64,000 bases of DNA from Dehalobacter sp. DCA (lineage in GTDB: Bacteria > Bacillota > Desulfitobacteriia > Desulfitobacteriales > Syntrophobotulaceae): positions 1,798,001 to 1,862,000 of the forward strand of contig NC_018866.1 of assembly GCF_000305775.1 (NCBI RefSeq), read 5' to 3'. The position numbers and the translations under genes were made by a program. The notes under the pieces are model-generated. The model saw only the letters and a program-made list of their open reading frames with translations, made no database searches and was not told where the DNA came from. Numbering within the stretch: the stretch's first letter is position 1; each line of letters opens with the position of its first letter. This document shows, in pieces, positions 1 to 64,000 of the stretch.

Positions 1-48
1 GGTGATTCTTTTAAAATTCCTTATTTCTTCATCAGTATATTTAGCCAC
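1..48 (-). CDS. Partial gene, N-terminus only (runs off left edge)
   Basis: A GTG start at 48 follows a near-perfect Shine-Dalgarno GGAGGTGG on the minus strand (about 53-60) with eight-base spacing. It opens a frame of 16 codons (VAKYTDEEIRNFKRIT) that leaves the window. The reading frame is open to the edge, and the ribosome-binding site is what supports it. It is divergent from the small HTH gene at 183. The product cannot be identified from 16 residues. By position it should be a further prophage gene. Confidence 0.5.
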   Translation of the reverse strand, partial: MAKYTDEEIRNFKRIT

Positions 49-182
49 CTTTTCCACCTCCAAACCGTTTATATTTTTATAATTTGTATTCTAGGCTAAA
101 TTCCTGGTCGATGTAAGGTAAACAATGTCGAAGGAAAAAAAAATATGACATATGCATCTATACAAAACTGATCCTTTTCCTC

Positions 183-392
183 ATGAACAGAATTAAACAA
201 CGGCTCCACGAATTAAATATGACCCAGGAAGAACTTGCTTTAATTATTGGGATACCTCAGTCGGAAGTAAGTCGGATCGCCGCCGAAAAAAGGCCTGATC
301 TTACATTGAGAACCGCGTCTAAAATATCTATTGCTCTCGGTGGGACTGTCGAATACATATTCCCGGACTACTTTAAAGATTGCCTAAAATAA
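183..392 (+). CDS. Small XRE-family (Cro/CI-type) DNA-binding protein
   Basis: A 69-residue protein that is almost entirely a helix-turn-helix domain: RIKQRLHELNMTQEELALIIG, then IPQSEVSRIAAEK as recognition segment, then a third helix in TLRTASKISIALG. This is the XRE/HipB-like fold. It probably binds an operator near its own promoter. No clear Shine-Dalgarno precedes the ATG, so translation may be weak or leaderless. It is one of the few plus-strand genes in the prophage and is divergent from the partial gene at the left edge, an arrangement typical of a regulator and its target. A plus-strand terminator lies at 569-608. Function beyond DNA binding is inference. Confidence 0.7.
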   Translation: MNRIKQRLHELNMTQEELALIIGIPQSEVSRIAAEKRPDLTLRTASKISIALGGTVEYIFPDYFKDCLK

Positions 393-474
393 GCCAAAAA
401 TACCTCCTTCATATTTGCCCTGTAAGGCGTTAAAAAGTAAGGGTAGGGATATATGCACCCTAGAAAATAAGAAA

Positions 475-494
475 AGCCCGGAGTGATCCGGGCT
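475..494 (-). terminator. Rho-independent terminator
   Basis: Perfect 8-bp stem (AGCCCGGA/TCCGGGCT) with a 4-base loop. On the minus strand it is followed by TTTCTTATTTT. It is the best candidate end for the transcript that carries the 873-2135 gene. Confidence 0.7.
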
Positions 495-524
495 GAAGTT
501 ATTATCTATTCATATATTTACTAT

Positions 525-821
525 TTATACCTTTTTATGGTAATATATTACAAACGACATATATTGAAGACGGAACTCTAAAATAAATAGAAGGGGTTCC
601 GTCCTTTTTGTATTAATAAGCAGAACTCCGGCCCCAACAACCCAGACCGGATTTCTGCTTCCAGCGGCGCTCTGACCGATATACGGAATATTAAGGTCAT
701 CGACACACTATAATATATGCTTTGTCCTCAGTAAGGTTACAGGGCTTTGTACAGCCAAAAACGGATAATCCTGATCCGCTCCAGGAAGGTAGCGAGAACC
801 CGCCATTAGCTGATCGCGCAT
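525..821 (-). pseudogene. Small reading frame interrupted by an in-frame amber codon
   Basis: On the minus strand an ATG at 821, preceded by AAAGG six bases upstream, opens 37 codons ending in a TAG at 708-710. The same frame then stays open for about 60 more codons to a TAA at 525. The two halves have ordinary codon composition (for example LPGADQDYPFLAVQ before the stop and VDDLNIPYIGQSAAGSRN after it), so one interrupted gene is possible. It could equally be a chance frame overlapping structured DNA. No homology is recognised. It lies downstream of the STAS-ATPase gene, before the terminator at 475-494. Confidence 0.25.
569..608 (+). terminator. Rho-independent terminator
   Basis: Stem GACGGAAC (569-576) pairs with GTTCCGTC (596-603), and CTTTTTG follows on the plus strand. 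It would end transcription from the 183-392 regulator. The rest of 393-872 holds two more hairpins (one at about 616-661) and the small interrupted frame described separately, with no confident gene. Confidence 0.6.
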
Positions 822-872
822 GGCTGGCCTTTATATAAATCCGATCTTTGAAAAAGAGAAAACTTATGGATA

Positions 873-2135
873 TTAAGAAAAGTCTTTTACCATAGTAATT
901 TGGCCAGGGTCAAAACTCTGTGCAATCCTTTGATTAATAGCAACATCAATAATATTTTTGCATAGTGGATTTACTTGAATAAGTTTGACGAATCTAGAAA
1001 AGTCCAGTATTCCAAATTTTACAGCCAATTTCCCAAAAAGCTCGTCCGCAAATGACGATGAGAGAACTCCAACTTCTGACATGTTAATACTGACAGCAAA
1101 TCCAGGATTTTGTTTCATTAGATTTATGACGAGATTCCTAATCCGTTCTCCAGTTGGACGATTTCCAAAATTGGAAGCATAATCATGGAGATTAAAAACT
1201 AAATCGCCCTTTTCATCTTCATACATAGTTTCAAAAATATTTATTGGGTTATGCCCCCATAATGCTTTCGGTAAATCAATTGGTTTTTCAGTATTAAACT
1301 GTAAATCTACCATGGTACCGTAAGTCGGCGGAAAATGCCTTTGTGATTTTATTCTTCCACCGTTTACATACACAGTGCCTTTACCTGAATATATACTTAA
1401 AGAACTTTCACTAGCTTGTGCAATTGCTACAGTACCTGCAAGTCCATTTCCCTGACCATTCGCTGGATTACTAGTTATCCCCTTTTTAATAGAGTGTTCT
1501 ATTAAAAACCTATCTGACTCAATTTCTGGAAAAACTTTTTTCATATTATGCGGGATTCCGACTCCTGAATCACACACAATTATTGACATCATATGTCTAT
1601 CTTTATTTATTAGCACTTGAAGCCATCCAACCTTTACCCCTGCATGAACCAAAATATTTCCAGCTATTTCATTTAAGGCCCATTCAAAAGCTTGAGGTAC
1701 TCCGTCTGCAAAAACTAATTGTTGTAAACAAACTCCTATTGCGCCATTTATTACCTCATTTAGTTCCTCATCATTTCTGAAAGAATGTAACGCAAAATTT
1801 TGATACCTATTACCATGTGGAAAATCATATTTTTCCGGATCTAAGTAGTGTAGCCAGCCCAGTCTTTCGGCATATCCAGTTGTTTCTCTATCTTTAGGTG
1901 GAATTACTTGAATTACAGTACCTCTTGTATTCTTTAGTCTATCCATCTCCGCTATCAAAGGAACTACTCCATTTGGATAAATCAATCTCACTTTACTAAG
2001 ATCAAGGATAATCTGATCATATTTTTCATTTACTGTGAGCTGATAAAACTTTTTCTTAAGATCAACGACATTAACCCATCCTAATTTATCCCCGTATAAT
2101 CCAACAACATTATTCTGCGCGTATGCAAAAGACAT
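873..2135 (-). CDS. Three-domain STAS / GHKL-ATPase / STAS-like (DUF4325) protein
   Basis: 420 residues. Residues 1-110 resemble a STAS or anti-anti-sigma fold (YDQIILDLSKVRLIYPNGVV). Residues about 140-290 form a histidine-kinase-like ATPase: N box EWALNEIAGNILVHA, G1 DSGVGIP, G2 GQGNGLAG. Residues about 330-410 match the STAS-like DUF4325 pattern (SINMSEVGVLSSSFADELFGKL). No kinase phospho-acceptor His domain or membrane segment is seen. The start is fixed by AGGAGGGG ten bases upstream. The gene has its own promoter at 2167-2195, just after a terminator, so it is transcribed apart from the phage late operon, as expected for prophage cargo. Fusing an anti-sigma-type ATPase to STAS domains suggests a partner-switching sensor or a defence role. 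The function is inference. Confidence 0.75.
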   Translation of the reverse strand: MSFAYAQNNVVGLYGDKLGWVNVVDLKKKFYQLTVNEKYDQIILDLSKVRLIYPNGVVPLIAEMDRLKNTRGTVIQVIPPKDRETTGYAERLGWLHYLDPEKYDFPHGNRYQNFALHSFRNDEELNEVINGAIGVCLQQLVFADGVPQAFEWALNEIAGNILVHAGVKVGWLQVLINKDRHMMSIIVCDSGVGIPHNMKKVFPEIESDRFLIEHSIKKGITSNPANGQGNGLAGTVAIAQASESSLSIYSGKGTVYVNGGRIKSQRHFPPTYGTMVDLQFNTEKPIDLPKALWGHNPINIFETMYEDEKGDLVFNLHDYASNFGNRPTGERIRNLVINLMKQNPGFAVSINMSEVGVLSSSFADELFGKLAVKFGILDFSRFVKLIQVNPLCKNIIDVAINQRIAQSFDPGQITMVKDFS

Positions 2136-2166
2136 TTTCTTTACACCCCTCCTAATCTATACCAAT

Positions 2167-2195
2167 ATTTTAGCTTAATTTCTAACTTTTTACAA
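2167..2195 (-). promoter_or_regulatory. Sigma-A promoter of the STAS-ATPase gene
   Basis: On the minus strand, -35 TTGTAA (2190-2195) and -10 TAAAAT (2167-2172) are separated by 17 bases. They lie about 30 bases upstream of the ATG at 2135 and directly after the hairpin at 2203-2225. A second possible pair (TTGACT at 2324-2329, TATATT at 2300-2305, spacing 18) lies upstream of that hairpin. Confidence 0.6.
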
Positions 2196-2202
2196 AATAA
2201 AA

Positions 2203-2225
2203 ACAGCCCCATTTCGTAGGGCCGT
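2203..2225 (-). terminator. Hairpin with T-tract
   Basis: ACAGCCC (2203-2209) pairs with GGGCCGT (2219-2225) with one mismatch. On the minus strand the run TTTTTATTTT follows. It insulates the 873-2135 gene from upstream transcription. A smaller hairpin (CGGAG/CTCCG) is nearby at about 2235-2249. Confidence 0.55.
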
Positions 2226-2386
2226 TTTCGTGACCGGAGTAATCTCCGATAAAAAGGAAACTAGTTCTTTACTGAACTTATTATTTATTTTGTACTATAA
2301 ATATATGCTTTATACCACTGGTTAGTCAACATATTTTTTAAAAATATTAATAAAATCTTTGATCTTTAGAAAAATGCGGCAAAAAA

Positions 2387-2412
2387 GCCCCGAAGGATCT
2401 CTCCCTCGGGGC
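2387..2412 (-). terminator. Terminator of the phage late operon
   Basis: GCCCCGA (2387-2393) pairs with TCGGGGC (2406-2412), with extra pairs inside, and TTTTTT follows on the minus strand. It sits just after the stop codon of the last lysis gene (2422) and so marks the end of the long minus-strand late transcript. Confidence 0.75.
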
Positions 2413-2421
2413 CTTTTCACA

Positions 2422-2793
2422 TTACATTGTTATTTCTGGTGTGGGTGTTACAGATTCGGTACGTGTTACCGTATTCCAATCTTTCTTAAATTCGTTTACA
2501 GCTGCTTCAACCAATGATGTCCATTGCTCATCCGTCAGCTTAATCCCATGCTGTGACGCCATACTTTTAACGGTGTTAAACGCGAGCTGGAATTTGTCGG
2601 CGTTTGCGAGTCCGCTTTGCTGGGCAAATTTAACCGCAATACCGGCAATGTTCTTAGCGATTTCAATCTGCTTTGCGGTCAAATGCTTTTTAATTAGCGA
2701 TACCAAATAAGCACCGACAAAAGGAATGACAATAGTAATGACAATCTGTAATAGCTCGTTTAATAGAGCTTGAATTAAGGCTTGAGTATCCAT
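2422..2793 (-). CDS. Phage holin, LLH family
   Basis: 123 residues with one N-terminal hydrophobic segment (about 12-34, LLQIVITIVIPFVGAYLVSLI) followed by a charged helical tail (KKHLTAKQIEIAKNIAGIAVKFAQQSG). This matches the LLH/Phage_holin_6 type of small lysis proteins. It would permeabilise the membrane so that the endolysin encoded just upstream reaches the wall. GGAGG precedes the ATG at 2793. It is the last gene of the late operon. A second, unrelated holin-like protein is encoded at 3502-3903, so one of the two may be a spanin-like helper or antiholin. Family assignment is by pattern, and the division of roles is inference. Confidence 0.75.
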   Translation of the reverse strand: MDTQALIQALLNELLQIVITIVIPFVGAYLVSLIKKHLTAKQIEIAKNIAGIAVKFAQQSGLANADKFQLAFNTVKSMASQHGIKLTDEQWTSLVEAAVNEFKKDWNTVTRTESVTPTPEITM

Positions 2794-2829
2794 GATATAC
2801 CTCCATAAAAAATACCGCTCTCAGGCGGC

Positions 2830-3498
2830 TTATTTACACAGCTCTAAAGTTTTCCTTGCCGTATCAAACCGGTCTGTACCTACGATGTTTGTAGTGTTCT
2901 GGATCGGCTTGACAGGGCTGCCTATAACATAGGCATGTTCTACATTGGCGAGATCGCCCGGAGCCGTCAGCGCCCTTCTCTCGGCCTTTAAAAATCGCGC
3001 GAGGTAAGCAGCAGCCATTTCATCATCACCAGGGCTACTAAAAATAACTTCCGGTATCATGATCGGTTTATCCTGGACCGGTCCGCGCTGATTAAGTATC
3101 CCTAAGAAATTAGATGCGTTGATGTCATTGCGATTAGTCCATGGAGCAACTCTGACTTCAAAATGCAGATGTACGCCGGTACTGTTGCCGGTAGTCCCCA
3201 TGACTCCGATCTGCTGACCTTCCTTGACTGCTGCGCCCTGACTGACGAGAACTTTCGATAAGTGAGCATGGACCACGTCGTATTTTCCAGCATATCTCAG
3301 GATGATATAATTACCCCATCCTGCCGGGTCCCAACCGACTTTAAGCACGGATGCATCTCTAAAGGCGCATACAGGGACGTATTGACCGTCTGCGCCGATG
3401 AAATCAACTCCGGTATGATAACCTTTGGTGTATTTGATTTTGCACAGTGGGTCCTTGTAGCAGTTTGTTATTTTAGCATTTTTAACTGGCATAGCCAT
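2830..3498 (-). CDS. M23-family endolysin with CWB2-like C-terminus
   Basis: 222 residues, without a signal peptide. Residues about 20-130 form a LytM/M23 zinc metallopeptidase: GYHTGVDF supplies the first His/Asp ligands and HLHFEV the HxH motif. This class cuts peptidoglycan cross-bridges or stem peptides. The C-terminal 90 residues (with VEHAYVIGSPVKP and VGTDRFDTARKTL) look like part of a clostridial cell-wall-binding type 2 repeat, which would anchor the enzyme to the wall. The start is supported by GGAGGGG eight bases upstream of the ATG at 3498. It lies between the two holin genes. Because it lacks a signal, it should need a holin for export. Confidence 0.85.
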   Translation of the reverse strand: MAMPVKNAKITNCYKDPLCKIKYTKGYHTGVDFIGADGQYVPVCAFRDASVLKVGWDPAGWGNYIILRYAGKYDVVHAHLSKVLVSQGAAVKEGQQIGVMGTTGNSTGVHLHFEVRVAPWTNRNDINASNFLGILNQRGPVQDKPIMIPEVIFSSPGDDEMAAAYLARFLKAERRALTAPGDLANVEHAYVIGSPVKPIQNTTNIVGTDRFDTARKTLELCK

Positions 3499-3501
3499 AG
3501 C

Positions 3502-3903
3502 CTATTCCCCTCCTTTCTCCTGTAGTTGGGCTAACACCTTTTTGATCGGCGGCGGTAACGGCACCCTAAGAATACCGAGATTTTCAGTTATTGATATTCC
3601 TTCCCTGGCAATATAGAAATAAAGAGCCATCATCCGGAAGATCGGCTCATCGTTTCCCAGCAACTGATCTAGCATGACGGCAATTGCTATGACCATAATT
3701 ATGATCCCTTTTCTGATTCCACCCCAGAACATAACCTCGCTGTCAACCTTATGTGTCTTTACTGCCCCCAGGAACCCCGTAATGTAATCGATAACCATAA
3801 AAGCAATAAGCACGCGCAATGCTACATCCCACCCTCCCAGCCAGTAGCTTATGAATGTTCCGACCGTAGCCACAATTGCGCTGAAACTATATTCTTTTTC
3901 CAA
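3502..3903 (-). CDS. Phage holin, toxin-secretion/lysis (holin 4) family
   Basis: 133 residues with three to four hydrophobic segments (about 9-25, 30-48, 65-85, 88-105) and the family signature DYITGFLGAVKTHKV ... WGGIRKGI. This is typical of the TcdE/UtxA/phage phi29-like holin family. Its gene ends three bases before the endolysin start. It would form the membrane lesion that sets lysis time. Together with the LLH-type protein at 2422 the cassette holds two holin-like proteins around one endolysin. Confidence 0.85.
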   Translation of the reverse strand: MEKEYSFSAIVATVGTFISYWLGGWDVALRVLIAFMVIDYITGFLGAVKTHKVDSEVMFWGGIRKGIIIMVIAIAVMLDQLLGNDEPIFRMMALYFYIAREGISITENLGILRVPLPPPIKKVLAQLQEKGGE

Positions 3904-3918
3904 TGGTTCTCGCCTCCC

Positions 3919-4644
3919 TTATGAAATAAGTTTTAATGATGGCAAAAATGCCAAGTCTTTGATGATCTGGCATTTCGCTTTACATACTTGATAGATTTCT
4001 TTGTAATGGGTTCCCTTTTCCACTTCCAGGGATATAATATTTTCTATGGCTCTTTCGAGGAACTTAATCGCTTCGATGTAAGACAAGGGCAAGTTTTCAC
4101 GCTGTCCGGATTCTATCCCCAGTATCATATTGACCAGTTTAGAATAGGCCATGTACAGTTTACCGGCGTTCTGGCTGCCTTGAGATTCTACCAATGGGAT
4201 AAGTTTAGTTAAGATTACGTCAGTTTCTTCACGGCGGACTTGTTTGCCGTCCAATCTCGCTTGTTGCCACTCTGCTGATTTCTTTTCCCTGATGTAATCT
4301 TCCATTGCGTTGAAAGCATTGATGTATTTTATTTTCCACTTCAATGCTTCCTTGCCATTAAACCCCATAGCGAGAATGGAAAATCCATCCCTAGTAATTA
4401 AATATTCAGCTCTAGTTTCGCCTTTTGAGTCCTTGTATTCAGAAGGAATAAAGTAACGAAGTGTATTTACACTTGGTTCGAAGTCATCGAGTATACCGTT
4501 AACGTGTTTGCCGTTCCTGTCATATCCATGGATTCTTTTTAATACTTCTGCATGATCTTTATTAAATCTTTCTGCTATCTTTCGGCTACTAACAAGTGCC
4601 CTTTCTTTTTTAGAAATGATTCCTAGTGTTAAAAATTCGTTCAT
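3919..4644 (-). CDS. Rha-family phage regulatory protein
   Basis: 241 residues. Residues about 12-120 match the pRha domain: LVSSRKIAERFNKDHAEVLKRI, then EYLITRDGFSILAMGFNGKEALKWKIKYINAFNAME. The C-terminal half is helical, of the type found in Rha proteins that lack an ORF6N/ANT domain. Rha proteins of lambdoid phages interfere with phage growth in hosts lacking integration host factor and are treated as regulators or DNA-binding proteins. Here the gene sits between tail and lysis genes, a place often taken by accessory genes. AGGAGG precedes the ATG at 4644. The precise role is unknown. Confidence 0.75.
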   Translation of the reverse strand: MNEFLTLGIISKKERALVSSRKIAERFNKDHAEVLKRIHGYDRNGKHVNGILDDFEPSVNTLRYFIPSEYKDSKGETRAEYLITRDGFSILAMGFNGKEALKWKIKYINAFNAMEDYIREKKSAEWQQARLDGKQVRREETDVILTKLIPLVESQGSQNAGKLYMAYSKLVNMILGIESGQRENLPLSYIEAIKFLERAIENIISLEVEKGTHYKEIYQVCKAKCQIIKDLAFLPSLKLIS

Positions 4645-4844
4645 TTTTGTTCCTCCTTAGTTTTCGGTTCTGACAACTGTAAACCCTATGGATTTTAAGT
4701 AGTCAGAATATTAAATTAAAGAAAGCTCGGTTATGATGGCCAAGCTTTCAAGGAGGCTGGCGGGGCTATCATCACGACAGGCCCAAATAAAAAGACAGGA
4801 TTGTAATTTCCTGCCATTGTTGGTAATATGAACTTGGTGATTGT

Positions 4845-4955
4845 ATGAAACCTATGGTTCTTTTAGGAATATCTTTCTTATTGGCTGGTATAGCTTATAT
4901 TACGGGTAATGATACGTGGTTTTATGTTGGGGTTGGAGTGAGGAAATATGATTGA
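4845..4955 (+). CDS. 36-residue single-pass membrane peptide
   Basis: An ATG at 4845 opens a 36-codon frame whose product begins MKPMVLLGISFLLAGIAYITG, a single hydrophobic helix, and ends at 4955, overlapping the start of the next plus-strand gene by eight bases. The ribosome-binding site (TGGTGA) is weak, and translation may be coupled to the downstream gene. It lies antisense to the phage late operon. No homolog is recognised. The upstream stretch 4645-4844 contains a short hairpin (AAAGCT/AGCTTT) and no convincing gene. Confidence 0.4.
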   Translation: MKPMVLLGISFLLAGIAYITGNDTWFYVGVGVRKYD

Positions 4956-5202
4956 CAAGATAAAAGATTTTTATGATTTTCACAAAAATGGTATAGACAC
5001 AGTTCTGGGATTTATAATATTTTTAACATATTTCCCCGTAATAGCCATAATAAAAGAATACAATAACACCTTATTATGCATAATATTAAGTGTTTATATT
5101 ATTTTCATAACATTAAAATTTGCAATAGAGTTGTTTAAAGTTATTGATAAACAATTAGAAGAACATTACACTAAGCAAAGAAAATTGAGAGAATTAGAAT
5201 AA
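4948..5202 (+). CDS. Two-helix membrane protein, candidate superinfection-exclusion cargo
   Basis: 84 residues with two hydrophobic helices (about 16-35, VLGFIIFLTYFPVIAII, and 41-64, LLCIILSVYIIFITLKFAIEL) and a charged C-terminal tail of about 20 residues (QLEEHYTKQRKLRELE). GAGTGAGG lies seven bases before the ATG. It is transcribed opposite to the late operon, overlaps a 36-residue membrane peptide gene and ends in its own terminator, so the pair is an independent cassette within the prophage. Small membrane proteins in this setting are often lysogenic-conversion or exclusion proteins. That role is inference, and no family is recognised. Confidence 0.6.
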   Translation: MIDKIKDFYDFHKNGIDTVLGFIIFLTYFPVIAIIKEYNNTLLCIILSVYIIFITLKFAIELFKVIDKQLEEHYTKQRKLRELE

Positions 5203-5230
5203 GAGCAGAAGAGTTGATGCTTCTGCTCTT
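5201..5230. terminator. Bidirectional terminator
   Basis: AAGAGCAGAAG pairs with CTTCTGCTCTT around an 8-base loop, and ATTTTTTG follows on the plus strand. It ends the plus-strand membrane cassette. Its right arm overlaps the stop codon region of the 5229-8720 minus-strand gene. Confidence 0.75.
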
Positions 5231-8200
5231 ATTTTTTGAGTAAATCGTTTTTAGTAAGGTCATAATTTTTACGTACAAGTTTGCTCATGAGTTCTACTTT
5301 CTTTTCCTCTGTTCCATTCTCATAAAGAGGATCGGCGAGTAGATTTTTAATACCATCGTAATTTTTTTGCCCCATATTGCGTTGAAAGTTGGTTAATTGT
5401 TGTGGCGTAAGAACTATTTTTTTACCACCAGATGAGAAATTTCTTGGTGCAACTTTAGGTAATATATCTGTTTCTTTTGTTAATTTATACAACCTTGCAA
5501 CCTCTAATATTACCGGATCGCTTGTTTTTTTCTTTGAGTATCCTGGATTTAAAAACTGTTGAATTCCTCTTGGCAATCCTCCGCTTTGAGATTGTTCGCG
5601 CCCAAATACATCAAGGTTTGGTTGCAATGTCTTTGAGGCCACCGGTGTTTTTGCAATAAATGTATTTGCCATCTGTTTTAATTGATTGGGGTCGTACGTA
5701 CTACGTTTGGTATCATCTGCCGTTCTCGCCCCTTGCCCAAATAATGTCGGGAAGGCTTGGCTTATATAGTCGGATGGTAGGGATAGCAAAGATTCTGAAA
5801 CACTGCCGTACCCACCCCCTAAGAGGTCTTGAATATTTTGCATCATCGTAAGATTGAAAATTGTCTCTGCTCCTGTAGTGACGGCACTTTGCGCAGCGTT
5901 TAAAGCTCTTGTAAAACCATCTAGCCCCTCTTCTCCTTCTGATTTGCGTGCAGATTTTTCTAATGATTCATACACAGCAACGCCCATTGCAAAAGGTACG
6001 GATATGGGCTGTGCCCAATCGTAGGTATAACTTCCGAGAGGCGTGCTGATAGAATATGCTTGTTCCCCAAGTTGGCTTAGTATAGCTTCAGCGTTTTTAC
6101 TAGATTCTTTTTCGCCTCTAGCCCATCCCATACTTGCAAGTAAAAATCCAAGTGACGCTATTCCGGTGCCCACCATGCCCTTGGCTAAGTCCTCAATAAC
6201 ATCATTTGCTGATTTCCCTTTTGCTTTTGAGTACAAAGCTTTGATTAAGCCTGCCGGGGAGTATTCTACTGCTCTTTGCATGATATTAGCCGGTGTTTTG
6301 CTAAAAGGTATGGCTATATCAGTCGCTTTACCAATGATCCCGCCTTTTCTTTTTAATCCCTGGATTGTATCGGATAACCAGTTAGCTTGTCTGAATGTGG
6401 CTTCCCACGCTCTACGCCGTGCATAGTTTTTAGCTGCGTCTGTTACTGCGGTCATCTTATTCGCGCTCATGTACTGGCCTAATGCGTCCGTATAAGCGCG
6501 TTTCATAAATACAGCGTCTTCAAAATTTAAGGTGTCTTTGCTTAGATTATCCAAAAAATCAAGTGCATTATTGTTGAAGATTCTTTTATCTCTATTTAAC
6601 ATTCCAAATTTTAGGTTTTCAAGATCCCAGCGCCCGGACTTCATCAAGTCGGTTTTATTGGATTCCCACTCTTTATTAACAGTATTAACAAGGTTCTTGT
6701 CTTTGCTCCATCCTATAGATTTAGTCCTCTGCCCTTCTGGAAGTCTTGCAACACGCTCCAAAGATGCCGCCATAGTGTCAGCAGTCTTGCGTGTTACAGA
6801 CATTATAGCGTTTCCCACGGTGTTTCTAATGTGGGTTTTAGGATTTAACAACATAGCAATCCTACGCCATGTGTCAAATTTTTCAAGATTAGATACCGGG
6901 ATTTGATCTTGGATCCTAGTATAAATATCTTCCATAATTTGTTCGCGTCCAGCCGAATCTGATTTATTCCAATTGTTAATTATTTTGATTTCGTCATCGG
7001 TCAATTGGATATCTGGCCACTTGCCGCCGTACTGTTGCTTACCCTGTTGATTCAGCTTATTAAGCTGACGGTCAACAAATACCCTAAAGGCTCCAGGGTC
7101 CTCGGCATTTCTTAAAATTCTAGCTGCCTGGGAAAATTGCCCGGCCTGAGTAAGTTTTTCCGACACATCGGCAATAATCTTCCTTGATCCGGCTATTTCT
7201 CCACGATTTACAGCTTCGTTTGCCAACATGCGAGCCAAGGGAATATCATCAGCGCGGAATGAGTCTGAGGACAGAGAGTTATTCCATTTTTCTAATGCTA
7301 CTTCGTAACCTTCATTAAATCTTTTTTGTGCGCTTTCTAATGTTTTTTTGTTTCCTAACTGTTCATAAACTAAGGGATCTTTAGTAACGCTGTCACGAAT
7401 TTCATCTTTCATATTCGCATCAGTACGAACATTACGCCCGAATCCACGTTCTTTAAACCCCTCTGCTATGACGGGTTCAGGAATAGGCTTGCCGGGCTGC
7501 TTTGCTTTTGCTGCTTCTCCATACATTGTTACAGTTTCAGATTCTGGCCTTTCAATCTTCAAGTCCATGATATTTGGTGTAAGATTAGATTCACCAGTAG
7601 AAATGCTGGGCGTTTCTTTCCTGAGTAAATCATTCTTTCTGAATTCAATGTTCGTCACCGGCGTTTCAATTTTAGCATCCGCATACTTTGCCAAGTCTTT
7701 CGGCGTAAATGTAGTATTTTTGACATTCGCAGATGCGTATTTTGGCCTAAGTTCATCTACTTTCAGAGGATTTCCCAGCTTGAAGGATTTCGGTTTTAAG
7801 TCTGGTTTTGGTAACTCTTCAACCCTGGCATTTTTGTACGCGTTCTGTACGTCAGGAATAAAGGTGTTTTCGGGAAGTTTATTCTTTGACAGGTTTCCTA
7901 CGGTTTTCCCTATTCCCTTGCCAAGAACAGGTAATAACGCATTGGTTCCCGCTGCCAATGCAATGTCTTTCCCGGACATCTTTTCATTGTTCGCGAGTGA
8001 ATTTACTGTTTCATATCCAGCCCCGGCTGCTCCCTGTGTAATTGCAGTCTTAGCTAATGGATTCAAAAGAAGATTAGCCGCCTTTGGTGATGCTTTCCCG
8101 ATAAGATTAGCAGCTAAAGGTAAGGTTTTTTCTGCGGCTGTCTCTGCACCTTTATACAACATACTACCGGCTGAAGCTGGCGATCCTTTCCCTCCTGCGG

Positions 8201-8720
8201 CAAAACCCTCGACAGTCCCTAAAAGATCGGCTAATAATGAAAGTTTTGAATCGGGCTTCTGCATGGTTGTTCCGGTTAGTATTTCGTTCCTGGATGCACG
8301 TTCCCTAGCTAAAAACTTTTGGAAAGATGTCTTGGCATTGACGGAATCCTTAAGGGTTTGATCCTGCATACTCTTAGCTATTGAACCTTCGGCCAGTGTA
8401 TTTGTCGCCTTGGATTTGGACATAGATTGATCTACTTCAGAATTTACAGCCTTGGCATATGCCATCCTGTTAGCCAAAGTATTATTAGCTTTCATAGCCT
8501 CTTCAGCTTTTTGGCGTTCTGTTTTAATGTTCTGTTGGCTAATAGGATTGATCTTCGCATCAATCTGCTGGAGTGTTTGAAGATTTTTATTACCGTTGGT
8601 AAGTGTATTTTGCTTTTGTGGGCTGAATATTTCTTGTAACGTCTTCGGTTTTTGCGTAGAACTTACGGAGGTGCCTTGGTTTGGTTTCATATTAAATATT
8701 TCTTCAACTGATCTGGCCAT
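5229..8720 (-). CDS. Large virion-associated protein, LPD38-like; candidate ejection (internal) protein
   Basis: 1163 residues. The N-terminal 450 residues are low-complexity and polar, with Gln/Lys/Asn-rich helices and a Gly/Ala-rich hydrophobic patch at about 165-270. Residues about 600-850 contain the conserved core LLNPKTHIRNTVGNAIM ... AIPFSKTPANIMQRAVEYSP, the pattern of large polyvalent-protein-associated domain 38 in phage giant proteins. A hydrophobic stretch (GMVGTGIASLGFLLASMGW) follows. In short-tailed phages one or more such large helical proteins sit inside the capsid and are ejected to build a channel through the cell envelope. That role is inferred from size, hydrophobic patches and position after the tail genes. 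Confidence 0.65.
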   Translation of the reverse strand: MARSVEEIFNMKPNQGTSVSSTQKPKTLQEIFSPQKQNTLTNGNKNLQTLQQIDAKINPISQQNIKTERQKAEEAMKANNTLANRMAYAKAVNSEVDQSMSKSKATNTLAEGSIAKSMQDQTLKDSVNAKTSFQKFLARERASRNEILTGTTMQKPDSKLSLLADLLGTVEGFAAGGKGSPASAGSMLYKGAETAAEKTLPLAANLIGKASPKAANLLLNPLAKTAITQGAAGAGYETVNSLANNEKMSGKDIALAAGTNALLPVLGKGIGKTVGNLSKNKLPENTFIPDVQNAYKNARVEELPKPDLKPKSFKLGNPLKVDELRPKYASANVKNTTFTPKDLAKYADAKIETPVTNIEFRKNDLLRKETPSISTGESNLTPNIMDLKIERPESETVTMYGEAAKAKQPGKPIPEPVIAEGFKERGFGRNVRTDANMKDEIRDSVTKDPLVYEQLGNKKTLESAQKRFNEGYEVALEKWNNSLSSDSFRADDIPLARMLANEAVNRGEIAGSRKIIADVSEKLTQAGQFSQAARILRNAEDPGAFRVFVDRQLNKLNQQGKQQYGGKWPDIQLTDDEIKIINNWNKSDSAGREQIMEDIYTRIQDQIPVSNLEKFDTWRRIAMLLNPKTHIRNTVGNAIMSVTRKTADTMAASLERVARLPEGQRTKSIGWSKDKNLVNTVNKEWESNKTDLMKSGRWDLENLKFGMLNRDKRIFNNNALDFLDNLSKDTLNFEDAVFMKRAYTDALGQYMSANKMTAVTDAAKNYARRRAWEATFRQANWLSDTIQGLKRKGGIIGKATDIAIPFSKTPANIMQRAVEYSPAGLIKALYSKAKGKSANDVIEDLAKGMVGTGIASLGFLLASMGWARGEKESSKNAEAILSQLGEQAYSISTPLGSYTYDWAQPISVPFAMGVAVYESLEKSARKSEGEEGLDGFTRALNAAQSAVTTGAETIFNLTMMQNIQDLLGGGYGSVSESLLSLPSDYISQAFPTLFGQGARTADDTKRSTYDPNQLKQMANTFIAKTPVASKTLQPNLDVFGREQSQSGGLPRGIQQFLNPGYSKKKTSDPVILEVARLYKLTKETDILPKVAPRNFSSGGKKIVLTPQQLTNFQRNMGQKNYDGIKNLLADPLYENGTEEKKVELMSKLVRKNYDLTKNDLLKK

Positions 8721-8730
8721 TCAAAACACC

Positions 8731-10149
8731 TCACTTTAATAAGCTCGAAAGATCGTCCTTTGCTGATGTATCGTACCAATTTCCTGAAGAATTTCTATCC
8801 CAGGTATATTTATTGGAGGCCCAATTATACAGGTCGTTGACGTCAATACCGTTTGCGGTAAGATCATAAGCGTTATTAACAATGTAATTTAAGATATCCG
8901 ATCTTCCATACCTATTACCGTCCATGGTGCCATTAGCCATATTTTCTAATCCCTGTATGGCCATGGCTATATTTTGGTCCCCGGCTTTTTGGTCATAATA
9001 TTTTTGCTCAGATAAGCTTAGTCCAGAATTTCCCGAGCTATATGCTTTATACCGGGACAAAGCATAGTCATTCTGATCATTTATTGTCGCTCTTGTCGGC
9101 TGCCCATCATAATACCCCATCAAGTCAGCAATTTTTAAAGCCAATTCCCGCTGATCTTTTGCCGTCTGGTATTCAGCAGCAGAATTCGCCGACTGTTTAT
9201 CCGTATAAATCTGATTTGCCAGTGTAGGAATCTGAGCTTGGTACGTAGCTATCTGGCTGTTTAAATCACCTGAATTTGTATTGTACTCATTTAGTAAGCT
9301 TTGTTCCTGGTTAGCTTCTGCTGCCTGCGCTTCAGCTATTTTGGCTTTAATCTGTTGGATGGTGTTAGCTAGTTCTGCTTGTTTATCTTGAATAGAACCT
9401 GATTCTTGAGAATTGATTTGTCTTTGTTCATAGTTTCTTATCCCGGAATTTAACAGACCTTGGGAGTTTAGATTTTCATTTGTTCTATCTCGGTTATTAT
9501 CCATAAGCCTTCTGACTTGAGCAATTGACACAAGGTTTTGTCCCTTGGCTGCATCTATCCCTTGATTGAGCGAAGCGACATTTCCAGACAGGCTGTCTCT
9601 TAACTGGCTTATGGTTGAGTCATATTCACTCTTACCACTATTTAATTTGGCTTTTAGGGCTGCTATCTGAGGGGCCAATTGCATATTAGCCTGATTAGTA
9701 GCAAGGTACTTATCGTAGGCAGTGCCTGTTCCTTGCGCGTCATTACCATAGATTCTTTGTATACCGAGGGATTTCAGATAATCATCCGTTGGTGATCCAA
9801 CCGCAGCAGATCCACCTAAAAAATAGTCACCCGCTTTAAAAGTAGTTTTGTTTGGATCGTAAAGTTGCAGGCTTGGGTCTTTACTCTTATTTGAATCATA
9901 ATCTTTCTGAGTGGCATATACACTTGGCGTACTTTGGTAGTTATTCTGGTTTAAATTTTCAGAAAGAAGTTCCAGATTTGCCCCACCCGTGTAATTTGGA
10001 ATGGAATTAACCCCCGCACCGCCTGTATAATTCGTAAGAGAACTGAATCCTGAGTTATCTTGCGATGCACCTTTGCTTGAAACACTCCCGGAGTTTTTAG
10101 CGGAGCTGTAGGCTATAAGAGCCTTTTTTACATTGTCAATAGTAGCCAT
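8731..10149 (-). CDS. Coiled-coil virion protein, candidate ejection protein
   Basis: 472 residues, rich in Asn, Gln, Ser, Ala and Tyr. The N-terminus has three SLTNYTGGAGVNS-like NYTGGA repeats (about 35-60). Residues about 160-320 form a long alpha-helical coiled coil (QIAALKAKLNSGKSEYDSTI ... IQQIKAKIAEAQAAEANQEQ). It contains no Cys. It lies between the propeller protein and the 1163-residue protein with gaps of about 10 bases, so it is in the same translational unit. Composition and context resemble internal-head or ejection proteins of short-tailed phages. No specific family is recognised. Confidence 0.5.
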   Translation of the reverse strand: MATIDNVKKALIAYSSAKNSGSVSSKGASQDNSGFSSLTNYTGGAGVNSIPNYTGGANLELLSENLNQNNYQSTPSVYATQKDYDSNKSKDPSLQLYDPNKTTFKAGDYFLGGSAAVGSPTDDYLKSLGIQRIYGNDAQGTGTAYDKYLATNQANMQLAPQIAALKAKLNSGKSEYDSTISQLRDSLSGNVASLNQGIDAAKGQNLVSIAQVRRLMDNNRDRTNENLNSQGLLNSGIRNYEQRQINSQESGSIQDKQAELANTIQQIKAKIAEAQAAEANQEQSLLNEYNTNSGDLNSQIATYQAQIPTLANQIYTDKQSANSAAEYQTAKDQRELALKIADLMGYYDGQPTRATINDQNDYALSRYKAYSSGNSGLSLSEQKYYDQKAGDQNIAMAIQGLENMANGTMDGNRYGRSDILNYIVNNAYDLTANGIDVNDLYNWASNKYTWDRNSSGNWYDTSAKDDLSSLLK

Positions 10150-10161
10150 GCTTCCACCTCC

Positions 10162-12159
10162 TTATACCACATTACCGAGTAATTTTGTCAGTACCTTGGT
10201 TGATGTTGCCAAGCGGGAAATTGTCAATTTAAGCGAGACATTACTGTCCGCTGTTGCGACTGTGCCGATATATCTTCCCTCCGCAAGATCAGCGTCAATA
10301 TTTGTGGTTGTTTTGGTCATTTCTGAAAAGCTTTCATTAGTAGCCGCAGCCACAATAGACAAGTATGCAGCGACCGAGAAATCAGTTTCCCGTTCGTGAT
10401 AAAGCCACAGATCAACTTCGTCCGTTGCTGTTATCGGCGTGACGTCATACCGGGCATCGACCGCTGTAACCTGGGTTCCTGTTTTATAGATAGTCAGATA
10501 GGGGCTTGTCGCATGGACAAAAACCAAATAAAGATCATTAAACCCGAATACCACCCCATTACATGATCCTGCCGGTGCAGTAACCGGATCAACAATTTTA
10601 GTGAAAGTATCTGTTAAATAATCTACCTCGTATAACGATGCAAATGGCGTAATCGCACAGCTTACAGCCATATGCGCTCCATCTTTTGAAAATGAAACTC
10701 CGGTTCCGTTCCCTGCCGGTAAATCTGTAGGGCTGGACAATTTAGCAAAGATGTCTCCTGTCCGTTTATAGGCCGAGACAAACGGTGTTGTGGTGTGTGC
10801 TATTACCAGGTAAGTACCGTTTTTGCTCCATGCGCAACCTTTGCCCGCACCTGTAGGGATTGTAGCCGGGTTGGTCAACTTGTTAAAAGTATCTTCCGAC
10901 CGCTTATAGATAGCCATGAACGGTGTTACATTACACGCTAAAGCCAAATATACCCCGTCGGGTGACCATGAGATACTATTACATTGTCCGGGTGGTAACG
11001 TTGCTGGGTTAGCAAGCTTATTGAATACTCCGTCCGTGATCTTGTAGATATAAACAAACGGTGTATACGAACAGGCCATTGCCAAATACGTTCCGTCGGG
11101 GGAATATTCCATATCGTAAACATAACCGCTTGCCGGATAGCTTGTCGGAACAGTTACCGCCGTGAAGTCATCGCCGGAACACATATAATGAGTCTGCCTA
11201 TAGGTGTTTCCGTGGCCGACGGATAAATATTTGCCATCCGGTGAAAACGCTACGCAATAGCACGCTGCACCAGGCATAATGGTTGGATTCGATAATTTGA
11301 TAAACGTATCTCCGGATCTTTTGTAAATTGCCAAATATGGTGCTGTAGAACTCACTATTGCCATGTAAGTACCGTCTGCCGAAAAAGCAACGCCGTTACA
11401 GGTTCCAGGAGGAAGAGAAGAAGGATCGGATAATTTAATCGGAAATACGCTGCTTCGGACCGTACCGGCACGCAATTTACCTTGATCCAATAAGGCATTT
11501 GACCGGTATACAACCGCTCCCTTCCCGAAAGAGTTTGTAAGAGCCGGGACCGTAAGGACATTATCAGTGATACTGGTTAAAATAAAGCTCTCTTTTTTAT
11601 CGGATTGCTGGATTGTGTACTCTTTTTTCGCGGTGAAGCCCGTAGTATCATCTACGGTGATACTTGTCGCGCCAGAAATAATATCAGCTGTTGTCCAGGT
11701 TTTTGTCGTGTCAATGATTCCAGATGAATAATTATTCGTGCCATCGAAAAGATCATATATTTTGTTACTGAGCGGTAAAGACTGCGGCGTTTCTTGGCTA
11801 ATTTGATCTAAATGGGCTAATTCGTTTGCAAGACATTTGTTCATAACCTCAAGATTCTTTTGTAAAGCAGTAACGAGTTTGCTTAAGGTGACACTGTTGT
11901 CCGGCAGTCCTCCTAAGACAATGGAATCCATCAGGGTTTTAAATCCCCTTAATATGGCTAAGAGCGATCCTGTCCCGACGCCTTCTATTTCCGGAACATT
12001 CATTTGATCAACCAAACTCTGACCTTCGTCCGAACTTAGGATAGCGTAGATTATTTCATTTACTTTTGTATATAAGGCATCAAAGTCTTGGTCAACTGCT
12101 TCGGCGTCTGCCGGGGTGCCATTGACAAAGTCGTTTTGTCTTGTCACAGTTGAGATCAT
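10162..12159 (-). CDS. Phage tail protein with a seven-repeat beta-propeller
   Basis: 665 residues. The N-terminal 200 residues are helical and probably attach the protein to the virion. Residues about 225-570 hold seven repeats of about 46-48 residues, each near the pattern KLxxPxxxPxGxxxGVAFSxDGTYLAxxxxxTPFxxIYKRxGDxF. The C-terminal 95 residues form a separate domain. Such FSPDGxYLA repeats fold as WD40- or YVTN-like propellers, and seven repeats would close one propeller. By position it is a receptor-binding or hub-associated tail protein, possibly glycan-binding. The repeats are diverged at DNA level, so they are old rather than recently copied. Confidence 0.7.
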   Translation of the reverse strand: MISTVTRQNDFVNGTPADAEAVDQDFDALYTKVNEIIYAILSSDEGQSLVDQMNVPEIEGVGTGSLLAILRGFKTLMDSIVLGGLPDNSVTLSKLVTALQKNLEVMNKCLANELAHLDQISQETPQSLPLSNKIYDLFDGTNNYSSGIIDTTKTWTTADIISGATSITVDDTTGFTAKKEYTIQQSDKKESFILTSITDNVLTVPALTNSFGKGAVVYRSNALLDQGKLRAGTVRSSVFPIKLSDPSSLPPGTCNGVAFSADGTYMAIVSSTAPYLAIYKRSGDTFIKLSNPTIMPGAACYCVAFSPDGKYLSVGHGNTYRQTHYMCSGDDFTAVTVPTSYPASGYVYDMEYSPDGTYLAMACSYTPFVYIYKITDGVFNKLANPATLPPGQCNSISWSPDGVYLALACNVTPFMAIYKRSEDTFNKLTNPATIPTGAGKGCAWSKNGTYLVIAHTTTPFVSAYKRTGDIFAKLSSPTDLPAGNGTGVSFSKDGAHMAVSCAITPFASLYEVDYLTDTFTKIVDPVTAPAGSCNGVVFGFNDLYLVFVHATSPYLTIYKTGTQVTAVDARYDVTPITATDEVDLWLYHERETDFSVAAYLSIVAAATNESFSEMTKTTTNIDADLAEGRYIGTVATADSNVSLKLTISRLATSTKVLTKLLGNVV

Positions 12160-12163
12160 GGTA

Positions 12164-13900
12164 TCACCTCACCTTTTTAAGTTTGTAAACTATGCCATAC
12201 CCGTAAAATTCAAAAGGATCAGTCGTTGAACCGAACTTGATCCTAAAATAATTGTTTTGGTCAGATAAAGTATTCGATTGTTTACCGGGTGAGTCAGATC
12301 CGCCCCATAGCTCTCCCCATTCTCCCGAACCCCATTCCATATAGCCGTCTGTATATTCGATTATGATTGGATTGGTATATCCGGTTTCATCAGTTCCGAA
12401 TTGGACATACATTTTGTCTCCCTTGGCCTGTTTTTTATAGTAGGTATAGATCCGCTTAATTTTCTTTTTTTGGCTTCTGCGGCCCATATCTACGTCGCGG
12501 CCAATGCAATATGATTGTATAATTTGCCCGTTAAATGTCGTGGAATTTCCATATAACATGGTCCCGGCATCCACGCTGAAGTACAGTTTATAATCCGGGG
12601 TAACGTGGAACCATTTTGGGGCATTCGGGAATACATACTTGGTGAAGTTATCTCTCCGATAATCATAAATAATGATATACGATCCGATTTTAAGCCAATA
12701 CCTGCCGTCATAATCGGCACTTACCGGAATGTCCCCAGGGCTTACAGAAAGTAACGTCTTGACTCTTTCCCCGATTGGATCTATATTTTTTTCTTTTAGG
12801 ATGGTCGAATACTCTGTGTAAGGGAAGACAACATATAAATCGTCATGCCCCAAGAAAACAATCTTGTCATCCAAAAGTTGAATTGTGTTCGGGTATGGGC
12901 ATCCTCTTTGGTTATGGACTGTTCGGAGTATCCATTCTGTGGGTTCTCCGTCGCATTTAAGCATCAAGACTGAACGTTCTTTGATTATTACGATATAGTC
13001 ATTTAAGAGCCATAGACCGGTAATTTTATCGCCTGAGTCGTTGCAAAGAATATAATTATCAATAGGAAAGGCTTCTGGGCTATCTAATTTAGAAAAATAC
13101 AGCATTGAATTAACCGCTGTAAAGATCCTGTTTTTATGCTGAAGGATGTATTTGGCTTTACCCGGAGGATCGTTGTCTATTTCTAGAACATCACTGACAA
13201 CAAGCACTTCAGCCGAGATATTATCCGTAAAGGTTGTTGTCGTGTTGTCTGAAATTTCTCCAACATACCAAGAGTCTGTTACAGAAGAACCGCCCTTGCT
13301 TAAAGTAGCGTAGGCATATATTTTCCGCTTTACTATGTTCGTCCCGCCGGTCAGGATATTGGTCAAATTGACTTGTTTGCTGGCTGGAGTTACAGATGTT
13401 GATATAGGGGATGAATTGCTCTCTTGACCTTTATTATTGACAAAGGTTACATAGTAGGCCCGCTGTTCAGCCGGTGTTCCTGCTGTCGCACTTACAGTCG
13501 CCGTACATGCAGACGTAGGCGCTTCTACTCCCCACACTTGCTCGTATGTTCCGTCCCAAATAAAGGCGTGATTTTCATTGATACAGAACAATAACCCCTT
13601 GAAGGTTTCAAAAGATAAAAACCCGGATATCCCGGACTTTTTTTCTACTCCATCAATATAAAGTTTATCTCCAACCTGCTCTACCAGTTGGGTTGACCCG
13701 TCCTGTTTAATGAAGGTATATGCTCGATCTGAGGCCCGGTTATTAAAAAGTGAATACCCTTTGCAGGTTGAGACTTTTCCCGGAAGGAAATCAACGTTTT
13801 GACAATCCTGGACTTGATTCTCTTTGATCAAGTGTGGCCTTGTTCCGACGTTAAGGCCCCCCGAAAGGTCTTTGGCTTCGTATAATGATTTAGTTGTCAT
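12164..13900 (-). CDS. Tail hub/stabilization protein (P22 gp10-like)
   Basis: 578 residues. The N-terminus (KDLSGGLNVGTRPHLIKENQ, then NVDFLPGKVSTCKGY) is the typical start of short-tailed-phage hub or nozzle proteins related to P22 gp10 and T7 gp12, which are beta-propellers closing the tail tube. The rest is rich in beta-strand and aromatic residues, as in LQHKNRIFTAVNSMLYFSKL. Its start overlaps the end of the upstream adaptor gene by 11 bases, which suggests translational coupling. The assignment rests on motif resemblance and gene order, adaptor then hub then spike. Confidence 0.65.
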   Translation of the reverse strand: MTTKSLYEAKDLSGGLNVGTRPHLIKENQVQDCQNVDFLPGKVSTCKGYSLFNNRASDRAYTFIKQDGSTQLVEQVGDKLYIDGVEKKSGISGFLSFETFKGLLFCINENHAFIWDGTYEQVWGVEAPTSACTATVSATAGTPAEQRAYYVTFVNNKGQESNSSPISTSVTPASKQVNLTNILTGGTNIVKRKIYAYATLSKGGSSVTDSWYVGEISDNTTTTFTDNISAEVLVVSDVLEIDNDPPGKAKYILQHKNRIFTAVNSMLYFSKLDSPEAFPIDNYILCNDSGDKITGLWLLNDYIVIIKERSVLMLKCDGEPTEWILRTVHNQRGCPYPNTIQLLDDKIVFLGHDDLYVVFPYTEYSTILKEKNIDPIGERVKTLLSVSPGDIPVSADYDGRYWLKIGSYIIIYDYRRDNFTKYVFPNAPKWFHVTPDYKLYFSVDAGTMLYGNSTTFNGQIIQSYCIGRDVDMGRRSQKKKIKRIYTYYKKQAKGDKMYVQFGTDETGYTNPIIIEYTDGYMEWGSGEWGELWGGSDSPGKQSNTLSDQNNYFRIKFGSTTDPFEFYGYGIVYKLKKVR

Positions 13901-14468
13901 AGTACACCGCCTTAACGGTCTTTTGCCTTACTTTGTTTCTTATTTCCTCAATCATGAGCGACTTTTTATTATTGAACTGCCTTTCGTATCCCTGGGCTTG
14001 TTCCGTTTCTTCGTCCGACTGCTTAAACCGCATAGCGCCGAATAACACTAAAGCATAGTGATAGTTTTCGGGAATATCCGTAGGAATGTCTGTTTCTAAT
14101 GATAATTTGTTTACCTTGCGGTAATAATAGAGATCTACCGTTCCGGTTCCCGGGTCAGAATCAAAGCTTATTTCATTCGCCCATGTTGTAAATGTTTTAT
14201 CACATTTAACAATAGAAAGGCAGTCCGAGGGTATGGGGTAATTACTTGTGCCTGATGTTGTTGTTATCGTTGTCTTGGCTTCAATCTTAAGTTTATCGGT
14301 TAGTTCGCTGATGGCATCATTAAACCAAGGCAAAGCAGTATCCCAGGTTATTGTTTCCCCTGTTAATTCACGAAGAGCAGTCAACAGACTGCTCCCGTTC
14401 ATACTTCCGGTAGATAAAGTTGATCCCGGGGAATCGGCTCCGTATTTCGTTAGTCCATACTTGGCCAT
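13890..14468 (-). CDS. Head-tail adaptor (tail tubular protein A / gp4-like)
   Basis: 192 residues. The pattern LLTALRELTGE ... ALPWFNDAISELTDKLKIEA ... YPIPSDCLSIVKC ... VDLYYYRKVNKL ... IPENYHYALVLFGAMRFKQ is that of the phage adaptor family that docks on the portal in short-tailed phages: an N-terminal helical domain packing on the portal and a beta region. The C-terminal helix is highly charged. It overlaps the hub gene by 11 bases. Lack of tail-tube, sheath or tape-measure genes anywhere in the operon supports a short-tailed virion. Confidence 0.65.
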   Translation of the reverse strand: MAKYGLTKYGADSPGSTLSTGSMNGSSLLTALRELTGETITWDTALPWFNDAISELTDKLKIEAKTTITTTSGTSNYPIPSDCLSIVKCDKTFTTWANEISFDSDPGTGTVDLYYYRKVNKLSLETDIPTDIPENYHYALVLFGAMRFKQSDEETEQAQGYERQFNNKKSLMIEEIRNKVRQKTVKAVYYDN

Positions 14469-14483
14469 TTAATATCCTCCCCT

Positions 14484-16121
14484 TTACATTGCCGCAGTTC
14501 TTCCGGTTTCAACCCAAGTGGTTCCGTCTTTGCAGACAAAATTAACAACGAATACCTTCGCTGTCGTTGTTCCAGTTGCAAGAGTTCCGGTAGTTTTAAA
14601 GTTTGTTCCCCAGGTTAAGGTATAGGACGTTGTTCCGCTTGTGGTTACGATAAAGCTACATCTTTTCCCTGCGTATCCACCCGAAGCATTGAAAGTGCAT
14701 GCTCCTGCCGGTGTTATCGTAAACACTTCAGAGTCCGTCATTGTAACAGCAATCGTCCCGGAGGTCGCTAAAGCTACTGCGGTATTTCCTTTGTATTGGC
14801 TGAAGTATACAAAGTCATTCAATTTCTTCAAAACTGGATTTGCTTGTGTGTTTACAGGGAAATAATCTCCGCCGGTAAAGACATCTGATGAATAATTATC
14901 TACATAAACGCTCGCCCCGGCTTCTTGTGTTCCATCCCCATAGAAACGGTGCAATGTCGGGCTGCCGGTTTTTGTGTTATCCCGATGTTTTACGCTGCCA
15001 ATACGAATTTTTGCATCATAACCGAGTTTGATAAAGGAATAATCGGTTATGTTTGCAGCATCGAAGGTATCGAATATCGCGGTTGCTGAGTTGATTTGTA
15101 CATTACCGCTACCAACATAAATCATGGAATCATAATCGGAGTCAGCGACATAACCCTCAAGGTGCAGGCTCTTAATAACGAAGTTTTCACAATCGGGCAT
15201 TACTAAGCCTTGCTCGTAATTCCCGTGTTCGATATTGATTTGTCCGACAACTCCATCGGTGTATCCAGCAAAATAAATTCCGCAATACGCGCTAAGTTTT
15301 GTTCCAGAACCATAGTCATCCCAGTTCACACAATAAAGGTTATCTATCGAGCAACCGGTATTTCCATTACCACCGAACCAAAAGCCCGAATGGGTGAACC
15401 GCGTCGAGCGGATATCCTGAATCGTTGCGCTGAAGATATTAAAATCTTCGTTATAGATCCCGTCAGAGTTATTTTCGAGAAGAAGTCTGCCAATAAATGA
15501 AACGTCTTCAACCGCCGCAACGGTTTCTAATCCATAAGCATAAGGGGATGAGGGCAAAGATGCGTGGCCGATATAGCAATCGGCAATATAGCATTTCCCA
15601 CCAATACCAATTACGGATTCGGCATCGGTATATTGAATAATCCCACCGCTTAAACAACCAGGGCCGGTTATTCTTTTATCGACAATACTTAATTTGGATG
15701 TGATCTTAAAGTATTTTCCTCTTGGGATATCCAGCCATCCATAAGTATTTAGAATTGCTTGCAATGCGGCGGTATCATCTGCAATGCCGTCACCGACAGC
15801 TGCCACCATAGGCGCGGGCGGATAAAGCGGATTGATACCGTATTGGTTACTTTTTACTGGGTCAAGTGCTTCAACTTGTTCAGTAAGTGTTGCTACGGCT
15901 GCCGTGGCAGCTGTTGCTGCTGTACTTGCTGCGTTTGCTGTGTTTGCTGCGCTTGTGGCTGTTGATGTATTTGTTGCAAGTTCTCCTGCCACTCTTAATA
16001 ATTCGGTTTGCGTTGCTATCGTGGCATCTTGGAGATCGTTTATGTCTTCGGATAAGATATCTGAAATATAATCCGTTTTTCTCGTGAATGAATCTATTGA
16101 GGTGGGGAATGTTGTAGGCAT
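14484..16121 (-). CDS. Tailspike / appendage protein with pectate-lyase-like beta-helix
   Basis: 545 residues. The N-terminal 100 residues are a helical, Thr/Ala-rich trimerisation stalk (ATNTSTATSAANTANAASTA). Residues about 105-420 begin with the appendage signature GDGIADDTAALQAILNTYGWLDIPRG, the start of a right-handed beta-helix of the pectate_lyase_3 class used by tailspikes to bind or cut surface polysaccharide. The last 110 residues form a separate beta domain rich in Gly and Thr (FTITPAGACTFNASGGYAG), probably for trimer closure. It lies upstream of the adaptor gene. No catalytic residues can be assigned by eye. Confidence 0.75.
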   Translation of the reverse strand: MPTTFPTSIDSFTRKTDYISDILSEDINDLQDATIATQTELLRVAGELATNTSTATSAANTANAASTAATAATAAVATLTEQVEALDPVKSNQYGINPLYPPAPMVAAVGDGIADDTAALQAILNTYGWLDIPRGKYFKITSKLSIVDKRITGPGCLSGGIIQYTDAESVIGIGGKCYIADCYIGHASLPSSPYAYGLETVAAVEDVSFIGRLLLENNSDGIYNEDFNIFSATIQDIRSTRFTHSGFWFGGNGNTGCSIDNLYCVNWDDYGSGTKLSAYCGIYFAGYTDGVVGQINIEHGNYEQGLVMPDCENFVIKSLHLEGYVADSDYDSMIYVGSGNVQINSATAIFDTFDAANITDYSFIKLGYDAKIRIGSVKHRDNTKTGSPTLHRFYGDGTQEAGASVYVDNYSSDVFTGGDYFPVNTQANPVLKKLNDFVYFSQYKGNTAVALATSGTIAVTMTDSEVFTITPAGACTFNASGGYAGKRCSFIVTTSGTTSYTLTWGTNFKTTGTLATGTTTAKVFVVNFVCKDGTTWVETGRTAAM

Positions 16122-16133
16122 TTCAGATCCTCC

Positions 16134-16424
16134 TTACATATCAAGAATCATAATCGCGTAAGATGTTCCAGTTACGTTAGAAATCAGCGATAATGTCTGC
16201 GCGGTGAGCACCTGCGGGAAAACAGTATTAGCAGGTACCAACATGGCATTCGAAGCTGTTGCTGCCACATTATCGACTGATTTTTCCTTGAAATACATCG
16301 GCTGTGCTCCGGTGTTAGATAGCATGAATTTGCGTGATTTTATTGCAACCGTTGCTTCCGTTCCCGCTAAAGAAGAATTTATGATTATATCTTTTATTGA
16401 ATATGGTTCGATGTAGCTATACAT
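16134..16424 (-). CDS. Small virion protein of unknown function
   Basis: 96 residues from the ATG at 16424, which has AGGAGGG eight bases upstream. A longer frame to 16457 lacks a ribosome-binding site. The sequence (MYSYIEPYSIKDIIINSSLA ... PMYFKEKSVDNVAATASNAM) is beta-rich, without Cys, and resembles small head-decoration or fibre proteins in size. It lies between the capsid region and the tailspike. No family is recognised. Confidence 0.55.
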   Translation of the reverse strand: MYSYIEPYSIKDIIINSSLAGTEATVAIKSRKFMLSNTGAQPMYFKEKSVDNVAATASNAMLVPANTVFPQVLTAQTLSLISNVTGTSYAIMILDM

Positions 16425-16463
16425 GGACTTATCCCTCCTGTTTGGGTTGTTAATCAAAGTAAA

Positions 16464-16485
16464 AGGGAACCCTGTGAGGTTCCCT
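16464..16485 (-). terminator. Intercistronic terminator-like hairpin
   Basis: AGGGAACC (16464-16471) and GGTTCCCT (16478-16485) form a perfect 8-bp stem with a 6-base loop. TTTTACTTT follows on the minus strand. It lies inside the late operon, between capsid genes and tail genes, and could lower tail-gene transcription or protect the 3' end of the capsid messages. Confidence 0.65.
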
Positions 16486-16666
16486 AAAGTAATTTTTCAA
16501 TTAGTGTCTTTTGCGCGTTTACTGCGGCTACTAGAGCGGCAATATCAGCGGCAATCTTGGTATGATCAGCGTCACCGGCTGCGCTTGTTTGAGTAACTGT
16601 ACTAAGGGATGAGGTAATTTTTGTTCCGGTTGAATCTTTAAATCCGTTAGGAAATCTCGTTGCCAT
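16484..16666 (-). CDS. Small conserved-type phage protein (60 residues)
   Basis: 60 residues from the ATG at 16666, preceded by GAAGGAG. A longer frame up to 16714 has no ribosome-binding site. The product begins MATRFPNGFKDSTGTKITSS and ends with a short amphipathic helix (DIAALVAAVNAQKTLIEKLL), a plan seen in small phage head fibre or trimerising proteins. Its stop codon is at the base of the terminator-like hairpin at 16464-16485. The function is unknown. Confidence 0.5.
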   Translation of the reverse strand: MATRFPNGFKDSTGTKITSSLSTVTQTSAAGDADHTKIAADIAALVAAVNAQKTLIEKLL

Positions 16667-16717
16667 TCTATCAACTCCTTCAAAGGAATAAGGGAGGGGA
16701 ATTAACCCTCCCACTTG

Positions 16718-17617
16718 TTACGCTGGATTATGTCCGTATATCATTCTTGAATCACTCCAACCCATGATATAGTCCATATAGCCGATATACTCCTGAATTA
16801 GGGGATTATCAGGCTTATTAGGAATAACCATAGGCGAGGTAATCTCGACTAGCTTCATGTACTCTTTTAGGAGCAGCGAATCAGCTACAGCCCACTGTTT
16901 TGCGGTGAATCCTTTAATGGGAATAAATTTCATTCCATAAACAGGATTTGCTCCATTCTCAGCAGATTCCGGTATTAATTTTGCTTCTTTACCGAAAAAC
17001 TCAACAGCTTTTGGCTCAAGTTCGGGGGAAATAAGACAAAGATCATAGTTGCAATCAAATGGAAGCCCGTCAAAAGTAACAAATCTTTGTGCTGCTGTTT
17101 GAGTTGCCGTGATGGACGATATTGCAAACGTACTCGTGCCAGCATTGGAATAGGTTGCGGCTCCAGTTTCGTTATTGATCGGATGTGATGCCGAAAATAA
17201 AGGAACGCTGTCTGAACCGGTATAGGCCGCATTCCATCCGTTAGCAAAGAGATTATAGAAGTCTCTTACCTGAGTCATAGCGAGAGAATCGGCCATCTTA
17301 TTTCCCGCTTTTTTAGCTTCGCCGGATTGGTCAACCTTTGCATATTTATAATGCACAGTTGCCTTTGCGGCCTTTTCTTTCGGGGTATAGATGGTTTTAA
17401 AGCCTCTCTTTTGGTTCAATTCGGTAATGAGTGTGCCGTTATAATCGGGTACATACCCATAACCACCGATACCTTCATCAGCGTATTGGTTCGAGGTTTT
17501 AAGGGCTTCGTACCCGATTACGGATTTAATAAGGTCCGTTCTTTTGTCGTACCTATCCTGGAATCGTTTTAAAACGACAGGATACATATCATTAGCCCAT
17601 GTTAAAACGTCTAGCAT
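16718..17617 (-). CDS. Major capsid protein
   Basis: 299 residues. The N-terminus (LDVLTWANDMYPVVLKRFQDR) and the body (LFANGWNAAYTGSDSVPLFSASHP ... FDGLPFDCNYDLCLISPELEP ... SPMVIPNKPDNP ... SDSRMIYGHNPA) have the layout of HK97-fold major head proteins of the Mu-T/DUF-type group: an N-terminal arm, E-loop residues about 60-100 and an A-domain. AGGAG precedes the ATG at 17617. It follows the scaffold and a putative decoration protein, the usual order. Terminator-like hairpins on both sides may set its expression level. The family call rests on length, motif layout and position. Confidence 0.7.
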   Translation of the reverse strand: MLDVLTWANDMYPVVLKRFQDRYDKRTDLIKSVIGYEALKTSNQYADEGIGGYGYVPDYNGTLITELNQKRGFKTIYTPKEKAAKATVHYKYAKVDQSGEAKKAGNKMADSLAMTQVRDFYNLFANGWNAAYTGSDSVPLFSASHPINNETGAATYSNAGTSTFAISSITATQTAAQRFVTFDGLPFDCNYDLCLISPELEPKAVEFFGKEAKLIPESAENGANPVYGMKFIPIKGFTAKQWAVADSLLLKEYMKLVEITSPMVIPNKPDNPLIQEYIGYMDYIMGWSDSRMIYGHNPA

Positions 17618-17648
17618 GTTATATCACTCCTTAAAATTTGCATAATAA

Positions 17649-17668
17649 AAACGCCCCTTAAGGCGTTT
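17649..17668 (-). terminator. Intercistronic terminator-like hairpin before the capsid gene
   Basis: AAACGCC (17649-17655) pairs with GGCGTTT (17662-17668), and TTTTATTATG follows on the minus strand. It lies between the 17685-18395 gene and the capsid gene. Confidence 0.6.
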
Positions 17669-17684
17669 AGGTTAATTGCTCGGT

Positions 17685-18395
17685 TTATGCGTGGCCTGCA
17701 AACTGGTGAACATTGGAGGCAACTTTAACCAAGATTTTGTTGTTTTCTAGGTCGTGGCCTACAACAATCAGACAGGCTCCGGCAGCTGTCCCAGCGGCAG
17801 GGATGGCAATCCCCATATTATGATCAGTGTCTGTGGGTGTTGGAAGAACGAACTTTCCACTAATCGGAGGGAATAGATACGCTACATCACCAGTGATCGG
17901 GGTTCCAACAGCTACGGTAATAATACCGTTTGTGCTGTTTACTGCGTCATAGGCGGTAATATTGATAACATCACCGACATTCTTGGTCATTGTGGAAGAT
18001 GCTGCTTTGGTTTTAATCTTGATCTTCCCGCCATTTAACAGTTCGTCGCTGCCGGTCGTAGTTCCAGAGATAAGGTCGGTGCATCCCCATGTGCCAGAGC
18101 CAGAGCCAGCAGTAAGTGCCGAAGTGGTGATGGCATCAACCTTAAATACTGCCGAAGGGCTTTCATAAATTTTCATTTTTACTTTGCCATCATTGGCAAC
18201 TTTATCTTCTGCAGCTACTCCAGCAATCGAAGTATAGGTTGCGGTTAATGAGGTCACTCTACCGCCTAATACAGAAGCAGCAGGCGCGAGTAATTTAATT
18301 AACTCGCCTTTTCTAATATCGTTTGCGTCAAGAATATCATGTTCTCCCATTACCGGGTATGTTACGCCGGATAGATCATATGCGTATTCAAACAT
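17685..18395 (-). CDS. Capsid-associated (decoration-like) protein
   Basis: 236 residues, beta-rich with many Gly, Thr, Ala and Val, and a C-terminal part (MGIAIPAAGTAAGACLIVVG, then VKVASNVHQFAGHA) like head-decoration proteins that follow the scaffold in many phages. AGGAG precedes the ATG at 18395. It sits between the scaffold and major capsid genes, where decoration or head-stabilising proteins are usual. The role is inferred from position and composition. Confidence 0.5.
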   Translation of the reverse strand: MFEYAYDLSGVTYPVMGEHDILDANDIRKGELIKLLAPAASVLGGRVTSLTATYTSIAGVAAEDKVANDGKVKMKIYESPSAVFKVDAITTSALTAGSGSGTWGCTDLISGTTTGSDELLNGGKIKIKTKAASSTMTKNVGDVINITAYDAVNSTNGIITVAVGTPITGDVAYLFPPISGKFVLPTPTDTDHNMGIAIPAAGTAAGACLIVVGHDLENNKILVKVASNVHQFAGHA

Positions 18396-18409
18396 TAAAA
18401 ATCAACTCC

Positions 18410-19117
18410 TTATTTGATGTGAGATAAAAAGTCGGCATACTGTTTTTCAGTCATGCCGTTTTCTTTGGCTAATTTTTTTTGGTTATCTGTAAGTCCGTAG
18501 TTACCTCCGGGTGAACCGCTGTTCTTTCCGCTCCCCGTTGAACGTTCTTCTTTGGATTTTACTTTTGCGATTGTGGCCGCTTCAGTTTCGCCAACGAACT
18601 CAACAAAATCTTCATACAGCTCTACCAATGGGAGGTTTTTCCCTTTGGCAAACTTAACGAATTTCTGATCTTCCAATAGAGCCTTCAGGTCAACATCTGA
18701 GTGTTTTTCCTGCATGGCTGCTATTTGCTCATTGACTTTTTCGTCGGCCTGTTTGCGCGATTCCTCCGCCTGTTTTTGGGCTTGGCGTTCGCCCTTTAGT
18801 TCTCCAATTTCCTTCTTTAACTCCTTGATTTCTTTCAGAAGTTCAGGGGAAGTTCCCTCTGTTTTTGCTTGTTTCTGCAGCTCTTCAAGTTCCTTTTGTG
18901 CCGTTAATTCAGCCCTGGCAGCCTTAATAGCAGCTTTTTTTTCCGCTGGAGTACCGGTAAAATCAAATGCCTCCAGTTCTTTTGCAATCTCTTGAAGATC
19001 GTCATAGTCGGCTGGCTTTTCAGCTTTTGCCCTGGCAAGTCTTTCCTGGACAATTGAATCGACCTTTGCTTGTTCTTCCGCTGTGAACGTTACATTTCCG
19101 CTTTCATCAATAGCCAT
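18410..19117 (-). CDS. Capsid scaffolding protein (DUF4355-like)
   Basis: 235 residues, highly charged and almost wholly alpha-helical, with a central coiled coil (LTAQKELEELQKQAKTEGTS ... LKEIKELKKEIGELKGERQA) and a C-terminal basic region (GLTDNQKKLAKENGMTEKQY). The N-terminus TFTAEEQAKVDSIVQERLAR is typical of Firmicutes phage scaffolds. It should guide assembly of the major capsid protein into proheads and then leave. It lies between the portal and capsid genes as in most phages of this type. Confidence 0.75.
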   Translation of the reverse strand: MAIDESGNVTFTAEEQAKVDSIVQERLARAKAEKPADYDDLQEIAKELEAFDFTGTPAEKKAAIKAARAELTAQKELEELQKQAKTEGTSPELLKEIKELKKEIGELKGERQAQKQAEESRKQADEKVNEQIAAMQEKHSDVDLKALLEDQKFVKFAKGKNLPLVELYEDFVEFVGETEAATIAKVKSKEERSTGSGKNSGSPGGNYGLTDNQKKLAKENGMTEKQYADFLSHIK

Positions 19118-19202
19118 GGTTCTCCCTTCCGTGTTTAAGGTCCCGTCAGACCGTTAATTCCTCGTCTTTCCGAGTTGCCAGCCTCAGATTAGGCAATAAA
19201 AT

Positions 19203-19216
19203 AAGCCTCGCGGCTT
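19203..19216 (-). terminator. Small intercistronic hairpin between portal and scaffold genes
   Basis: AAGCC (19203-19207) and GGCTT (19212-19216) form a 5-bp stem with a 4-base loop. ATTTTATTG follows on the minus strand. It is short, and would be a weak terminator. Confidence 0.4.
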
Positions 19217-19250
19217 TAATAGGGGCAATCCCTTGCTTTATGAATCATTT

Positions 19251-21215
19251 TCACATTCCACCCCCTAACATTCCGTCAAGTATCTCGGGGTGATTCTTTA
19301 ACGCTTCCATTTCTTCTGGGGTAAACTGCGACATTATATCGTCAATATTAGGCTCGCTATTTACCACGCCATTCCCTAAATTGTTATTGGGAGGCATTGG
19401 GGTAAACTGCTTTTCAAGATCTTCCTTAATTCCTTTTCGATTAGGAAGATCCATAATATCAACCATCGCCTGTACAATCTTGTAATTCTGAGGCGTAATA
19501 TTGATTTTTAAGAGACTTTCAGTCGCCGACAAGGTAAATGCTTTGCTCTTTTTAATTCCATCCCCAGCGTGGACTGTAGCGTCAATACGGGGATAATAAT
19601 ACATTGCTTCACCCGCTAGGTCTGTTTGTTCAATATCTAATGACCGCATTTTATTGGCATTATACATAAAAGAAATCGGCCCTTGTGTTGGGTCAATATT
19701 TTGATAAGGTTGATTAGCTACTCTTGTCTGTCCAAAGTTTTTCTTAGCCTCTTCGGTTTTGGCTCCGATAAATATTAGCCGAGAATCATCATAGAATTCC
19801 AACGCTGTCCAATCTATTAATTCGTATAGTCTTTCAAATCCTGTGAGTCTGTCCGCTTTTTTAATTGTCTTTCTGGCATCGGCCTTTTCATTGAGTTGAG
19901 CAATACCAGAGGCCGTTGTCACTCTTACAGGTTCTTTTCCGCTGGATGAATCAAAGTTTCCGACTGTTTCTTGGATGAGTTCTCGGATAAAAGTTATTGT
20001 TCCCTTAAGGCCTTCGTTATAGCTTCCAAGCCCCCCAAGGCGTTGTACTGCATCTGACTTTCCTTGTTTAGTTCTCCATATTGCACCCGGAAAGGCATCT
20101 ACTTCCTCAACTAAAGCCTCCTCCTCCATCAAGATTATGTCATTTCCCATAAAGGCATCATTAAGCAATGTTGTGGATAGCTCTCTGTCAGCTGCATCTG
20201 TGAGTTCTTTTATCGGGGCTATCTCTGACATATCCCAAAAGCTTTGATCTACTGGAATTTTGCAGTATTTTACGAACGGATATGATTTGTTTTGCTTGCC
20301 GGTGTTTTCCCAATACTTAGGGATATAACGAATTTCCCTTTCGCCAATAAAGATTGAGCAGGCTATGTCCCCAGCTTCCCATGATACTTTTCTTTTTACT
20401 GTTCTGCCGTCGATTCCATATTCCTTGGTGTCGCTGCCCTCTACCGGTTGCCTAAACCAATGCTCGACGATCTCTAATGTATCATCATTTATGTCTTGGG
20501 TTTGAGAATTGAATATTTTAGTATCATTTCCGCTGTCTAATTCATGGACGGATAACCCTAACCGGATTAAATCTTTGGTAAACTCTCTCGCTACTTTCAT
20601 CTTGTGCATTGGATAAACGTAATCTAAGAATTCACAATCATCTACTTCTACCGCCGACGGGTCAGGAAAGATGTTTGGTGGTGAGGGGTTGCCGATAACG
20701 ATTTCTCCATTGTATCCCGGCCCGGTTATGCCGTAATTAAATGCAACCTTCCATAGAGCGTTACCGAGTTTATTTAACCGTCTTTCGTTGTCGGTGTTCA
20801 TGTTTTCAAGTTTATTATTCTCAGCCACGAACCGGACAACATACTCCCTTTGTTTGGCCTTAACGCTGTCTAAGTCGTCATCCCTACCGCTAAACTCAAA
20901 GTCTGGGACATCGGGAATGATTTGACTCTCGACATGAATAAAGGGGTCTGTTATTACTGCCGGGATGTATGGTATTTTTCTTTCCCTGCATGCCTCGGAT
21001 ATTTCTTTTTGGGCTACATGTTGGTTATTGTAATACTGGTCATACATTACCCATTTTGCCGTTTGGGGTGACCGGTTTGTTTTGGCATACTCATAGAGAT
21101 ACGGGATTGTGACCTCTCTGCTCTCTTTTGTGGAGTAGTCATACATACGGCCCAACTCTATGCTTTTGCCCGTGATTGCCTGGGCTACTTTTCTGACTGT
21201 ATCTTTTATCCCCAT
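19251..21215 (-). CDS. Portal protein (short-tailed phage type)
   Basis: 654 residues, long for a portal and typical of short-tailed phages. The N-terminal part includes YYNNQHVAQKEISEACRERK. The wing and stem regions include PPNIFPDPSAVEVDDCEFLDYV and the long helix region around GVTTASGIAQLNEKADARKT, which recurs in portals that form the tunnel at the packaging vertex. It follows the large terminase gene as expected. A T-tract hairpin (21235-21252) separates the two. The C-terminus is acidic and disordered (PEEMEALKNHPEILDGMLGG). Confidence 0.8.
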   Translation of the reverse strand: MGIKDTVRKVAQAITGKSIELGRMYDYSTKESREVTIPYLYEYAKTNRSPQTAKWVMYDQYYNNQHVAQKEISEACRERKIPYIPAVITDPFIHVESQIIPDVPDFEFSGRDDDLDSVKAKQREYVVRFVAENNKLENMNTDNERRLNKLGNALWKVAFNYGITGPGYNGEIVIGNPSPPNIFPDPSAVEVDDCEFLDYVYPMHKMKVAREFTKDLIRLGLSVHELDSGNDTKIFNSQTQDINDDTLEIVEHWFRQPVEGSDTKEYGIDGRTVKRKVSWEAGDIACSIFIGEREIRYIPKYWENTGKQNKSYPFVKYCKIPVDQSFWDMSEIAPIKELTDAADRELSTTLLNDAFMGNDIILMEEEALVEEVDAFPGAIWRTKQGKSDAVQRLGGLGSYNEGLKGTITFIRELIQETVGNFDSSSGKEPVRVTTASGIAQLNEKADARKTIKKADRLTGFERLYELIDWTALEFYDDSRLIFIGAKTEEAKKNFGQTRVANQPYQNIDPTQGPISFMYNANKMRSLDIEQTDLAGEAMYYYPRIDATVHAGDGIKKSKAFTLSATESLLKINITPQNYKIVQAMVDIMDLPNRKGIKEDLEKQFTPMPPNNNLGNGVVNSEPNIDDIMSQFTPEEMEALKNHPEILDGMLGGGM

Positions 21216-21234
21216 GTTTCACCTCGTAAAAAAT

Positions 21235-21252
21235 AACACCACGTAAGGTGTT
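21235..21252 (-). terminator. Terminator-like hairpin between terminase and portal genes
   Basis: AACACC (21235-21240) pairs with GGTGTT (21247-21252) around a 6-base loop, and ATTTTTTACG follows on the minus strand, directly before the portal ribosome-binding site (ACGAGGTG). The terminase stop codon lies in the upper arm. Confidence 0.55.
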
Positions 21253-22741
21253 AGATTATTCTTTTAGGTTTTGGTTTTAGCTTGTCGATGAGCTTTACTT
21301 GTTTATCTTGCGCTTTAGGTTTCGCCGGGCACGGCCTCCCCGCCGTCCAGTATCTTAGTGCATCAGGGGCATGGGTTAATTCGTGAGGCTCAGTTGCGCA
21401 ATCGTTAGCGTTCTTTTCATCCCTTTGTATTTTAGATATCGAGTTTATCAAGTTTGTGCAATTATCCCATATTCGTAGATCGGACGTTTTATCTGCATCT
21501 CCTGTTTCCATGTTCGGCCTATCGTAAGGTTTTAGCCACTCCTTAAGGTTCATCCAGCCAGTAACTCGGTCATTGCTGGCGATAAATAAGCTTATACCGT
21601 TTTCATAAAATAGTTCTTGTAAGCTCTTGCCTGTGTCTTTCTGTTTGTTTCTCATGTCAGGCGGTGCGATGGTTTCATAAATTTTGTCGTTGCCGTTGAC
21701 CTCTTTTATTCGCCTTGCTGCCTCAGAGACGATTAAATCGCTTTCGTACAGCTCTTTGTAGACCTCGGCGCGCCCTTCGTTATCAACGGACACCCAGTAA
21801 CAAGCCAGCATATCTAAACCATAGTCAAATACTCTGTACCGCTTGTGATCTTCTGGTATGATGTGAGGCTCGATAACGTGGATCCCTCTTGTAAACTCCT
21901 TAAAGTATGTTCCGGCTGGCTTTACAAACTTCCCTTCTCCAAGCATTTCATACATTTCTGGATCAGTTTGTTTTAATTCCTCGATGTCGGCCTTTTGTTC
22001 CGGGGTAAGGTATTTATTGTCTTTGTATGTTGTAACAACAACCAAACAAACAAGAGAGACTATTTCTGTCCCTCCGCTGTCGTTTTCTATTTCAACTTTT
22101 ATGATCCTCTCAAATACTTTTGGTCGGCCATCCTTAAACCATTCACAAACCTTATCGGGAGGCTTTTGGAAGAATTCTTCGTTGATATAGCCGTCTGATA
22201 TAATAGGGTTCATTGTTATAAATAGTTGCCGATCTTCTTCGTTACCTCCCCTAAGCTGCATTCGCAAAGCCTTAAACTGCTTATAGGTTATGTTTTCTCC
22301 TTCTTCGTACCAACAAGCGGTTATTTCGTTAAGAGATTTTACTTGCTTCTGCTGCGCTTCGGAGTGATAGCCCTTGAATATTACTTTATTGCCGGTTACT
22401 TTGTGCGTAACCTCTGCCGGTACTTTTGTGCTGCCAAAAAAATTATCCAGGCCAAATTCACCGGTTCTTTGCTCTATACCGTTTTTTACACCTTCGCCGA
22501 TATTTGTTTCAACATCTTCAACGACAAGCAGCTTATAATTCTTTTTATTATTCAGGTTCATTACAGCCTGTTGTTCCATATAAAACGACTTCCCGGAGTT
22601 ACGGCCACCAACTAGTATCACAACGGGGTAATTCTTTCCTAGGACATAATCAAAGTATATTGGTAGGACCTCAACCTCGATTTTACCCTTTTGTCTATCT
22701 ATGGTGGACACTTTAAGTCTCACCCCCGTAATTTTTGACAC
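21251..22741 (-). CDS. terL: Terminase large subunit
   Basis: 496 residues. Residues about 41-52 are the Walker A motif (LVGGRNSGKSFYM). About 140-147 is Walker B (CWYEEGE), followed by a coupling motif. The C-terminal nuclease domain starts near RVFDYGLDMLACYWV and includes an acidic patch near APDALRYW. The enzyme pumps phage DNA into the prohead through the portal and cuts the concatemer. The annotated start is GTG at 22741 without a clear ribosome-binding site. In-frame GTG codons a little downstream, after ACGGGGGTGAG, are alternatives. The small subunit is encoded 40 bases upstream. Confidence 0.9.
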   Translation of the reverse strand: MSKITGVRLKVSTIDRQKGKIEVEVLPIYFDYVLGKNYPVVILVGGRNSGKSFYMEQQAVMNLNNKKNYKLLVVEDVETNIGEGVKNGIEQRTGEFGLDNFFGSTKVPAEVTHKVTGNKVIFKGYHSEAQQKQVKSLNEITACWYEEGENITYKQFKALRMQLRGGNEEDRQLFITMNPIISDGYINEEFFQKPPDKVCEWFKDGRPKVFERIIKVEIENDSGGTEIVSLVCLVVVTTYKDNKYLTPEQKADIEELKQTDPEMYEMLGEGKFVKPAGTYFKEFTRGIHVIEPHIIPEDHKRYRVFDYGLDMLACYWVSVDNEGRAEVYKELYESDLIVSEAARRIKEVNGNDKIYETIAPPDMRNKQKDTGKSLQELFYENGISLFIASNDRVTGWMNLKEWLKPYDRPNMETGDADKTSDLRIWDNCTNLINSISKIQRDEKNANDCATEPHELTHAPDALRYWTAGRPCPAKPKAQDKQVKLIDKLKPKPKRII

Positions 22742-22780
22742 TATTTATTGTTTTTGTCTTTAATGAGTGGACATTTTCAT

Positions 22781-23257
22781 TTATTCTGACCTTTTTATAG
22801 TGATCTCCGGCATTTCCTTAACATTGAGATCCATCTCCTGTTTATCTCTCCACTCTTTCGGTTTACGATTCTTTAGCCAGAATATCTGTGCTGTTGTGTC
22901 GGGCTGCACTTCTTTTGTTACTACCTTGGTGACCTTTAATTCCCTGACTACCGCCCCGTATTCATCCCTTACCGGCTCATCGTGCAGATCCCTGGCGATA
23001 ACAAGCTCTCTTGTAACCTCATCGTATTTATATCCATTTGCTCTTTTATATAACGAATTCTCGACTTCAGCATCAGCAATTTCTTTGCCCCTTTTTAAGG
23101 CTTCTACAATCTCCATATGTTCGACCTTATATTTAGATAGGGTCGATACTCCAATGCCTAACTTAGCGGCAATCTGCTCCTCTGTGAGTCCGTCACGGCA
23201 CCAAGCTTCAACCAGTATTAATTTTTCTTTTACATCTGGCCATTTACTTTTAGCCAT
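22781..23257 (-). CDS. terS: Terminase small subunit
   Basis: 158 residues from the ATG at 23257, which follows AGGAG by nine bases. An in-frame start nine bases earlier overlaps the ribosome-binding site. The N-terminus is a DNA-binding helix-turn-helix (LILVEAWCRDGLTEEQIAAKLGIGVSTLSKYK), then an oligomerisation segment (VEALKRGKEIADAEVENSLYK), and the C-terminus carries IFWLKNRKPKEWRDK, typical of Firmicutes small terminases. It recognises the pac or cos site and loads the large subunit. The site itself is not identified here. Confidence 0.85.
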   Translation of the reverse strand: MAKSKWPDVKEKLILVEAWCRDGLTEEQIAAKLGIGVSTLSKYKVEHMEIVEALKRGKEIADAEVENSLYKRANGYKYDEVTRELVIARDLHDEPVRDEYGAVVRELKVTKVVTKEVQPDTTAQIFWLKNRKPKEWRDKQEMDLNVKEMPEITIKRSE

Positions 23258-23269
23258 AACTCTCAACTC

Positions 23270-23563
23270 CTAACCCTGCCCAGGCAATAATTTATTATCC
23301 TTTACTAAAGCGTGTAATCCCCTGGCAAATGTCTCAACCACTTCTTCCTCGTCGTCAAGGCTTAAATTTCTATCCCTGACAATTCCGTGTAGTATCTCAT
23401 GCCATAGCGTCTCTTCTTTCGCTTGATCGCCTATACTCTCTAACATCTCTATTAAAGCTAAGTCATAGCTTATTTTACCTTTACATTCACGACTGTTTAC
23501 CAATAATGGCCCGGCCACTATTTTAATGTCGTACTCTGTGCCGCCTATTCTTACTTTATCCAT
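23270..23563 (-). CDS. Small HEXXH metallopeptidase-like phage protein
   Basis: 97 residues with TLWHEILHGIVRDR (HEILH at about 54-58), a zincin signature, followed by a Glu-rich helix (DDEEEVVETFARGLHALVKD) where the third ligand of ImmA/SprT-like folds would lie. Similar small proteins occur near phage packaging genes. Whether it cleaves protein is unknown. Its start overlaps the end of the next upstream gene by eight bases, so it is in the minus-strand operon. Confidence 0.6.
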   Translation of the reverse strand: MDKVRIGGTEYDIKIVAGPLLVNSRECKGKISYDLALIEMLESIGDQAKEETLWHEILHGIVRDRNLSLDDEEEVVETFARGLHALVKDNKLLPGQG

Positions 23564-23717
23564 TTCGTGTTTGCCTCCACCGTCTCCCTACTCTCTTATA
23601 CGCTGAGTGTGCCATCAATCCGCATATCTCACCAAGCCCTATAGGCTTATCTATCATGGCCATAAGTTTAGCGTATGTAATTGGTTGTCTCTCTTTTATG
23701 TATTGTCCTATTGTCAT
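23556..23717 (-). CDS. Small phage protein of unknown function (53 residues)
   Basis: 53 residues from the ATG at 23717, chosen because AAAGGAG lies nine bases upstream. A longer frame to 23801 has no ribosome-binding site. The product (MTIGQYIKERQPITYAKLMA, then DKPIGLGEICGLMAHSAYKR, with a basic end GRRWRQTRNG) resembles small winged-helix or homeodomain-like fragments but is not assignable. It overlaps the metallopeptidase-like gene by eight bases. Confidence 0.5.
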   Translation of the reverse strand: MTIGQYIKERQPITYAKLMAMIDKPIGLGEICGLMAHSAYKRVGRRWRQTRNG

Positions 23718-23844
23718 GACAATGTACTCCTTTCCCAAATAAAAAAGAGCCTTTCGGCTCATTGTTCTCTCTTCTGACCTATATTTCGACATCCTCCGCA
23801 ATCGATAAGGTTTATACTTATTTTGGAAGGGAGGTGGAAATATT

Positions 23845-24060
23845 ATGGGGAGGCGTTATTCCTATCCGTTTAACGGAAAACGTTTCATCGGAAACACCAA
23901 TACTAATGAAGTTCACGATCTTGATAATGAAAAATCCGGATGTCGAATTGATGAAATTAATACCAGCCATGTAAAAACCTTTAATCCGGATACCCATCAA
24001 CAGGCTAAAAATGAAGGATTTGATAATTGCTATTGGTGTATTGGTAACTCAAATTATTAG
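23845..24060 (+). CDS. Small Cys-rich Ada-like zinc-site protein
   Basis: 71 residues, on the strand opposite to the surrounding phage operon. GGGAGGTG lies eight bases before the ATG at 23845, a strong translation signal. The pattern RFIGNTNTNEVHDLDNEKSGC ... F...A...GFDNCYWCIG resembles the small Ada/metal-binding fold in which a His or Cys, a second Cys and a C-terminal CxxC bind zinc. The gene lies in the gap between two minus-strand genes, so late transcripts run antisense through it. It probably has its own promoter. Zinc binding is inference, and the function is unknown. Confidence 0.55.
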   Translation: MGRRYSYPFNGKRFIGNTNTNEVHDLDNEKSGCRIDEINTSHVKTFNPDTHQQAKNEGFDNCYWCIGNSNY

Positions 24061-24064
24061 TACT

Positions 24065-24463
24065 TTAAGTCACGCAGGGGATAGCATGCACTAGATGCCA
24101 TTCCCTGCAATCTTTTTCTGTAATACAACCACTTTTTAGATGCATCTGCCATATATTACATTTCTGACCGTTTGCATAATAAAAAGGGAATGGAATATAT
24201 TCCAATTTTTTTGCTAAATATATGCTTTGTTCATCAATAAGGGCTATAGGTGGAGAAATGATTTCTTTCCACGATCCTGACTCATTTTGATATATCTGGA
24301 TTTGCCCAGCTTTACCATGGCCACAACAGCAGCCTAAAGTTAACACACCTTTGTCGTTTAATTCTTGGATCTCATCTGCTATACAAGCATCAACCATTAC
24401 AATTTTTTTGCTTTGCTTTGGGTTTATTACTTCAACTTGTTTACAGGTATTACTGTCACACAT
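24065..24463 (-). CDS. Cys-rich phage protein with GCCCGHG motif
   Basis: 132 residues. The core VDACIADEIQELNDKGVLTLGCCCGHGKAG is a motif found in uncharacterised Firmicutes phage proteins. Its clustered Cys and His residues suggest metal binding. Additional Cys residues occur at the N-terminus (MCDSNTCKQ) and C-terminus (GQKCNIW, SGCITEKDCREW). It lies upstream of the terminase block and downstream of the terminator at 24539-24569. The function is unknown. Confidence 0.5.
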   Translation of the reverse strand: MCDSNTCKQVEVINPKQSKKIVMVDACIADEIQELNDKGVLTLGCCCGHGKAGQIQIYQNESGSWKEIISPPIALIDEQSIYLAKKLEYIPFPFYYANGQKCNIWQMHLKSGCITEKDCREWHLVHAIPCVT

Positions 24464-24538
24464 ATTTTGATCACTCCGGGTTCATGATTGGTCTTTATGA
24501 TATTTTATGCGAAATGTTCAAAGTTTTTATGCATCGTA

Positions 24539-24569
24539 AAAAAGACCATCCATTTCAGGCGGTCTTTTT
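24539..24569. terminator. Bidirectional terminator
   Basis: AAAAAGACC (24539-24547) pairs with GGTCTTTTT (24561-24569). T-runs follow on both strands. It ends the minus-strand 454-residue gene. Confidence 0.7.
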
Positions 24570-24596
24570 ATATACCAAAATAGTAATATATCTATT

Positions 24597-25958
24597 TTAA
24601 AATCTTGCATTAAAATCTTTGCGCACTCCTTGATAATCTTTAAATTCCTCTTTGGAATATCTTTTCCCTGGAATATTCTCAATATAAGCTATAAACTCAT
24701 CTTCATTTATAAGCGTACTCCCTACCGCAAGCCCCGTGAATTTATCAACAATTTCTTTAATGTTACCAATGAAACGCTCTGCGGTTAGAATGCTATGAAT
24801 TATTATCTCGTTGCCTTCAATATACGAATTTTCAATCTCAAAATCATAATGATGCCGGGACAAAATCCTGTTTAGTATGAGTAACACTGAAATCATATTA
24901 TCATTATCTTTAATTGAACAACATTTAAGCAAATTATCTAAAGTAAATTCATCAATTGGTTTTTCATCAAACAATAAATATCCGCAGAATTGAATTAGTT
25001 TTGAATGCTTTGAAAATAACTGGACCTTGTCTCTGTTCACTGGTTCTAAAATATATCCATTTTTGTAATGATCAATATCTATTCTAAATCCAATTTCCAT
25101 CATTTTGGGATTTAGTTCAGTAACCATAAGCTTTATGAAGGATGGTTCTTCAATTCTATGAGCTGTTCCCCATGTAATTCGCCCATTCTTTTTAAGCATA
25201 TCGAGGATGGCCTTTTGACCATTTATCTTTAACCAAGAACGTATTTCCTTTGTTGGTATATACTTATCGTTATGATGAGCGGAAATATAATCATCAATCT
25301 CATGAATCAATTGTTTCTGCCGTTTCAATATGCCCCCAAACTGTTCTGAACAGTCAATACCGACTCTTTCCTCAAGGTAATAATCCAATAACCTGGATGC
25401 CTCGTTTCCTAATTCGAAGTATGGATTTTCTAAGCTCATCGGTATTATTATTTCGCAGTTATCGATTTTATTGTTCCATTCACCAATTATTCTATGGATT
25501 CCCGGTATAACATCATTCAAATCGCTTAATAACCTATTTCTAGTTGCTTCTTTTTTTAATTGAGTTATATTTTTGCCTTTGTAATCGTGTTTCCAAGAAT
25601 CCCAAAAATGTTTGATACACTCACTTCCTACATTTAGAGAATTCTTATTTATTTTATTTTCAATGTAAAATATATGTCTATTTTTTACATTGTCCAGTGA
25701 ACAACGCATCCAATTTGATGGATCAGGCCCCTTATCTTGTATTCTTTTAAGATCACCCTCCCATTCATCGATAGCGATTTTCAGGGTAGGAAAATACATA
25801 TTTTCAAAGAAATTCTTTTGTCTTTCCGGTAACCCTTCTATAAATTCATTGGTAATATTTTTGTTTTGTCCAAGGAGTTCCAAAATATCCGGGTATTGTT
25901 TTATTACCTCACTATAAATTAAAAGTGTTCTCTCTTTCATCTTTATTGTTTTGGACAT
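24597..25958 (-). CDS. Unknown 454-residue protein, prophage cargo candidate
   Basis: About 453 residues from the ATG at 25958. A TTG six bases earlier is less likely. AAGGGGG is nine bases upstream. Residues about 85-125 have a distinctive segment, WMRCSLDNVKNRHIFYIENK followed by NVGSECIKHFW, seen as a small module in uncharacterised phage and plasmid proteins. The rest is helical, charged and AT-rich without known motifs or membrane segments. The gene is bounded by a terminator hairpin at each end (24539-24569 and 25968-26002), and the Shine-Dalgarno is inside the arm of the upstream hairpin. It separates the late regulator from the packaging genes. The isolated unit and unusual composition suggest cargo, perhaps a defence gene. 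This is inference. Confidence 0.55.
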   Translation of the reverse strand: MSKTIKMKERTLLIYSEVIKQYPDILELLGQNKNITNEFIEGLPERQKNFFENMYFPTLKIAIDEWEGDLKRIQDKGPDPSNWMRCSLDNVKNRHIFYIENKINKNSLNVGSECIKHFWDSWKHDYKGKNITQLKKEATRNRLLSDLNDVIPGIHRIIGEWNNKIDNCEIIIPMSLENPYFELGNEASRLLDYYLEERVGIDCSEQFGGILKRQKQLIHEIDDYISAHHNDKYIPTKEIRSWLKINGQKAILDMLKKNGRITWGTAHRIEEPSFIKLMVTELNPKMMEIGFRIDIDHYKNGYILEPVNRDKVQLFSKHSKLIQFCGYLLFDEKPIDEFTLDNLLKCCSIKDNDNMISVLLILNRILSRHHYDFEIENSYIEGNEIIIHSILTAERFIGNIKEIVDKFTGLAVGSTLINEDEFIAYIENIPGKRYSKEEFKDYQGVRKDFNARF

Positions 25959-25967
25959 ATGCAAAAA

Positions 25968-26002
25968 CCCCCTTATTTTCCAGTATTTCGATAATAAAGG
26001 GG
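25968..26002. terminator. Terminator-like hairpin covering a Shine-Dalgarno
   Basis: CCCCTTATT (25969-25977) pairs with AATAAAGGGG (25993-26002) with one bulged base. Both strands have T-runs after it (CTTTTTCC on plus, TTTTTGC on minus). On the minus strand its 3' arm contains the AAGGGGG ribosome-binding site of the 24597-25958 gene. Confidence 0.6.
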
Positions 26003-26082
26003 CTTTTTCCTTTTATTGCATAATATTTGTATCATACAAATTCTAACATAGGTAAAAGGCCCCTACAAGGACACGGTTTCCG

Positions 26083-26646
26083 CTATGAACCGGACATAAA
26101 GCGGATATTTTCATTCAATGCATCAGCACCAAAAAGCATGATCTTGATTTTATTTACCAGTCTGTTTTTATTACGCCTTATTGTTCTTTCCTCACAATCG
26201 AATCTTTCCGCAATATCTTCCATAGTCATTACATCCCAAAATTTCATCGGTATGATCTCATAATACTTGTCGTCATATATTGTTTCTAAAGCTCTCTCAA
26301 TTCTCATAACTTCTTGCCTAGTTCGCATCATGCTTGATTTAATGCTTTGAGTATATTGCATTATGTCAAGGCCATGGCTACCGGTACTACGACTTGTATA
26401 TAATACTATGTCTTTTGACCTTTTATTTTCCGGCTCAGTATAAGCTTCCGGGTCGTAAAGGAACTCTTCATCTTGGGAAACCTTAAGCTTTAATGCTGGG
26501 TAATTGTATAGTAAAATCTCTGTTTCCCTGAAGTAATTATGATTTGTTATATCAATATGATTTACTGCGTTTGCACTGTCCTGAGCTGCTTTATTTACTG
26601 CGGTTTTAATTATTTTCAACACTTCTGGGTCTAATTTCTTTGACAA
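26083..26646 (-). CDS. ArpU/RinA-like late transcription regulator (sigma-70 region-4-like HTH)
   Basis: 187 residues. The C-terminal part MRIERALETIYDDKYYEIIP ... MTMEDIAERFDCEERTIRRNKNRLVNKI is a sigma-region-4-like HTH as in ArpU, RinA and related Gram-positive phage activators that sit just before the terminase genes and turn on late transcription or packaging. The N-terminal half is helical (TAVNKAAQDSANAVNHIDIT). Its position, after replication genes and before packaging genes, fits a late-gene switch. The target promoter is not identified. Confidence 0.7.
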   Translation of the reverse strand: MSKKLDPEVLKIIKTAVNKAAQDSANAVNHIDITNHNYFRETEILLYNYPALKLKVSQDEEFLYDPEAYTEPENKRSKDIVLYTSRSTGSHGLDIMQYTQSIKSSMMRTRQEVMRIERALETIYDDKYYEIIPMKFWDVMTMEDIAERFDCEERTIRRNKNRLVNKIKIMLFGADALNENIRFMSGS

Positions 26647-26674
26647 GTTAACCCCTCCTCGTCATACTGCAAAA

Positions 26675-27232
26675 TTACTGTAGTTCTTGAAGTACTCTTC
26701 TTTCCTTAACCCCAAAAATCAATCTATATGCCATCCTAACCCTAGCCATAAGTGGAAAGCCAGGTGACCATTCCCAAGCCGTCCCGGATTGATCTTTAAT
26801 CTTCTCTGATCTCTCAACCTGGTCTAAAATCATTTCAAATGTCCCTTTAGGATCAACCATCATACAGAAACAAAGGTGATCATAAAACTGTTCGTGCGCT
26901 TCTCTTTCTTCAAACAGCTTATCTTTTAATACTTCATTTTGCACAATTAACTTTTCTGATGCATCATTTGCCCTGGTAATCGTCTCAATATTTGCAGCCA
27001 TAGCTTTAATGCTTGAGTCCTGAAGCTCTTTATAATTCAGCTTTGATACAGAAATATAGGTATTATACATAAGCTCTTTTTCCTTGGGATCTTGCTCATT
27101 ACTAATCCGATGCTCTAAGTCTTTTAGATACTCTACTCTGTTAGTAATAACACTTAGTTCTTGGATTAAAACCTCATAAGGGTTTGTTTTTTCTGTATTG
27201 TTCAATTCTCTTGTCCTCCTGGATAATTTCAT
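26675..27232 (-). CDS. Coiled-coil phage protein of unknown function
   Basis: 185 residues, mostly helical (VLIQELSVITNRVEYLKDLE ... NEVLKDKLFEEREAHEQFYD) with a more conserved-looking C-terminus (CFCMMVDPKGTFEMILDQVE ... RVRMAYRLIFGVKE). Its ATG overlaps the stop codon of the upstream small gene (ATGA), so translation is probably coupled. It lies between the primase-helicase and the late regulator. No family is recognised. Confidence 0.5.
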   Translation of the reverse strand: MKLSRRTRELNNTEKTNPYEVLIQELSVITNRVEYLKDLEHRISNEQDPKEKELMYNTYISVSKLNYKELQDSSIKAMAANIETITRANDASEKLIVQNEVLKDKLFEEREAHEQFYDHLCFCMMVDPKGTFEMILDQVERSEKIKDQSGTAWEWSPGFPLMARVRMAYRLIFGVKERRVLQELQ

Positions 27233-27450
27233 ATCTGAAAACCGTTTAAGCGTTCTTTCTCTGTAGTATTACATAAGCCAAGCGTGTTAATGATGTCATT
27301 TAACCCGGCTAATATTTTCTGAAACTCTGGCATCCACTTCTCTACCCGAGAGTCGTCCGTCCGATCCGGGGAGTCCATCCATTCTGCAGCCCTCTTCTGC
27401 CTCTCCAGGAGTCGATTGTATTCTCTCTTGAGTTCCAATGTCTCTGGCAA
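27229..27450 (-). CDS. Small coiled-coil phage protein (possible frameshifted second half)
   Basis: 73 residues from a TTG at 27450 (LPETLELKREYNRLLERQKR ... KWMPEFQKILAGLNDIINTL). The sequence looks like a real helical protein. Its start lies within the upstream 91-residue frame, right after a run of five G in the coding strand. Removing one G would join the N-terminal half of that frame to this one. GAGGTG is seven bases upstream of the TTG, so independent initiation is also possible. Its stop overlaps the next start. Confidence 0.5.
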   Translation of the reverse strand: MPETLELKREYNRLLERQKRAAEWMDSPDRTDDSRVEKWMPEFQKILAGLNDIINTLGLCNTTEKERLNGFQI

Positions 27451-27571
27451 GCCCCCTCACCTCTTCCTTCATCCGTTCCCCTGCGTCAACACCCGTCCGG
27501 AAAGCATCTGCCCATATTAACTTTTCCCGATTATTTCTAAGCCCTAACCAGGTAATTTTTATTCCGCTCAT
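27296..27571 (-). CDS. Small phage protein, probable N-terminal half of a frameshifted gene
   Basis: The ATG at 27571 overlaps the TGA of the primase-helicase gene. The first 40 residues (MSGIKITWLGLRNNREKLIW, then ADAFRTGVDAGERMKEEVRG) look natural. Beyond the G5 run near 27455 the frame turns into a Gly/Arg/Ser/Asp-rich string (GEAEEGCRMDGLPGSDGRLS) that looks like an out-of-frame reading of the 27229-27450 gene. The real product is therefore more likely the N-terminal 40 residues joined to that protein, or a short protein overlapping it. A sequencing error, mutation or programmed +1 shift cannot be told apart from the sequence alone. Confidence 0.4.
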   Translation of the reverse strand: MSGIKITWLGLRNNREKLIWADAFRTGVDAGERMKEEVRGLARDIGTQERIQSTPGEAEEGCRMDGLPGSDGRLSGREVDARVSENISRVK

Positions 27572-29391
27572 GTTTCCACCTCATCCCAAGGGCAAGGTAT
27601 TTGTACTTCGGTTCCCCATTCGTATTTCTCACGGTTTTCCCAACCGTAAATTACTTCCTCCCTGGTGCAGTTGTTATAAAATCTCAATGTTCTTGGACTG
27701 AAATTATACTTAAAAGCTTTTCTTTCTCCAGATTCACGGTCTTTCAGGCTGGTAATGATCGCGTCACATTCTCTATCCGGGCTCCATACCCTCTCAACCG
27801 CTATGATATTATCGGCCTTATTAGGGATGTTGTTACTGCCGGAAATATCGGTTTTAGTAAGGTTCCCTTCGTCCTTTTTGATCTCGCACTTTTCCTTGTT
27901 CGGGTGAGCTACGAGAACTACATGAGCCCTGCCGTTGCCGGCAAAGTCTTTACAGCGTTGGACAAAATTAGCTTGGTCTGAATAAAGGCTGTCTGCATTC
28001 TCTTCCAGCTTCGACATCAGGTTATCAATGATAAAAAGTTTCACTCCGTAGCGTTTGGCAGCTAGAGCCATCAACTCAAAGAATTTATCCAGGTCTTTAG
28101 CAATTTTCTCTTCCTTCCGATCGAATAGATAAAGTATCCCTTCATGCCATTGTTTAATTTGCTTGACTATTTCCGGCTTTATTTCCCTCTTTATCCTGTA
28201 CTTTGCCTGAGTCTCTTGCATATGGGCTTGTTTGTTGCCAACTATTTGTTTATAAAGCCAGTCCTGAATTTTAAATTCTGACATTTCCCCGGAATACAAG
28301 AAGGTTTTGACTTTCTTCTCAAGGCAGTGAGCGATAATCTGACTTATAAAAGTCGTTTTTCCCTCTCCGTTCCTGCCGAAAACTATAGTCAATTCTCCTT
28401 CCTTCCAGTCCTCGACATGGCTGTCATATTCAAAAAAACCTGTCTCAATCCCTGATTCGTTGGCTATTTTGTATTCGACATGAGATAAATCCAAGAGACC
28501 GTTCGGTATTTGCTTTGATGCGCTTTCAATGATTTCCAAAACCTTTTCAGGTCCGTATTTGTAAAGGACTTCATTAGCATCTTTCAGGTCTTCGGCGTGA
28601 ACTACTTTCACATTGTCGAGCCTGCGGGAAATGTTATCGGCCATGTTTATTCCAGCTTTGTCATTATCGGCCCATAAGATGACCTCTCGACCTTTCAGCC
28701 AGTCCCAGCAAGTGTCAATCCATGTCAGGCTATTCGCTCCACTGGGGACGCTTGCCACGTTTTTGTATCCACTTTGCCAGATTGCCATTGCGTCCGGCTG
28801 GCCCTCTGTAATCACTAAGGGCTTACCATCTTCCACATGCCACATCCCCCAGAGAATTGGCTCGGTATTCTTTTCACAACCGCCTTTTAATCCGCCCTGC
28901 TTTATTTCCCGATATGTCACATGCTTCAGGGTGTTATCTTGAAAATACTGAAAAACATATACATTGACGCCGTTCCAGGTTGATTCCTTAACTCTCCATG
29001 CATCCAAGGTTTGTTTCGTTATCTTACGGACCGCCATCAAGTCAATCGCTGCTTTTGATAATTCCCGCATCTTAATTTGCGGAAGAATGTATTGCTTTTT
29101 AGTGGCTCGGTTAGGCTCTAGGGTAAAGCCTATCATGTCGGCAACCCTCTCTTTTGCTTCGATGAAACTTAAATTTTCGAACTTCGTTAGGTAATCGTAA
29201 ATATCGATCTTTCCGCCGCAAGCATGGCACCTCCACATTAGACCGTCTTTAAACCATGACATAGAGGGGTTCTTATCGGGATGTAGCGGGCACAGGATCA
29301 ATTCCGTTTTGTTTGGCTTAATATTTAATCCCGATAAAATAATATCTCTGGCTCGTTGCCCTAATGATTCCTTGAGTTCTGTACTGTCCAT
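27568..29391 (-). CDS. Phage primase-helicase (CHC2 zinc, TOPRIM, DnaB-like)
   Basis: 607 residues. Residues about 33-62 form a CHC2-type zinc finger (LCPLHPDKNPSM, WRCHACGGK). About 190-250 is the TOPRIM fold (VITEGQPDAMAIW, then VILWADNDKAG). About 337-345 is Walker A (GRNGEGKTT) and about 425 Walker B (LFIIDNL), then sensor HVVLVAHPNK and GSNNIPNKADNIIAV. This T7 gp4-like or DnaG-DnaB-like fusion unwinds DNA and makes primers at the phage fork. It overlaps the start of the next gene at its 3' end and follows the initiator directly. It lies downstream of the IS insertion, so its expression from the early promoter may be reduced. Confidence 0.88.
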   Translation of the reverse strand: MDSTELKESLGQRARDIILSGLNIKPNKTELILCPLHPDKNPSMSWFKDGLMWRCHACGGKIDIYDYLTKFENLSFIEAKERVADMIGFTLEPNRATKKQYILPQIKMRELSKAAIDLMAVRKITKQTLDAWRVKESTWNGVNVYVFQYFQDNTLKHVTYREIKQGGLKGGCEKNTEPILWGMWHVEDGKPLVITEGQPDAMAIWQSGYKNVASVPSGANSLTWIDTCWDWLKGREVILWADNDKAGINMADNISRRLDNVKVVHAEDLKDANEVLYKYGPEKVLEIIESASKQIPNGLLDLSHVEYKIANESGIETGFFEYDSHVEDWKEGELTIVFGRNGEGKTTFISQIIAHCLEKKVKTFLYSGEMSEFKIQDWLYKQIVGNKQAHMQETQAKYRIKREIKPEIVKQIKQWHEGILYLFDRKEEKIAKDLDKFFELMALAAKRYGVKLFIIDNLMSKLEENADSLYSDQANFVQRCKDFAGNGRAHVVLVAHPNKEKCEIKKDEGNLTKTDISGSNNIPNKADNIIAVERVWSPDRECDAIITSLKDRESGERKAFKYNFSPRTLRFYNNCTREEVIYGWENREKYEWGTEVQIPCPWDEVET

Positions 29392-30314
29392 CAGTAATCA
29401 TCCCGTCTGATTATTTTTTCAGGATTAGCCACCGTCACCCCAAAGGGACCGTTATATTGATTTTCTGGCCCGTCTCTCTCCTCATAATTCCCATCTAAGA
29501 AATCCTTATAGCCAGAATTGAAAAATGTTGAGCCATATTGCCAATGTTGCCAGCTTGGCTTTGCTTTTTTATAACGGTCAATGCATCTTGCAATAATCTC
29601 AATTCCTAGTTTTTCGATGCTATCTTTGGTTGAATCCCTAATTTGCCCCTTTCCCCTCTTAAGGGGATACTTCTTCCATACCTCATCGAAGACAGGGAAT
29701 GAACGCTCCTCCTTATTCTTCTTGGTCCTATAAGATCTTTTTGACGGCTCATTTGTTTTTGCTTCTAAGACTGGTTCCTCAAAAAGATCCTGCCCGGAAT
29801 TATGGGGTGCACTCTCACCGGCGAAAAAATTTTCGCCTAATATATTTTCTTTAGAGTTTTCTTTATTTCTTTCTTGGTGGGTAGTTTCACCCATAGATCC
29901 TTGGGTGATTTCACCCATGTTTAGGGGGTGATTTTGCCCATGGTCTATTTCACCCAGGGCAGTTTCACCCAGGGTGATTTCACCCATGTTTGTTTTGTCC
30001 GGCAATAATATCCATCCATCATAGTTTTTGTTGAATGAAATTACTCGTTTGGTTTTATTAATGGTTTGGATAATAATTTTTCTCTCTTCTAATCTTTTTA
30101 GTTCCCGCCGAATGTTTCTAATATCGAAACCGGTTGCATTTCCAAGGAAGGTTAAAGACATATTATGTTCTTTCCTACCAAACCCATAGGTATAGCGCCA
30201 AATCACAAAAATAAGGCTGTATTGGGTAGGACTTAGCCTCAATTTAGCAATGTGTTCCAATATTTCGTTTGCTATTCTTGTGTATCCGTTTTCAACTTGA
30301 ACATCCGCAGCCAT
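29391..30314 (-). CDS. Phage replication initiator (lambda O-like)
   Basis: 307 residues from the ATG at 30314, which follows GTAGGAG by seven bases and gives the usual O-type N-terminus (MAADVQVENGYTRIANEILE). The longer frame to 30359 is less likely. Residues about 5-110 are the winged-helix Phage_rep_O_N domain (LRLSPTQYSLIFVIWRYTYG ... LKRLEERKIII). A repeat-rich segment with NMGEITLGETALGEIDHGQ and NMGEITQGSMGETT follows at about 118-150. A charged linker and a C-terminal helicase-loader-like part come last. The repeats are the protein trace of iteron-like DNA, so the origin lies inside this gene as in lambda. The initiator should bind those repeats and recruit the helicase encoded next. 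Confidence 0.78.
   Translation of the reverse strand: MAADVQVENGYTRIANEILEHIAKLRLSPTQYSLIFVIWRYTYGFGRKEHNMSLTFLGNATGFDIRNIRRELKRLEERKIIIQTINKTKRVISFNKNYDGWILLPDKTNMGEITLGETALGEIDHGQNHPLNMGEITQGSMGETTHQERNKENSKENILGENFFAGESAPHNSGQDLFEEPVLEAKTNEPSKRSYRTKKNKEERSFPVFDEVWKKYPLKRGKGQIRDSTKDSIEKLGIEIIARCIDRYKKAKPSWQHWQYGSTFFNSGYKDFLDGNYEERDGPENQYNGPFGVTVANPEKIIRRDDY
29885..29986 (+). repeat. Iteron-like repeats; candidate phage replication origin
   Basis: The nonamer TTTCACCCA occurs at 29885, 29909, 29948, 29963 and 29978, with a degenerate copy (TTTTGCCCA) at 29932. The last three are spaced exactly 15 bases apart, the others 24, 23 and 16. Some copies combine into the inverted repeat GGGTGA-TT-TCACCC. 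The repeats lie inside the initiator gene, as in lambda-like phages where the initiator binds iterons in its own gene. An AT-rich stretch follows (about 30000-30090). Confidence 0.6.
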
Positions 30315-30352
30315 TTGAGCACTCCTACCCCTTCTACTTAGATATTTATGCA

Positions 30353-30838
30353 TTACCACATTATCATCAGTTCCAAAGGCTCATGTTCTGGTTTATTCTT
30401 GGTCGTGATATCAAGATTTAATAATCGTGAAAATAATCGCAAGAATTTCTCTTTCTCCATGGAGATTGAATGTCCATTTTTATCTGATTCAAATAGATTA
30501 AAATAGAGCTCTCCGGAATCCTCATGGACACTTAAAACTTTATTGCCATCTTTATTTGCTATCTCAATTTTAAGTAAGCCTTTCATAAGTGTGGACTTTT
30601 CATTCTTTACTGATAATTCGCAGGTGCAGGGTTCAAGATTTTCTTTCCAGCTGATTATTGTATTTTTGTATAGGGATCTTACCCCTAAGCGAACTAACTC
30701 TTTCTGACACAGTGGGCATTTTGTTGGGACCGGCTTTGCGGATAAAACCACAAAGCCGTAGTCCTCTATTTCGCCCGTAGTAAGAAATGCCGGGGTATCG
30801 ATCATTTCTTTCCTTGATAAAACTCTTATAGTGTTCAT
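30353..30838 (-). CDS. Zinc-ribbon-containing early phage protein; ribosome-binding site removed by IS
   Basis: 161 residues. A possible zinc site is CPLCQKEL (about 38-45) with PCTCEL at about 69-74. The rest shows a beta-rich C-terminal part (KEKFLRLFSRLLNLDI). The ATG is at 30838. The IS end lies two bases beyond it, and the original ribosome-binding site (GGAGAGGG in the reconstructed uninterrupted sequence) is now on the far side of the IS. The base sequence now upstream (GTAGCCTATTCAGT) has no such site. It was translationally coupled to the upstream gene by an ATGA overlap. The function is unknown. Confidence 0.55.
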   Translation of the reverse strand: MNTIRVLSRKEMIDTPAFLTTGEIEDYGFVVLSAKPVPTKCPLCQKELVRLGVRSLYKNTIISWKENLEPCTCELSVKNEKSTLMKGLLKIEIANKDGNKVLSVHEDSGELYFNLFESDKNGHSISMEKEKFLRLFSRLLNLDITTKNKPEHEPLELMIMW

Positions 30839-30917
30839 ACTGAATAGGCTACACTAAACTGGACAGTTTTCTTAAGGTCTTGTAAATTAAAAGTAATAAT
30901 CAAAGGAGCAAAAGACA

Positions 30918-31202
30918 ATGACCAAAAGAGAACGAAGATCTTTTACCGATGAATTCAAGAATCAAATGGTTCAGTTATATCTGAACGGCAAACCGAGAGC
31001 CGAAATTCTGAAGGAATATGATATAGGTGGTTCAACCTTTGACAGATGGACGAAACAACATGAGAAAACAGGTTCATTTCGTGAAAAAGATAATCTTAGT
31101 GATGAACAGAAAGAACTCATAAAACTTCGCAAAGAAAACCAGCGCTTGTTGATGGAAAATGATATTTTAAAGCAAGCCGCGCTGATCATGGGACGAAAGT
31201 AG
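30918..31202 (+). CDS. IS3-family transposase OrfA
   Basis: 94 residues. N-terminal helix-turn-helix (RRSFTDEFKNQMVQLYLNGK ... EILKEYDIGGSTFDRW) binds the IS ends. A leucine-zipper helix follows (LIKLRKENQRLLMENDILKQ). AAAGGAG lies upstream of the ATG. The stop at 31200-31202 is followed two bases later by the orfB GTG. OrfB is in the -1 frame relative to orfA, so either a -1 shift near CGAAAGT or coupled reinitiation yields the OrfAB transposase. Confidence 0.9.
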   Translation: MTKRERRSFTDEFKNQMVQLYLNGKPRAEILKEYDIGGSTFDRWTKQHEKTGSFREKDNLSDEQKELIKLRKENQRLLMENDILKQAALIMGRK

Positions 31203-31204
31203 AC

Positions 31205-32038
31205 GTGATAAGGCAAAATGCCCACAAATACTCGGTATCAGCAATGTGTAAAGTCCTACAAGTGAATCGCAGTAGTTATTACTACAAATCAACCTATCAG
31301 GAAGTTGAAGACGATGTTGAGCAGCACGTTATCGAGATTTTTGAATCAAATCAACGGGTCTATGGTACCAGAAAGATTAAGATTGAGCTTCAAAAGAAGA
31401 ATTTAACAGTCTCTCGTCGCCGAATCGGTCGATTGATGAAGAAAAATGGCTTAGTTTCAACATACACAGTAGCTCAATATAAGCCATTCAAAACCAAATG
31501 CAACGAAGCTGAAATCAAGAATGAATTGAATCGGGAATTTGAAAAAGCGGTGCCATTGGAGACCGTTGTTAGCGACCTGACATATGTTCGAGTAGGAACC
31601 AAATGGCATTATATCTGCCTTCTCGTTGATTTATTTAATCGGGAGATAATTGGACAGAGCTGTGGCAAAGCGAAAGACGCTGCCCTGGTATATCGGGCTT
31701 TTGCTAGCGTGAAGTCCAATCTACATAATATTAGGATGTTTCATACAGACCGTGGCAGCGAGTTTAAAAACCAGCTAATTGATGAAGTAATTTCAACCTT
31801 TAATATTCAGCGTTCTTTGAGTATGAAGGGCTGTCCTTATGATAACGCCGTATCCGAGGCTACCTTCAAACTAGTTAAGACAGAGTTTGTGAAAAACCGA
31901 CGCTTTGTATCACTGGAACACCTAGAGAATGAATTGAAGTCTTATATTAAGTGGTTCAATGAAAAGCGAATTCATTCAACACTAGGCTACCTTAGTCCTC
32001 TGGAGTATAAAACCATTTACCTTAACAAATCTGTCTAG
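31205..32038 (+). CDS. IS3-family transposase OrfB (rve/DDE integrase domain)
   Basis: 277 residues. N-terminal HTH_21 region (VSAMCKVLQVNRSSYYYKST ... NQRVYGTRKIKIEL), then the integrase core with the DDE residues visible in VVSDLTYVR, MFHTDRGSEF and DNAVSEATFKLVKTE, and the C-terminal signature WFNEKRIHSTLGYLSPLEY. All catalytic motifs are present, so the element should be active. It ends 18 bases before the right end of the IS. Confidence 0.92.
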   Translation: MIRQNAHKYSVSAMCKVLQVNRSSYYYKSTYQEVEDDVEQHVIEIFESNQRVYGTRKIKIELQKKNLTVSRRRIGRLMKKNGLVSTYTVAQYKPFKTKCNEAEIKNELNREFEKAVPLETVVSDLTYVRVGTKWHYICLLVDLFNREIIGQSCGKAKDAALVYRAFASVKSNLHNIRMFHTDRGSEFKNQLIDEVISTFNIQRSLSMKGCPYDNAVSEATFKLVKTEFVKNRRFVSLEHLENELKSYIKWFNEKRIHSTLGYLSPLEYKTIYLNKSV

Positions 32039-32281
32039 TTTACTGTTGACAATCCATACTGCTACTTTCCCTCTCCTGCGCTTACGTTCGCTTCTGACTC
32101 CATCTATATGGCCTAATAGATATAGTGCTAAGCTTAATGTAAATAAATCAGAATACTGGGCCTGAAGCTGTCCGACAGTGCGCTGGATATCATTAAGTGG
32201 GTAAATACCAAGATTCACATTATTAAAAATCTTCATGAAATCATCAGATTTTTCATCTGGCACGATATTTTTTGGTTGCAT
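31982..32281 (-). CDS. Early phage protein with IS-derived C-terminal tail
   Basis: The reading frame codes for 99 residues, but only the first 75 (32281 to 32057, ending RKRRRGKVAV) are native. The last 24 are read from the right end of the IS. Excising the IS and one copy of the TAC duplication places a TGA straight after residue 75, overlapping the ATG of the 30353-30838 gene. The protein (MQPKNIVPDEKSDDFMKIFN ... GQLQAQYSDLFTLSLALYLLGHI) is helical with a basic end and is not assignable. The extended tail may or may not harm it. Confidence 0.6.
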   Translation of the reverse strand: MQPKNIVPDEKSDDFMKIFNNVNLGIYPLNDIQRTVGQLQAQYSDLFTLSLALYLLGHIDGVRSERKRRRGKVAVWIVNSKLDRFVKVNGFILQRTKVA

Positions 32282-32388
32282 AATTAACCTCTCCCTTTTT
32301 TTAGGTTTACAAATCTTTACCTTGTTATAATTTTAAATGAAATATTTTTTGCGGGTATTAACTGTTGTGGTGAATAGTTAATGCTTTT

Positions 32389-32637
32389 TTATTTGAATTC
32401 AATTGCTTCAGTTCCATTTAAAGTATTTAAGATAAACTGCATTCCATCCTGAAAACCTTTGTGATAAGTAATATCAATCGTAGCCGTTTCCAGTGTGGTA
32501 ATGGCGTCGCTTATATCGTTATGGTCATTATTTTTTACTGCTACCTCAAGCTCCTTAAGTCCATCGTTATATAACTCATTCTTCTGTCTAAGGCCATAAA
32601 TCTCCGTGTAGATTTTATCCTGGTTAAAACTCAACAT
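32389..32637 (-). CDS. Small helical early phage protein
   Basis: 82 residues, acidic, helical (EIYGLRQKNELYNDGLKELE) with a C-terminal motif YHKGFQDGMQFILNTLNG that recurs in small Firmicutes phage and host proteins of unknown role. It lies in the early minus-strand run. The downstream gap 32282-32388 has a plus-oriented hairpin (ATTAACT/AGTTAAT) with a T-run and no gene. Confidence 0.5.
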   Translation of the reverse strand: MLSFNQDKIYTEIYGLRQKNELYNDGLKELEVAVKNNDHNDISDAITTLETATIDITYHKGFQDGMQFILNTLNGTEAIEFK

Positions 32638-32719
32638 AGTGAAACCCCTTTCTTTTTAAAACATTCACAAAATATGGTACTTATCTCATAGGTTCCCCGA
32701 TATCATCGGGTAAGCTTAA

Positions 32720-33322
32720 TCACTTTACCGACTTAATCCATTTCGGCTTTCTTTTATGAGGTTTTACCGGAATTGTTTTGCTTGTGTCTGGGTCGAATAA
32801 GACCTCTTTGCCATTTATATTGAGCAGCTGTTTTGGCTTAATTCCAAAGCATTCCTCAATAATGCTTTTAGCGGCTTCCTCTTCATATGCATGCGACATT
32901 AAGGACATTTTTTCTACAAGGTAAAAGCTCGTAAGCAAATTGTCATAATCCCAAAGAAATTCAAATGGTTCTTTAATGACCGGCCCGTTTTCTTTAAGTG
33001 ACCCAATAACACTGAAATAGTCTTTCCATTCGTGTTTACCGTTGTATTTCTTTGTGATCGGGAAGAATTGAACAAACCTATCGACACTAACCCCCTCCAA
33101 CAGAAGGCTATCTGTCATGACAAGATTAAGCTTCTGTTGCTGATCAAATTTTTTCGTACACATATCGGCAACTATGAATTTAGCCAGATAATAAAAGGCT
33201 TTAAGTTTTTTATTATCTGATAAAAGCGTTTTTTCTGCACAGAGCCTTAAATTTTTAAGATAAATATGTGTTAGATTAGGCTTTTCCTTCTTAACAGATT
33301 GGATCATGGTTAGATTTGGCAT
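32720..33322 (-). CDS. Early phage protein of unknown function (200 residues)
   Basis: 200 residues, helical, with a basic N-terminus and a Lys-rich tail (KPHKRKPKWIKSVK). Segments such as KAFYYLAKFIVADMCTKKFD and EPFEFLWDYDNLLTSFYLVE suggest a globular helical protein. No motif is recognised. It lies in the early operon between the XRE-type regulator and the small helical gene. Confidence 0.5.
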   Translation of the reverse strand: MPNLTMIQSVKKEKPNLTHIYLKNLRLCAEKTLLSDNKKLKAFYYLAKFIVADMCTKKFDQQQKLNLVMTDSLLLEGVSVDRFVQFFPITKKYNGKHEWKDYFSVIGSLKENGPVIKEPFEFLWDYDNLLTSFYLVEKMSLMSHAYEEEAAKSIIEECFGIKPKQLLNINGKEVLFDPDTSKTIPVKPHKRKPKWIKSVK

Positions 33323-33340
33323 GTTTATTCCTTTCTTTTA

Positions 33341-33535
33341 TCATTCCGGTATAAATGCTGTTACCGGGACATGTAAGACATTACAAATCTGAATATAGTC
33401 CTCAGAAAAGATTTTTCTGCGACCGGTCATCATTGCGCTGAATTGCTTTTCTGTGTACCCGGCCTTATCAGCAACATGTTTTTGTTTGAGCCCATTATTT
33501 CTCAAATAATTTTGAATTCTTTCGTATACCTTCAT
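33341..33535 (-). CDS. Small XRE-family regulator
   Basis: 64 residues. A near-complete HTH_XRE domain: RIQNYLRNNGLKQKHVADKA, then GYTEKQFSAMMTGRRKIFSE as recognition segment, then DYIQICNVLHVPVTAFIPE. AGGAGGG lies upstream of the ATG at 33535. It is the third gene of the early operon and may act as an anti-repressor or a second Cro-like factor. Confidence 0.75.
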   Translation of the reverse strand: MKVYERIQNYLRNNGLKQKHVADKAGYTEKQFSAMMTGRRKIFSEDYIQICNVLHVPVTAFIPE

Positions 33536-33559
33536 AGTTACACACCCTCCTCTTTCTTT

Positions 33560-33814
33560 TTATTTTCCCTTCATGGTTTGAAATAACGCCTGTCGCCCCC
33601 TCTCGCTGCTAAGCCACTCTCGAAGTGCTTCACGTGGAAACTTAACCGTTTTAGGGCCGAACCACAAGGCAGGGAATCCGGTTTTAGGAACGGTATGAGC
33701 TAACTGATATAGTCGATCTCTGCCGATTCCAAATTCCTGGGACGCTTGTTTTACAGTTAAGAGCGTCTCTGGCCTTTTCTGATTAGGAAAGTCCATTATC
33801 TTTGCAGGCTCCAA
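33560..33814 (-). CDS. Excisionase-like HTH_17 DNA-binding protein
   Basis: 84 residues with LLTVKQASQEFGIGRDRLYQLAHT (winged-helix helices 1 and 2) and ALWFGPKTVKFPREALREWL (wing and third helix), the HTH_17/MerR-type fold found in excisionases and phage early regulators. AGGAGG precedes the ATG. It is the second gene of the early operon, a usual place for an excisionase or accessory regulator. Excisionase activity is inference. Confidence 0.65.
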   Translation of the reverse strand: MEPAKIMDFPNQKRPETLLTVKQASQEFGIGRDRLYQLAHTVPKTGFPALWFGPKTVKFPREALREWLSSERGRQALFQTMKGK

Positions 33815-33904
33815 AGCTACGCCTCCTCTCTATCAGTAATTTATTTTTTTACCTCGCTTTGTTCTCAATTTGGTTAAGTACAGAATTTATTGAATTATTG
33901 AGGT

Positions 33905-34162
33905 CTACACTGCATTCTTATGAAATTCATCCGTAACCATAGTAACGCCATCTGGTAAAAAAATATACTCCCTCCAATTAAGACTATTTTCATCACAATA
34001 CCTAATCAGTTCCCCAAAGAACAATGCTCCAGCTCCTTCGTTGTGTGTTAAAATCTTAGATAATTGAGCCCTATTGATTCTTAGAACATCGGAAAATTTA
34101 GTTTTATTGCCTTGAAACTTTTGTTCAAGATGTTTTTGTACAGCTTCAATATTTGCTCTCAC
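33905..34162 (-). CDS. Cro-like early regulator
   Basis: 85 residues with a helix-turn-helix (NKTKFSDVLRINRAQLSKIL). It is the first gene of the minus-strand early operon, divergent from the repressor gene across a 140-base operator region. GAGGCGGAG precedes the start at 34162. By position it is the Cro counterpart of the lysogeny switch. The HTH is less canonical than that of the other regulators here. Confidence 0.6.
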   Translation of the reverse strand: MRANIEAVQKHLEQKFQGNKTKFSDVLRINRAQLSKILTHNEGAGALFFGELIRYCDENSLNWREYIFLPDGVTMVTDEFHKNAV

Positions 34163-34195
34163 ATCTCCGCCTCCTCGTTATTTCATTTACGATAA

Positions 34196-34290
34196 TATGG
34201 TAACACTTTCAAATAATATCGTCAATAGGGTAACGTTACTGAGGTAGCGAAAATATATTTACACGAACCCATATAAGTGTTATTATATTT
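34196..34290. promoter_or_regulatory. Lysogeny-switch promoters and operators
   Basis: Plus-strand promoter: -35 TTTACA (34258-34263), 17 bases, -10 TATTAT (34281-34286), reading into the repressor gene. Minus-strand promoter: -35 TTGACG (34220-34225), 17 bases, -10 TACCAT (34197-34202), reading into the cro-like gene. Between and over them are operator-like elements: TAACACTT (34201-34208) and its inverse AAGTGTTA (34275-34282), and the palindrome GTAACGTTAC (34230-34239). The start site for the repressor message would be only about 10-20 bases before its GTG. Confidence 0.6.
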
Positions 34291-34302
34291 ACGAAAGAGA
34301 GT

Positions 34303-34962
34303 GTGTTTAATGTGTTTGATAAAGAAAAGTTCAAAAATCTATTAGAGAAAGCGCGTGGAGATAGATCGAATGAAGATTATTCTCGCGATAGCGGAGTTTC
34401 TCGTGCTTATATTTCTAATTTCTTGAACCTAAAAAGAGATATTCCGCCAACTCCTGATATTTTAAAAAAGTTGGCTGAAACAGCCTACGGAAATGTAACA
34501 TATAGAGATTTTATGGATGCTGCAGGATATCTAAATTTAGATGAGGTAAATAAAGAAATTATTACATTAGAAACAAAATTAAAAGAAATTTATGAAATAA
34601 TTTGTGTTAAGAGAAAAGAATCTGAAGTATTACGCCAAAACATCCAAGATCTTGAAAATAACGCAGGAACTATAAATCAACAAGAGTTAATCATGCATAT
34701 TGATATTTGGCAAAAACAGATTGAACAATTAGAACAAGAGTTTTATTCAATAACTTGCCAGTTAGATCAGTATAAGGAAATTCGAATTGATATTATCGAT
34801 ATAAACTCAGAAAGCTGTTCTAAAGAAGGGGTTGTTACATCTTCCAATTCAGATATACGTGAAATCGCAAGAGCCGGTAACAACATGACCTCCGATGAAG
34901 CAGCTGAGCTTAGAAAATTTGCTGAAAGGTTATTCCCAGATGCATTCAAAAAAAATTCCTGA
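34303..34962 (+). CDS. Phage repressor (ImmR/CI-like, no peptidase domain)
   Basis: 219 residues from a GTG at 34303 (a second in-frame GTG at 34312 is possible). N-terminal XRE domain (LLEKARGDRSNEDYSRDSGV ... SRAYISNFLNLKRDIPPTPD), then a long coiled coil (about 80-165, with KKEIITLETKLKEIYEI and RQNIQDLENNAGTINQQELI). It has no S24 auto-cleavage domain. The gene just downstream, overlapping by 23 bases, encodes an ImmA-type metallopeptidase. This pair fits the ImmR/ImmA design, in which the peptidase cuts the repressor at induction. Confidence 0.72.
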   Translation: MFNVFDKEKFKNLLEKARGDRSNEDYSRDSGVSRAYISNFLNLKRDIPPTPDILKKLAETAYGNVTYRDFMDAAGYLNLDEVNKEIITLETKLKEIYEIICVKRKESEVLRQNIQDLENNAGTINQQELIMHIDIWQKQIEQLEQEFYSITCQLDQYKEIRIDIIDINSESCSKEGVVTSSNSDIREIARAGNNMTSDEAAELRKFAERLFPDAFKKNS

Positions 34963-35980
34963 TAAACTAAGATATAATCGAACGTTAAGTATTGCACAGA
35001 AGTTTATACTTGAACAAAATATAAATAGATTACCTGTAGATCCATTTAAATTAACAGCAAGAATTGATTTACCGATAGTTTCAGCATCAGAATACGCAAT
35101 GGCTATGAATTGTTCTTTTCAACATGTTATTAGGGATATCATTAAGAGTAATGATGGTACAGCAAAATGCGTAGATAACATGCAGTTTATTATTTATAAC
35201 GAAAGAGTGGCGAGTAAAGGACGAATAAGATGGACGTTACTGCATGAAATTGGGCATGTTCGGCTAGGTCATTTAATTGACTTTGAAGAGACCAGAGTTC
35301 AAAGGGCAGGCTTAACAAAAACCGAATATGAAGTATTAGAAAAAGAGGCAGACTGTTTCGCTTCTCGAGTTTTGGCTCCTCCGATAGTATTAGAGGCTCT
35401 TAAAGTTGATAATGCCACAAGGTTAATAACATTATGTGGCCTATCAAGATTAGCAGCAGAAAATAGATATAAAGATTTTTCTGCCAAGTTAAATAAAAGA
35501 AGATTTCCTGACCTTCTTGAAATAAAAATCGAAAGAAATTTCCATGATTTCATCCACAAAAAATATTGCGTAATATGCGGTCATTCATTTGTTATCGAAA
35601 ATGCCAAGTATTGCCCGATCTGCGGGAAGAAAAGGGTCTATTGGGGGGATGGAAAGATGATTTATTCAGGTTATGAATTAGATGATAAAAGTAAAGCCAA
35701 GGTTTGTCCGAGATGTGAAAATGAGGAAACATCTCTTGATGGAGAGCATTGTATTATCTGTGGGAGTCATTTAGTAAATAGATGTACAAATGATGATAAT
35801 GAAAATAATCATAGTTATGAGCCTTGTGGTATTCTTTTACCCGGTAATGCAAGATATTGTTATAAATGCGGTAGTCAATCCACGTTTCTCAGTAATAAAA
35901 TTTTAAGACGGTGGAGTGAATCACAAGCCGATGAGCAAGTAGCATCAACTCATGATAACTTCGGGGATATCCCGTTTTAA
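34940..35980 (+). CDS. ImmA/IrrE-family metallopeptidase fused to zinc ribbons
   Basis: 346 residues from the ATG at 34940, with AAAGG ten bases upstream. A longer frame to 34895 lacks a site. Residues about 30-180 are the ImmA/IrrE domain with TLLHEIGHVRLGH (HEIGH at about 102-106) and the downstream KEADCFASRVLAPP Glu/Ala motif. Residues about 205-330 hold three zinc-ribbon-like units: CVICGHSF/YCPICGKK, VCPRCEN/CIICGSHL and RCTN/YCYKCGSQ. Ordinary ImmA proteins are about 150-250 residues without ribbons. The ribbons may bind DNA or the repressor. It is probably translationally coupled to the repressor and should act as its inactivating protease. The ribbon function is inference. Confidence 0.78.
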   Translation: MHSKKIPDKLRYNRTLSIAQKFILEQNINRLPVDPFKLTARIDLPIVSASEYAMAMNCSFQHVIRDIIKSNDGTAKCVDNMQFIIYNERVASKGRIRWTLLHEIGHVRLGHLIDFEETRVQRAGLTKTEYEVLEKEADCFASRVLAPPIVLEALKVDNATRLITLCGLSRLAAENRYKDFSAKLNKRRFPDLLEIKIERNFHDFIHKKYCVICGHSFVIENAKYCPICGKKRVYWGDGKMIYSGYELDDKSKAKVCPRCENEETSLDGEHCIICGSHLVNRCTNDDNENNHSYEPCGILLPGNARYCYKCGSQSTFLSNKILRRWSESQADEQVASTHDNFGDIPF

Positions 35981-35997
35981 ACTTCCCGAAAACAAAA

Positions 35998-36026
35998 ATA
36001 AGGCCGTCCGATCGGGACAACCTTAT
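35998..36026 (+). terminator. Terminator-like hairpin after the ImmA-like gene
   Basis: ATAAGG (35998-36003) pairs with CCTTAT (36021-36026), with a second inner GTCC/GGAC-type pairing. It is followed by a T-rich stretch. It is only moderately strong. Confidence 0.45.
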
Positions 36027-36086
36027 CTATTTCAAGTCATAAAAGAAATTTGTTTATTTCTTTAACTAGATCTCCGAGAATAAGAT

Positions 36087-36190
36087 TTTATTAAAAAATA
36101 TTTTAATAACAACACCCGGTAGCGAATCTTATTAAAGAAAATAGGCAAAAATTTTAATAATGCTTTAATTTAAGTGTTACTATTAAAGTT
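36087..36190. repeat. Clustered TTATTAAA-type palindrome and half-sites upstream of fic
   Basis: A perfect 9-base inverted repeat, TTATTAAAA (36088-36096) and TTTTAATAA (36101-36109), lies 103 bases before the fic start. Further half-sites are TTATTAAAG (36129-36137), TTTTAATAA (36152-36160) and TATTAAAG (36181-36188). They probably form an operator for autoregulation by the C-terminal HTH of the Fic protein or by another regulator. Low complexity makes chance AT-rich matches possible. Confidence 0.45.
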
Positions 36191-36211
36191 TTTAAGGTCA
36201 GGAGTAATCTT

Positions 36212-37363
36212 ATGAAATTAAAAGAACGTGCCGGACAATATATTTATCAATCATCAGGATATTCTGCTTATATCCCTAACCCACTACCTCCAAATCATCC
36301 CATCGAATACAACACTGAATTAATAAACCTTTTATCATCAGCTGATAGAAAACTAGGTAGGCTTGACGGAATTACCCAAACTTTACCTAACCCTGATCTA
36401 TTTGTAGCAATGTATGTAAAAAAAGAAGCAGTTTTAAGCTCTCAAATTGAAGGAACACAAGCGTCCTTAATAGATGTCCTCGATGAAGAAGATAACATAG
36501 AAAAAGAAAAAAGCGTTGAAGAAGTTGTGAATTATATCGCATCTATGAATTATGGACTTGAGCGATTACATAGCTTACCTATTTGTTTAAGACTTATTAC
36601 AGAAATCCATGAAATTCTATTAAAAAATGTTCGCGGAAGTGAGCGAAACCCGGGAGAATTTAGATGTTCACAGAACTGGATAGGTCCTGCCGGTTGTTCT
36701 TTGTCCACCGCTACATTTATACCACCTACTCCTGAAGCCATGATAGACTCAATGAATAATTTAGAAATATTTATCCATGAAAAAGACGAAATACCACCTT
36801 TAATTAAAATTGGTTTAATTCATGCCCAATTTGAAACTATTCACCCCTTTTTAGATGGCAACGGAAGAATGGGTCGTTTACTAATAACCTTTTGGCTTTG
36901 TCAACAAAAAATACTTGGTAAGCCATTACTATATTTGAGTTATTATTTTAAACGAAATAGAATTGAGTATTATGATAGGCTTATGGATATTAGATTAAAG
37001 GGTGACTGGGAGAATTGGTTAGTCTTTTTCTTAAAAGGAATTGCAGAAGTTTCCGATGAGGCCATTGATACCGCAAAGAAGATTCTTTCTTTAAAGGAAA
37101 AATACACTTATTTAATAAACCGTACGATAAAAAACGCGTCAAACGGAATTAAGCTTCTAGATAAACTCTTTGAACATCCAATGATAACAATTAGTAAAGT
37201 TGCTGATTTATTGGATACATCTTATCCTACTGCCAACAACTTGGTGAATCAATTTTGTCGTTTAGGAATATTAGACAATCCAAGCCAGCAAAGAAATAAA
37301 AAATTCAACTTCAGGGAATACATTGATATTTTACAAGAGGGAACAGAGCTAATAAATAAATAG
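36212..37363 (+). CDS. Fic family protein (class II, with winged-helix C-terminus)
   Basis: 383 residues. The inhibitory helix motif is SSQIEGT at about 76-82, which matches S/TxxxEG, placing it in the class whose inhibitory helix precedes the Fic core. The catalytic motif HPFLDGNGRMGR starts at about residue 211 and has the His, Asp/Glu-type and Gly/Asn/Arg residues of active AMPylases. The C-terminal region (MITISKVADLLDTSYPTANNL) is a winged helix. Such proteins transfer AMP to Tyr/Thr/Ser on partner proteins and are often toxins or regulators. No antitoxin gene is adjacent, so it is self-inhibited. CAGGAG precedes the ATG. It lies between the immunity region and the integrase, a cargo position. 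Confidence 0.85.
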   Translation: MKLKERAGQYIYQSSGYSAYIPNPLPPNHPIEYNTELINLLSSADRKLGRLDGITQTLPNPDLFVAMYVKKEAVLSSQIEGTQASLIDVLDEEDNIEKEKSVEEVVNYIASMNYGLERLHSLPICLRLITEIHEILLKNVRGSERNPGEFRCSQNWIGPAGCSLSTATFIPPTPEAMIDSMNNLEIFIHEKDEIPPLIKIGLIHAQFETIHPFLDGNGRMGRLLITFWLCQQKILGKPLLYLSYYFKRNRIEYYDRLMDIRLKGDWENWLVFFLKGIAEVSDEAIDTAKKILSLKEKYTYLINRTIKNASNGIKLLDKLFEHPMITISKVADLLDTSYPTANNLVNQFCRLGILDNPSQQRNKKFNFREYIDILQEGTELINK

Positions 37364-37390
37364 ACTCTCATTCGGTTGGAGGATAAATCT

Positions 37391-38806
37391 ATGGCCGAAA
37401 AGGAAAAGAAGAGAAAAAAGAAAAAAGGTAACGGCGAAGGTACGATCTACCAATTACCAAATGGTAAATGGAAAGGTCAGGTTACCCTTGGGAAAGATCC
37501 TAATACCGGGAAATTGATTCGCCCCCCGTTTCATGGTAATACCAGAAAAGAGGTTGCCGATCAGATTGCGGAGGCATTAGATCGGGTTAATAAGAAAACC
37601 TTTATCAACCCATCCCAAACAACTTTTGAAGATTGGACAAGCACTTGGAAAACCGCTTCCAGAATAAAGGGAACCACCTGGAGAGGTTATGAAACTTGTT
37701 TAAGGAATCATATCTTTCCCGCGTTAGGTGATTACACTTTAGCCGAGCTGGAGAAAGATCCCCACATTATTCAAGTGTTTTTAAATACCATGGAAAAGAC
37801 TCCACGGAAAGACGGAAAGATAAGTAAAATTCTAAAAGAACTTAGAAAAGAAAAAGGATTAGAACAAATTGATGTAGCAGAAGAACTGAGGATTGAATTA
37901 TCTGTCTACGTTTCTTGGGAGGAAAATAAAGATAGGCCGGATTATGAAATGCTTAAAAAGATTGCCGACTTCTACCGTACCCCCCTTAAGCAGTTTCTGT
38001 TATCGCCGGCTTCGATAATTAAAGCTAATCGTATACTGCATAGTATTCTTGAATATGCAAAGAGACGAAAAAAACTATTCTCTAACCCTGCTGATGATAT
38101 GGATCTTCCTGAAGCCGATACTGAAGAAACCCAAACTTTAGCAGATGATGAGATGGACAGGTTTCTAACTAACATAATGGAATATCGGTATTTTGCAGGA
38201 TACTTGCTTTTGATCGGTTCGGGGATGCGCCCTGGAGAAATGGTGGCTTTAAAATGGCATAATGTTAATCTAAAAGATAGAACTGTCACAATTGAAGAAA
38301 CCCGGGAAAGAGTTTTGAATGAAGATATTGATGCAAAAACCAAAACAAAAGTTATTAACCAAGATCCAAAAACAAAAAAGAGTAAAAGAACTCTTGTTAT
38401 TCCCGGAAGAGTAGCTGCAGCACTCAGAATCCATCGTTACAATCAAAATAAAGAGAAGGTTCTGGCAGGGGATCAATATAATGATGAGGGTTATGTCTTC
38501 GCTACGCCCACCGGGGAGCCGGTAGAGTATAGAAACTTCTACAGATCCTTTCAAGCATGCTTAAAGAGAAGTGATATACCCCCTGTGAAGCTATATGCAC
38601 TCCGTCATACCTTCGCAACGATCCTTTTGGAAGAAGGAGAAGACTTAAGGGTAATACAAGAAATACTCGGACATACGGATATTAGGACTACGAAAATCTA
38701 TACCCGTGTCCGCAGAAAATCAAAAGAAAAAGCTGCCATAAAAATCGACGGCCATCTCAGAAAAAAGAAAAAATCTTCAGAAAAAGAGACAGCGTTGCAA
38801 CGATAA
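37391..38806 (+). CDS. int: Tyrosine integrase with an embedded XRE-type HTH domain
   Basis: 471 residues from the ATG at 37391, with GGAGG eight bases upstream. A TTG at 37376 is less likely. Order: N-terminal arm-binding domain (about 10-70, [20 protein letters not shown]), first part of the SAM-like core-binding domain (about 75-140, [20 protein letters not shown]), an inserted Cro/CI-type domain (about 144-206: [20 protein letters not shown] ... [20 protein letters not shown]), the rest of the core-binding domain ([20 protein letters not shown]), then the catalytic domain. Catalytic residues: R in [13 protein letters not shown] in [12 protein letters not shown]-x-x-R in [10 protein letters not shown] (Tyr where many enzymes have His), H in ILGHTD and Y in TTKIYTRV. 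It integrates and excises the prophage at the adjacent tRNA-Thr gene. Confidence 0.9.
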
Positions 38807-38834
38807 AAAACTGGGTTGCAACGCTGTTGCAACG
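38793..38834. repeat. Three GTTGCAACG palindromic sites at the integrase 3' end
   Basis: Copies at 38794-38802 (as CGTTGCAACG from 38793), 38815-38823 and 38826-38834. The core GTTGCAAC is a perfect palindrome. The spacings are 21 and 11 bases, two and one helical turns, so all three face the same side. They lie between the integrase stop and the tRNA and are candidate arm-type or excisionase sites of the attachment region. Confidence 0.55.
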
Positions 38835-38870
38835 TTTGGACAAAAATCATACAGTTTATAAAAAGCAAAA

Positions 38871-38892
38871 ACACCGCAAATCCTTGCGGTGT
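38871..38892. terminator. Bidirectional terminator between integrase and tRNA-Thr
   Basis: ACACCGCAA (38871-38879) and TTGCGGTGT (38884-38892) form a perfect 9-bp stem with a 4-base loop. CTCGTTTTT follows on the plus strand and TTTTTGCTTTTT on the minus strand. It serves the integrase and the minus-strand tRNA. Confidence 0.8.
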
Positions 38893-38904
38893 CTCGTTTT
38901 TCTC

Positions 38905-38979
38905 TGGAGCCGATGGTCGGAATCGAACCGACGACCTGCTCATTACGAGTGAGCTGCTCTACCCCTGAGCCACATCGGC
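38905..38979 (-). tRNA. tRNA-Thr (anticodon CGT); prophage attachment site
   Basis: On the minus strand, acceptor stem GCCGATG/CATCGGC, a D arm with GCTCAGGGGTAGAGC, anticodon stem-loop GCTCA-CTCGTAA-TGAGC (anticodon CGT), T arm GTCGGTTCGATTCCGAC and an encoded CCA give a 75-base tRNA for Thr codon ACG. Its 3' end faces the integrase, so the 3' half is the likely attR core. A second copy of that 3' segment, expected at attL, is not found in the window, so the left phage end lies beyond position 1. Confidence 0.93.
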
Positions 38980-39194
38980 ATGTTTGGTAACCCATAAGCT
39001 TTAACAGTATAACATAAGAAAAATAATTTGTTAAGGGTAAATTAATCAAAAATGTGGGAAAATGAGAAAATGAGAAAATTTTAAGGAATGTTTGATGCTC
39101 CGGCTGCAAATAATAAAACTTAACATAATTCAAGCTGCTTGCTGTTGAAGATGTACTTCACAGGAGATAAACTTACAGAAAAGGATGTGATCTT

Positions 39195-39914
39195 TTGCTA
39201 TTCGATCTGCGAATATTGGTAATTGCACTTACTCCTGTAATTGCCCTGGGCCTGGCAGTCTATTATACCGACCGTTTCGATAAAGAGCCTTTGCCTCTTC
39301 TTATAAAAGTGTTTATCCTGGGTGCGCTGGCAGTCATTCCGATCGTGCTGTTTGAAAAATTTCTGACGTCCCTGAACATCTTTACCGGGGTAGCGGCAGC
39401 TTTTTTCAATGCCTTTGTCGTTGCCGGACTGACCGAAGAATTTTTCAAAAGGGCAGTTGTCCTGCGGACAGTCTATCGGAATCCGGCGTTTGATGAAAAG
39501 CTGGACGGGATTGTCTATGCCGTATTTGCCGCGTTGGGTTTCGCAACAGTCGAGAACATCATGTATGTTCTTGTAAACTTTTCAGCCAACCCGTATGTAG
39601 GCCTTTCCAGAGGAATATTCTCAGTGCCGACCCACGTGCTGCTTGGTGTGACGATGGGATACTACCTTTCCCTGGCAAAGTTCTCCAATCATCCTCATCT
39701 TGAAAGAGCTTACCTCAAAAAATCCTTATATGTTCCTATCCTGCTTCACGGTTTTTTTGACTTTATTTTGATGTCGGAAATTCCGATTCTGCTTACGCTG
39801 TTTTTACCGTATTTCATTTACCTGTGGACGGTTAATCTTAGGAAACTTAACAGGTATTACAAAGAATCGAGGGAAAAATACCAGAAAATTCCCGCCCGAC
39901 AACCTGCTGAATAA
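39195..39914 (+). CDS. prsW: PrsW-family intramembrane metalloprotease
   Basis: 239 residues with about seven to eight membrane segments. The PrsW motifs are GLTEEFFKRAVV (the EE pair), the helix with FATVENIMYVL, PTHVLLGVTMGYYLS and the last conserved HGFFDFILM. The family includes the B. subtilis site-1 protease for RsiW and other membrane-protein proteases. The start is TTG at 39195, with AAAAGG ten bases upstream. It is the first chromosomal gene after the tRNA and ends convergent to the DUF378 gene at a perfect inverted repeat. Confidence 0.82.
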   Translation: MLFDLRILVIALTPVIALGLAVYYTDRFDKEPLPLLIKVFILGALAVIPIVLFEKFLTSLNIFTGVAAAFFNAFVVAGLTEEFFKRAVVLRTVYRNPAFDEKLDGIVYAVFAALGFATVENIMYVLVNFSANPYVGLSRGIFSVPTHVLLGVTMGYYLSLAKFSNHPHLERAYLKKSLYVPILLHGFFDFILMSEIPILLTLFLPYFIYLWTVNLRKLNRYYKESREKYQKIPARQPAE

Positions 39915-39962
39915 AAGACTGTACACCTATGTCCTGTCGCCATTGTAAATGCAGACTAAAAC

Positions 39963-40009
39963 CCAACAGGAAAAAGGAACCGAGATACTCGGTTCCTTTT
40001 TCCTGTTGG
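39963..40009. terminator. Perfect 22-bp inverted repeat, bidirectional terminator
   Basis: Arms at 39963-39984 and 39988-40009 are exact reverse complements with a 3-base loop (ATA), and each contains an A5/T5 tract. It lies between convergent genes (prsW and the DUF378 gene), so it should stop both transcripts. Confidence 0.8.
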
Positions 40010-40035
40010 ACTTATTAAGTAATTTTGCCAACTCG

Positions 40036-40269
40036 TTAAGGATTATGCTGGATCCGTCCTTCTCTCTCATATTCGCGATTCGGTACGAATAAGAGTGTGA
40101 TGCAGTACAGGCCGCTGAGTCCGACCAGCGCATAGACGATTCTCGGAGGGAGCGGACTGATCCCCCCGAGGAGGGCATTGACAAGATCAAATTGGAAAAA
40201 GCCAATCATTCCCCAGTTAATGGCCCCGATGATAATAATTGCAAGGGCAATCTTCTGCCAGATATTCAT
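40036..40269 (-). CDS. DUF378 small membrane protein
   Basis: 77 residues from the ATG at 40269, with GGAGG nine bases upstream. A TTG two codons earlier is less likely. Two hydrophobic helices (about 5-25, KIALAIIIIGAINWGMIGFF, and 42-62) with the DUF378 signature GAINWGMIGFFQFDLV and a hydrophobic VYALVGLSGLYCI. The family is common in Firmicutes and its function is unknown. Confidence 0.8.
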   Translation of the reverse strand: MNIWQKIALAIIIIGAINWGMIGFFQFDLVNALLGGISPLPPRIVYALVGLSGLYCITLLFVPNREYEREGRIQHNP

Positions 40270-40442
40270 GTACAACCTCCTTAAAAAGTTAATTATTAAT
40301 AGGATGTCGTTAAAATGTAAAATTTATACATCAAAACATTAATTTACGATTTAGAAACAATCATTTATAATAATCTAGGACTTGTGTTTTTGTTTTAATA
40401 AAAGGAACAAGGGTCAAAAAATGTAACCAAAAAGGAGTATTT

Positions 40443-41858
40443 ATGAACGACCATCATGACCACACCCACGATGACAGCAAAACGGTTAAGCGCACCCTTT
40501 TATTTATAGCAACCGCAGGTTCTTTTCTGACTCCGTTTATGATTTCATCTATCAACATCGCGCTGCCTGCAATTCAAAAGGAATTTGCAGCAGATGCTGT
40601 CGTTTTAAGCTGGATTGCGACATCTTTCCTGTTGTCTTCGGCTGTGTTTCTTCTTCCTATCGGCAAACTCGCCGACATCCTTGGCCGGACCAGGCTTTAT
40701 AAATGGGGGATAATTTCATTTACTGCATTTACGTTAATCACAGGTTTTGTCCCAAATATTGAACTATTAATCGTGATGAGAGTCCTGCAGGGAATTAGTG
40801 CATCGATGATCGCAACTGCGGGAATGGCGCTGATCACCTCGGCCTTTCCCCCGCAAGAACGCGGCAAAGCCCTGGGCTTTAATGTTTCAGCCATATATGT
40901 AGGACTTGCTGTCGGGCCTTTCCTAGGCGGATTCTTAACCGAGTATTGGGGCTGGAGAAGCATTTTTTTGGTATTGGTTCCTTTGGGGGTCCTGATCACG
41001 GTTTTAACAATTACATATGTCAAGAGCGATTGGGCCGATGCCAAAAATGATAAACTGGATATTCCAGGCAGTCTGATCTTCGCCGTTACCCTGATTGCGC
41101 TTATCTATGGTTCGAGCATTTTACCGGATATTCTCGGGATTATCCTAATCCTCTTCAGCATTGTTTGTTTTGTTTTCTTTGTGAAACGCCAGCTCAAGAT
41201 CCCGAATCCTGTGTTAGAAATCAGGCTTTTTCAGAATAACCGGGTTTTTGCCTTTTCCAACGTAGCAGCATTAATCAATTATGCTGGTTCCTACTCCGTA
41301 ACTTTTCTTCTGAGTCTATATCTGCAGTACGTCCAGGGCATGTCTTCAGAGCATGCCGGAATCATCCTGATCATCCAGCCTATTATCCAGTCCTTAATTT
41401 CCCCTATGGCCGGACGTCTATCCGATAAAAAAGAGCCTGCCAAAATTGCTTCTTTGGGCATGGCCGGAACCGCCGCAGGCTTGTTCTTGCTTTCCTTTAT
41501 CGGCCCGCATACTTCTCTGTTCCTGATCATAGCTGCTTTGATGGTGCTGGGTCTTGGATTTGCCTTATTCTCTTCTCCGAATACCAATGCAGTCATGAGT
41601 TCCGTAGATAATCATTATTACGGGATTGCCTCCGCCTCATTATCTGTGATGAGGGTTCTGGGCCAGATGCTGAGTATGGCTACAGCTACGCTGCTGATTT
41701 CCATATTTGTCGGCAAAAACCAGATTACCCCTGAATACTATCCGCAATTTATACAGAGTATTCGCCTTGCTTTTCTGATCTCAGCCTGCCTTTGTGCTGT
41801 TGGTATTTTCTTCTCTTTCTCCCGCGGCAAAATCCACGTCAATAATAATCAGGCATAA
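40443..41858 (+). CDS. MFS drug exporter, DHA2 (14-helix) family
   Basis: 471 residues with about 14 membrane segments. The motif A region is GKLADILGRTRLYKWG (loop 2-3) and motif C-like GLAVGPFLGGFLTEYWGWR, as in EmrB/QacA drug:proton antiporters. The cytoplasmic N-terminus is His-rich (MNDHHDHTHDDSK), not a standard feature of the family. AAAGGAG precedes the ATG. Substrate is unknown. A 10-bp hairpin follows at 41919-41948. Confidence 0.85.
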   Translation: MNDHHDHTHDDSKTVKRTLLFIATAGSFLTPFMISSINIALPAIQKEFAADAVVLSWIATSFLLSSAVFLLPIGKLADILGRTRLYKWGIISFTAFTLITGFVPNIELLIVMRVLQGISASMIATAGMALITSAFPPQERGKALGFNVSAIYVGLAVGPFLGGFLTEYWGWRSIFLVLVPLGVLITVLTITYVKSDWADAKNDKLDIPGSLIFAVTLIALIYGSSILPDILGIILILFSIVCFVFFVKRQLKIPNPVLEIRLFQNNRVFAFSNVAALINYAGSYSVTFLLSLYLQYVQGMSSEHAGIILIIQPIIQSLISPMAGRLSDKKEPAKIASLGMAGTAAGLFLLSFIGPHTSLFLIIAALMVLGLGFALFSSPNTNAVMSSVDNHYYGIASASLSVMRVLGQMLSMATATLLISIFVGKNQITPEYYPQFIQSIRLAFLISACLCAVGIFFSFSRGKIHVNNNQA

Positions 41859-41918
41859 GATTGCTGCTCCTTGTTATCCATGACACTGCGGCATTAGGCC
41901 GTACATGGCGATCATGAA

Positions 41919-41948
41919 GATACCCGGTAGCCTAACTGACCGGGTATC
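41919..41948 (+). terminator. Hairpin after the MFS gene
   Basis: GATACCCGGT (41919-41928) and ACCGGGTATC (41939-41948) form a perfect 10-bp stem with a 10-base loop, followed by TGTTTCC. It is a strong stem with a weak T-tract. Confidence 0.55.
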
Positions 41949-42123
41949 TGTTTCCGCTACAGGGCGGATAGCCTTCGAAAAAGGTTATTTACCTTACGGT
42001 ATTTCCCTTTTTCCAGTACTATCTTTTGCAGCTTCAGGCAATAATATTCGCAGGTTGATTATGATTTGTTGATTCTCGATTGTTTTATTTAAAGTTAAAA
42101 TATTAATTTTTCCCAGTTATAAA

Positions 42124-42305
42124 TTAAACCATAATTCCGTGGGGATTATGGTTTAAGATGGATAATATGGTTATATTATTTATTGATTTTTGTGTATTTT
42201 ATGATTATTATTATATTGTCTTCGTTTTACTCATTTAGTCTCATTACAATTCTACTCTTGATTTTCATTTTTTGACCTTCAATTTAAGAAGGTCCTTTTT
42301 TAGTT
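42124..42305 (+). ncRNA. Candidate small RNA locus: 12-bp hairpin followed by a terminator
   Basis: The 41859-42335 gap is AT-rich and holds no protein frame. It contains a 12-bp perfect hairpin (TTAAACCATAAT at 42124-42135, ATTATGGTTTAA at 42145-42156) and, on the same strand, an intrinsic terminator (GACCTTC 42274-42280, GAAGGTC 42288-42294, then CTTTTTT). No gene upstream would need this terminator, since the MFS gene has its own hairpin. A small RNA is one explanation, and late termination of the MFS transcript is another. Confidence 0.3.
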
Positions 42306-42335
42306 TAAATTTGACTCAATTATAAACATTTTATC

Positions 42336-42701
42336 TTAATAATCACGAAGAACAGAGCGCAGGATTTTTCCAGATCTGGTCATCGGCAGTTTTTCACGAA
42401 TTAATACCCGGATGGGCATTTTAAATGAAAAGCTGTTTCTAATATACTGTTCTACCTTCAAGCAGTACTGTTCTCTTTCTTCCTTCGCCGAAAAAGAATC
42501 TTCGAGCGCAAGATATACTTTGAGGATCACGCTTTCACCATCCTGGCTGTTAACGATGACACCTGCTTCGAACACTTTGGGATAATTATAAAGAGCAGAC
42601 TCTACTTGGTAATAACTTACAAATTTATCATTAACGATAAGACCGTCAAGCTCCCGGCCATTTAAGATTTCAGAGTCAGGTAGTGCTGCATATCCGGACA
42701 T
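42336..42701 (-). CDS. Stand-alone C-terminal domain of an acyl-CoA synthetase (AMP-binding)
   Basis: 121 residues. The whole protein matches the mobile C-terminal domain of ANL enzymes: ELDGLIVNDKFVSYYQVESA ... VFEAGVIVNSQDGESVILKV ... LPMTRSGKILRSVLR with the catalytic Lys in SGKI. There is no adenylate-forming N-terminal domain upstream or on either strand nearby. GGGAGG precedes the ATG at 42701 and no frameshift is seen, so it looks like an independently translated domain rather than a random fragment. It could be a decayed remnant or a partner of a split enzyme. Confidence 0.7.
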   Translation of the reverse strand: MSGYAALPDSEILNGRELDGLIVNDKFVSYYQVESALYNYPKVFEAGVIVNSQDGESVILKVYLALEDSFSAKEEREQYCLKVEQYIRNSFSFKMPIRVLIREKLPMTRSGKILRSVLRDY

Positions 42702-42982
42702 TGCGTTTTTCCTCCCTTCTTGTGACAGAACATTGCAGTTATAAACTAAGCTGTAAAATGCGTATAAATCTTATATTTTAGTCGTATTTGTATTATAATA
42801 TTAAATGCGGCTTTTCCCTACCGATTTGAGGTTAATGGCATTGTTGGAAGGCTGAACAGCTCTAATTCTCATGTTAACTGTTTTCAGGAAGAATATCTTT
42901 GATTTACGTATTGACAGATACCTTTTTCAAGATATTTGGGTATAATGTAATAGGAATAGAATACCGGAAGGAAAGATGCACA

Positions 42983-44338
42983 TTGCAATTACATATTCAT
43001 TTTGTTGGCATAAAAGGAACCGGGATGAGCGCCCTTGCCCAGATTACACCGTTGATAGAAGATGCCGTGATTACCGGATCCGATGTGCCGCAAAGATTTT
43101 TTACAGACGTTGTATTAGAGAAGGCAGGCATTGAGGTCCTAAACTTTGACCCAGAGAATGTTGTCGGCGCTGATTTGGTTGTCACCTCTGCCGCTTACTG
43201 CGACAGTCACCCGGAGATTAGCCGAGCCAAAGAGCTTAACATACCGGTACTGACTTACCCTCAATTTCTGAGCAAACTGATGTCCAAGAAAAAAGGAGTC
43301 TGTGTAACTGGGACTCACGGCAAGACTACGACAACTGCCATGGCTGGAAAAATCCTGCTTGATGCAGGTTTGGACCCTACGATTGTCGTAGGCAGCGACG
43401 TGCCCTGTATTGGCGGCAACGCCCATGCCGGCCAGGGAGAACTCTTTTTAGCCGAATCCTGCGAATACCGGAGGCACTTCTTAAATTACTCTCCCGAGCA
43501 CCTGATTATTACCAACATGGAACTGGATCATCCCGATTATTTTAAGGATTTGGATGATGTGGTCTGCGCTTTTTCCGAACTCGCCTGCAAGCTGCCTGCT
43601 GAGGGCAATCTGATTATCTGGCATGACGATCCGAATATAGATAGGATTAAGACCAAAGCAACGGTTACAACTTTTGGTTTCTCGGCCGATGCTGATGTCA
43701 GCGTTGCAAACGTTGTTTTCGATAATGACGGAAGCTGTTTCGATGTGATGATGAATAAAAAAAATATAGGTAAGCTGCATTTGACTGTTTCAGGAAAACA
43801 TAACATTCTGGATGCCCTGGCTGCCATAGCCTTGACTTCCAGGCTCGGAATATCGATGGATACCGTGCTTCAGGCGCTGAGCGGCTTTAATGGTACCAAA
43901 AGAAGATTCGAACGTCTTGGCACAAAACACGGGGCAGTTATTGTTGACGATTATGCCCATCACCCGACAGAAATCCAAACGACTCTGGATGGAGCAAGGC
44001 TTTCCTACCCCGACAGAAGAATCCGGGCAGTATTTCAGCCTCATACCTTCAGCCGGACTGAAAAACTTTTTTATGAGTTTTCTCAGGCCTTTCAGGATGC
44101 CGATGAGGTTTTGCTGGCAGAAATTTTTTCCTCGGCGCGCGAAAAAAAAGCCGGGGTCAACCCGATCTCTTCAGCAAAACTTGCCGACTTGATGAAAGAA
44201 AAAGGAATTACCACCCGTTATTTTCCAACGCTTGACGAAATCAGTTCTTATCTTGACCAAACCCTTGAAGAAGGCGACCTCGTTATTACGCTCGGAGCCG
44301 GTGATATTTACAAAGTGGGGCAAAACTTGGTCTCTTGA
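42983..44338 (+). CDS. murC: UDP-N-acetylmuramate-L-alanine ligase
   Basis: 451 residues from a TTG at 42983, preceded by AAGGAAAG, which gives the usual N-terminus LQLHIHFVGIKGTGMSALAQ. A longer frame to 42899 has no ribosome-binding site. ATP site GVCVTGTHGKTTTTAMAG, Mur central domain SCEYRRHFLNYSPEHLIITNMELDHPDYF (nucleotide and Mg sites) and the C-terminal domain with VDDYAHHPTEIQTTLDG. It adds L-Ala to UDP-MurNAc in peptidoglycan synthesis. It stands alone, not in a dcw cluster, and resembles the MurC subgroup of some Firmicutes. A TATAAT lies about 35 bases upstream of the start. Confidence 0.85.
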   Translation: MQLHIHFVGIKGTGMSALAQITPLIEDAVITGSDVPQRFFTDVVLEKAGIEVLNFDPENVVGADLVVTSAAYCDSHPEISRAKELNIPVLTYPQFLSKLMSKKKGVCVTGTHGKTTTTAMAGKILLDAGLDPTIVVGSDVPCIGGNAHAGQGELFLAESCEYRRHFLNYSPEHLIITNMELDHPDYFKDLDDVVCAFSELACKLPAEGNLIIWHDDPNIDRIKTKATVTTFGFSADADVSVANVVFDNDGSCFDVMMNKKNIGKLHLTVSGKHNILDALAAIALTSRLGISMDTVLQALSGFNGTKRRFERLGTKHGAVIVDDYAHHPTEIQTTLDGARLSYPDRRIRAVFQPHTFSRTEKLFYEFSQAFQDADEVLLAEIFSSAREKKAGVNPISSAKLADLMKEKGITTRYFPTLDEISSYLDQTLEEGDLVITLGAGDIYKVGQNLVS

Positions 44339-44389
44339 GCGCTGTTTCCTAACCGCTGAGTAACTTCGACGATTCATACAGGAGAAACG

Positions 44390-45157
44390 ATGAAAAATAA
44401 GTTGATTTTTTCTTTGCTTGTCATTCTATTTGGGATTTTTTTCATAAGCGGTTGTATTCAAATGAGCATTCCTGATGCTTCCCCTGATTCTCAGGGTTCG
44501 CAAACATCTGCAGAAAACGTTCCGGTTGATACCTTTATGCTAAGAATCGGCGCTGCGAGTAAGGAAGCGATAAATTATCACGATGTTGCCAGCATCGCTG
44601 TTTTAGTGAATAAACAAAATCAGCTTCCCTCCGATTATGTTCCACCGGATCTGGTTGAAGTCAACATTCCTTTTACTTTTAAGGAAAAAGCTGAGAAAAG
44701 AATGCTGCGTCAGGAAGCTGCTGCGAAGCTCGAGGAATTATTTTCTGCTGCGAAAGAAAATGGTGTAATTTTTTATGGTGTATCAGGCTATCGCTCCTAT
44801 CAAACGCAGCAGGATTTATTTGCGAGTTTTACCCGGCGGTACGGGACCGAGGAAAAAGCCAACCAAATCAGTGCGAGACCCGGTGAAAGTGAACACCAAA
44901 CCGGTCTGGCAATGGATGTATCCTGCCAGAGCGTTAACTTCGGTCTGGAAGAGACATTTGGAGATACGGACGAATATGTCTGGCTGAAAGATAACGCTCA
45001 TCGTTTCGGTTTTATCATCCGCTACCCGAAGGGCAAAGAATACCTAACGGAATATACCTACGAACCTTGGCATCTTCGCTATATCGGACAAGACCTGGCC
45101 ACGAAACTCTATGAACAGCATCTCACTTACGAGGAATACCTGTTCTTCAAGATTTGA
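44390..45157 (+). CDS. VanY-type D-alanyl-D-alanine carboxypeptidase lipoprotein (M15B)
   Basis: 255 residues. A lipoprotein signal (LLVILFGIFFISGC, lipobox ISGC, Cys at about 22) anchors it outside the membrane. The M15B catalytic part shows FYGVSGYRSYQTQQDLF, SEHQTGLAMDVS (zinc His and Asp) and YEPWHLRYIG (His ligand and Glu base). Such enzymes trim the terminal D-Ala from cell-wall precursors or stem peptides. CAGGAG precedes the ATG, 51 bases after murC, so both may be co-transcribed as wall genes. Confidence 0.85.
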   Translation: MKNKLIFSLLVILFGIFFISGCIQMSIPDASPDSQGSQTSAENVPVDTFMLRIGAASKEAINYHDVASIAVLVNKQNQLPSDYVPPDLVEVNIPFTFKEKAEKRMLRQEAAAKLEELFSAAKENGVIFYGVSGYRSYQTQQDLFASFTRRYGTEEKANQISARPGESEHQTGLAMDVSCQSVNFGLEETFGDTDEYVWLKDNAHRFGFIIRYPKGKEYLTEYTYEPWHLRYIGQDLATKLYEQHLTYEEYLFFKI

Positions 45158-45215
45158 TCTTATTATTCGTAAACTTGCATAGATATGGCATGCGCGTTAA
45201 GTAAAAAAATATTCT

Positions 45216-45794
45216 TCACCGGTTAATACCGTTCCTGCTGAATTGCTCAATATGACATACAACATCATTCCAGTCATAACAGCGGATGACACCTTCCGGA
45301 AGATTTCCGCGGTTATAAGGCGCATCCATCAGTAGCACCGGAATGCCCATGGAAACGATCTCCACTGAATTGGAGATAAAGTCATCGACGAACACATCAA
45401 TACCGTGTTCCTTGACCGCAATGGTCTTGCTGAGCCCCCCTGTGAATATCTTTTCACCCGGGGGGATTTGTTTTTCTTCAAGCCATTTTTTTGTGATTAG
45501 TTCCTCAGCTCCCGGCTTTCTGGCTGTCACATAAATGATTTCATGCCCTGCTTCTGTTAAGGAAACAATGCTCTCGACTGACCCTTTGACCGGCTCCGGT
45601 GTTGAGAAGAGAACTTCCATATTTTTGTCAAAAAAGGTGTCAAGTTCATTCCAGTCAACGTCGTAGATTTTCGACATATCGTAATTGTCAATTTCCATAA
45701 TATTTTTGCCGTATTGCCTGTTGAGTTCTTCTGTGAACACAGGAAAACTGTCCGCCACGACGCCGTCTATATCTAATCCGATCCGTAGTTTCAT
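45216..45794 (-). CDS. HAD-type 5'(3')-deoxyribonucleotidase (NT5C family)
   Basis: 192 residues. HAD motif I is DIDGVVADSFPVF (catalytic Asp pair at 9 and 11), a motif II-like region is IIYVTARKP, and motif IV is DVFVDDFISNSVE. This fits the NT5C/bacterial 5'-nucleotidase clan. It begins directly after the nadE stop codon (TAG then ATG), so the two are co-translated. The link to NAD metabolism might be nucleotide salvage. That is inference. Confidence 0.75.
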   Translation of the reverse strand: MKLRIGLDIDGVVADSFPVFTEELNRQYGKNIMEIDNYDMSKIYDVDWNELDTFFDKNMEVLFSTPEPVKGSVESIVSLTEAGHEIIYVTARKPGAEELITKKWLEEKQIPPGEKIFTGGLSKTIAVKEHGIDVFVDDFISNSVEIVSMGIPVLLMDAPYNRGNLPEGVIRCYDWNDVVCHIEQFSRNGINR

Positions 45795-46568
45795 CTAATC
45801 CAGCCTCTCCGGTTTTTCTAATTCGATGGTTGGGGGCAATTGCCGTTTATGCTCACTCATTTTATGCAGTCTTTCGATTTTGGCGACAACATCGTCAGGA
45901 ATCTTTTCTCCCAAAAGATATTTATCGATAAGATCATAGGAAAAACCCATCTCTCCCTCATCGGTCTGTCCCTGCCAAAGACCAGCAGTCGGTGTTCTGG
46001 AAGCTATTTTTTCCGGCAGGCCCAGTGCCCTTGCCCAGGCTCTTACTTCCGTCTTGGTAAGTGAGCTGATCGGCAGGAGGTCCACGCCGCCATCCCCATA
46101 TTTCGTAAAATATCCGGTATAGCTCTCAGGGGCATTGTCTGTCCCGACAACCAGATACTCCCTAATATTGGCTACCGTATACAGCGTAGACATACGGAGC
46201 CGTGCTTTAAGGTTCCCTTGTCCTGCTTGCTGAATATTCAGAGGCGTCTGATTAGCTTTTAAAGCGGTCTTCATCTGGTCATAAATGGCTGCATGCGCTT
46301 CCCCGAGATCAATCTCGATCACTTCCATCCCAAGGGTCTCTGCAATCAAATAGGCATCCTCGCGATCCGCAGGATTTGATTGGCATGGCATGATCACACC
46401 AAGGCAGTAATCAGGAAATGCTTTTTTGCATAAAGCTGCCACCACCGCAGAATCTACACCGCCGGAAATTCCGCAGACCAAACCTTTGGTCTTTGCCTCA
46501 GTGTTTTTCTCACGCAGCCATTCCACAACCTGCTTTTGGCGTTCCAGTATTTCTTCAGTACTCCACAC
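45795..46568 (-). CDS. nadE: NH3-dependent NAD+ synthetase
   Basis: 257 residues from a GTG at 46568, with AAAGGAGG eight bases upstream. ATP pyrophosphatase P-loop CGISGGVDSAVVAALC, a NaAD/ATP loop with YCLGVIMPCQSNPADREDA and the DGGVDLLPISSLTKTEVRAW segment are typical of the short NadE without a glutaminase domain. It converts deamido-NAD, ATP and ammonia to NAD. It forms a two-gene unit with the nucleotidase. Confidence 0.88.
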   Translation of the reverse strand: MWSTEEILERQKQVVEWLREKNTEAKTKGLVCGISGGVDSAVVAALCKKAFPDYCLGVIMPCQSNPADREDAYLIAETLGMEVIEIDLGEAHAAIYDQMKTALKANQTPLNIQQAGQGNLKARLRMSTLYTVANIREYLVVGTDNAPESYTGYFTKYGDGGVDLLPISSLTKTEVRAWARALGLPEKIASRTPTAGLWQGQTDEGEMGFSYDLIDKYLLGEKIPDDVVAKIERLHKMSEHKRQLPPTIELEKPERLD

Positions 46569-46679
46569 CGGTACGGCCTCCTTTTTATTTCACAATAGTT
46601 TAATGATCATTCAAATATTTATCAAAAGTTTAGACATAAAATTTAAGTTTTATATTTTTTAAAACCCATTCTTTTAACT

Positions 46680-46709
46680 TAATCCACAATATCCACATTT
46701 TTATCCACA
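46680..46709 (+). promoter_or_regulatory. Cluster of three DnaA boxes
   Basis: TAATCCACA (46680-46688), ATATCCACA (46689-46697) and TTATCCACA (46701-46709) lie in direct orientation. The third is the perfect DnaA-box consensus, the others differ at one base. They sit in the 354-base AT-rich gap between nadE and argH (46569-46922), which has no gene. DnaA binding here could titrate DnaA or regulate neighbours. This is inference. Confidence 0.55.
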
Positions 46710-46922
46710 AAATTTTAAGATGACCGTTGGATTCTGTCAGCATTCTTTGCTATGTAGCGTCATTTCAGCATCGCCGGCTATTTGTTATTTTCACAACAAT
46801 TTTTACATTCTAATTACATATTCTTAACATATTCTTAAAATTTTTTGATTAATACTCTGAAGGCAGCAAAATGTACCATTATTCGTGCTAAATTTACACT
46901 TGATTGTTTTCTTAATTGTTTT

Positions 46923-48305
46923 TTACCACCTGAGTTGATCCAGAGTTTCTTTACTAAACTGTATCGCTGTCTGAACAGCCTCCGGTGCAGGACCTCCGGT
47001 AACGCTCCTCTTCTGAACGCAGGTTTGAAGAGAAATAGCCTCATAAAGATCTTCCTCGAAGAATTCGGATACTGTTTTCAGTTCTTCCAGCGTCAGATCC
47101 TCCAACGAACAACCCCTGTGGGAACATTCCAGTACCAGCCTACCCACAATCGCATGGGCTTCGCGGAAAGGAACATTCTTTTTGGCCAGATAATCAGCCA
47201 AATCTGTAGCATTGGTAAAGCCCTTCTTAGCTTCCCTTGCCATAATATCGGCATTCACTTTCATGGTAGCCAGCATCGGCCGGATGACCAGAAGCGATTT
47301 TTGGATGGTGTCCACAGCATCAAACACACATTCCTTGTCTTCCTGCATATCTTTGTTATAAGCCAGAGGAAGTCCTTTCATAACGGTGAGCAGTGTTATG
47401 AGATCCCCATACACCCTGCCGGTTTTCCCTCTGACGAGTTCTGCGACATCAGGATTTTTCTTCTGCGGCATAATACTCGATCCGGTGGCATAGGCATCAT
47501 CAATCGAAACGAAACAGAATTCGCCGCTCGACCAGATGATCAGTTCTTCACACAGCCTGCTCAGATGCATCATCATGATAGATGCCGCTGCCAGGAATTC
47601 CAAAGCAAAATCTCTATCGCTGACGCCGTCTAAACTGTTGAGCGTGACACCGTCAAAATTCAGTTCAGCAGCTACTTCTTCCCGACGCAAAGCAAAGGTC
47701 GTACCCGCCAGCGCGCCCGATCCGAGCGGGGAGAGGTTCAGTCTCTTGCGAGTATCTCCGAGCCGTCCCAGATCGCGCAAAAACATTTGGACATAGGCCA
47801 TAAGATGATGGCTCAGGGTGATCGGCTGGGCCTTTTGCAGATGGGTATATCCGGGCATCCAAGTCTTAAGATGTTCGGAACACAAGTCAAGCAAGGTTTC
47901 CAGCAGCGCAGTGAGGAGATCTTTGGTGTTGTCGATTTCTTCTCTTAAGAACAGCCGAAAATCCAGCGCAACCTGATCATTCCGGCTGCGGCCGGTATGG
48001 AGCTTTTTACCGGCATCACCGACTCTTTCCGTAAGTAGTTTCTCAACGTTCATATGGATGTCTTCGGCTCCGACTTCAAATTCAACCTTTCCCGCCTGAA
48101 TATCCGCCAGAATGCATTCCAGTCCCCCTATTATTTTCTCCGTTTCTTCGGCTGACAGGATACCTATTCTGCCGAGCATTCCGGCATGAGCGATACTGCC
48201 CATAATATCAAATTTATAGAGGCGCCGGTCGAATGAGATCGATGAGTGGAAATCTTCGACCAGGGAATCGGTGTCTTTCTCAAAACGTCCTCCCCAAAGT
48301 TTCAT
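46923..48305 (-). CDS. argH: Argininosuccinate lyase
   Basis: 460 residues from the ATG at 48305, with AAGGAG upstream. The 63-base longer frame lacks a site. N-terminus MKLWGGRFEKDTDSLVEDFH, the SRNDQVALDFR region and the fumarase-superfamily signature GSSIMPQKKNPD are all present. It releases arginine and fumarate from argininosuccinate. It is the last gene of argF-argG-argH on the minus strand. Confidence 0.95.
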   Translation of the reverse strand: MKLWGGRFEKDTDSLVEDFHSSISFDRRLYKFDIMGSIAHAGMLGRIGILSAEETEKIIGGLECILADIQAGKVEFEVGAEDIHMNVEKLLTERVGDAGKKLHTGRSRNDQVALDFRLFLREEIDNTKDLLTALLETLLDLCSEHLKTWMPGYTHLQKAQPITLSHHLMAYVQMFLRDLGRLGDTRKRLNLSPLGSGALAGTTFALRREEVAAELNFDGVTLNSLDGVSDRDFALEFLAAASIMMMHLSRLCEELIIWSSGEFCFVSIDDAYATGSSIMPQKKNPDVAELVRGKTGRVYGDLITLLTVMKGLPLAYNKDMQEDKECVFDAVDTIQKSLLVIRPMLATMKVNADIMAREAKKGFTNATDLADYLAKKNVPFREAHAIVGRLVLECSHRGCSLEDLTLEELKTVSEFFEEDLYEAISLQTCVQKRSVTGGPAPEAVQTAIQFSKETLDQLRW

Positions 48306-48450
48306 TGGTTTAACTCCTTCCGAATCAAAATTAAGTATAGTATAACGCAACAATATGACAGAACACAAGAATGCGCAATGTGCTTAGACAATTGACATCC
48401 TTGTGTTCTATGCCCGCAAATCTATGCTCGCGCACCGTTGCGCATCATGA

Positions 48451-49656
48451 TTAACGTAAGCCTGATTTTCTCTCCATTAAAGCGCGGACTTTAAGAGGCA
48501 GTCCAAACAGATTAATAAAACCTTCTGCATCTTTCTGGTTGTAGACTGCATCTTCGCCAAACGTTGCAAATTCTTCATTATACAGTGAATAAGGGGATTT
48601 TATCCCTACCGGTGTACAGTTTCCTTTATATAGTCTCATCCTGACGGTTCCGGTAACATTTTTCTGTGTAACTTTTACAAACGCATCGAGTGCTTCTCTC
48701 AGCGGTGAATACCAGACACCATCGTAGACCATCTCCGCATATTTCAGCGCAATTTGTTCCTTATAATGCAGGGTCTGACGGTCAAGGGTCAACAGTTCCA
48801 GCGCCTGATGCGCGGCATAGAGAATTGTCCCGCCGGGAGTCTCATATACCCCGCGCGACTTCATCCCGACAAGCCTATTTTCGACCATGTCGACAATCCC
48901 AATTCCATTCTTGCCGCCCAGGGCATTCAATTTCTCGATCAGCTGAATCGGTGCAAGTTTCTCCCCATCTACAGCTACCGGTATGCCCTTCTCAAAATCG
49001 ATCAGCACATACGCGGCCTGGTCCGGTGCCTGCATCGGGGAAACCCCAAGTAGATAAAGATCATCCTTCGGTTCATTCCAGGGATCTTCGAGGTCACCGC
49101 CTTCATGGCTTAAATGCCACAGGTTACGGTCCATGCTGTACGGTCTGTCCTTGGTAACCGGGACAGGGATTCCGCGTTCTTTGGCATAATCAATCGCATC
49201 ATCCCGCGATTTGATGTCCCACTCTCTCCACGGAGCAATAATTTTCAGATCAGGATTCAGCGCTTTGACAGCCAGTTCAAAGCGGACCTGATCGTTGCCT
49301 TTCCCTGTCGCGCCATGCGCAACAGCAACTGCGCCTTCTTTTTCGGCAATCTCCACAAGCCGTCTAGCAATAAGCGGACGCGCAAAGGATGTTCCCAGAA
49401 GATATTTGCCTTCATACACGGCTCCAGCCTGAAGTGTCGGATAAATGAAATCCGTAATGAATTCTTCTCTCAAATCTTCAATATACAATTTGGTGGCTCC
49501 GGTTTTAGCAGCCTTCTCATGAAGAGGTTCCAGTTCCTCTCCCTGTCCCAAATCTGCCGCCATCGCGACAACCTCATAGCCATAGTTTTCTTTCAGCCAT
49601 GGAATAATGATGGACGTATCCAGTCCGCCTGAATAGGCAAGTACTACTTTAGCCAT
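48451..49656 (-). CDS. argG: Argininosuccinate synthase
   Basis: 401 residues. ATP pyrophosphatase loop [20 protein letters not shown], then [15 protein letters not shown] and the citrulline/aspartate segments through [20 protein letters not shown]. It joins citrulline and aspartate using ATP. GGAG precedes the ATG. It is 82 bases downstream of argF and 145 bases upstream of argH, so all three are probably transcribed together from the promoter near 50,730. Confidence 0.95.
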
Positions 49657-49737
49657 ACGCTGTCTCCTTTATTCTTTAATCAGTTTCTTCTGCAGATTTC
49701 TGTATTATTTCAGTTAGTTTTTCAGTAATTATATGGA

Positions 49738-50685
49738 CTACATGACCAGCGCCATAATCGCTTTATGGGCATGAAGCCGGTTTTCAGCCTCCTGGAATAC
49801 CACGGATTGAGAACCTTCGATCACTTTGTCGGTGATCTCTTCTCCGCGGTGGGCAGGCAGACAGTGCATGACGATCGCTTCAGGATGAGCTGCCCTAAGC
49901 ACCTCGTCATTGATCTGGTACGGCGCAAAAATTTTCTTCCTGATTTCGCTTTCTTCTTCTTGTCCCATACTGGCCCAGACATCGGTATAGAGAATATCCG
50001 CTCCCCTGGCAGCCGCCACAGGATCTTCGACGACCTGCACCGTACTTCCGCTGAGAGATGCATTCTTCCAAGCCAGATCCATAATTTCCGGAACCGGCTG
50101 GTATCCCTGAGGTGAAGCAATCACAATGTTCATGCCCATCTTGCTGCCGCCAAGCAGCAGGGAATTTGCCACATTATTGCTGTCACCGATATAGGTTAAT
50201 TTCAGTCCCTGAATCTTGCCTTTTGTTTCTTTAATAGTCAAAAGGTCAGCCAGAATCTGTGTCGGATGCAGAAAATCGCTCAGGCCATTGATAACCGGCA
50301 CAGAGGAATGCTCGGCAAGATCGAGAACCTCCTGATGGCTGAACGTTCTGATCATAATGCCGTCAACCATCCTGGACAAGACCCTTGCTGTATCCTGGAT
50401 CGGTTCACCGCGTCCCAGCTGGATATCGCGGGCGCTCAGAAACATTCCGGAGCCGCCGAGCTGATAAATACCGGTCTCAAATGCCACCCTGGTTCTCGTC
50501 GAAGATTTGGTAAAGATCATCGCCAAAACCTTTCCTTGCAGGACAGGGTGGGGAATTCCGGCATTTCTCTCAGCCTTCAATTCCATGGCGACGTCAACCA
50601 TATATGAGATTTCTTCTGCTGTGAAAGCATTCAGTGTAATAAAATCTCTGCCTTTGAACTTGTCTTTGTTTAATTGAACCATCAT
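49738..50685 (-). CDS. argF: Ornithine carbamoyltransferase
   Basis: 315 residues. Carbamoyl phosphate site FTKSSTRTRVAFE, then the HPTQILADLLTI motif and the ornithine-site HCLPAHRGEEI region. It makes citrulline. AAGGGG precedes the ATG at 50685 (a second Met codon follows it directly). The promoter with an ARG box lies 38-66 bases upstream of the start. It heads argF-argG-argH. Confidence 0.95.
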   Translation of the reverse strand: MMVQLNKDKFKGRDFITLNAFTAEEISYMVDVAMELKAERNAGIPHPVLQGKVLAMIFTKSSTRTRVAFETGIYQLGGSGMFLSARDIQLGRGEPIQDTARVLSRMVDGIMIRTFSHQEVLDLAEHSSVPVINGLSDFLHPTQILADLLTIKETKGKIQGLKLTYIGDSNNVANSLLLGGSKMGMNIVIASPQGYQPVPEIMDLAWKNASLSGSTVQVVEDPVAAARGADILYTDVWASMGQEEESEIRKKIFAPYQINDEVLRAAHPEAIVMHCLPAHRGEEITDKVIEGSQSVVFQEAENRLHAHKAIMALVM

Positions 50686-50722
50686 TATTCCCCTTCATCT
50701 CAATAATACGCAATATTGCATT

Positions 50723-50751
50723 ATTATACCTCATCGTGCATAATTATTCAA
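50723..50751 (-). promoter_or_regulatory. argF promoter overlapped by an ARG box
   Basis: On the minus strand, -35 TTGAAT (50746-50751), 17 bases, -10 TATAAT (50723-50728). TGAATAATTATGCA (50737-50750) overlaps the -35 and matches the ArgR/AhrC box (TGAATAATTATTCA-like) at most positions. Arginine-bound ArgR would therefore block the promoter. Confidence 0.75.
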
Positions 50752-50926
50752 TAGCCCTGATGAAAAAGAAGCTATCCCCAGACGAGTAACCCTTACCCTC
50801 CTGAGGATTAAAAGAAGACTGAATCTACGATCTGTTTACCTGATTGTATAAAAGCATCTATAGCATCAGCTGGCATTTATCCGATATAAGATGCAGAATT
50901 CCAGTATCTTACGTTAGAATATTAGA

Positions 50927-51937
50927 TCAGAGAATTCTCTCCACGAGTGTAATCAGATAATAAGACAGAGCTGCGACGATTGCTGTGGAAGGAATCGTCA
51001 GACACCAGGCAATCAGCATCTGCTGCGCAACGCCCCAGCGCACGGCCGAAATACGTTTGGCAGCGCCTACTCCCATAATGGAACCGGATACCACGTGCGT
51101 GGTACTGACCGGCAGATGGAGACCCGGAAACGCCGTCGCTACCCAGATAACGATCGAGGATGACAAGTCTGCGGCAAATCCGTTGATCGGCTCAATTTTA
51201 AAGATTTTAGCACCAAGGGTATGAATGATTCTCCAACCACCCACTGCTGTACCACAAGCAATGGCTAATCCGCACAGGAGCTTTACCCAGAGCGGAACAT
51301 CCATTGTCGACTGTACCCCCATGGCGACAAGCGCCAGCGTGATAATACCCATGGATTTCTGTGCATCATTGGAACCGTGGTTAAACGCAAGTAGTGCGGC
51401 TGAAACCATCTGCAGCCTCCGGAAGATACTGTTCGTTTTCATCGGCGCTTTATTGCGGAATAAGTAATATAGAATGGTCATGATCAGATAACCGAGTCCC
51501 ATGCCGACGAGCGGCGAGCACAGCAGCGCCAAGATAATTTTCTTGATGCCGGCCCCCTGGACAACACCGAGTCCCGCTGCAGCGATCCCGGCTCCGAGGA
51601 TTCCCCCAATAATCGCGTGGGAAGAACTGCTCGGAATACCAAAATACCATGTCAAAAGATTCCAGAAAATCGCTCCGATCAGTGCGGCGATCATCACTTC
51701 GGAAGTAACACTGTTCGCATCGACAATGTCCTTTGCAATGGTCTTGGCAACCCCTGTACTGTACATCGCGCCGATAAAATTGAGTACCGCGGCCATAATG
51801 ATTGCGGTTCTTGGCGTAAGCGCTCTTGTCGAAACCGAAGTGGCTATGGCATTGGCAGTATCATGAAATCCGTTGATAAAATCAAATGCCAACGCAAATA
51901 GTACGACAACGAATAATGCAATATGCAGACTAGACAT
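50927..51937 (-). CDS. pit: PiT-family inorganic phosphate transporter
   Basis: 336 residues with about eight to ten membrane segments. The two PiT signatures are FINGFHDTANAIATS near the N-terminus and LAFNHGSNDAQKSMGII near 190. The last part is HVVSGSIMGVGAAKR. It carries low-affinity phosphate uptake with proton or metal-phosphate. It overlaps the end of the DUF47 gene by eight bases, a common pairing. Confidence 0.88.
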   Translation of the reverse strand: MSSLHIALFVVVLFALAFDFINGFHDTANAIATSVSTRALTPRTAIIMAAVLNFIGAMYSTGVAKTIAKDIVDANSVTSEVMIAALIGAIFWNLLTWYFGIPSSSSHAIIGGILGAGIAAAGLGVVQGAGIKKIILALLCSPLVGMGLGYLIMTILYYLFRNKAPMKTNSIFRRLQMVSAALLAFNHGSNDAQKSMGIITLALVAMGVQSTMDVPLWVKLLCGLAIACGTAVGGWRIIHTLGAKIFKIEPINGFAADLSSSIVIWVATAFPGLHLPVSTTHVVSGSIMGVGAAKRISAVRWGVAQQMLIAWCLTIPSTAIVAALSYYLITLVERIL

Positions 51938-52547
51938 ATTTTAATACGACCCCTTTTATTACAAGCGCAAGATCTTCACAACGGTCCGTGGCGTCTTCCA
52001 GATGTTCCAGTATTTCTTTCCATTTAATGATTTCAATCGGATTGCTTTCTTTTTCAAACAGCTTGCCTACTTCACTCCGGTATAAACGATCTCCCTCGCT
52101 TTCCAGTTTATGAATTTTTTCTGTGTTTTCAAGAATAAGATTTAATTTGGTGCGGATACTGGGAAGGTTGTCCACAGATATTTTAATAATATGAATGCAG
52201 TCATCCAGAACCCGAATCAGCTCTTCAACCCCGGAGTGGGGTGGCGTTGCTTTATACATGATCATCCGTTCCAAGGCGCCTTGAATAAAATCAATGATAT
52301 CATCCATGTTTGTCGCCAATGAGTAGAGGTCTTCCCTGTCCATTGGCGTCACCAGTGTCTTATTCAGGTTATCAATGATCTTGTTGGTAATATCGTCGGC
52401 ACGGTGTTCCAAATCAATGAGTTCCTTCATCTTGACCGGGAAAGTGGTGGGATCCTTAACTGCTTCTTTTAATACCAGCGAGCTTTCGCAAATAAGCTGC
52501 GCGTTTTCCTTCATAAGTACAAAAAAGTCGTTTTCTTTTTTTGACAC
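51930..52547 (-). CDS. DUF47/PhoU-like partner of the phosphate transporter
   Basis: 205 residues from a GTG at 52547, with AAAGGAGG eleven bases upstream. A longer frame to 52592 lacks a site. It is an all-helical DUF47 protein (LIDLEHRADDITNKIIDNLN ... NMDDIIDFIQGALERM ... LEDATDRCEDLALVIKGVV) with the E/D-x-x-x-D metal-binding pattern of PhoU-like bundles. It probably regulates the transporter encoded next. The overlap suggests coupling. Confidence 0.82.
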   Translation of the reverse strand: MSKKENDFFVLMKENAQLICESSLVLKEAVKDPTTFPVKMKELIDLEHRADDITNKIIDNLNKTLVTPMDREDLYSLATNMDDIIDFIQGALERMIMYKATPPHSGVEELIRVLDDCIHIIKISVDNLPSIRTKLNLILENTEKIHKLESEGDRLYRSEVGKLFEKESNPIEIIKWKEILEHLEDATDRCEDLALVIKGVVLKYV

Positions 52548-52679
52548 AGTCTTTACTTCCTCCTTTATCATAACCTGGTCAAATCTTCCCACATTATCTT
52601 AGCACAAGACCCAAGGATAAGATACTTAAATTTATAAAAAACAGGCACTTAAAACAATGGGTAGAATAGACCGAAAGAT

Positions 52680-55600
52680 TCAGCCAAAAGCTCTCTCTAG
52701 CATCAGCTTAATCCGATTGATCTGGTTCACTTCACTGGCTCCGGGATCATAATCCACGGCAACAATATTGGTCTGGGGATACTGCTCTTTCAGGGTCTTG
52801 ATCATTCCTTTGCCGGTAATATGATTCGGCAGACAGGCAAACGGCTGCATGCAGATAATATTGTTGGCGCCGCTTTTGATTAGTTCCACCATTTCCGCAG
52901 TCAGCAACCAACCCTCTCCGGTTTGGTTGCCCAGGGAAAGGAATGGTTTGACACTTTCCGCCATCTCCTGAATCGTTGGCGGGATATCGAATCTTTTACT
53001 ATTCTTTAAGGCAGCCCTTAAATCCCCACGATAGCTTTCCGTATACTTGACCAACAGATTTCCGATGACTCCGGAAGATCGCTTACCGGCAAGATATCTA
53101 TAGTTAAATTCCTTCCCGTAGCAGCAGTAAAGAAAAAACTCCATCAGTCCCGGAACTACCATTTCTGCACCTTCTTTTTCAATAAACTCGGCCATGTTGT
53201 TATTCGCCGCAGGGTGAAATTTTACGAGGATCTCCCCGACCAGTCCAACCCGTGGTTTTCTCTGCTGAATAATCTCAATATTTTCAAAATCCCGAACAAT
53301 TCCCTTCAGATTTTCACGAAATAAGCTGCGGTCTCCATTGGCAACATTGATCTTGCAGATATCTATCCACTTTCTCAGAAGCTGATCCGCTGTTCCCGCA
53401 CTTGTTTCATAAGGCCTTACCCGGTAGAAAACCTTCATCAGCAGGTCTCCGTAAAGCATGGCCATGATTGCTTTGACCGCCATGGAGACCGTCAACTTAA
53501 ATCCGGGATTTTTCTCCAAGCCTGCGACATTGAGCGAAAGTATCGGAATGTGCTCCAGTCCTGAGACCTGAAGCGCTTTCTTTAATAGCCCCAAATAATT
53601 GCTGGCCCGGCAGGGTCCCCCCGTCTGGGTTATAATGACCGAGGTGTTGTTCAGATCGTATCTTCCGGATTTTAACGCCCTTAACAGCTGCCCGATAATA
53701 ATAACCGAAGGGTAACAGGAATCATTGTTAACATATTTCAAGCCCTCTTCAATATCCTCTTTTTCAACTATAGCCAGTACTTCAAAACGGTACCCCTCCG
53801 AACGGGCGACCTCCTGGGCAAATTCAAAATGGATCGGCGCCATCTGCGGAGCAAGAATGGTATGTGTTTTACGCATTTCCTTGGTAAATATTGGTCTATG
53901 GACAGCATTTGACCCCTTTGCCGGGCCCTCTATCGGATGATCATGTTTTATTCTGGCATCCATCGCAGCTTTAAGCGAGCGAAGCCTTATTCTGACTGCA
54001 CCCAGATTGCTGACCTCATCTATTTTAATCATGGTATAGATTTTATCGGCTTTATGTAAAATTTCCTGGGCTTGTTCCGCAGCAATCGAATCCGGCCCGC
54101 AGCCGAATGAGTTTAACTGGACAAGCTCTAGCTCCGGTCTTCCGGCAACAAAATCTGCTGCTTCGTAAAGTCGGGAATGATACATCCACTGATCCAGAAC
54201 CCGGAGTGGCCTGGTGACTTTTCCGAGATGGGCTACCGAATCCTCTGTAAGCACTGCCATTCCGAGGGCCGTGATGACTTTAGGTATGCCGTGGTTAACT
54301 TCCTGATCCAGATGGTAAGGCCTGCCGGAAAGGACAATCCCGCGATTTCCTGTTTCTGCAAGCCATTGCAAGACCTCTTCTCCTTTTTTGCGGATATCCC
54401 GTTTGAAATTCAGATCTTCATTCCAGGCTGCGTCGACGGCCTGGATGATTTCTGCAAGGGTAATGCTTGAATGTTTCAGTTCTTCATACAATCTCTTACT
54501 AAGCTTTTTTTTATCTTCATACGGCAGAAAAGGATTCCAGAATTGGACACCGCTTTGCTTCAACTCGTCCATGTTGGCTTTGATCACTTCCGGATAAGCG
54601 TTGATCACCGGGCAATTAAAGCAGTTGTCCGCCCCGGCTATTTCTTTTCTCTCCTTCGGTATGCAGGGATAAAATATGAGTTTCACGCCTTGTTTAATCA
54701 ATGACACAATATGACCGTGAACAAGTTTGGCAGGATAACAAACGGTATCTGAAGAAATTGTCTCCATGCCCGCCTCATAAACCTTCCGGGTGGAAACCGG
54801 CGACAGCTCGACCCGGAAACCAAGACGGGTGAAAAAGGTAAACCAAAAAGGATAATTCTCGAACATATTTAAAACCCTTGGGATCCCGATGGTTCCTCTG
54901 ACTGCTTTTTCTTTGGCCAGCGGCGTATAATGAAAGATCCTGTTCAGTTTATAAGCATAGAGATCCGGAATTTCATCTGTCTGATCGCGTTCCGATCCTT
55001 TTTCACAGCGGTTTCCTGTAATGTGCCTGCGCCCGTCACCGAAACAGTTGACCGTAAGTAAACAGTGGTTCTGACAGTTTTCGCAGCGGGCTGCGCTGAC
55101 TTCCACCGAAAAGTTATTAATTTGATCTGGGGAAAGCAGCGACGTAACCACTCCCTCCCGCCAGGCGTTCCTGGCCAAGAGGGCCGCACCAAAGGCACCC
55201 ATGAGGCCGGCAATGTCCGGACGGACGACTTCTCGGCCAATGGTCCGTTCCAGGCTGCGAACCACAGCATCATTCAAGAAAGTCCCTCCCTGGACAATAA
55301 CCTTTTCACCAAATTCCTCAGAGCTTTTTAACTTAATTACTTTATAGAGCGCGTTTTTGATCACGGAGTAGGATAATCCTGCCGAAATATCCGCGACCGT
55401 CATGCCTTCTTTTTGGGCCTGTTTTACTTTGGAATTCATGAAAACGGTACATCTCGATCCTAAATCGGCAGGATTTTGAGCCAAAAGTCCTTTGCGGGCA
55501 AAATCCGCCACATTCATTTCCAGTGACCTCGCAAATGTTTCAATAAAAGAACCGCAGCCGGATGAACAGGCTTCATTTAGCATAATATTTTCAATCACAC

Positions 55601-56954
55601 CGTTTTTTACTTTAAGGCATTTCATATCCTGTCCGCCGATGTCCAGAATCAGGTTGACTCCAGGCAGAAAATGATTGGCAGCTGTGTAATGAGCAATGGT
55701 CTCGACTTCCCCCATATCAAAAAAAAGTGCCGCCTGAGTCAGTTTTTCTCCGTAGCCAGTCACGGCAGAATAAGCAATTTTCGTGTTTTCCAGGAGCCTG
55801 TTGTATAGTTCTTTCAGAATATTGACTGCTGAAGCCAAAGGGTTGCCTTCATTATTAGTATAGGCGGAATAAAGAAGGGTGCCTTGCGGATCTATCAAAA
55901 CAGCTTTTGTCGTGGTAGATCCTACATCCAGACCTAAAAAACATTGGCCCTGGTACATCTCCAGCTGATTTGTGCTGACAATATTTTGGGCATGCCGCCT
56001 TACAAACGCGCGGTATTCCTCTTCATCTGCAAAAAGTGGATCAAGTCTGGCTGTTTCATACTGAAGCTTTTTTTTGTCTGTTTTCAATTTTTGACCAAGC
56101 TGTTCAAATGTAATATCTTTATCCTGAGCAGAGGCGAGGGCCGCTCCGATAGCTACATAAACTTCGGAATTTCCCGGAACAATCATATCTTCATCCTTCA
56201 GCCCCAACGTTTCCTGAAACCGAACTCGCAGCTGCGGCAGGAAGTGAAGCGGTCCTCCGAGGAAGCCAACTTTCCCTTTAATTTTATGTCCGCAGGCAAG
56301 CCCTCCGATGGTCTGATTTACAACCGCCTGAAAGATCGAAGCTGCAATGTCCTCCTTGCGGACTCCTTCATTTAAGAGAGGTTGAATATCGGTTTTGGCA
56401 AAAACCCCGCATCTGGCGGCAATCGGATAGATGACCCGGCTATGGGCAGCCAGCGCATCCAGACCAGCCGCATCCGTCTTTAACAGGACAGCCATTTGAT
56501 CAATAAAAGCACCGGTTCCTCCCGCACAGATCCCGTTCATCCGCTGATCAAACCCCTTGTCAAAAAAGGTTATCTTCGCATCTTCTCCGCCAAGCTCAAT
56601 GACAACATCCGTTCCTGGCAGATAACGATCCACTGCTTTGCTTCCGGCAATGACCTCCTGAATAAATGAAATGTCCAGATGTTCAGCCACAGCCAGTCCG
56701 CCTGAACCTGTAATTGCTACCGTCAGCGAAAATGCCGCATATTTCTGACCGGCTTCATCCACCAGCCTTTGCAACGTGCTCCAGATATCCGAATAATGCC
56801 GGGTATACCGGCTGAACAACAGAACGCCTTCCTTATTTAAGACAGCGATTTTAACAGTGGTGGAACCTATGTCTATCCCAACATGAAGGTTATTCTTATC
56901 TTTGTCAGTGATTCTGTGATGATGCGAATCCAGATTACATTCCCCCTCAAACAA
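52680..56954 (-). CDS. Acyl-CoA dehydratase activase fused to 2-hydroxyacyl-CoA dehydratase-like domains
   Basis: 1424 residues. Two ASKHA ATPase domains (about 20-300, starting [19 protein letters not shown], and about 340-600, starting [19 protein letters not shown]). Each has a cluster Cys loop, [16 protein letters not shown] and [16 protein letters not shown] Cys-rich segment ([15 protein letters not shown]) follows, then a DUF2229-like part ([16 protein letters not shown] ... [14 protein letters not shown]), then the dehydratase-like C-terminus ([31 protein letters not shown]). Such giant proteins hold Fe-S clusters and couple ATP hydrolysis to low-potential electron transfer. The substrate is unknown. 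The TTG at 56954 has no ribosome-binding site. GAGGGGG lies eight bases before an in-frame CTG at 56933, a possible true start. Confidence 0.82.
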
Positions 56955-56986
56955 ATTCAGCAGAATTATTTTTCCATCTGAGGGGG
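56942..56986 (-). promoter_or_regulatory. Inverted repeat that would hide the activase ribosome-binding site
   Basis: CCCCCTCA (56942-56949) is complementary to TGAGGGGG (56979-56986), with a 29-base loop. On the minus strand the transcript reads CCCCCTCA first and then TGAGGGGG, and the latter is the Shine-Dalgarno for the activase gene. Pairing would block ribosome access. Confidence 0.45.
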
Positions 56987-57252
56987 TTATTATTCATTGT
57001 CTACCTTACTGTCTGAAGTTATTAGAAAAATAATATAAATTTTTCTACCCACATTCTGTCCTTCGTGTTAATATAGTCTTATGAAATCACAATGGAATAT
57101 TATTACCCAGAACAGATGGAGCTCTCAAAATAGAACCGCTGGAATATAAATGATGAGAATCCATAGATTTATGAAAAAATGACTTTTCGATTCCGTGAAA
57201 AAGCCAAACCATCAAGTAAGTTCCTTTTGAATTGGATTAAGGGGGATGGGTC

Positions 57253-57669
57253 ATGGGTAAACAAATCTATCGGTCTCAAAACAAAGTGATTGCAGGGGTC
57301 TGCTCTGGAATTGCGGAATATTTTGAAATAGATCCTACGATTGTACGGATTATCTGGCTGCTCGCATTTTTTGCCGGGATCGGAATTCTTGCCTATCTCG
57401 TCTGCTGGGTAGTGATTCCTCAAAAACCTTTTGGCTCATTCGGCAATTCTCAGAACAATGCTGACTCGGCAGATATTCCAAATAATGATCATAATCAGGC
57501 CATCAATAAGGACAAAAGCCTTAAAGTATTTGGCATTGCGCTGATCATTGTTGGTGCTGTATTTTTGTCAGACAGACTCTTCGACTGGTTCGACATCGAC
57601 ATCCTGCTACCCATAGGTTTGATTGCTATTGGCGTTTACGTATTGTTTGCGAGGAGAGATCATCAATGA
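57253..57669 (+). CDS. PspC-domain membrane protein
   Basis: 138 residues. Residues about 1-60 match PspC (KQIYRSQNKVIAGVCSGIAE ... IDPTIVRIIWLLAFFAGIGI ... YLVCWVVIPQ), with one membrane helix. A second hydrophobic region at about 96-130 (IALIIVGAVFLSDRLFDWFD, IGLIAIGVYVLF) follows. PspC proteins sense or respond to envelope stress. GGGGG precedes the ATG. It overlaps the next gene by four bases (ATGA). The 296 bases between this gene and the activase carry no frame. Confidence 0.8.
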   Translation: MGKQIYRSQNKVIAGVCSGIAEYFEIDPTIVRIIWLLAFFAGIGILAYLVCWVVIPQKPFGSFGNSQNNADSADIPNNDHNQAINKDKSLKVFGIALIIVGAVFLSDRLFDWFDIDILLPIGLIAIGVYVLFARRDHQ

Positions 57670-57962
57670 AAAAAAATATTACCCTGGGTGCGGTGATCAT
57701 TCTGGTCGGTGTAATCTGGCTGCTTAGTAATCTTGACGTTTTTTCGTTTTCGATCATCGGGACTTTTTTCCTATCACTTTGGAAGCTCTGGCCTCTGCTA
57801 TTGATTGGTGCCGGTGTCAGTTTATTGATTAACAAGAACTCCATGATGAAAATGATTGTTTGGATCATCATCGTCATCTGCATCATGTTTTATGGTATTT
57901 ATGGAATGAATAACAGCACGTTGAATTACCCGGAATTTAAATTGCAGGAACATCTTTATTGA
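57666..57962 (+). CDS. LiaF/DUF5668-like membrane protein
   Basis: 98 residues with three hydrophobic helices (about 6-24, TLGAVIILVGVIWLLSNLDV, 36-55, WKLWPLLLIGAGVSLLI, and 60-80). The pattern GVIWLLSNL ... LWPLLLIGAG is that of the LiaI/LiaF-type transmembrane region. It is coupled to the PspC gene by an ATGA overlap. Both are probably envelope-stress proteins. Its gene ends 355 bases before the hydrogenase small-subunit start, in a stretch that holds the sigma-54 promoter. Confidence 0.72.
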   Translation: MKKNITLGAVIILVGVIWLLSNLDVFSFSIIGTFFLSLWKLWPLLLIGAGVSLLINKNSMMKMIVWIIIVICIMFYGIYGMNNSTLNYPEFKLQEHLY

Positions 57963-58011
57963 TTGCATTGACCGTAAGTTGTATTTTTGCAAGCTCTTAT
58001 GTCTCTCCAGA

Positions 58012-58028
58012 TGATACAATTCGTATCA
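58012..58028. promoter_or_regulatory. Candidate enhancer-binding-protein site
   Basis: TGATAC (58012-58017), five bases, GTATCA (58023-58028): a perfect 6-bp inverted repeat, about 110-120 bases upstream of the -12 element at 58133. Distance fits an upstream activating sequence for a sigma-54-dependent promoter. The activator is unknown. Confidence 0.4.
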
Positions 58029-58121
58029 GAAAGATAAACATTTTGTCTATTTTAATAATTTTTATCGAACTATGACTTTTTCGTGTTGGCTTATTGCAAA
58101 CTTTTCAGCCGTTTTATATTT

Positions 58122-58137
58122 TGGCACGCTTCTTGCA
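58122..58137 (+). promoter_or_regulatory. Sigma-54 (-24/-12) promoter of the hydrogenase operon
   Basis: TGGCACG (58122-58128), four bases (CTTC), TTGCA (58133-58137) matches the sigma-54 consensus TGGCACG-N4-TTGC. It lies 180 bases before the small-subunit ATG at 58317 on the same strand, in a gene-free stretch (57963-58316). Hydrogenase transcription should therefore need RpoN and an enhancer-binding protein. Confidence 0.7.
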
Positions 58138-58316
58138 TTTATTAATTTTGGAAAATAGATAAACTTTATATATATTTGGATGATTTTTTTCGGTATATTG
58201 CTCACTGCAATAATATATTTTTACGAAAATGTATTATCTAAATATTTATAATTTTTATCCTATTTTATATTAAGTAAGAATTTTATTTTTTGGACATGTG
58301 GAGGAGGAATTGCAGA

Positions 58317-59396
58317 ATGAACACATTTGATGCTCTGGCAGCAAGAGGAGTATCCCGACGCGGCTTTTTGAAATTGATGGCTGCGACTACGGCAGCTTTG
58401 GGTCTCCCTGCTGCAGTATCTCCCAAGGTCACTCAGGCTGTTGAGACTGCCTTGGAAAAACCGCCGGTAATCTGGCTTCATGGAATGGAATGCACAGGCT
58501 GTTCCGAGTCACTTTTGGCAACACTGAATCCGTCAGCGGCTGAAGTGGTCCTGGATATGCTTTCGATCCGTTATCATGAGACCATTATGGCAGCTTCCGG
58601 CTATAAGGCCGAGGAAGCTTATCTGGAGGCCCTGAAAGAAAACTTTGTGCTCGTCGTCGAAGGAGCTATTCCCTCAAAGGAAGACAGGTATTGCATGGTG
58701 GGCGGCAAACCTTTCCGGGAAACCGTCCTGGAAGCTTCCAAGAAAGCTAAAGCCATTATTGCTGTCGGCAGCTGCGCAACCGATGGCGCCGGAATTCCCG
58801 GAGCCTGTGAGGTTGACGCTGTCGGCGTCCGTGAACTGTTGAAACAAAACAACATTTCAACTCCTGTCATCAATCTCCCATGCTGTCCGGTCAAACCGGC
58901 CACCATGCTCGGAACGATTGTTTACTACCTGACCTATGGTACGGTTCCGCCGCTCGATGATCAGGCCCGGCCGGTCGTTTTCTACGGCAAGCTGCTTCAT
59001 GACAACTGCCCACGCCGTGGACAATTTGAAGCCGGAAACTATCTAAAAGACTGGAACGATCCGGCCCAAAAAGACTATTGTCTAATCCTGAAAGGCTGCA
59101 AAGGCCCGAAGACGTATACCGACTGCGCACAGGTTTGGTACAACGACAATACCAACTTCTGTATCAACGCCGGTTCACCATGTTCCGGTTGTTCAGAGGC
59201 AGGATTCTTTAAAACCTTCAGTCCTCTTTATGACAAACAAGAAGGCTTTGAACTTCCCGGCATCGGCCAAATCAATGCTGATGCTACCGGCAAGATTATC
59301 GGAGGCGTTGCCGTTGCAGGCCTTGCCGTTCATCTTGCAGCTACGGCGGCAACCGGCCGTTTAGGCAAAAAAGACCATGGACATAAGGAGGAGTAA
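58317..59396 (+). CDS. hyaA: Uptake [NiFe] hydrogenase small subunit
   Basis: 359 residues from the ATG at 58317, with GGAGGAGG nine bases upstream. A TTG-initiated longer frame to 58290 is not needed. The Tat signal SRRGFLKLMAATTAALGLPA (RR at 14-15) exports the folded enzyme. Proximal cluster ligands are CTGCSESLL, GSCATDGAG and CCPVKP. The distal cluster regions are GCKGPKTYTDCAQVWYND and SPCSGCSEAGF. A C-terminal hydrophobic helix (GGVAVAGLAVHLAATAA) anchors it. It is the first gene of the operon and pairs with the large subunit encoded four bases downstream. H2 oxidation is coupled to the quinone pool by the cytochrome. Confidence 0.93.
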   Translation: MNTFDALAARGVSRRGFLKLMAATTAALGLPAAVSPKVTQAVETALEKPPVIWLHGMECTGCSESLLATLNPSAAEVVLDMLSIRYHETIMAASGYKAEEAYLEALKENFVLVVEGAIPSKEDRYCMVGGKPFRETVLEASKKAKAIIAVGSCATDGAGIPGACEVDAVGVRELLKQNNISTPVINLPCCPVKPATMLGTIVYYLTYGTVPPLDDQARPVVFYGKLLHDNCPRRGQFEAGNYLKDWNDPAQKDYCLILKGCKGPKTYTDCAQVWYNDNTNFCINAGSPCSGCSEAGFFKTFSPLYDKQEGFELPGIGQINADATGKIIGGVAVAGLAVHLAATAATGRLGKKDHGHKEE

Positions 59397-59399
59397 GGA

Positions 59400-60965
59400 A
59401 TGTCTGCACAAAAAATTGTCATTGATCCCATTACCCGTATTGAAGGCCACTTGAAAATAGAAGTAGAGATCGAAAATGGTGTCGTCTCTAACTCCCGTGT
59501 CATAGGCACTATGTACAGGGGCCTTGAAAACTTGGTTATCGGTCGTGATCCCAGAGATGCCAGTTATGTTACGGAACGTGCCTGCGGCGTCTGCTCGACA
59601 GTCCATGGTTTAGCTTCCGCGCTGGCTTTGGACGCTGCTTTTGGTGCTGAAGTCCCCTATGGCGGCCGTCTTATTCGCAATCTGATTTACGGCGCAACGC
59701 TCTTGCATGATCATCCGCTCCATTTCTATCATCTATCTGCCTTGGACTATCTGGATGTCATGGCCATTGCCCAGTACAAAGGCAATGACGCTGGTTTAAA
59801 CGGCGTTAAGGACAAAATTTTAAAACTGGTTGCAGCTAACGATACAGCGCCTCTGACACCGCGTTACAACCCCGATCAATATTGTGTCAGCGATCCTGAA
59901 CTCGTTACGATGGCTGTTGCGCATTACCTGAAAGCCTTGGAAATGCAGGCAAAAGCCAAGAAAATGTCCGCAATATTTGCCGGCAAACAACCGCACCAAT
60001 CCTCGATCGTCGTCGGCGGCGTCACGATACTGCCTACTTTGGAACAAGTCTTCCAATACCGTTCCATGCTGATGGAGCAGATCGCCTTCGTTGAAAATGT
60101 CTACCTCCAGGATGTCCTGACCTTCGGGACCGGGCCGCTTCTGCCTTTGGCTCAGGCCGGCGTTGGCGGCAGTCATGGCAATTACATGTCTTATGGCGGC
60201 TTTGCCGGAGATGCAGAAGGAAAAGACTTGTTATTTACACCTGGTATCGTTCTTGATAATAACTTTGGAACGATTCATGAGCTCAATAGCGGCAAAATTA
60301 CTGAAGATATCACGCATGCCTGGTACAAGAGCGACAAAGGCAGAACTCCTTATGAGGAAGACACTGTTATTGACTTGGATAAGAAGGACGCCTATACCTA
60401 TGTCAAAGCACCGCGCTATGACGGCAAACCGATGGAAGTCGGACCGCTCGCCCGTATGCTCGTCATGCAGCCGAAAGTGCTTATGGACGTTATTACGAAA
60501 TATAACATTAAGCCCGGCGCTGTCGCCCGTCATGCCGCCCGGGCGGTGGAAACCATTCTTATGGCTAAGAAAATGCTCGAATGGGTCGATTCCCTCATTG
60601 CCGAAATGGGTAAGCCGAACTTTAAGATCCATGATACCGATCATTGGGAAATCCCCGCAAGCGGTCAGGGCGCAGGCTTGATTGAAGTTGCCCGTGGTTC
60701 GCTTGGCCACTGGATCAAAGTTGAAGATCATAAAACAGCAAATTACCAAATGGTCGTCCCCTCGACTTGGAACTTTTCACCGACAGATGGAAACGGTGTT
60801 TTAGGCCCGGTTGACAAATCCATGATCGGGGTACCGGTACCGGATCCGGACAATCCGATCAATGTCGTCCGTGTCATCCGTTCCTACGACCCATGTCTGG
60901 CTTGTGCAATTCACCTAATCGATCCGCAAAGCAACGAAATCAAGAAATACCATATCGGCTTCTAA
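59400..60965 (+). CDS. hyaB: Uptake [NiFe] hydrogenase large subunit
   Basis: 521 residues. Nickel ligands lie in motif L1, ERACGVCSTVHGLAS (Cys 61 and 64), and L2, DPCLACAIH (Cys 499 and 502). His 505 is the last residue of the mature protein. The following 16 residues (LIDPQSNEIKKYHIGF) should be removed by the maturation protease encoded at 61727. All four ligands are cysteines, not selenocysteine. It is an ordinary group 1 uptake type. AGGAGG precedes the ATG. Confidence 0.94.
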   Translation: MSAQKIVIDPITRIEGHLKIEVEIENGVVSNSRVIGTMYRGLENLVIGRDPRDASYVTERACGVCSTVHGLASALALDAAFGAEVPYGGRLIRNLIYGATLLHDHPLHFYHLSALDYLDVMAIAQYKGNDAGLNGVKDKILKLVAANDTAPLTPRYNPDQYCVSDPELVTMAVAHYLKALEMQAKAKKMSAIFAGKQPHQSSIVVGGVTILPTLEQVFQYRSMLMEQIAFVENVYLQDVLTFGTGPLLPLAQAGVGGSHGNYMSYGGFAGDAEGKDLLFTPGIVLDNNFGTIHELNSGKITEDITHAWYKSDKGRTPYEEDTVIDLDKKDAYTYVKAPRYDGKPMEVGPLARMLVMQPKVLMDVITKYNIKPGAVARHAARAVETILMAKKMLEWVDSLIAEMGKPNFKIHDTDHWEIPASGQGAGLIEVARGSLGHWIKVEDHKTANYQMVVPSTWNFSPTDGNGVLGPVDKSMIGVPVPDPDNPINVVRVIRSYDPCLACAIHLIDPQSNEIKKYHIGF

Positions 60966-60985
60966 GGAAAGAGAGGGAACGAAAA

Positions 60986-61609
60986 ATGGCTAAAGCATCT
61001 GATCATCCGCTTATCCAGCGAATCTCTCACTGGATAAACTTAATCACCTTTGCGGTCCTGATCTCGACCGGTTTTATCATCCATGCTCCTTTCCAGGGAG
61101 CCAATATGAATGCCGCCAGAAATCTCCACTTTATCTTTATGTACATTCTGGTGATCAATGGGGTTGTACGTTTCTATGTCTCCTTTTTCGGGAAAAATAA
61201 AGATTATAAGGAGTTTTTCCTGAACAAGCTAGATCTGAAGACCTTTATCCCCCAGATTAAATATTATCTGTTTATCAGCAAGGAACATCCAAAGACCAAC
61301 AAGTACAACGGACTGCAGAAATGTGCCTATATTGCATTACCAGTCCTGGCTGTCTTTCAGGCCATCACCGGGATCATTCTATATCTGCCGATGAAGTTCT
61401 CAGGAGCTGCTCAAGCACTTGGCAGCCTGGCTGCAGTCAGAGGGATTCACTATGTTGTGATGTGGTTGTTTATTGCGATCATCTTTGTTCATGTTTACCT
61501 TGTCTTTACTGAAGCTAAGGATGCGTTTTTTCTGATGTTCTTCGGTAAAACCGGTAAGAAAGAAAAGGGTGGCGCTAACAAAGCAAATCAATCGGTCATA
61601 AAAAGCTGA
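60986..61609 (+). CDS. hyaC: Hydrogenase b-type cytochrome subunit
   Basis: 207 residues from the ATG at 60986, with AGAGGG upstream. A longer frame to 60893 overlaps the large subunit and lacks a site. Four membrane helices carry the haem His residues: HPLIQRISHWINLITF, AARNLHFIFMYILVING, and HYVVMWLFIAIIFVHVYLVF. It passes electrons from the hydrogenase to the quinone pool. It ends 117 bases before the protease gene, with a hairpin between. Confidence 0.88.
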   Translation: MAKASDHPLIQRISHWINLITFAVLISTGFIIHAPFQGANMNAARNLHFIFMYILVINGVVRFYVSFFGKNKDYKEFFLNKLDLKTFIPQIKYYLFISKEHPKTNKYNGLQKCAYIALPVLAVFQAITGIILYLPMKFSGAAQALGSLAAVRGIHYVVMWLFIAIIFVHVYLVFTEAKDAFFLMFFGKTGKKEKGGANKANQSVIKS

Positions 61610-61659
61610 TATTTACAGGCTGAAAAATTTAATTCAATCATATTGCGTATAATATTAAA

Positions 61660-61694
61660 AGTAAAGCTAGTATCATCGTATTACTAGCTTTACT
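61660..61694 (+). terminator. 13-bp hairpin inside the hydrogenase operon
   Basis: AGTAAAGCTAGTA (61660-61672) and TACTAGCTTTACT (61682-61694) are perfect complements with a 9-base loop. TTACGAAACTTTTTAGG follows. It may reduce transcription into the protease gene or protect the upstream mRNA. It lacks a strong T-run directly after the stem. Confidence 0.5.
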
Positions 61695-61726
61695 TTACGA
61701 AACTTTTTAGGAAAGGACTTCACGGT

Positions 61727-62227
61727 ATGACTCCACCAAAAATTATGCTGATGGGCGTAGGGAACGTTTTACTAAGTGACGAAGGCTTAGGCGTTCAGTT
61801 TTTAAATGAATTTAAGCCTGAAGAACTTCCTGACAATGTCGAGCTGCTGGAAGGCGGAACAGCCGGTCTGGAACTGGTCCATCTGATCAAGGAAATTGAT
61901 TTTCTGATCATCGTGGATGCGATCAATGCCCAGACAGAGCCTGGCAGTGTCTTCCGGTTCTGTCCGGAAGATATCCGGGTTTTCCCGGAGAAGTACCAAG
62001 TATCGTTTCATCAGGTGGGCATTCTGGAAGTTCTTGCACTGGCGGACATTCTGGGAAATACTCCCCAAACCCTGATCTACGGTGTTCAGCCGAAGAGTCT
62101 TGAATGGGGCATGGACCTGTCCGAGGAGATTAAGGCGGTTTTCCCGCGACTCAAGGAACAAATGTTCAAGGAATTCGCCCAGATCAATGCCGCATCCAGC
62201 TTCCTGGATATTCCGCATGCCGAATAG
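61727..62227 (+). CDS. hyaD: Hydrogenase maturation protease
   Basis: 166 residues. The HycI/HybD-type signature: GVGNVLLSDEGLGVQFLNEF (Asp/Glu nickel ligand), then VDAIN and SFHQVGILEVLALADI (His ligand). It removes the C-terminal extension of the large subunit after nickel insertion. AAAGGA precedes the ATG. It is the last gene of the hydrogenase group and ends before a strong terminator. Confidence 0.9.
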   Translation: MTPPKIMLMGVGNVLLSDEGLGVQFLNEFKPEELPDNVELLEGGTAGLELVHLIKEIDFLIIVDAINAQTEPGSVFRFCPEDIRVFPEKYQVSFHQVGILEVLALADILGNTPQTLIYGVQPKSLEWGMDLSEEIKAVFPRLKEQMFKEFAQINAASSFLDIPHAE

Positions 62228-62259
62228 GCATAAAGAGCTTCAAGCGTAACTTTAAATCT

Positions 62260-62304
62260 AAAAAGATACTGCTAATAGTGTTATACTATTGGCAGTATCT
62301 TTTT
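62260..62304 (+). terminator. Terminator of the hydrogenase operon
   Basis: AAAAAGATACTGC (62260-62272) pairs with GCAGTATCTTTT (62292-62303), and an inner ATAGT/ACTAT pair makes a long stem. TTTTT follows. It sits 33 bases after the protease stop. Confidence 0.85.
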
Positions 62305-62348
62305 GTGGCTCTATGTCAAATGTTGGGGTAAACCCCTAGACAAGAGTC

Positions 62349-62403
62349 AGTCTAAACCGATATGACGCTGATAATAGCTTTAGACTGTTATCAGCATGTT
62401 TTT
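62349..62403 (+). promoter_or_regulatory. Overlapping hairpins resembling terminator and antiterminator
   Basis: In the 338-base gap before the aminotransferase (62228-62565): AGTCTAAA (62349-62356) pairs with TTTAGACT (62379-62386), and GCTGATAA (62367-62374) pairs with TTATCAGC (62388-62395). The segments interleave, so both stems cannot form together. TTTTT follows the second at 62399-62403. The rest of the gap holds further small hairpins (62500-62550) and no protein frame on the plus strand, so what it would control is unclear. Confidence 0.35.
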
Positions 62404-62565
62404 GAGCTAAGCTGAGGTTGACGACATTGTGCCATCCGAAACGACGGCTTGCAGTAAGGTGGGATTCCTGTCAGCAACAGTCCACTGAACTGTTACTCCG
62501 CGAAAACGTGTGAACGGAGTATCTGTGCGAGGCTACAGACACCCAAAAAAGAAAACACCTCACTA

Positions 62566-63756
62566 TTATTTCAGCTTATCCAGAAAACGATGCAGCCTTC
62601 TCATACCTTCGGTTATCTGTTCCGGAGAACTCGCATAGGATATCCGTAAATATCCCGGCGCCAGGAAAGCACTGCCGGGTACGACGGCAACCAGTTCGGA
62701 ATCAAGCAGCCTATTACAGAATCCGATATCATCTTTGATCTTCTGTCCTTCAAAGGACCTTTCGATACAGTTCTTAATGTTTACAAAAACATAAAAGGCA
62801 CCTTCTGGTTCCGGAAAGGAGATATGCGGCATTTCACGCAAAAGTCCGCAGATCAGATCCCGTCTGTCACTAAAAGCTGCCTTCATTCTCAGCACATCTT
62901 CCCTGCTTTCCCGCATCGCCCCGACCGCGGCCCATTGGGCAATGGAGCAGGCATTGGAGGTAAGATGGCTTTGAAATGAATTGATCTTGGAAGATAACTC
63001 GAGAGGGGCAATCGAATAACCGATCCGCCAGCCTGTCATCGCATAGGCTTTGCTCACCCCGTTAATGATAATTGTCCGGGAAGCCAGCTCCGGCATAAGC
63101 TGCAGCGGATTAATATGTTTGTTCTGACCGTAAACTAACTTCTCATAAATCTCATCCCAAATCAGCCAGAGATCATGCTTCTGGGCGATCTCAGCAAGGC
63201 CTCTAACGGTCTTCTCGTCAAATAGGACCCCTGTCGGATTGGATGGGGAGTTCAGCAAAAGTGCGATAGTTCTGTCCGTAATTGCGGCTTCCACGCGGTC
63301 CAATCTTGGTACAAAACCACTATCTTCTGTTTCCACGATCACCGATTTCCCATCTACAAGATGGATCTGTTCAATATAGCTTACCCAAGCCGGCGCAAGC
63401 AGGACAATCTCATCCCCTGGATCAACAATCGCTGCCAGCGCTTCATATATGCAAGGTTTGGCTCCCGGGCCAACAACTACCTGTCCCGGATCAAATTCCA
63501 GACCAAATTCCTTTTGGTAATACGTACAAATTTCCTTACGAAGCTCAGGTATCCCAGGTGTTGATGTGTAATGAGTTTTCCCTTTTTCCATCGCTTCCGC
63601 TGCATACTTGAAAGCGGACGGCGGGGACACGAAATCTGGTTCCCCGGATCCAAACGAAATAACATTCTTCCCCTGACTCTTTAGTTCTTTGGCTTTGGCA
63701 TCAACAGCCAACGTAGCAGACGGCTTCATGCCCAGAATGCGCTGGGACAGCTTCAT
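62566..63756 (-). CDS. Aspartate-type aminotransferase (class I, PLP-dependent)
   Basis: 396 residues from the ATG at 63756, with AAAGG upstream. A longer frame to 63774 is less likely. Fold type I motifs: SFGSGEPDFVSPP, LLLNSPSNPTGVLF, LIWDEIYEKLVYG and the PLP Lys in INGVSKAYAMTGWRIGY, then the C-terminal RISYASSPEQITEGMRRL. It belongs to the bacterial aspartate aminotransferase subgroup. The exact substrate cannot be told by eye. Confidence 0.88.
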   Translation of the reverse strand: MKLSQRILGMKPSATLAVDAKAKELKSQGKNVISFGSGEPDFVSPPSAFKYAAEAMEKGKTHYTSTPGIPELRKEICTYYQKEFGLEFDPGQVVVGPGAKPCIYEALAAIVDPGDEIVLLAPAWVSYIEQIHLVDGKSVIVETEDSGFVPRLDRVEAAITDRTIALLLNSPSNPTGVLFDEKTVRGLAEIAQKHDLWLIWDEIYEKLVYGQNKHINPLQLMPELASRTIIINGVSKAYAMTGWRIGYSIAPLELSSKINSFQSHLTSNACSIAQWAAVGAMRESREDVLRMKAAFSDRRDLICGLLREMPHISFPEPEGAFYVFVNIKNCIERSFEGQKIKDDIGFCNRLLDSELVAVVPGSAFLAPGYLRISYASSPEQITEGMRRLHRFLDKLK

Positions 63757-63903
63757 ACTTTCAAATCCTTTCACCTATGGCGTTCTGTATATGATGCAGA
63801 CATCATGATTGCAGGCATTATTATTGAAACTATTTATTATCATATCGTAAACAATCAAAAATTTCATCATATTTCTGCCATTTTGGCAAGATTTTCGACA
63901 CTT

Positions 63904-64000
63904 TTAGCTCTGATCTTTTCTTTTGGATTCATAGTCTTCGATAGCTTTTTTCAGGGCCTGGGGACCCAGCACGGAACAATGGACTTTACTTGCCGGCAGG
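63904..64000 (-). CDS. C-terminus of NifU-like Fe-S scaffold protein (partial)
   Basis: The minus-strand frame entering at the right edge reads LPASKVHCSVLGPQALKKAI followed by EDYESKRKDQS and a TAA at 63904. KVHCSVLGPQALKKAI is the end of the IscU/NifU-type scaffold (the third conserved Cys lies in HCSVL). The first codon is cut by the window edge. Confidence 0.75.
   Translation of the reverse strand, partial: LPASKVHCSVLGPQALKKAIEDYESKRKDQS

Follow-up and report, generated by a model that had tools for sequence, protein, structure and literature searches.

Close to one end of a prophage of Dehalobacter sp. DCA, a gene on the minus strand encodes a protein of 420 residues in which an ATPase of the GHKL type lies between two STAS-like domains. 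The gene was found in a window of 64,000 nucleotides (the whole stretch of DNA that was analysed), and it raises two related questions: to which known signalling system does such a fusion correspond, and of what use might it be to a prophage or to the lysogen that carries it?

Prophage setting and transcription signals

The prophage is complete and measures 41.2 kb. The genome has one copy of the fusion gene, which is located some 3.2 kb from the left end of the element, where it separates the lysis genes from the attachment site. The right boundary is a 45-bp repeat, whose left partner (genome positions 1795723-1795767) is free of mismatches and lies 2,278 bp to the left of the window start; for this reason a search for attachment repeats inside the window alone found none, and the pair was recovered by a search of the whole genome. 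The original prediction had described the gene as prophage cargo following the lysis genes, and this was borne out both by the att-bounded element and by the position of the gene past the holins and the M23 endopeptidase. The gene is not part of the operons for structure, lysis or replication; it has terminators on both sides and a promoter recognised by consensus only. Neither a toxin gene nor an immune operon adjoins it. The features of the locus, in window coordinates, are as follows.

475-494 (-): terminator-like hairpin downstream of the fusion gene
873-2135 (-): STAS-GHKL-STAS fusion gene, 420 aa
2146-2153 (-): ribosome-binding site AGGAGGGG, 10 nt upstream of the ATG, from sequence
2167-2195 (-): weak promoter-like site (9/12) immediately ahead of the fusion gene
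2190-2293 (-): structured, AU-rich leader of 104 nt, or candidate small RNA, with a terminator hairpin (2229-2199) at its end
2379-2420 (-): strong intrinsic terminator (hairpin 2420-2379) after the holin gene that closes the lysis genes
2422-3903 (-): lysis genes, namely holin (LLH), M23 endopeptidase and holin (phage_holin_4_1)
37376-38806 (+): tyrosine integrase of the prophage, adjoining the right attachment copy
38905-38949 (no strand): 45-bp attachment-site repeat, 3' end of the tRNA-Thr gene

Terminator-like sites are more frequent than expected by chance (6 observed against 2.1 +/- 1.5), and the fusion gene, standing alone between terminators, is probably its own transcription unit, as far as the sequence can indicate. 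It had been proposed that the gene has its own promoter after a terminator. The terminator part of this proposal stands, with the hairpin at 2420-2379 and a second one at 2229-2199, just upstream of the gene; the promoter would be a consensus match, either a promoter-like site (TTGACT-N18-TATATT, 10/12, at 2329-2300) ahead of the 104-nt leader or the weaker one listed above, of a class that is no more numerous than chance (10 observed, 10.3 expected). The leader folds at a predicted -33.3 kcal/mol (z of -5.4 against shuffles) and could function as an attenuator or represent a small RNA; among phages and relatives its conservation amounted to short fragments at most, and a search of Rfam gave nothing near the curated threshold.

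Several other genes of the prophage deserve mention. A Fic protein (PADLOC SoFic, E 2.8e-123; 36212-37363, plus strand) is encoded directly before the integrase and represents a second defence-like cargo gene. A gene for an HTH protein is followed by one for an M78 peptidase (34303-35980, plus strand); the peptidase is IrrE N-terminal-like, is CapP-like according to PADLOC, and has a zinc-ribbon-like C-terminus. Pairs of the ImmR/ImmA (CapH/CapP-like) kind are a known type of damage sensor, and this pair is probably the prophage's own ImmR/ImmA-like damage-sensing repressor control. An insertion sequence with a transposase-type integrase core (rve, HTH_21; 31205-32038, plus strand) lies near the replication genes. 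Between the left attachment site and the window, the prophage also encodes a protein of 577 residues (L063:17950-19683, minus strand) which has no match in Pfam or PADLOC and contains two copies of a motif like LYEEVW...VAKRYGVSD...IPxPPxGYWA.

Domains and motifs of the fusion protein

The open reading frame is real, as confirmed by some 30 full-length relatives, among them a protein of a Nostoc plasmid that is 42% identical over 95% of the length. Its domains are detected by sequence profiles to very different degrees. In Pfam, DUF4325 is clear at residues 329-391 (E 2e-14), HATPase_c is weak and under the curated cut-off at residues 147-255 (E 2.5e-4), and the N-terminus shows a trace of STAS only, where the SpoIIAA model of NCBIfam reaches residues 10-77 (E 0.0018). 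The two weakly detected domains were settled by structure models. The full-length AlphaFold2 model, for which 28 family members were used, has high confidence over almost its whole extent (pLDDT 89.5, pTM 0.85); its central domain matches SpoIIAB chains in Foldseek with a target TM of up to 0.69 and a probability of 1.00, and the C-terminal domain matches viral DUF4325 models of BFVD with a target TM of up to 0.85. A separate model of the N-terminal 112 residues (pLDDT 93.4) matches SpoIIAA with a TM of about 0.6 and a probability of 1.00. The predicted layout of STAS, GHKL ATPase and STAS-like domain is therefore found as three folds in a confident model, the central one with the ATPase fold on which that prediction depended. 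The parts of the protein are encoded as follows.

1800-2135 (-): N-terminal STAS domain, with Y53-P-N-G and no Ser/Thr at the phospho-site position
1248-1799 (-): GHKL/Bergerat ATPase (kinase) domain, residues 113-296 (SpoIIAB match, HATPase_c)
1641-1682 (-): N box WALNEIAGNILVHA, residues 152-165; W152, N155, E156, N160 and H164 invariant in 30/30
1551-1571 (-): G1 box DSGVGIP, residues 189-195; D189 and G191 invariant in 30/30
1434-1457 (-): G2 box GQGNGLAG, residues 227-234; G229, G231 and G234 invariant in 30/30
900-1202 (-): C-terminal STAS-like DUF4325, residues 312-412 (Pfam, VapS profile match, BFVD)
1053-1061 (-): predicted phosphorylation site Ser359-Ser360-Ser361, at the start of helix 360-374

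The N, G1 and G2 boxes had also been claimed from the sequence, and their patterns are invariant or nearly so across all 30 relatives, in every one of which the key residues are kept. A serine cluster is kept in all of them as well, at the beginning of helix 2 in the C-terminal STAS domain, the place at which SpoIIAA, CapS and VapS receive their phosphate: SSS is present in 24 of the 30, S361 in 30/30 and S360 in 28/30. Position 360 is Ala in two fused relatives, and some split relatives (described below) have Ala or His at position 360 or 361. Neither Pfam nor the structure model revealed an HTH or wHTH in the 420 residues. A literature search for DUF4325 returned two incidental mentions only.

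Kinase-substrate pairs and split relatives

The closest precedent comes from immune regulation. CapK (HTH-STAS-GHKL) is activated by single-stranded DNA (ssDNA) and phosphorylates CapS (STAS-wHTH), whereupon immune operons are derepressed (Chambers et al., EMBO J 2026, PMC13373217). A like kinase-STAS pair controls the VapC toxin of the phage-protective system VapK-VapS-VapC; in E. coli, VapKSC gives protection against a phage, and CapKS lies upstream of immune operons (PMC13373217). In the same work the phospho-acceptor serines were located where helix 2 of the STAS fold begins (CapS S54, VapS S48), the ssDNA-contact aromatics at W68 of CapK and F54 of VapK, and the catalytic N-box asparagine at N218 of CapK (PMC13373217).

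A search of the PDB with the single 420-residue sequence gave no match. The family profile, on the other hand, found Escherichia VapS (9Z7O) over the C-terminal domain (E 1.2e-5) and, in hhalign, aligned residues 40-287 with a Deinococcus VapK-like kinase from a kinase-STAS-PIN operon (probability 98.4, E 9.9e-15), an alignment that spans both the STAS and the GHKL parts. A further match at its C-terminus was to the STAS half of the split pair in Streptococcus prophages (E 5.8e-6). Ser359-361 aligns with the region of VapS Ser48; the homology to CapK/VapK-type kinases, the intact N160 and the G1 and G2 boxes are further elements of such a module that the fusion has. As to the ssDNA contact, the residue corresponding to W68 of CapK and F54 of VapK appears to be Leu51, judged by the column aligned with W53 of the Deinococcus VapK-like protein. 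Only 3 of the 30 fusions have an aromatic there. Two residues further on, Tyr53 is aromatic in 25/30, and it may or may not do the job of the CapK/VapK aromatic.

The fusion shares with VapK-VapS a STAS-GHKL kinase, a short STAS substrate with a hydroxyl residue starting its second helix, homology over both halves and an occurrence on mobile elements; it differs in being a single gene without a toxin, whereas VapKSC has separate VapK and VapS genes and an adjacent VapC/PIN toxin. With CapK-CapS it has in common a STAS-GHKL kinase that would act on a STAS protein and, by hypothesis, a DNA-damage signal, but it has neither the HTH of the kinase nor the wHTH of CapS nor an adjacent immune operon; since these DNA-binding domains are missing, a role as a repressor that binds DNA in the manner of CapS is excluded. 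SpoIIAB-SpoIIAA and RsbW-RsbV consist of the same two folds, and the kinase-substrate chemistry of the fusion is presumably like theirs. These are, however, separate proteins with a sigma factor as third partner and one STAS only, and the fusion has a second STAS ahead of its kinase. CapKS and VapKSC are a better precedent than sigma-factor partner switching, although the fusion belongs to neither and corresponds to their kinase-substrate half.

The two halves are also encoded by neighbouring genes. Such pairs are present on plasmids of Alicyclobacillus and Deinococcus, in the Marinitoga phage MPV1, in a phage of Clostridioides and in prophages of Streptococcus, and the fusion is accordingly of the Rosetta-stone type. 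In the Streptococcus prophages the split pair follows directly after the lysin and precedes paratox, the same conversion position as that of the fusion gene here; in the Francisella phage KIRK and in MPV1 it lies between repressor and integrase. Three PHROG families, none of which has an assigned function, are distant relatives and not the same close family: phrog_3364 corresponds to the split kinase half and phrog_9989 to the STAS half from Streptococcus, whereas phrog_5816, with 441 positions, matches the kinase and DUF4325 parts.

A search for homologues and their neighbourhoods yielded about 30 full-length fusions, from Cyanobacteria, Pseudomonadota, Nitrospirota, Planctomycetota, Bacteroidota, Bacillota, Armatimonadota and others, including plasmid and phage copies. 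One copy of the module was found per genome checked, with the exception of G465, which has a second, partial match. The family does not have the distribution of housekeeping genes, as relatives occur in 2 of about 300 other genomes of the same phylum, a protein search of two sampled genomes of the same genus found none, and in 60 relatives nothing exceeded the cut-off of DUF4325; yet many relatives are orphan chromosomal genes amid ordinary genes, most are not in prophages, and the family is therefore not confined to mobile elements. No neighbour is conserved among the approximately 30 loci, where neighbours were predicted with a simple ORF heuristic and some predictions in G+C-rich loci are spurious, and so no output partner is indicated. 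Some fusions nevertheless adjoin integrases, restriction-modification genes, DNA methylases or an LmuA-like gene. On a human-gut 'phage' contig (L008:2029-7648) the fusion lies between hsdR, a restriction-type helicase (type I REase-like), and hsdM, a type I DNA methyltransferase; in L047 it is beside a DNA methylase gene, in L030 beside the LmuA-like gene, and in the viral contig L046 it adjoins an endolysin.

In a tree of the STAS-GHKL part, the 30 fusions stand on one side of a branch and seven split relatives on the other with a support of 92/92, which is below the starred level, several of the split rows being long-branched; the fusion apparently had a single origin. The phage and viral copies (that of the window, L008, L046 and L047) are scattered at separate places, so that the gene was taken up by phages more than once.

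A proposed single-chain switch and its alternatives

The reading that we favour, with a probability of about 0.55, is that the fusion unites in one chain the kinase-substrate module known from CapK-CapS / VapK-VapS, and is carried as lysogenic-conversion cargo. The N-terminal STAS and GHKL domains would correspond to CapK/VapK, and a signal would be bound in the groove between them; by analogy this would most likely be ssDNA arising from DNA damage or phage infection. Driven by ATP, the kinase would then phosphorylate a serine of Ser359-361 in the C-terminal DUF4325, either in the same chain or in a dimer partner. The N-terminal STAS has no serine at its phospho-site, and the C-terminal domain is for that reason the natural substrate. 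The phosphate would alter the binding surface of the C-terminal STAS, so that a partner protein is released or captured, as with SpoIIAA, CapS and VapS. As the protein has no DNA-binding domain and its gene no neighbouring toxin, this output partner would have to be encoded elsewhere, in the host or in the prophage. The idea of an autonomous partner-switching unit, put forward in the original prediction, is upheld in so far as the likely substrate domain is on the kinase's own chain. Within the prophage the gene would be lysogenic-conversion cargo, probably expressed in the lysogen from a promoter of its own, and the positions of the split pair in Streptococcus prophages, KIRK and MPV1 and of the fusion in L046 fit a gene that is useful to the lysogen.

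A broader proposal, which is less likely than not, is that one-protein STAS-GHKL-STAS switches activated by DNA damage are widespread, act on unlinked host targets, and have been captured repeatedly by phages to protect or tune the lysogen. If true, the immune-control module of CapKS/VapKSC would have an orphan branch that is in no defence catalogue. The two-gene form linking DNA damage to immunity has been known since 2026, and it is the single-chain, orphan form that is new here. Its presence in many phyla and in prophages would show how the switch is packaged for transfer, and so compact a protein would allow sensing, phosphorylation and partner release to be studied without rebuilding a pair.

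What the output might be is a matter on which several readings differ. One specific version, compatible with the single-chain switch, is protection of the lysogen: ssDNA or DNA damage would trigger self-phosphorylation, and a growth-arresting host factor would be activated or released in an exclusion resembling abortive infection. The phage protection by VapKSC and the location of CapKS upstream of immune operons (PMC13373217) argue for it, as do the relatives beside hsdR/hsdM (L008), a DNA methylase (L047) and an LmuA-like gene (L030) and the conversion-region location in several prophages. With no effector gene adjoining here and none conserved beside the relatives, many of which lie amid ordinary genes, and with no PADLOC model for such a system, this version is possible, but the odds are somewhat against it. 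A regulator serving the prophage itself, which would respond to DNA damage and adjust induction, the timing of lysis or a prophage repressor/antirepressor through its STAS domain, is unlikely. DNA damage is indeed both the signal of CapK and the classic inducer of prophages, split modules lie between repressor and integrase in KIRK and MPV1, and the gene adjoins the lysis genes here; yet terminators lie in between, the fused family is mostly outside prophages, and the HTH and M78-peptidase pair of the ImmR/ImmA kind gives the prophage a sensor of its own, which speaks against the fusion protein as the induction switch. It is considerably less probable still that the protein interferes with a sigma-factor switch of the host, by sequestering the sigma factor or phosphorylating a SpoIIAA/RsbV-like protein of sporulation or stress. 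The nearest solved folds are those of SpoIIAB and SpoIIAA, and such a GHKL kinase could act on host STAS proteins, but its substrate domain is already fused to it, relatives are widespread in phyla that do not sporulate, such as Cyanobacteria, Nitrospirota and Planctomycetota, and the profile finds VapS first and aligns with VapK over both domains.

Virtually no credence can be given to a fourth identity, namely that of DrmA, a part of DISARM, under which PADLOC labels the protein. Its model PDLC02567 does match all 30 fusions, with E values down to 7e-41, but only over model positions of about 25-394 of 1750. The DrmA helicases of about 1,000 genomes, which are other and longer proteins, begin to match at position 415 or beyond; a fused DrmA, with both parts in one open frame, was sought in these genomes and not found. 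The helicase body (model positions 415-1740) is absent from the fusion protein, and the DrmA identity was rejected. PDLC02567 is apparently composite, its front being a STAS-GHKL-STAS module, as a result of which stand-alone members of the family are falsely flagged as DISARM DrmA, and catalogue entries of this kind should be read with caution, as the family is currently mislabelled there.
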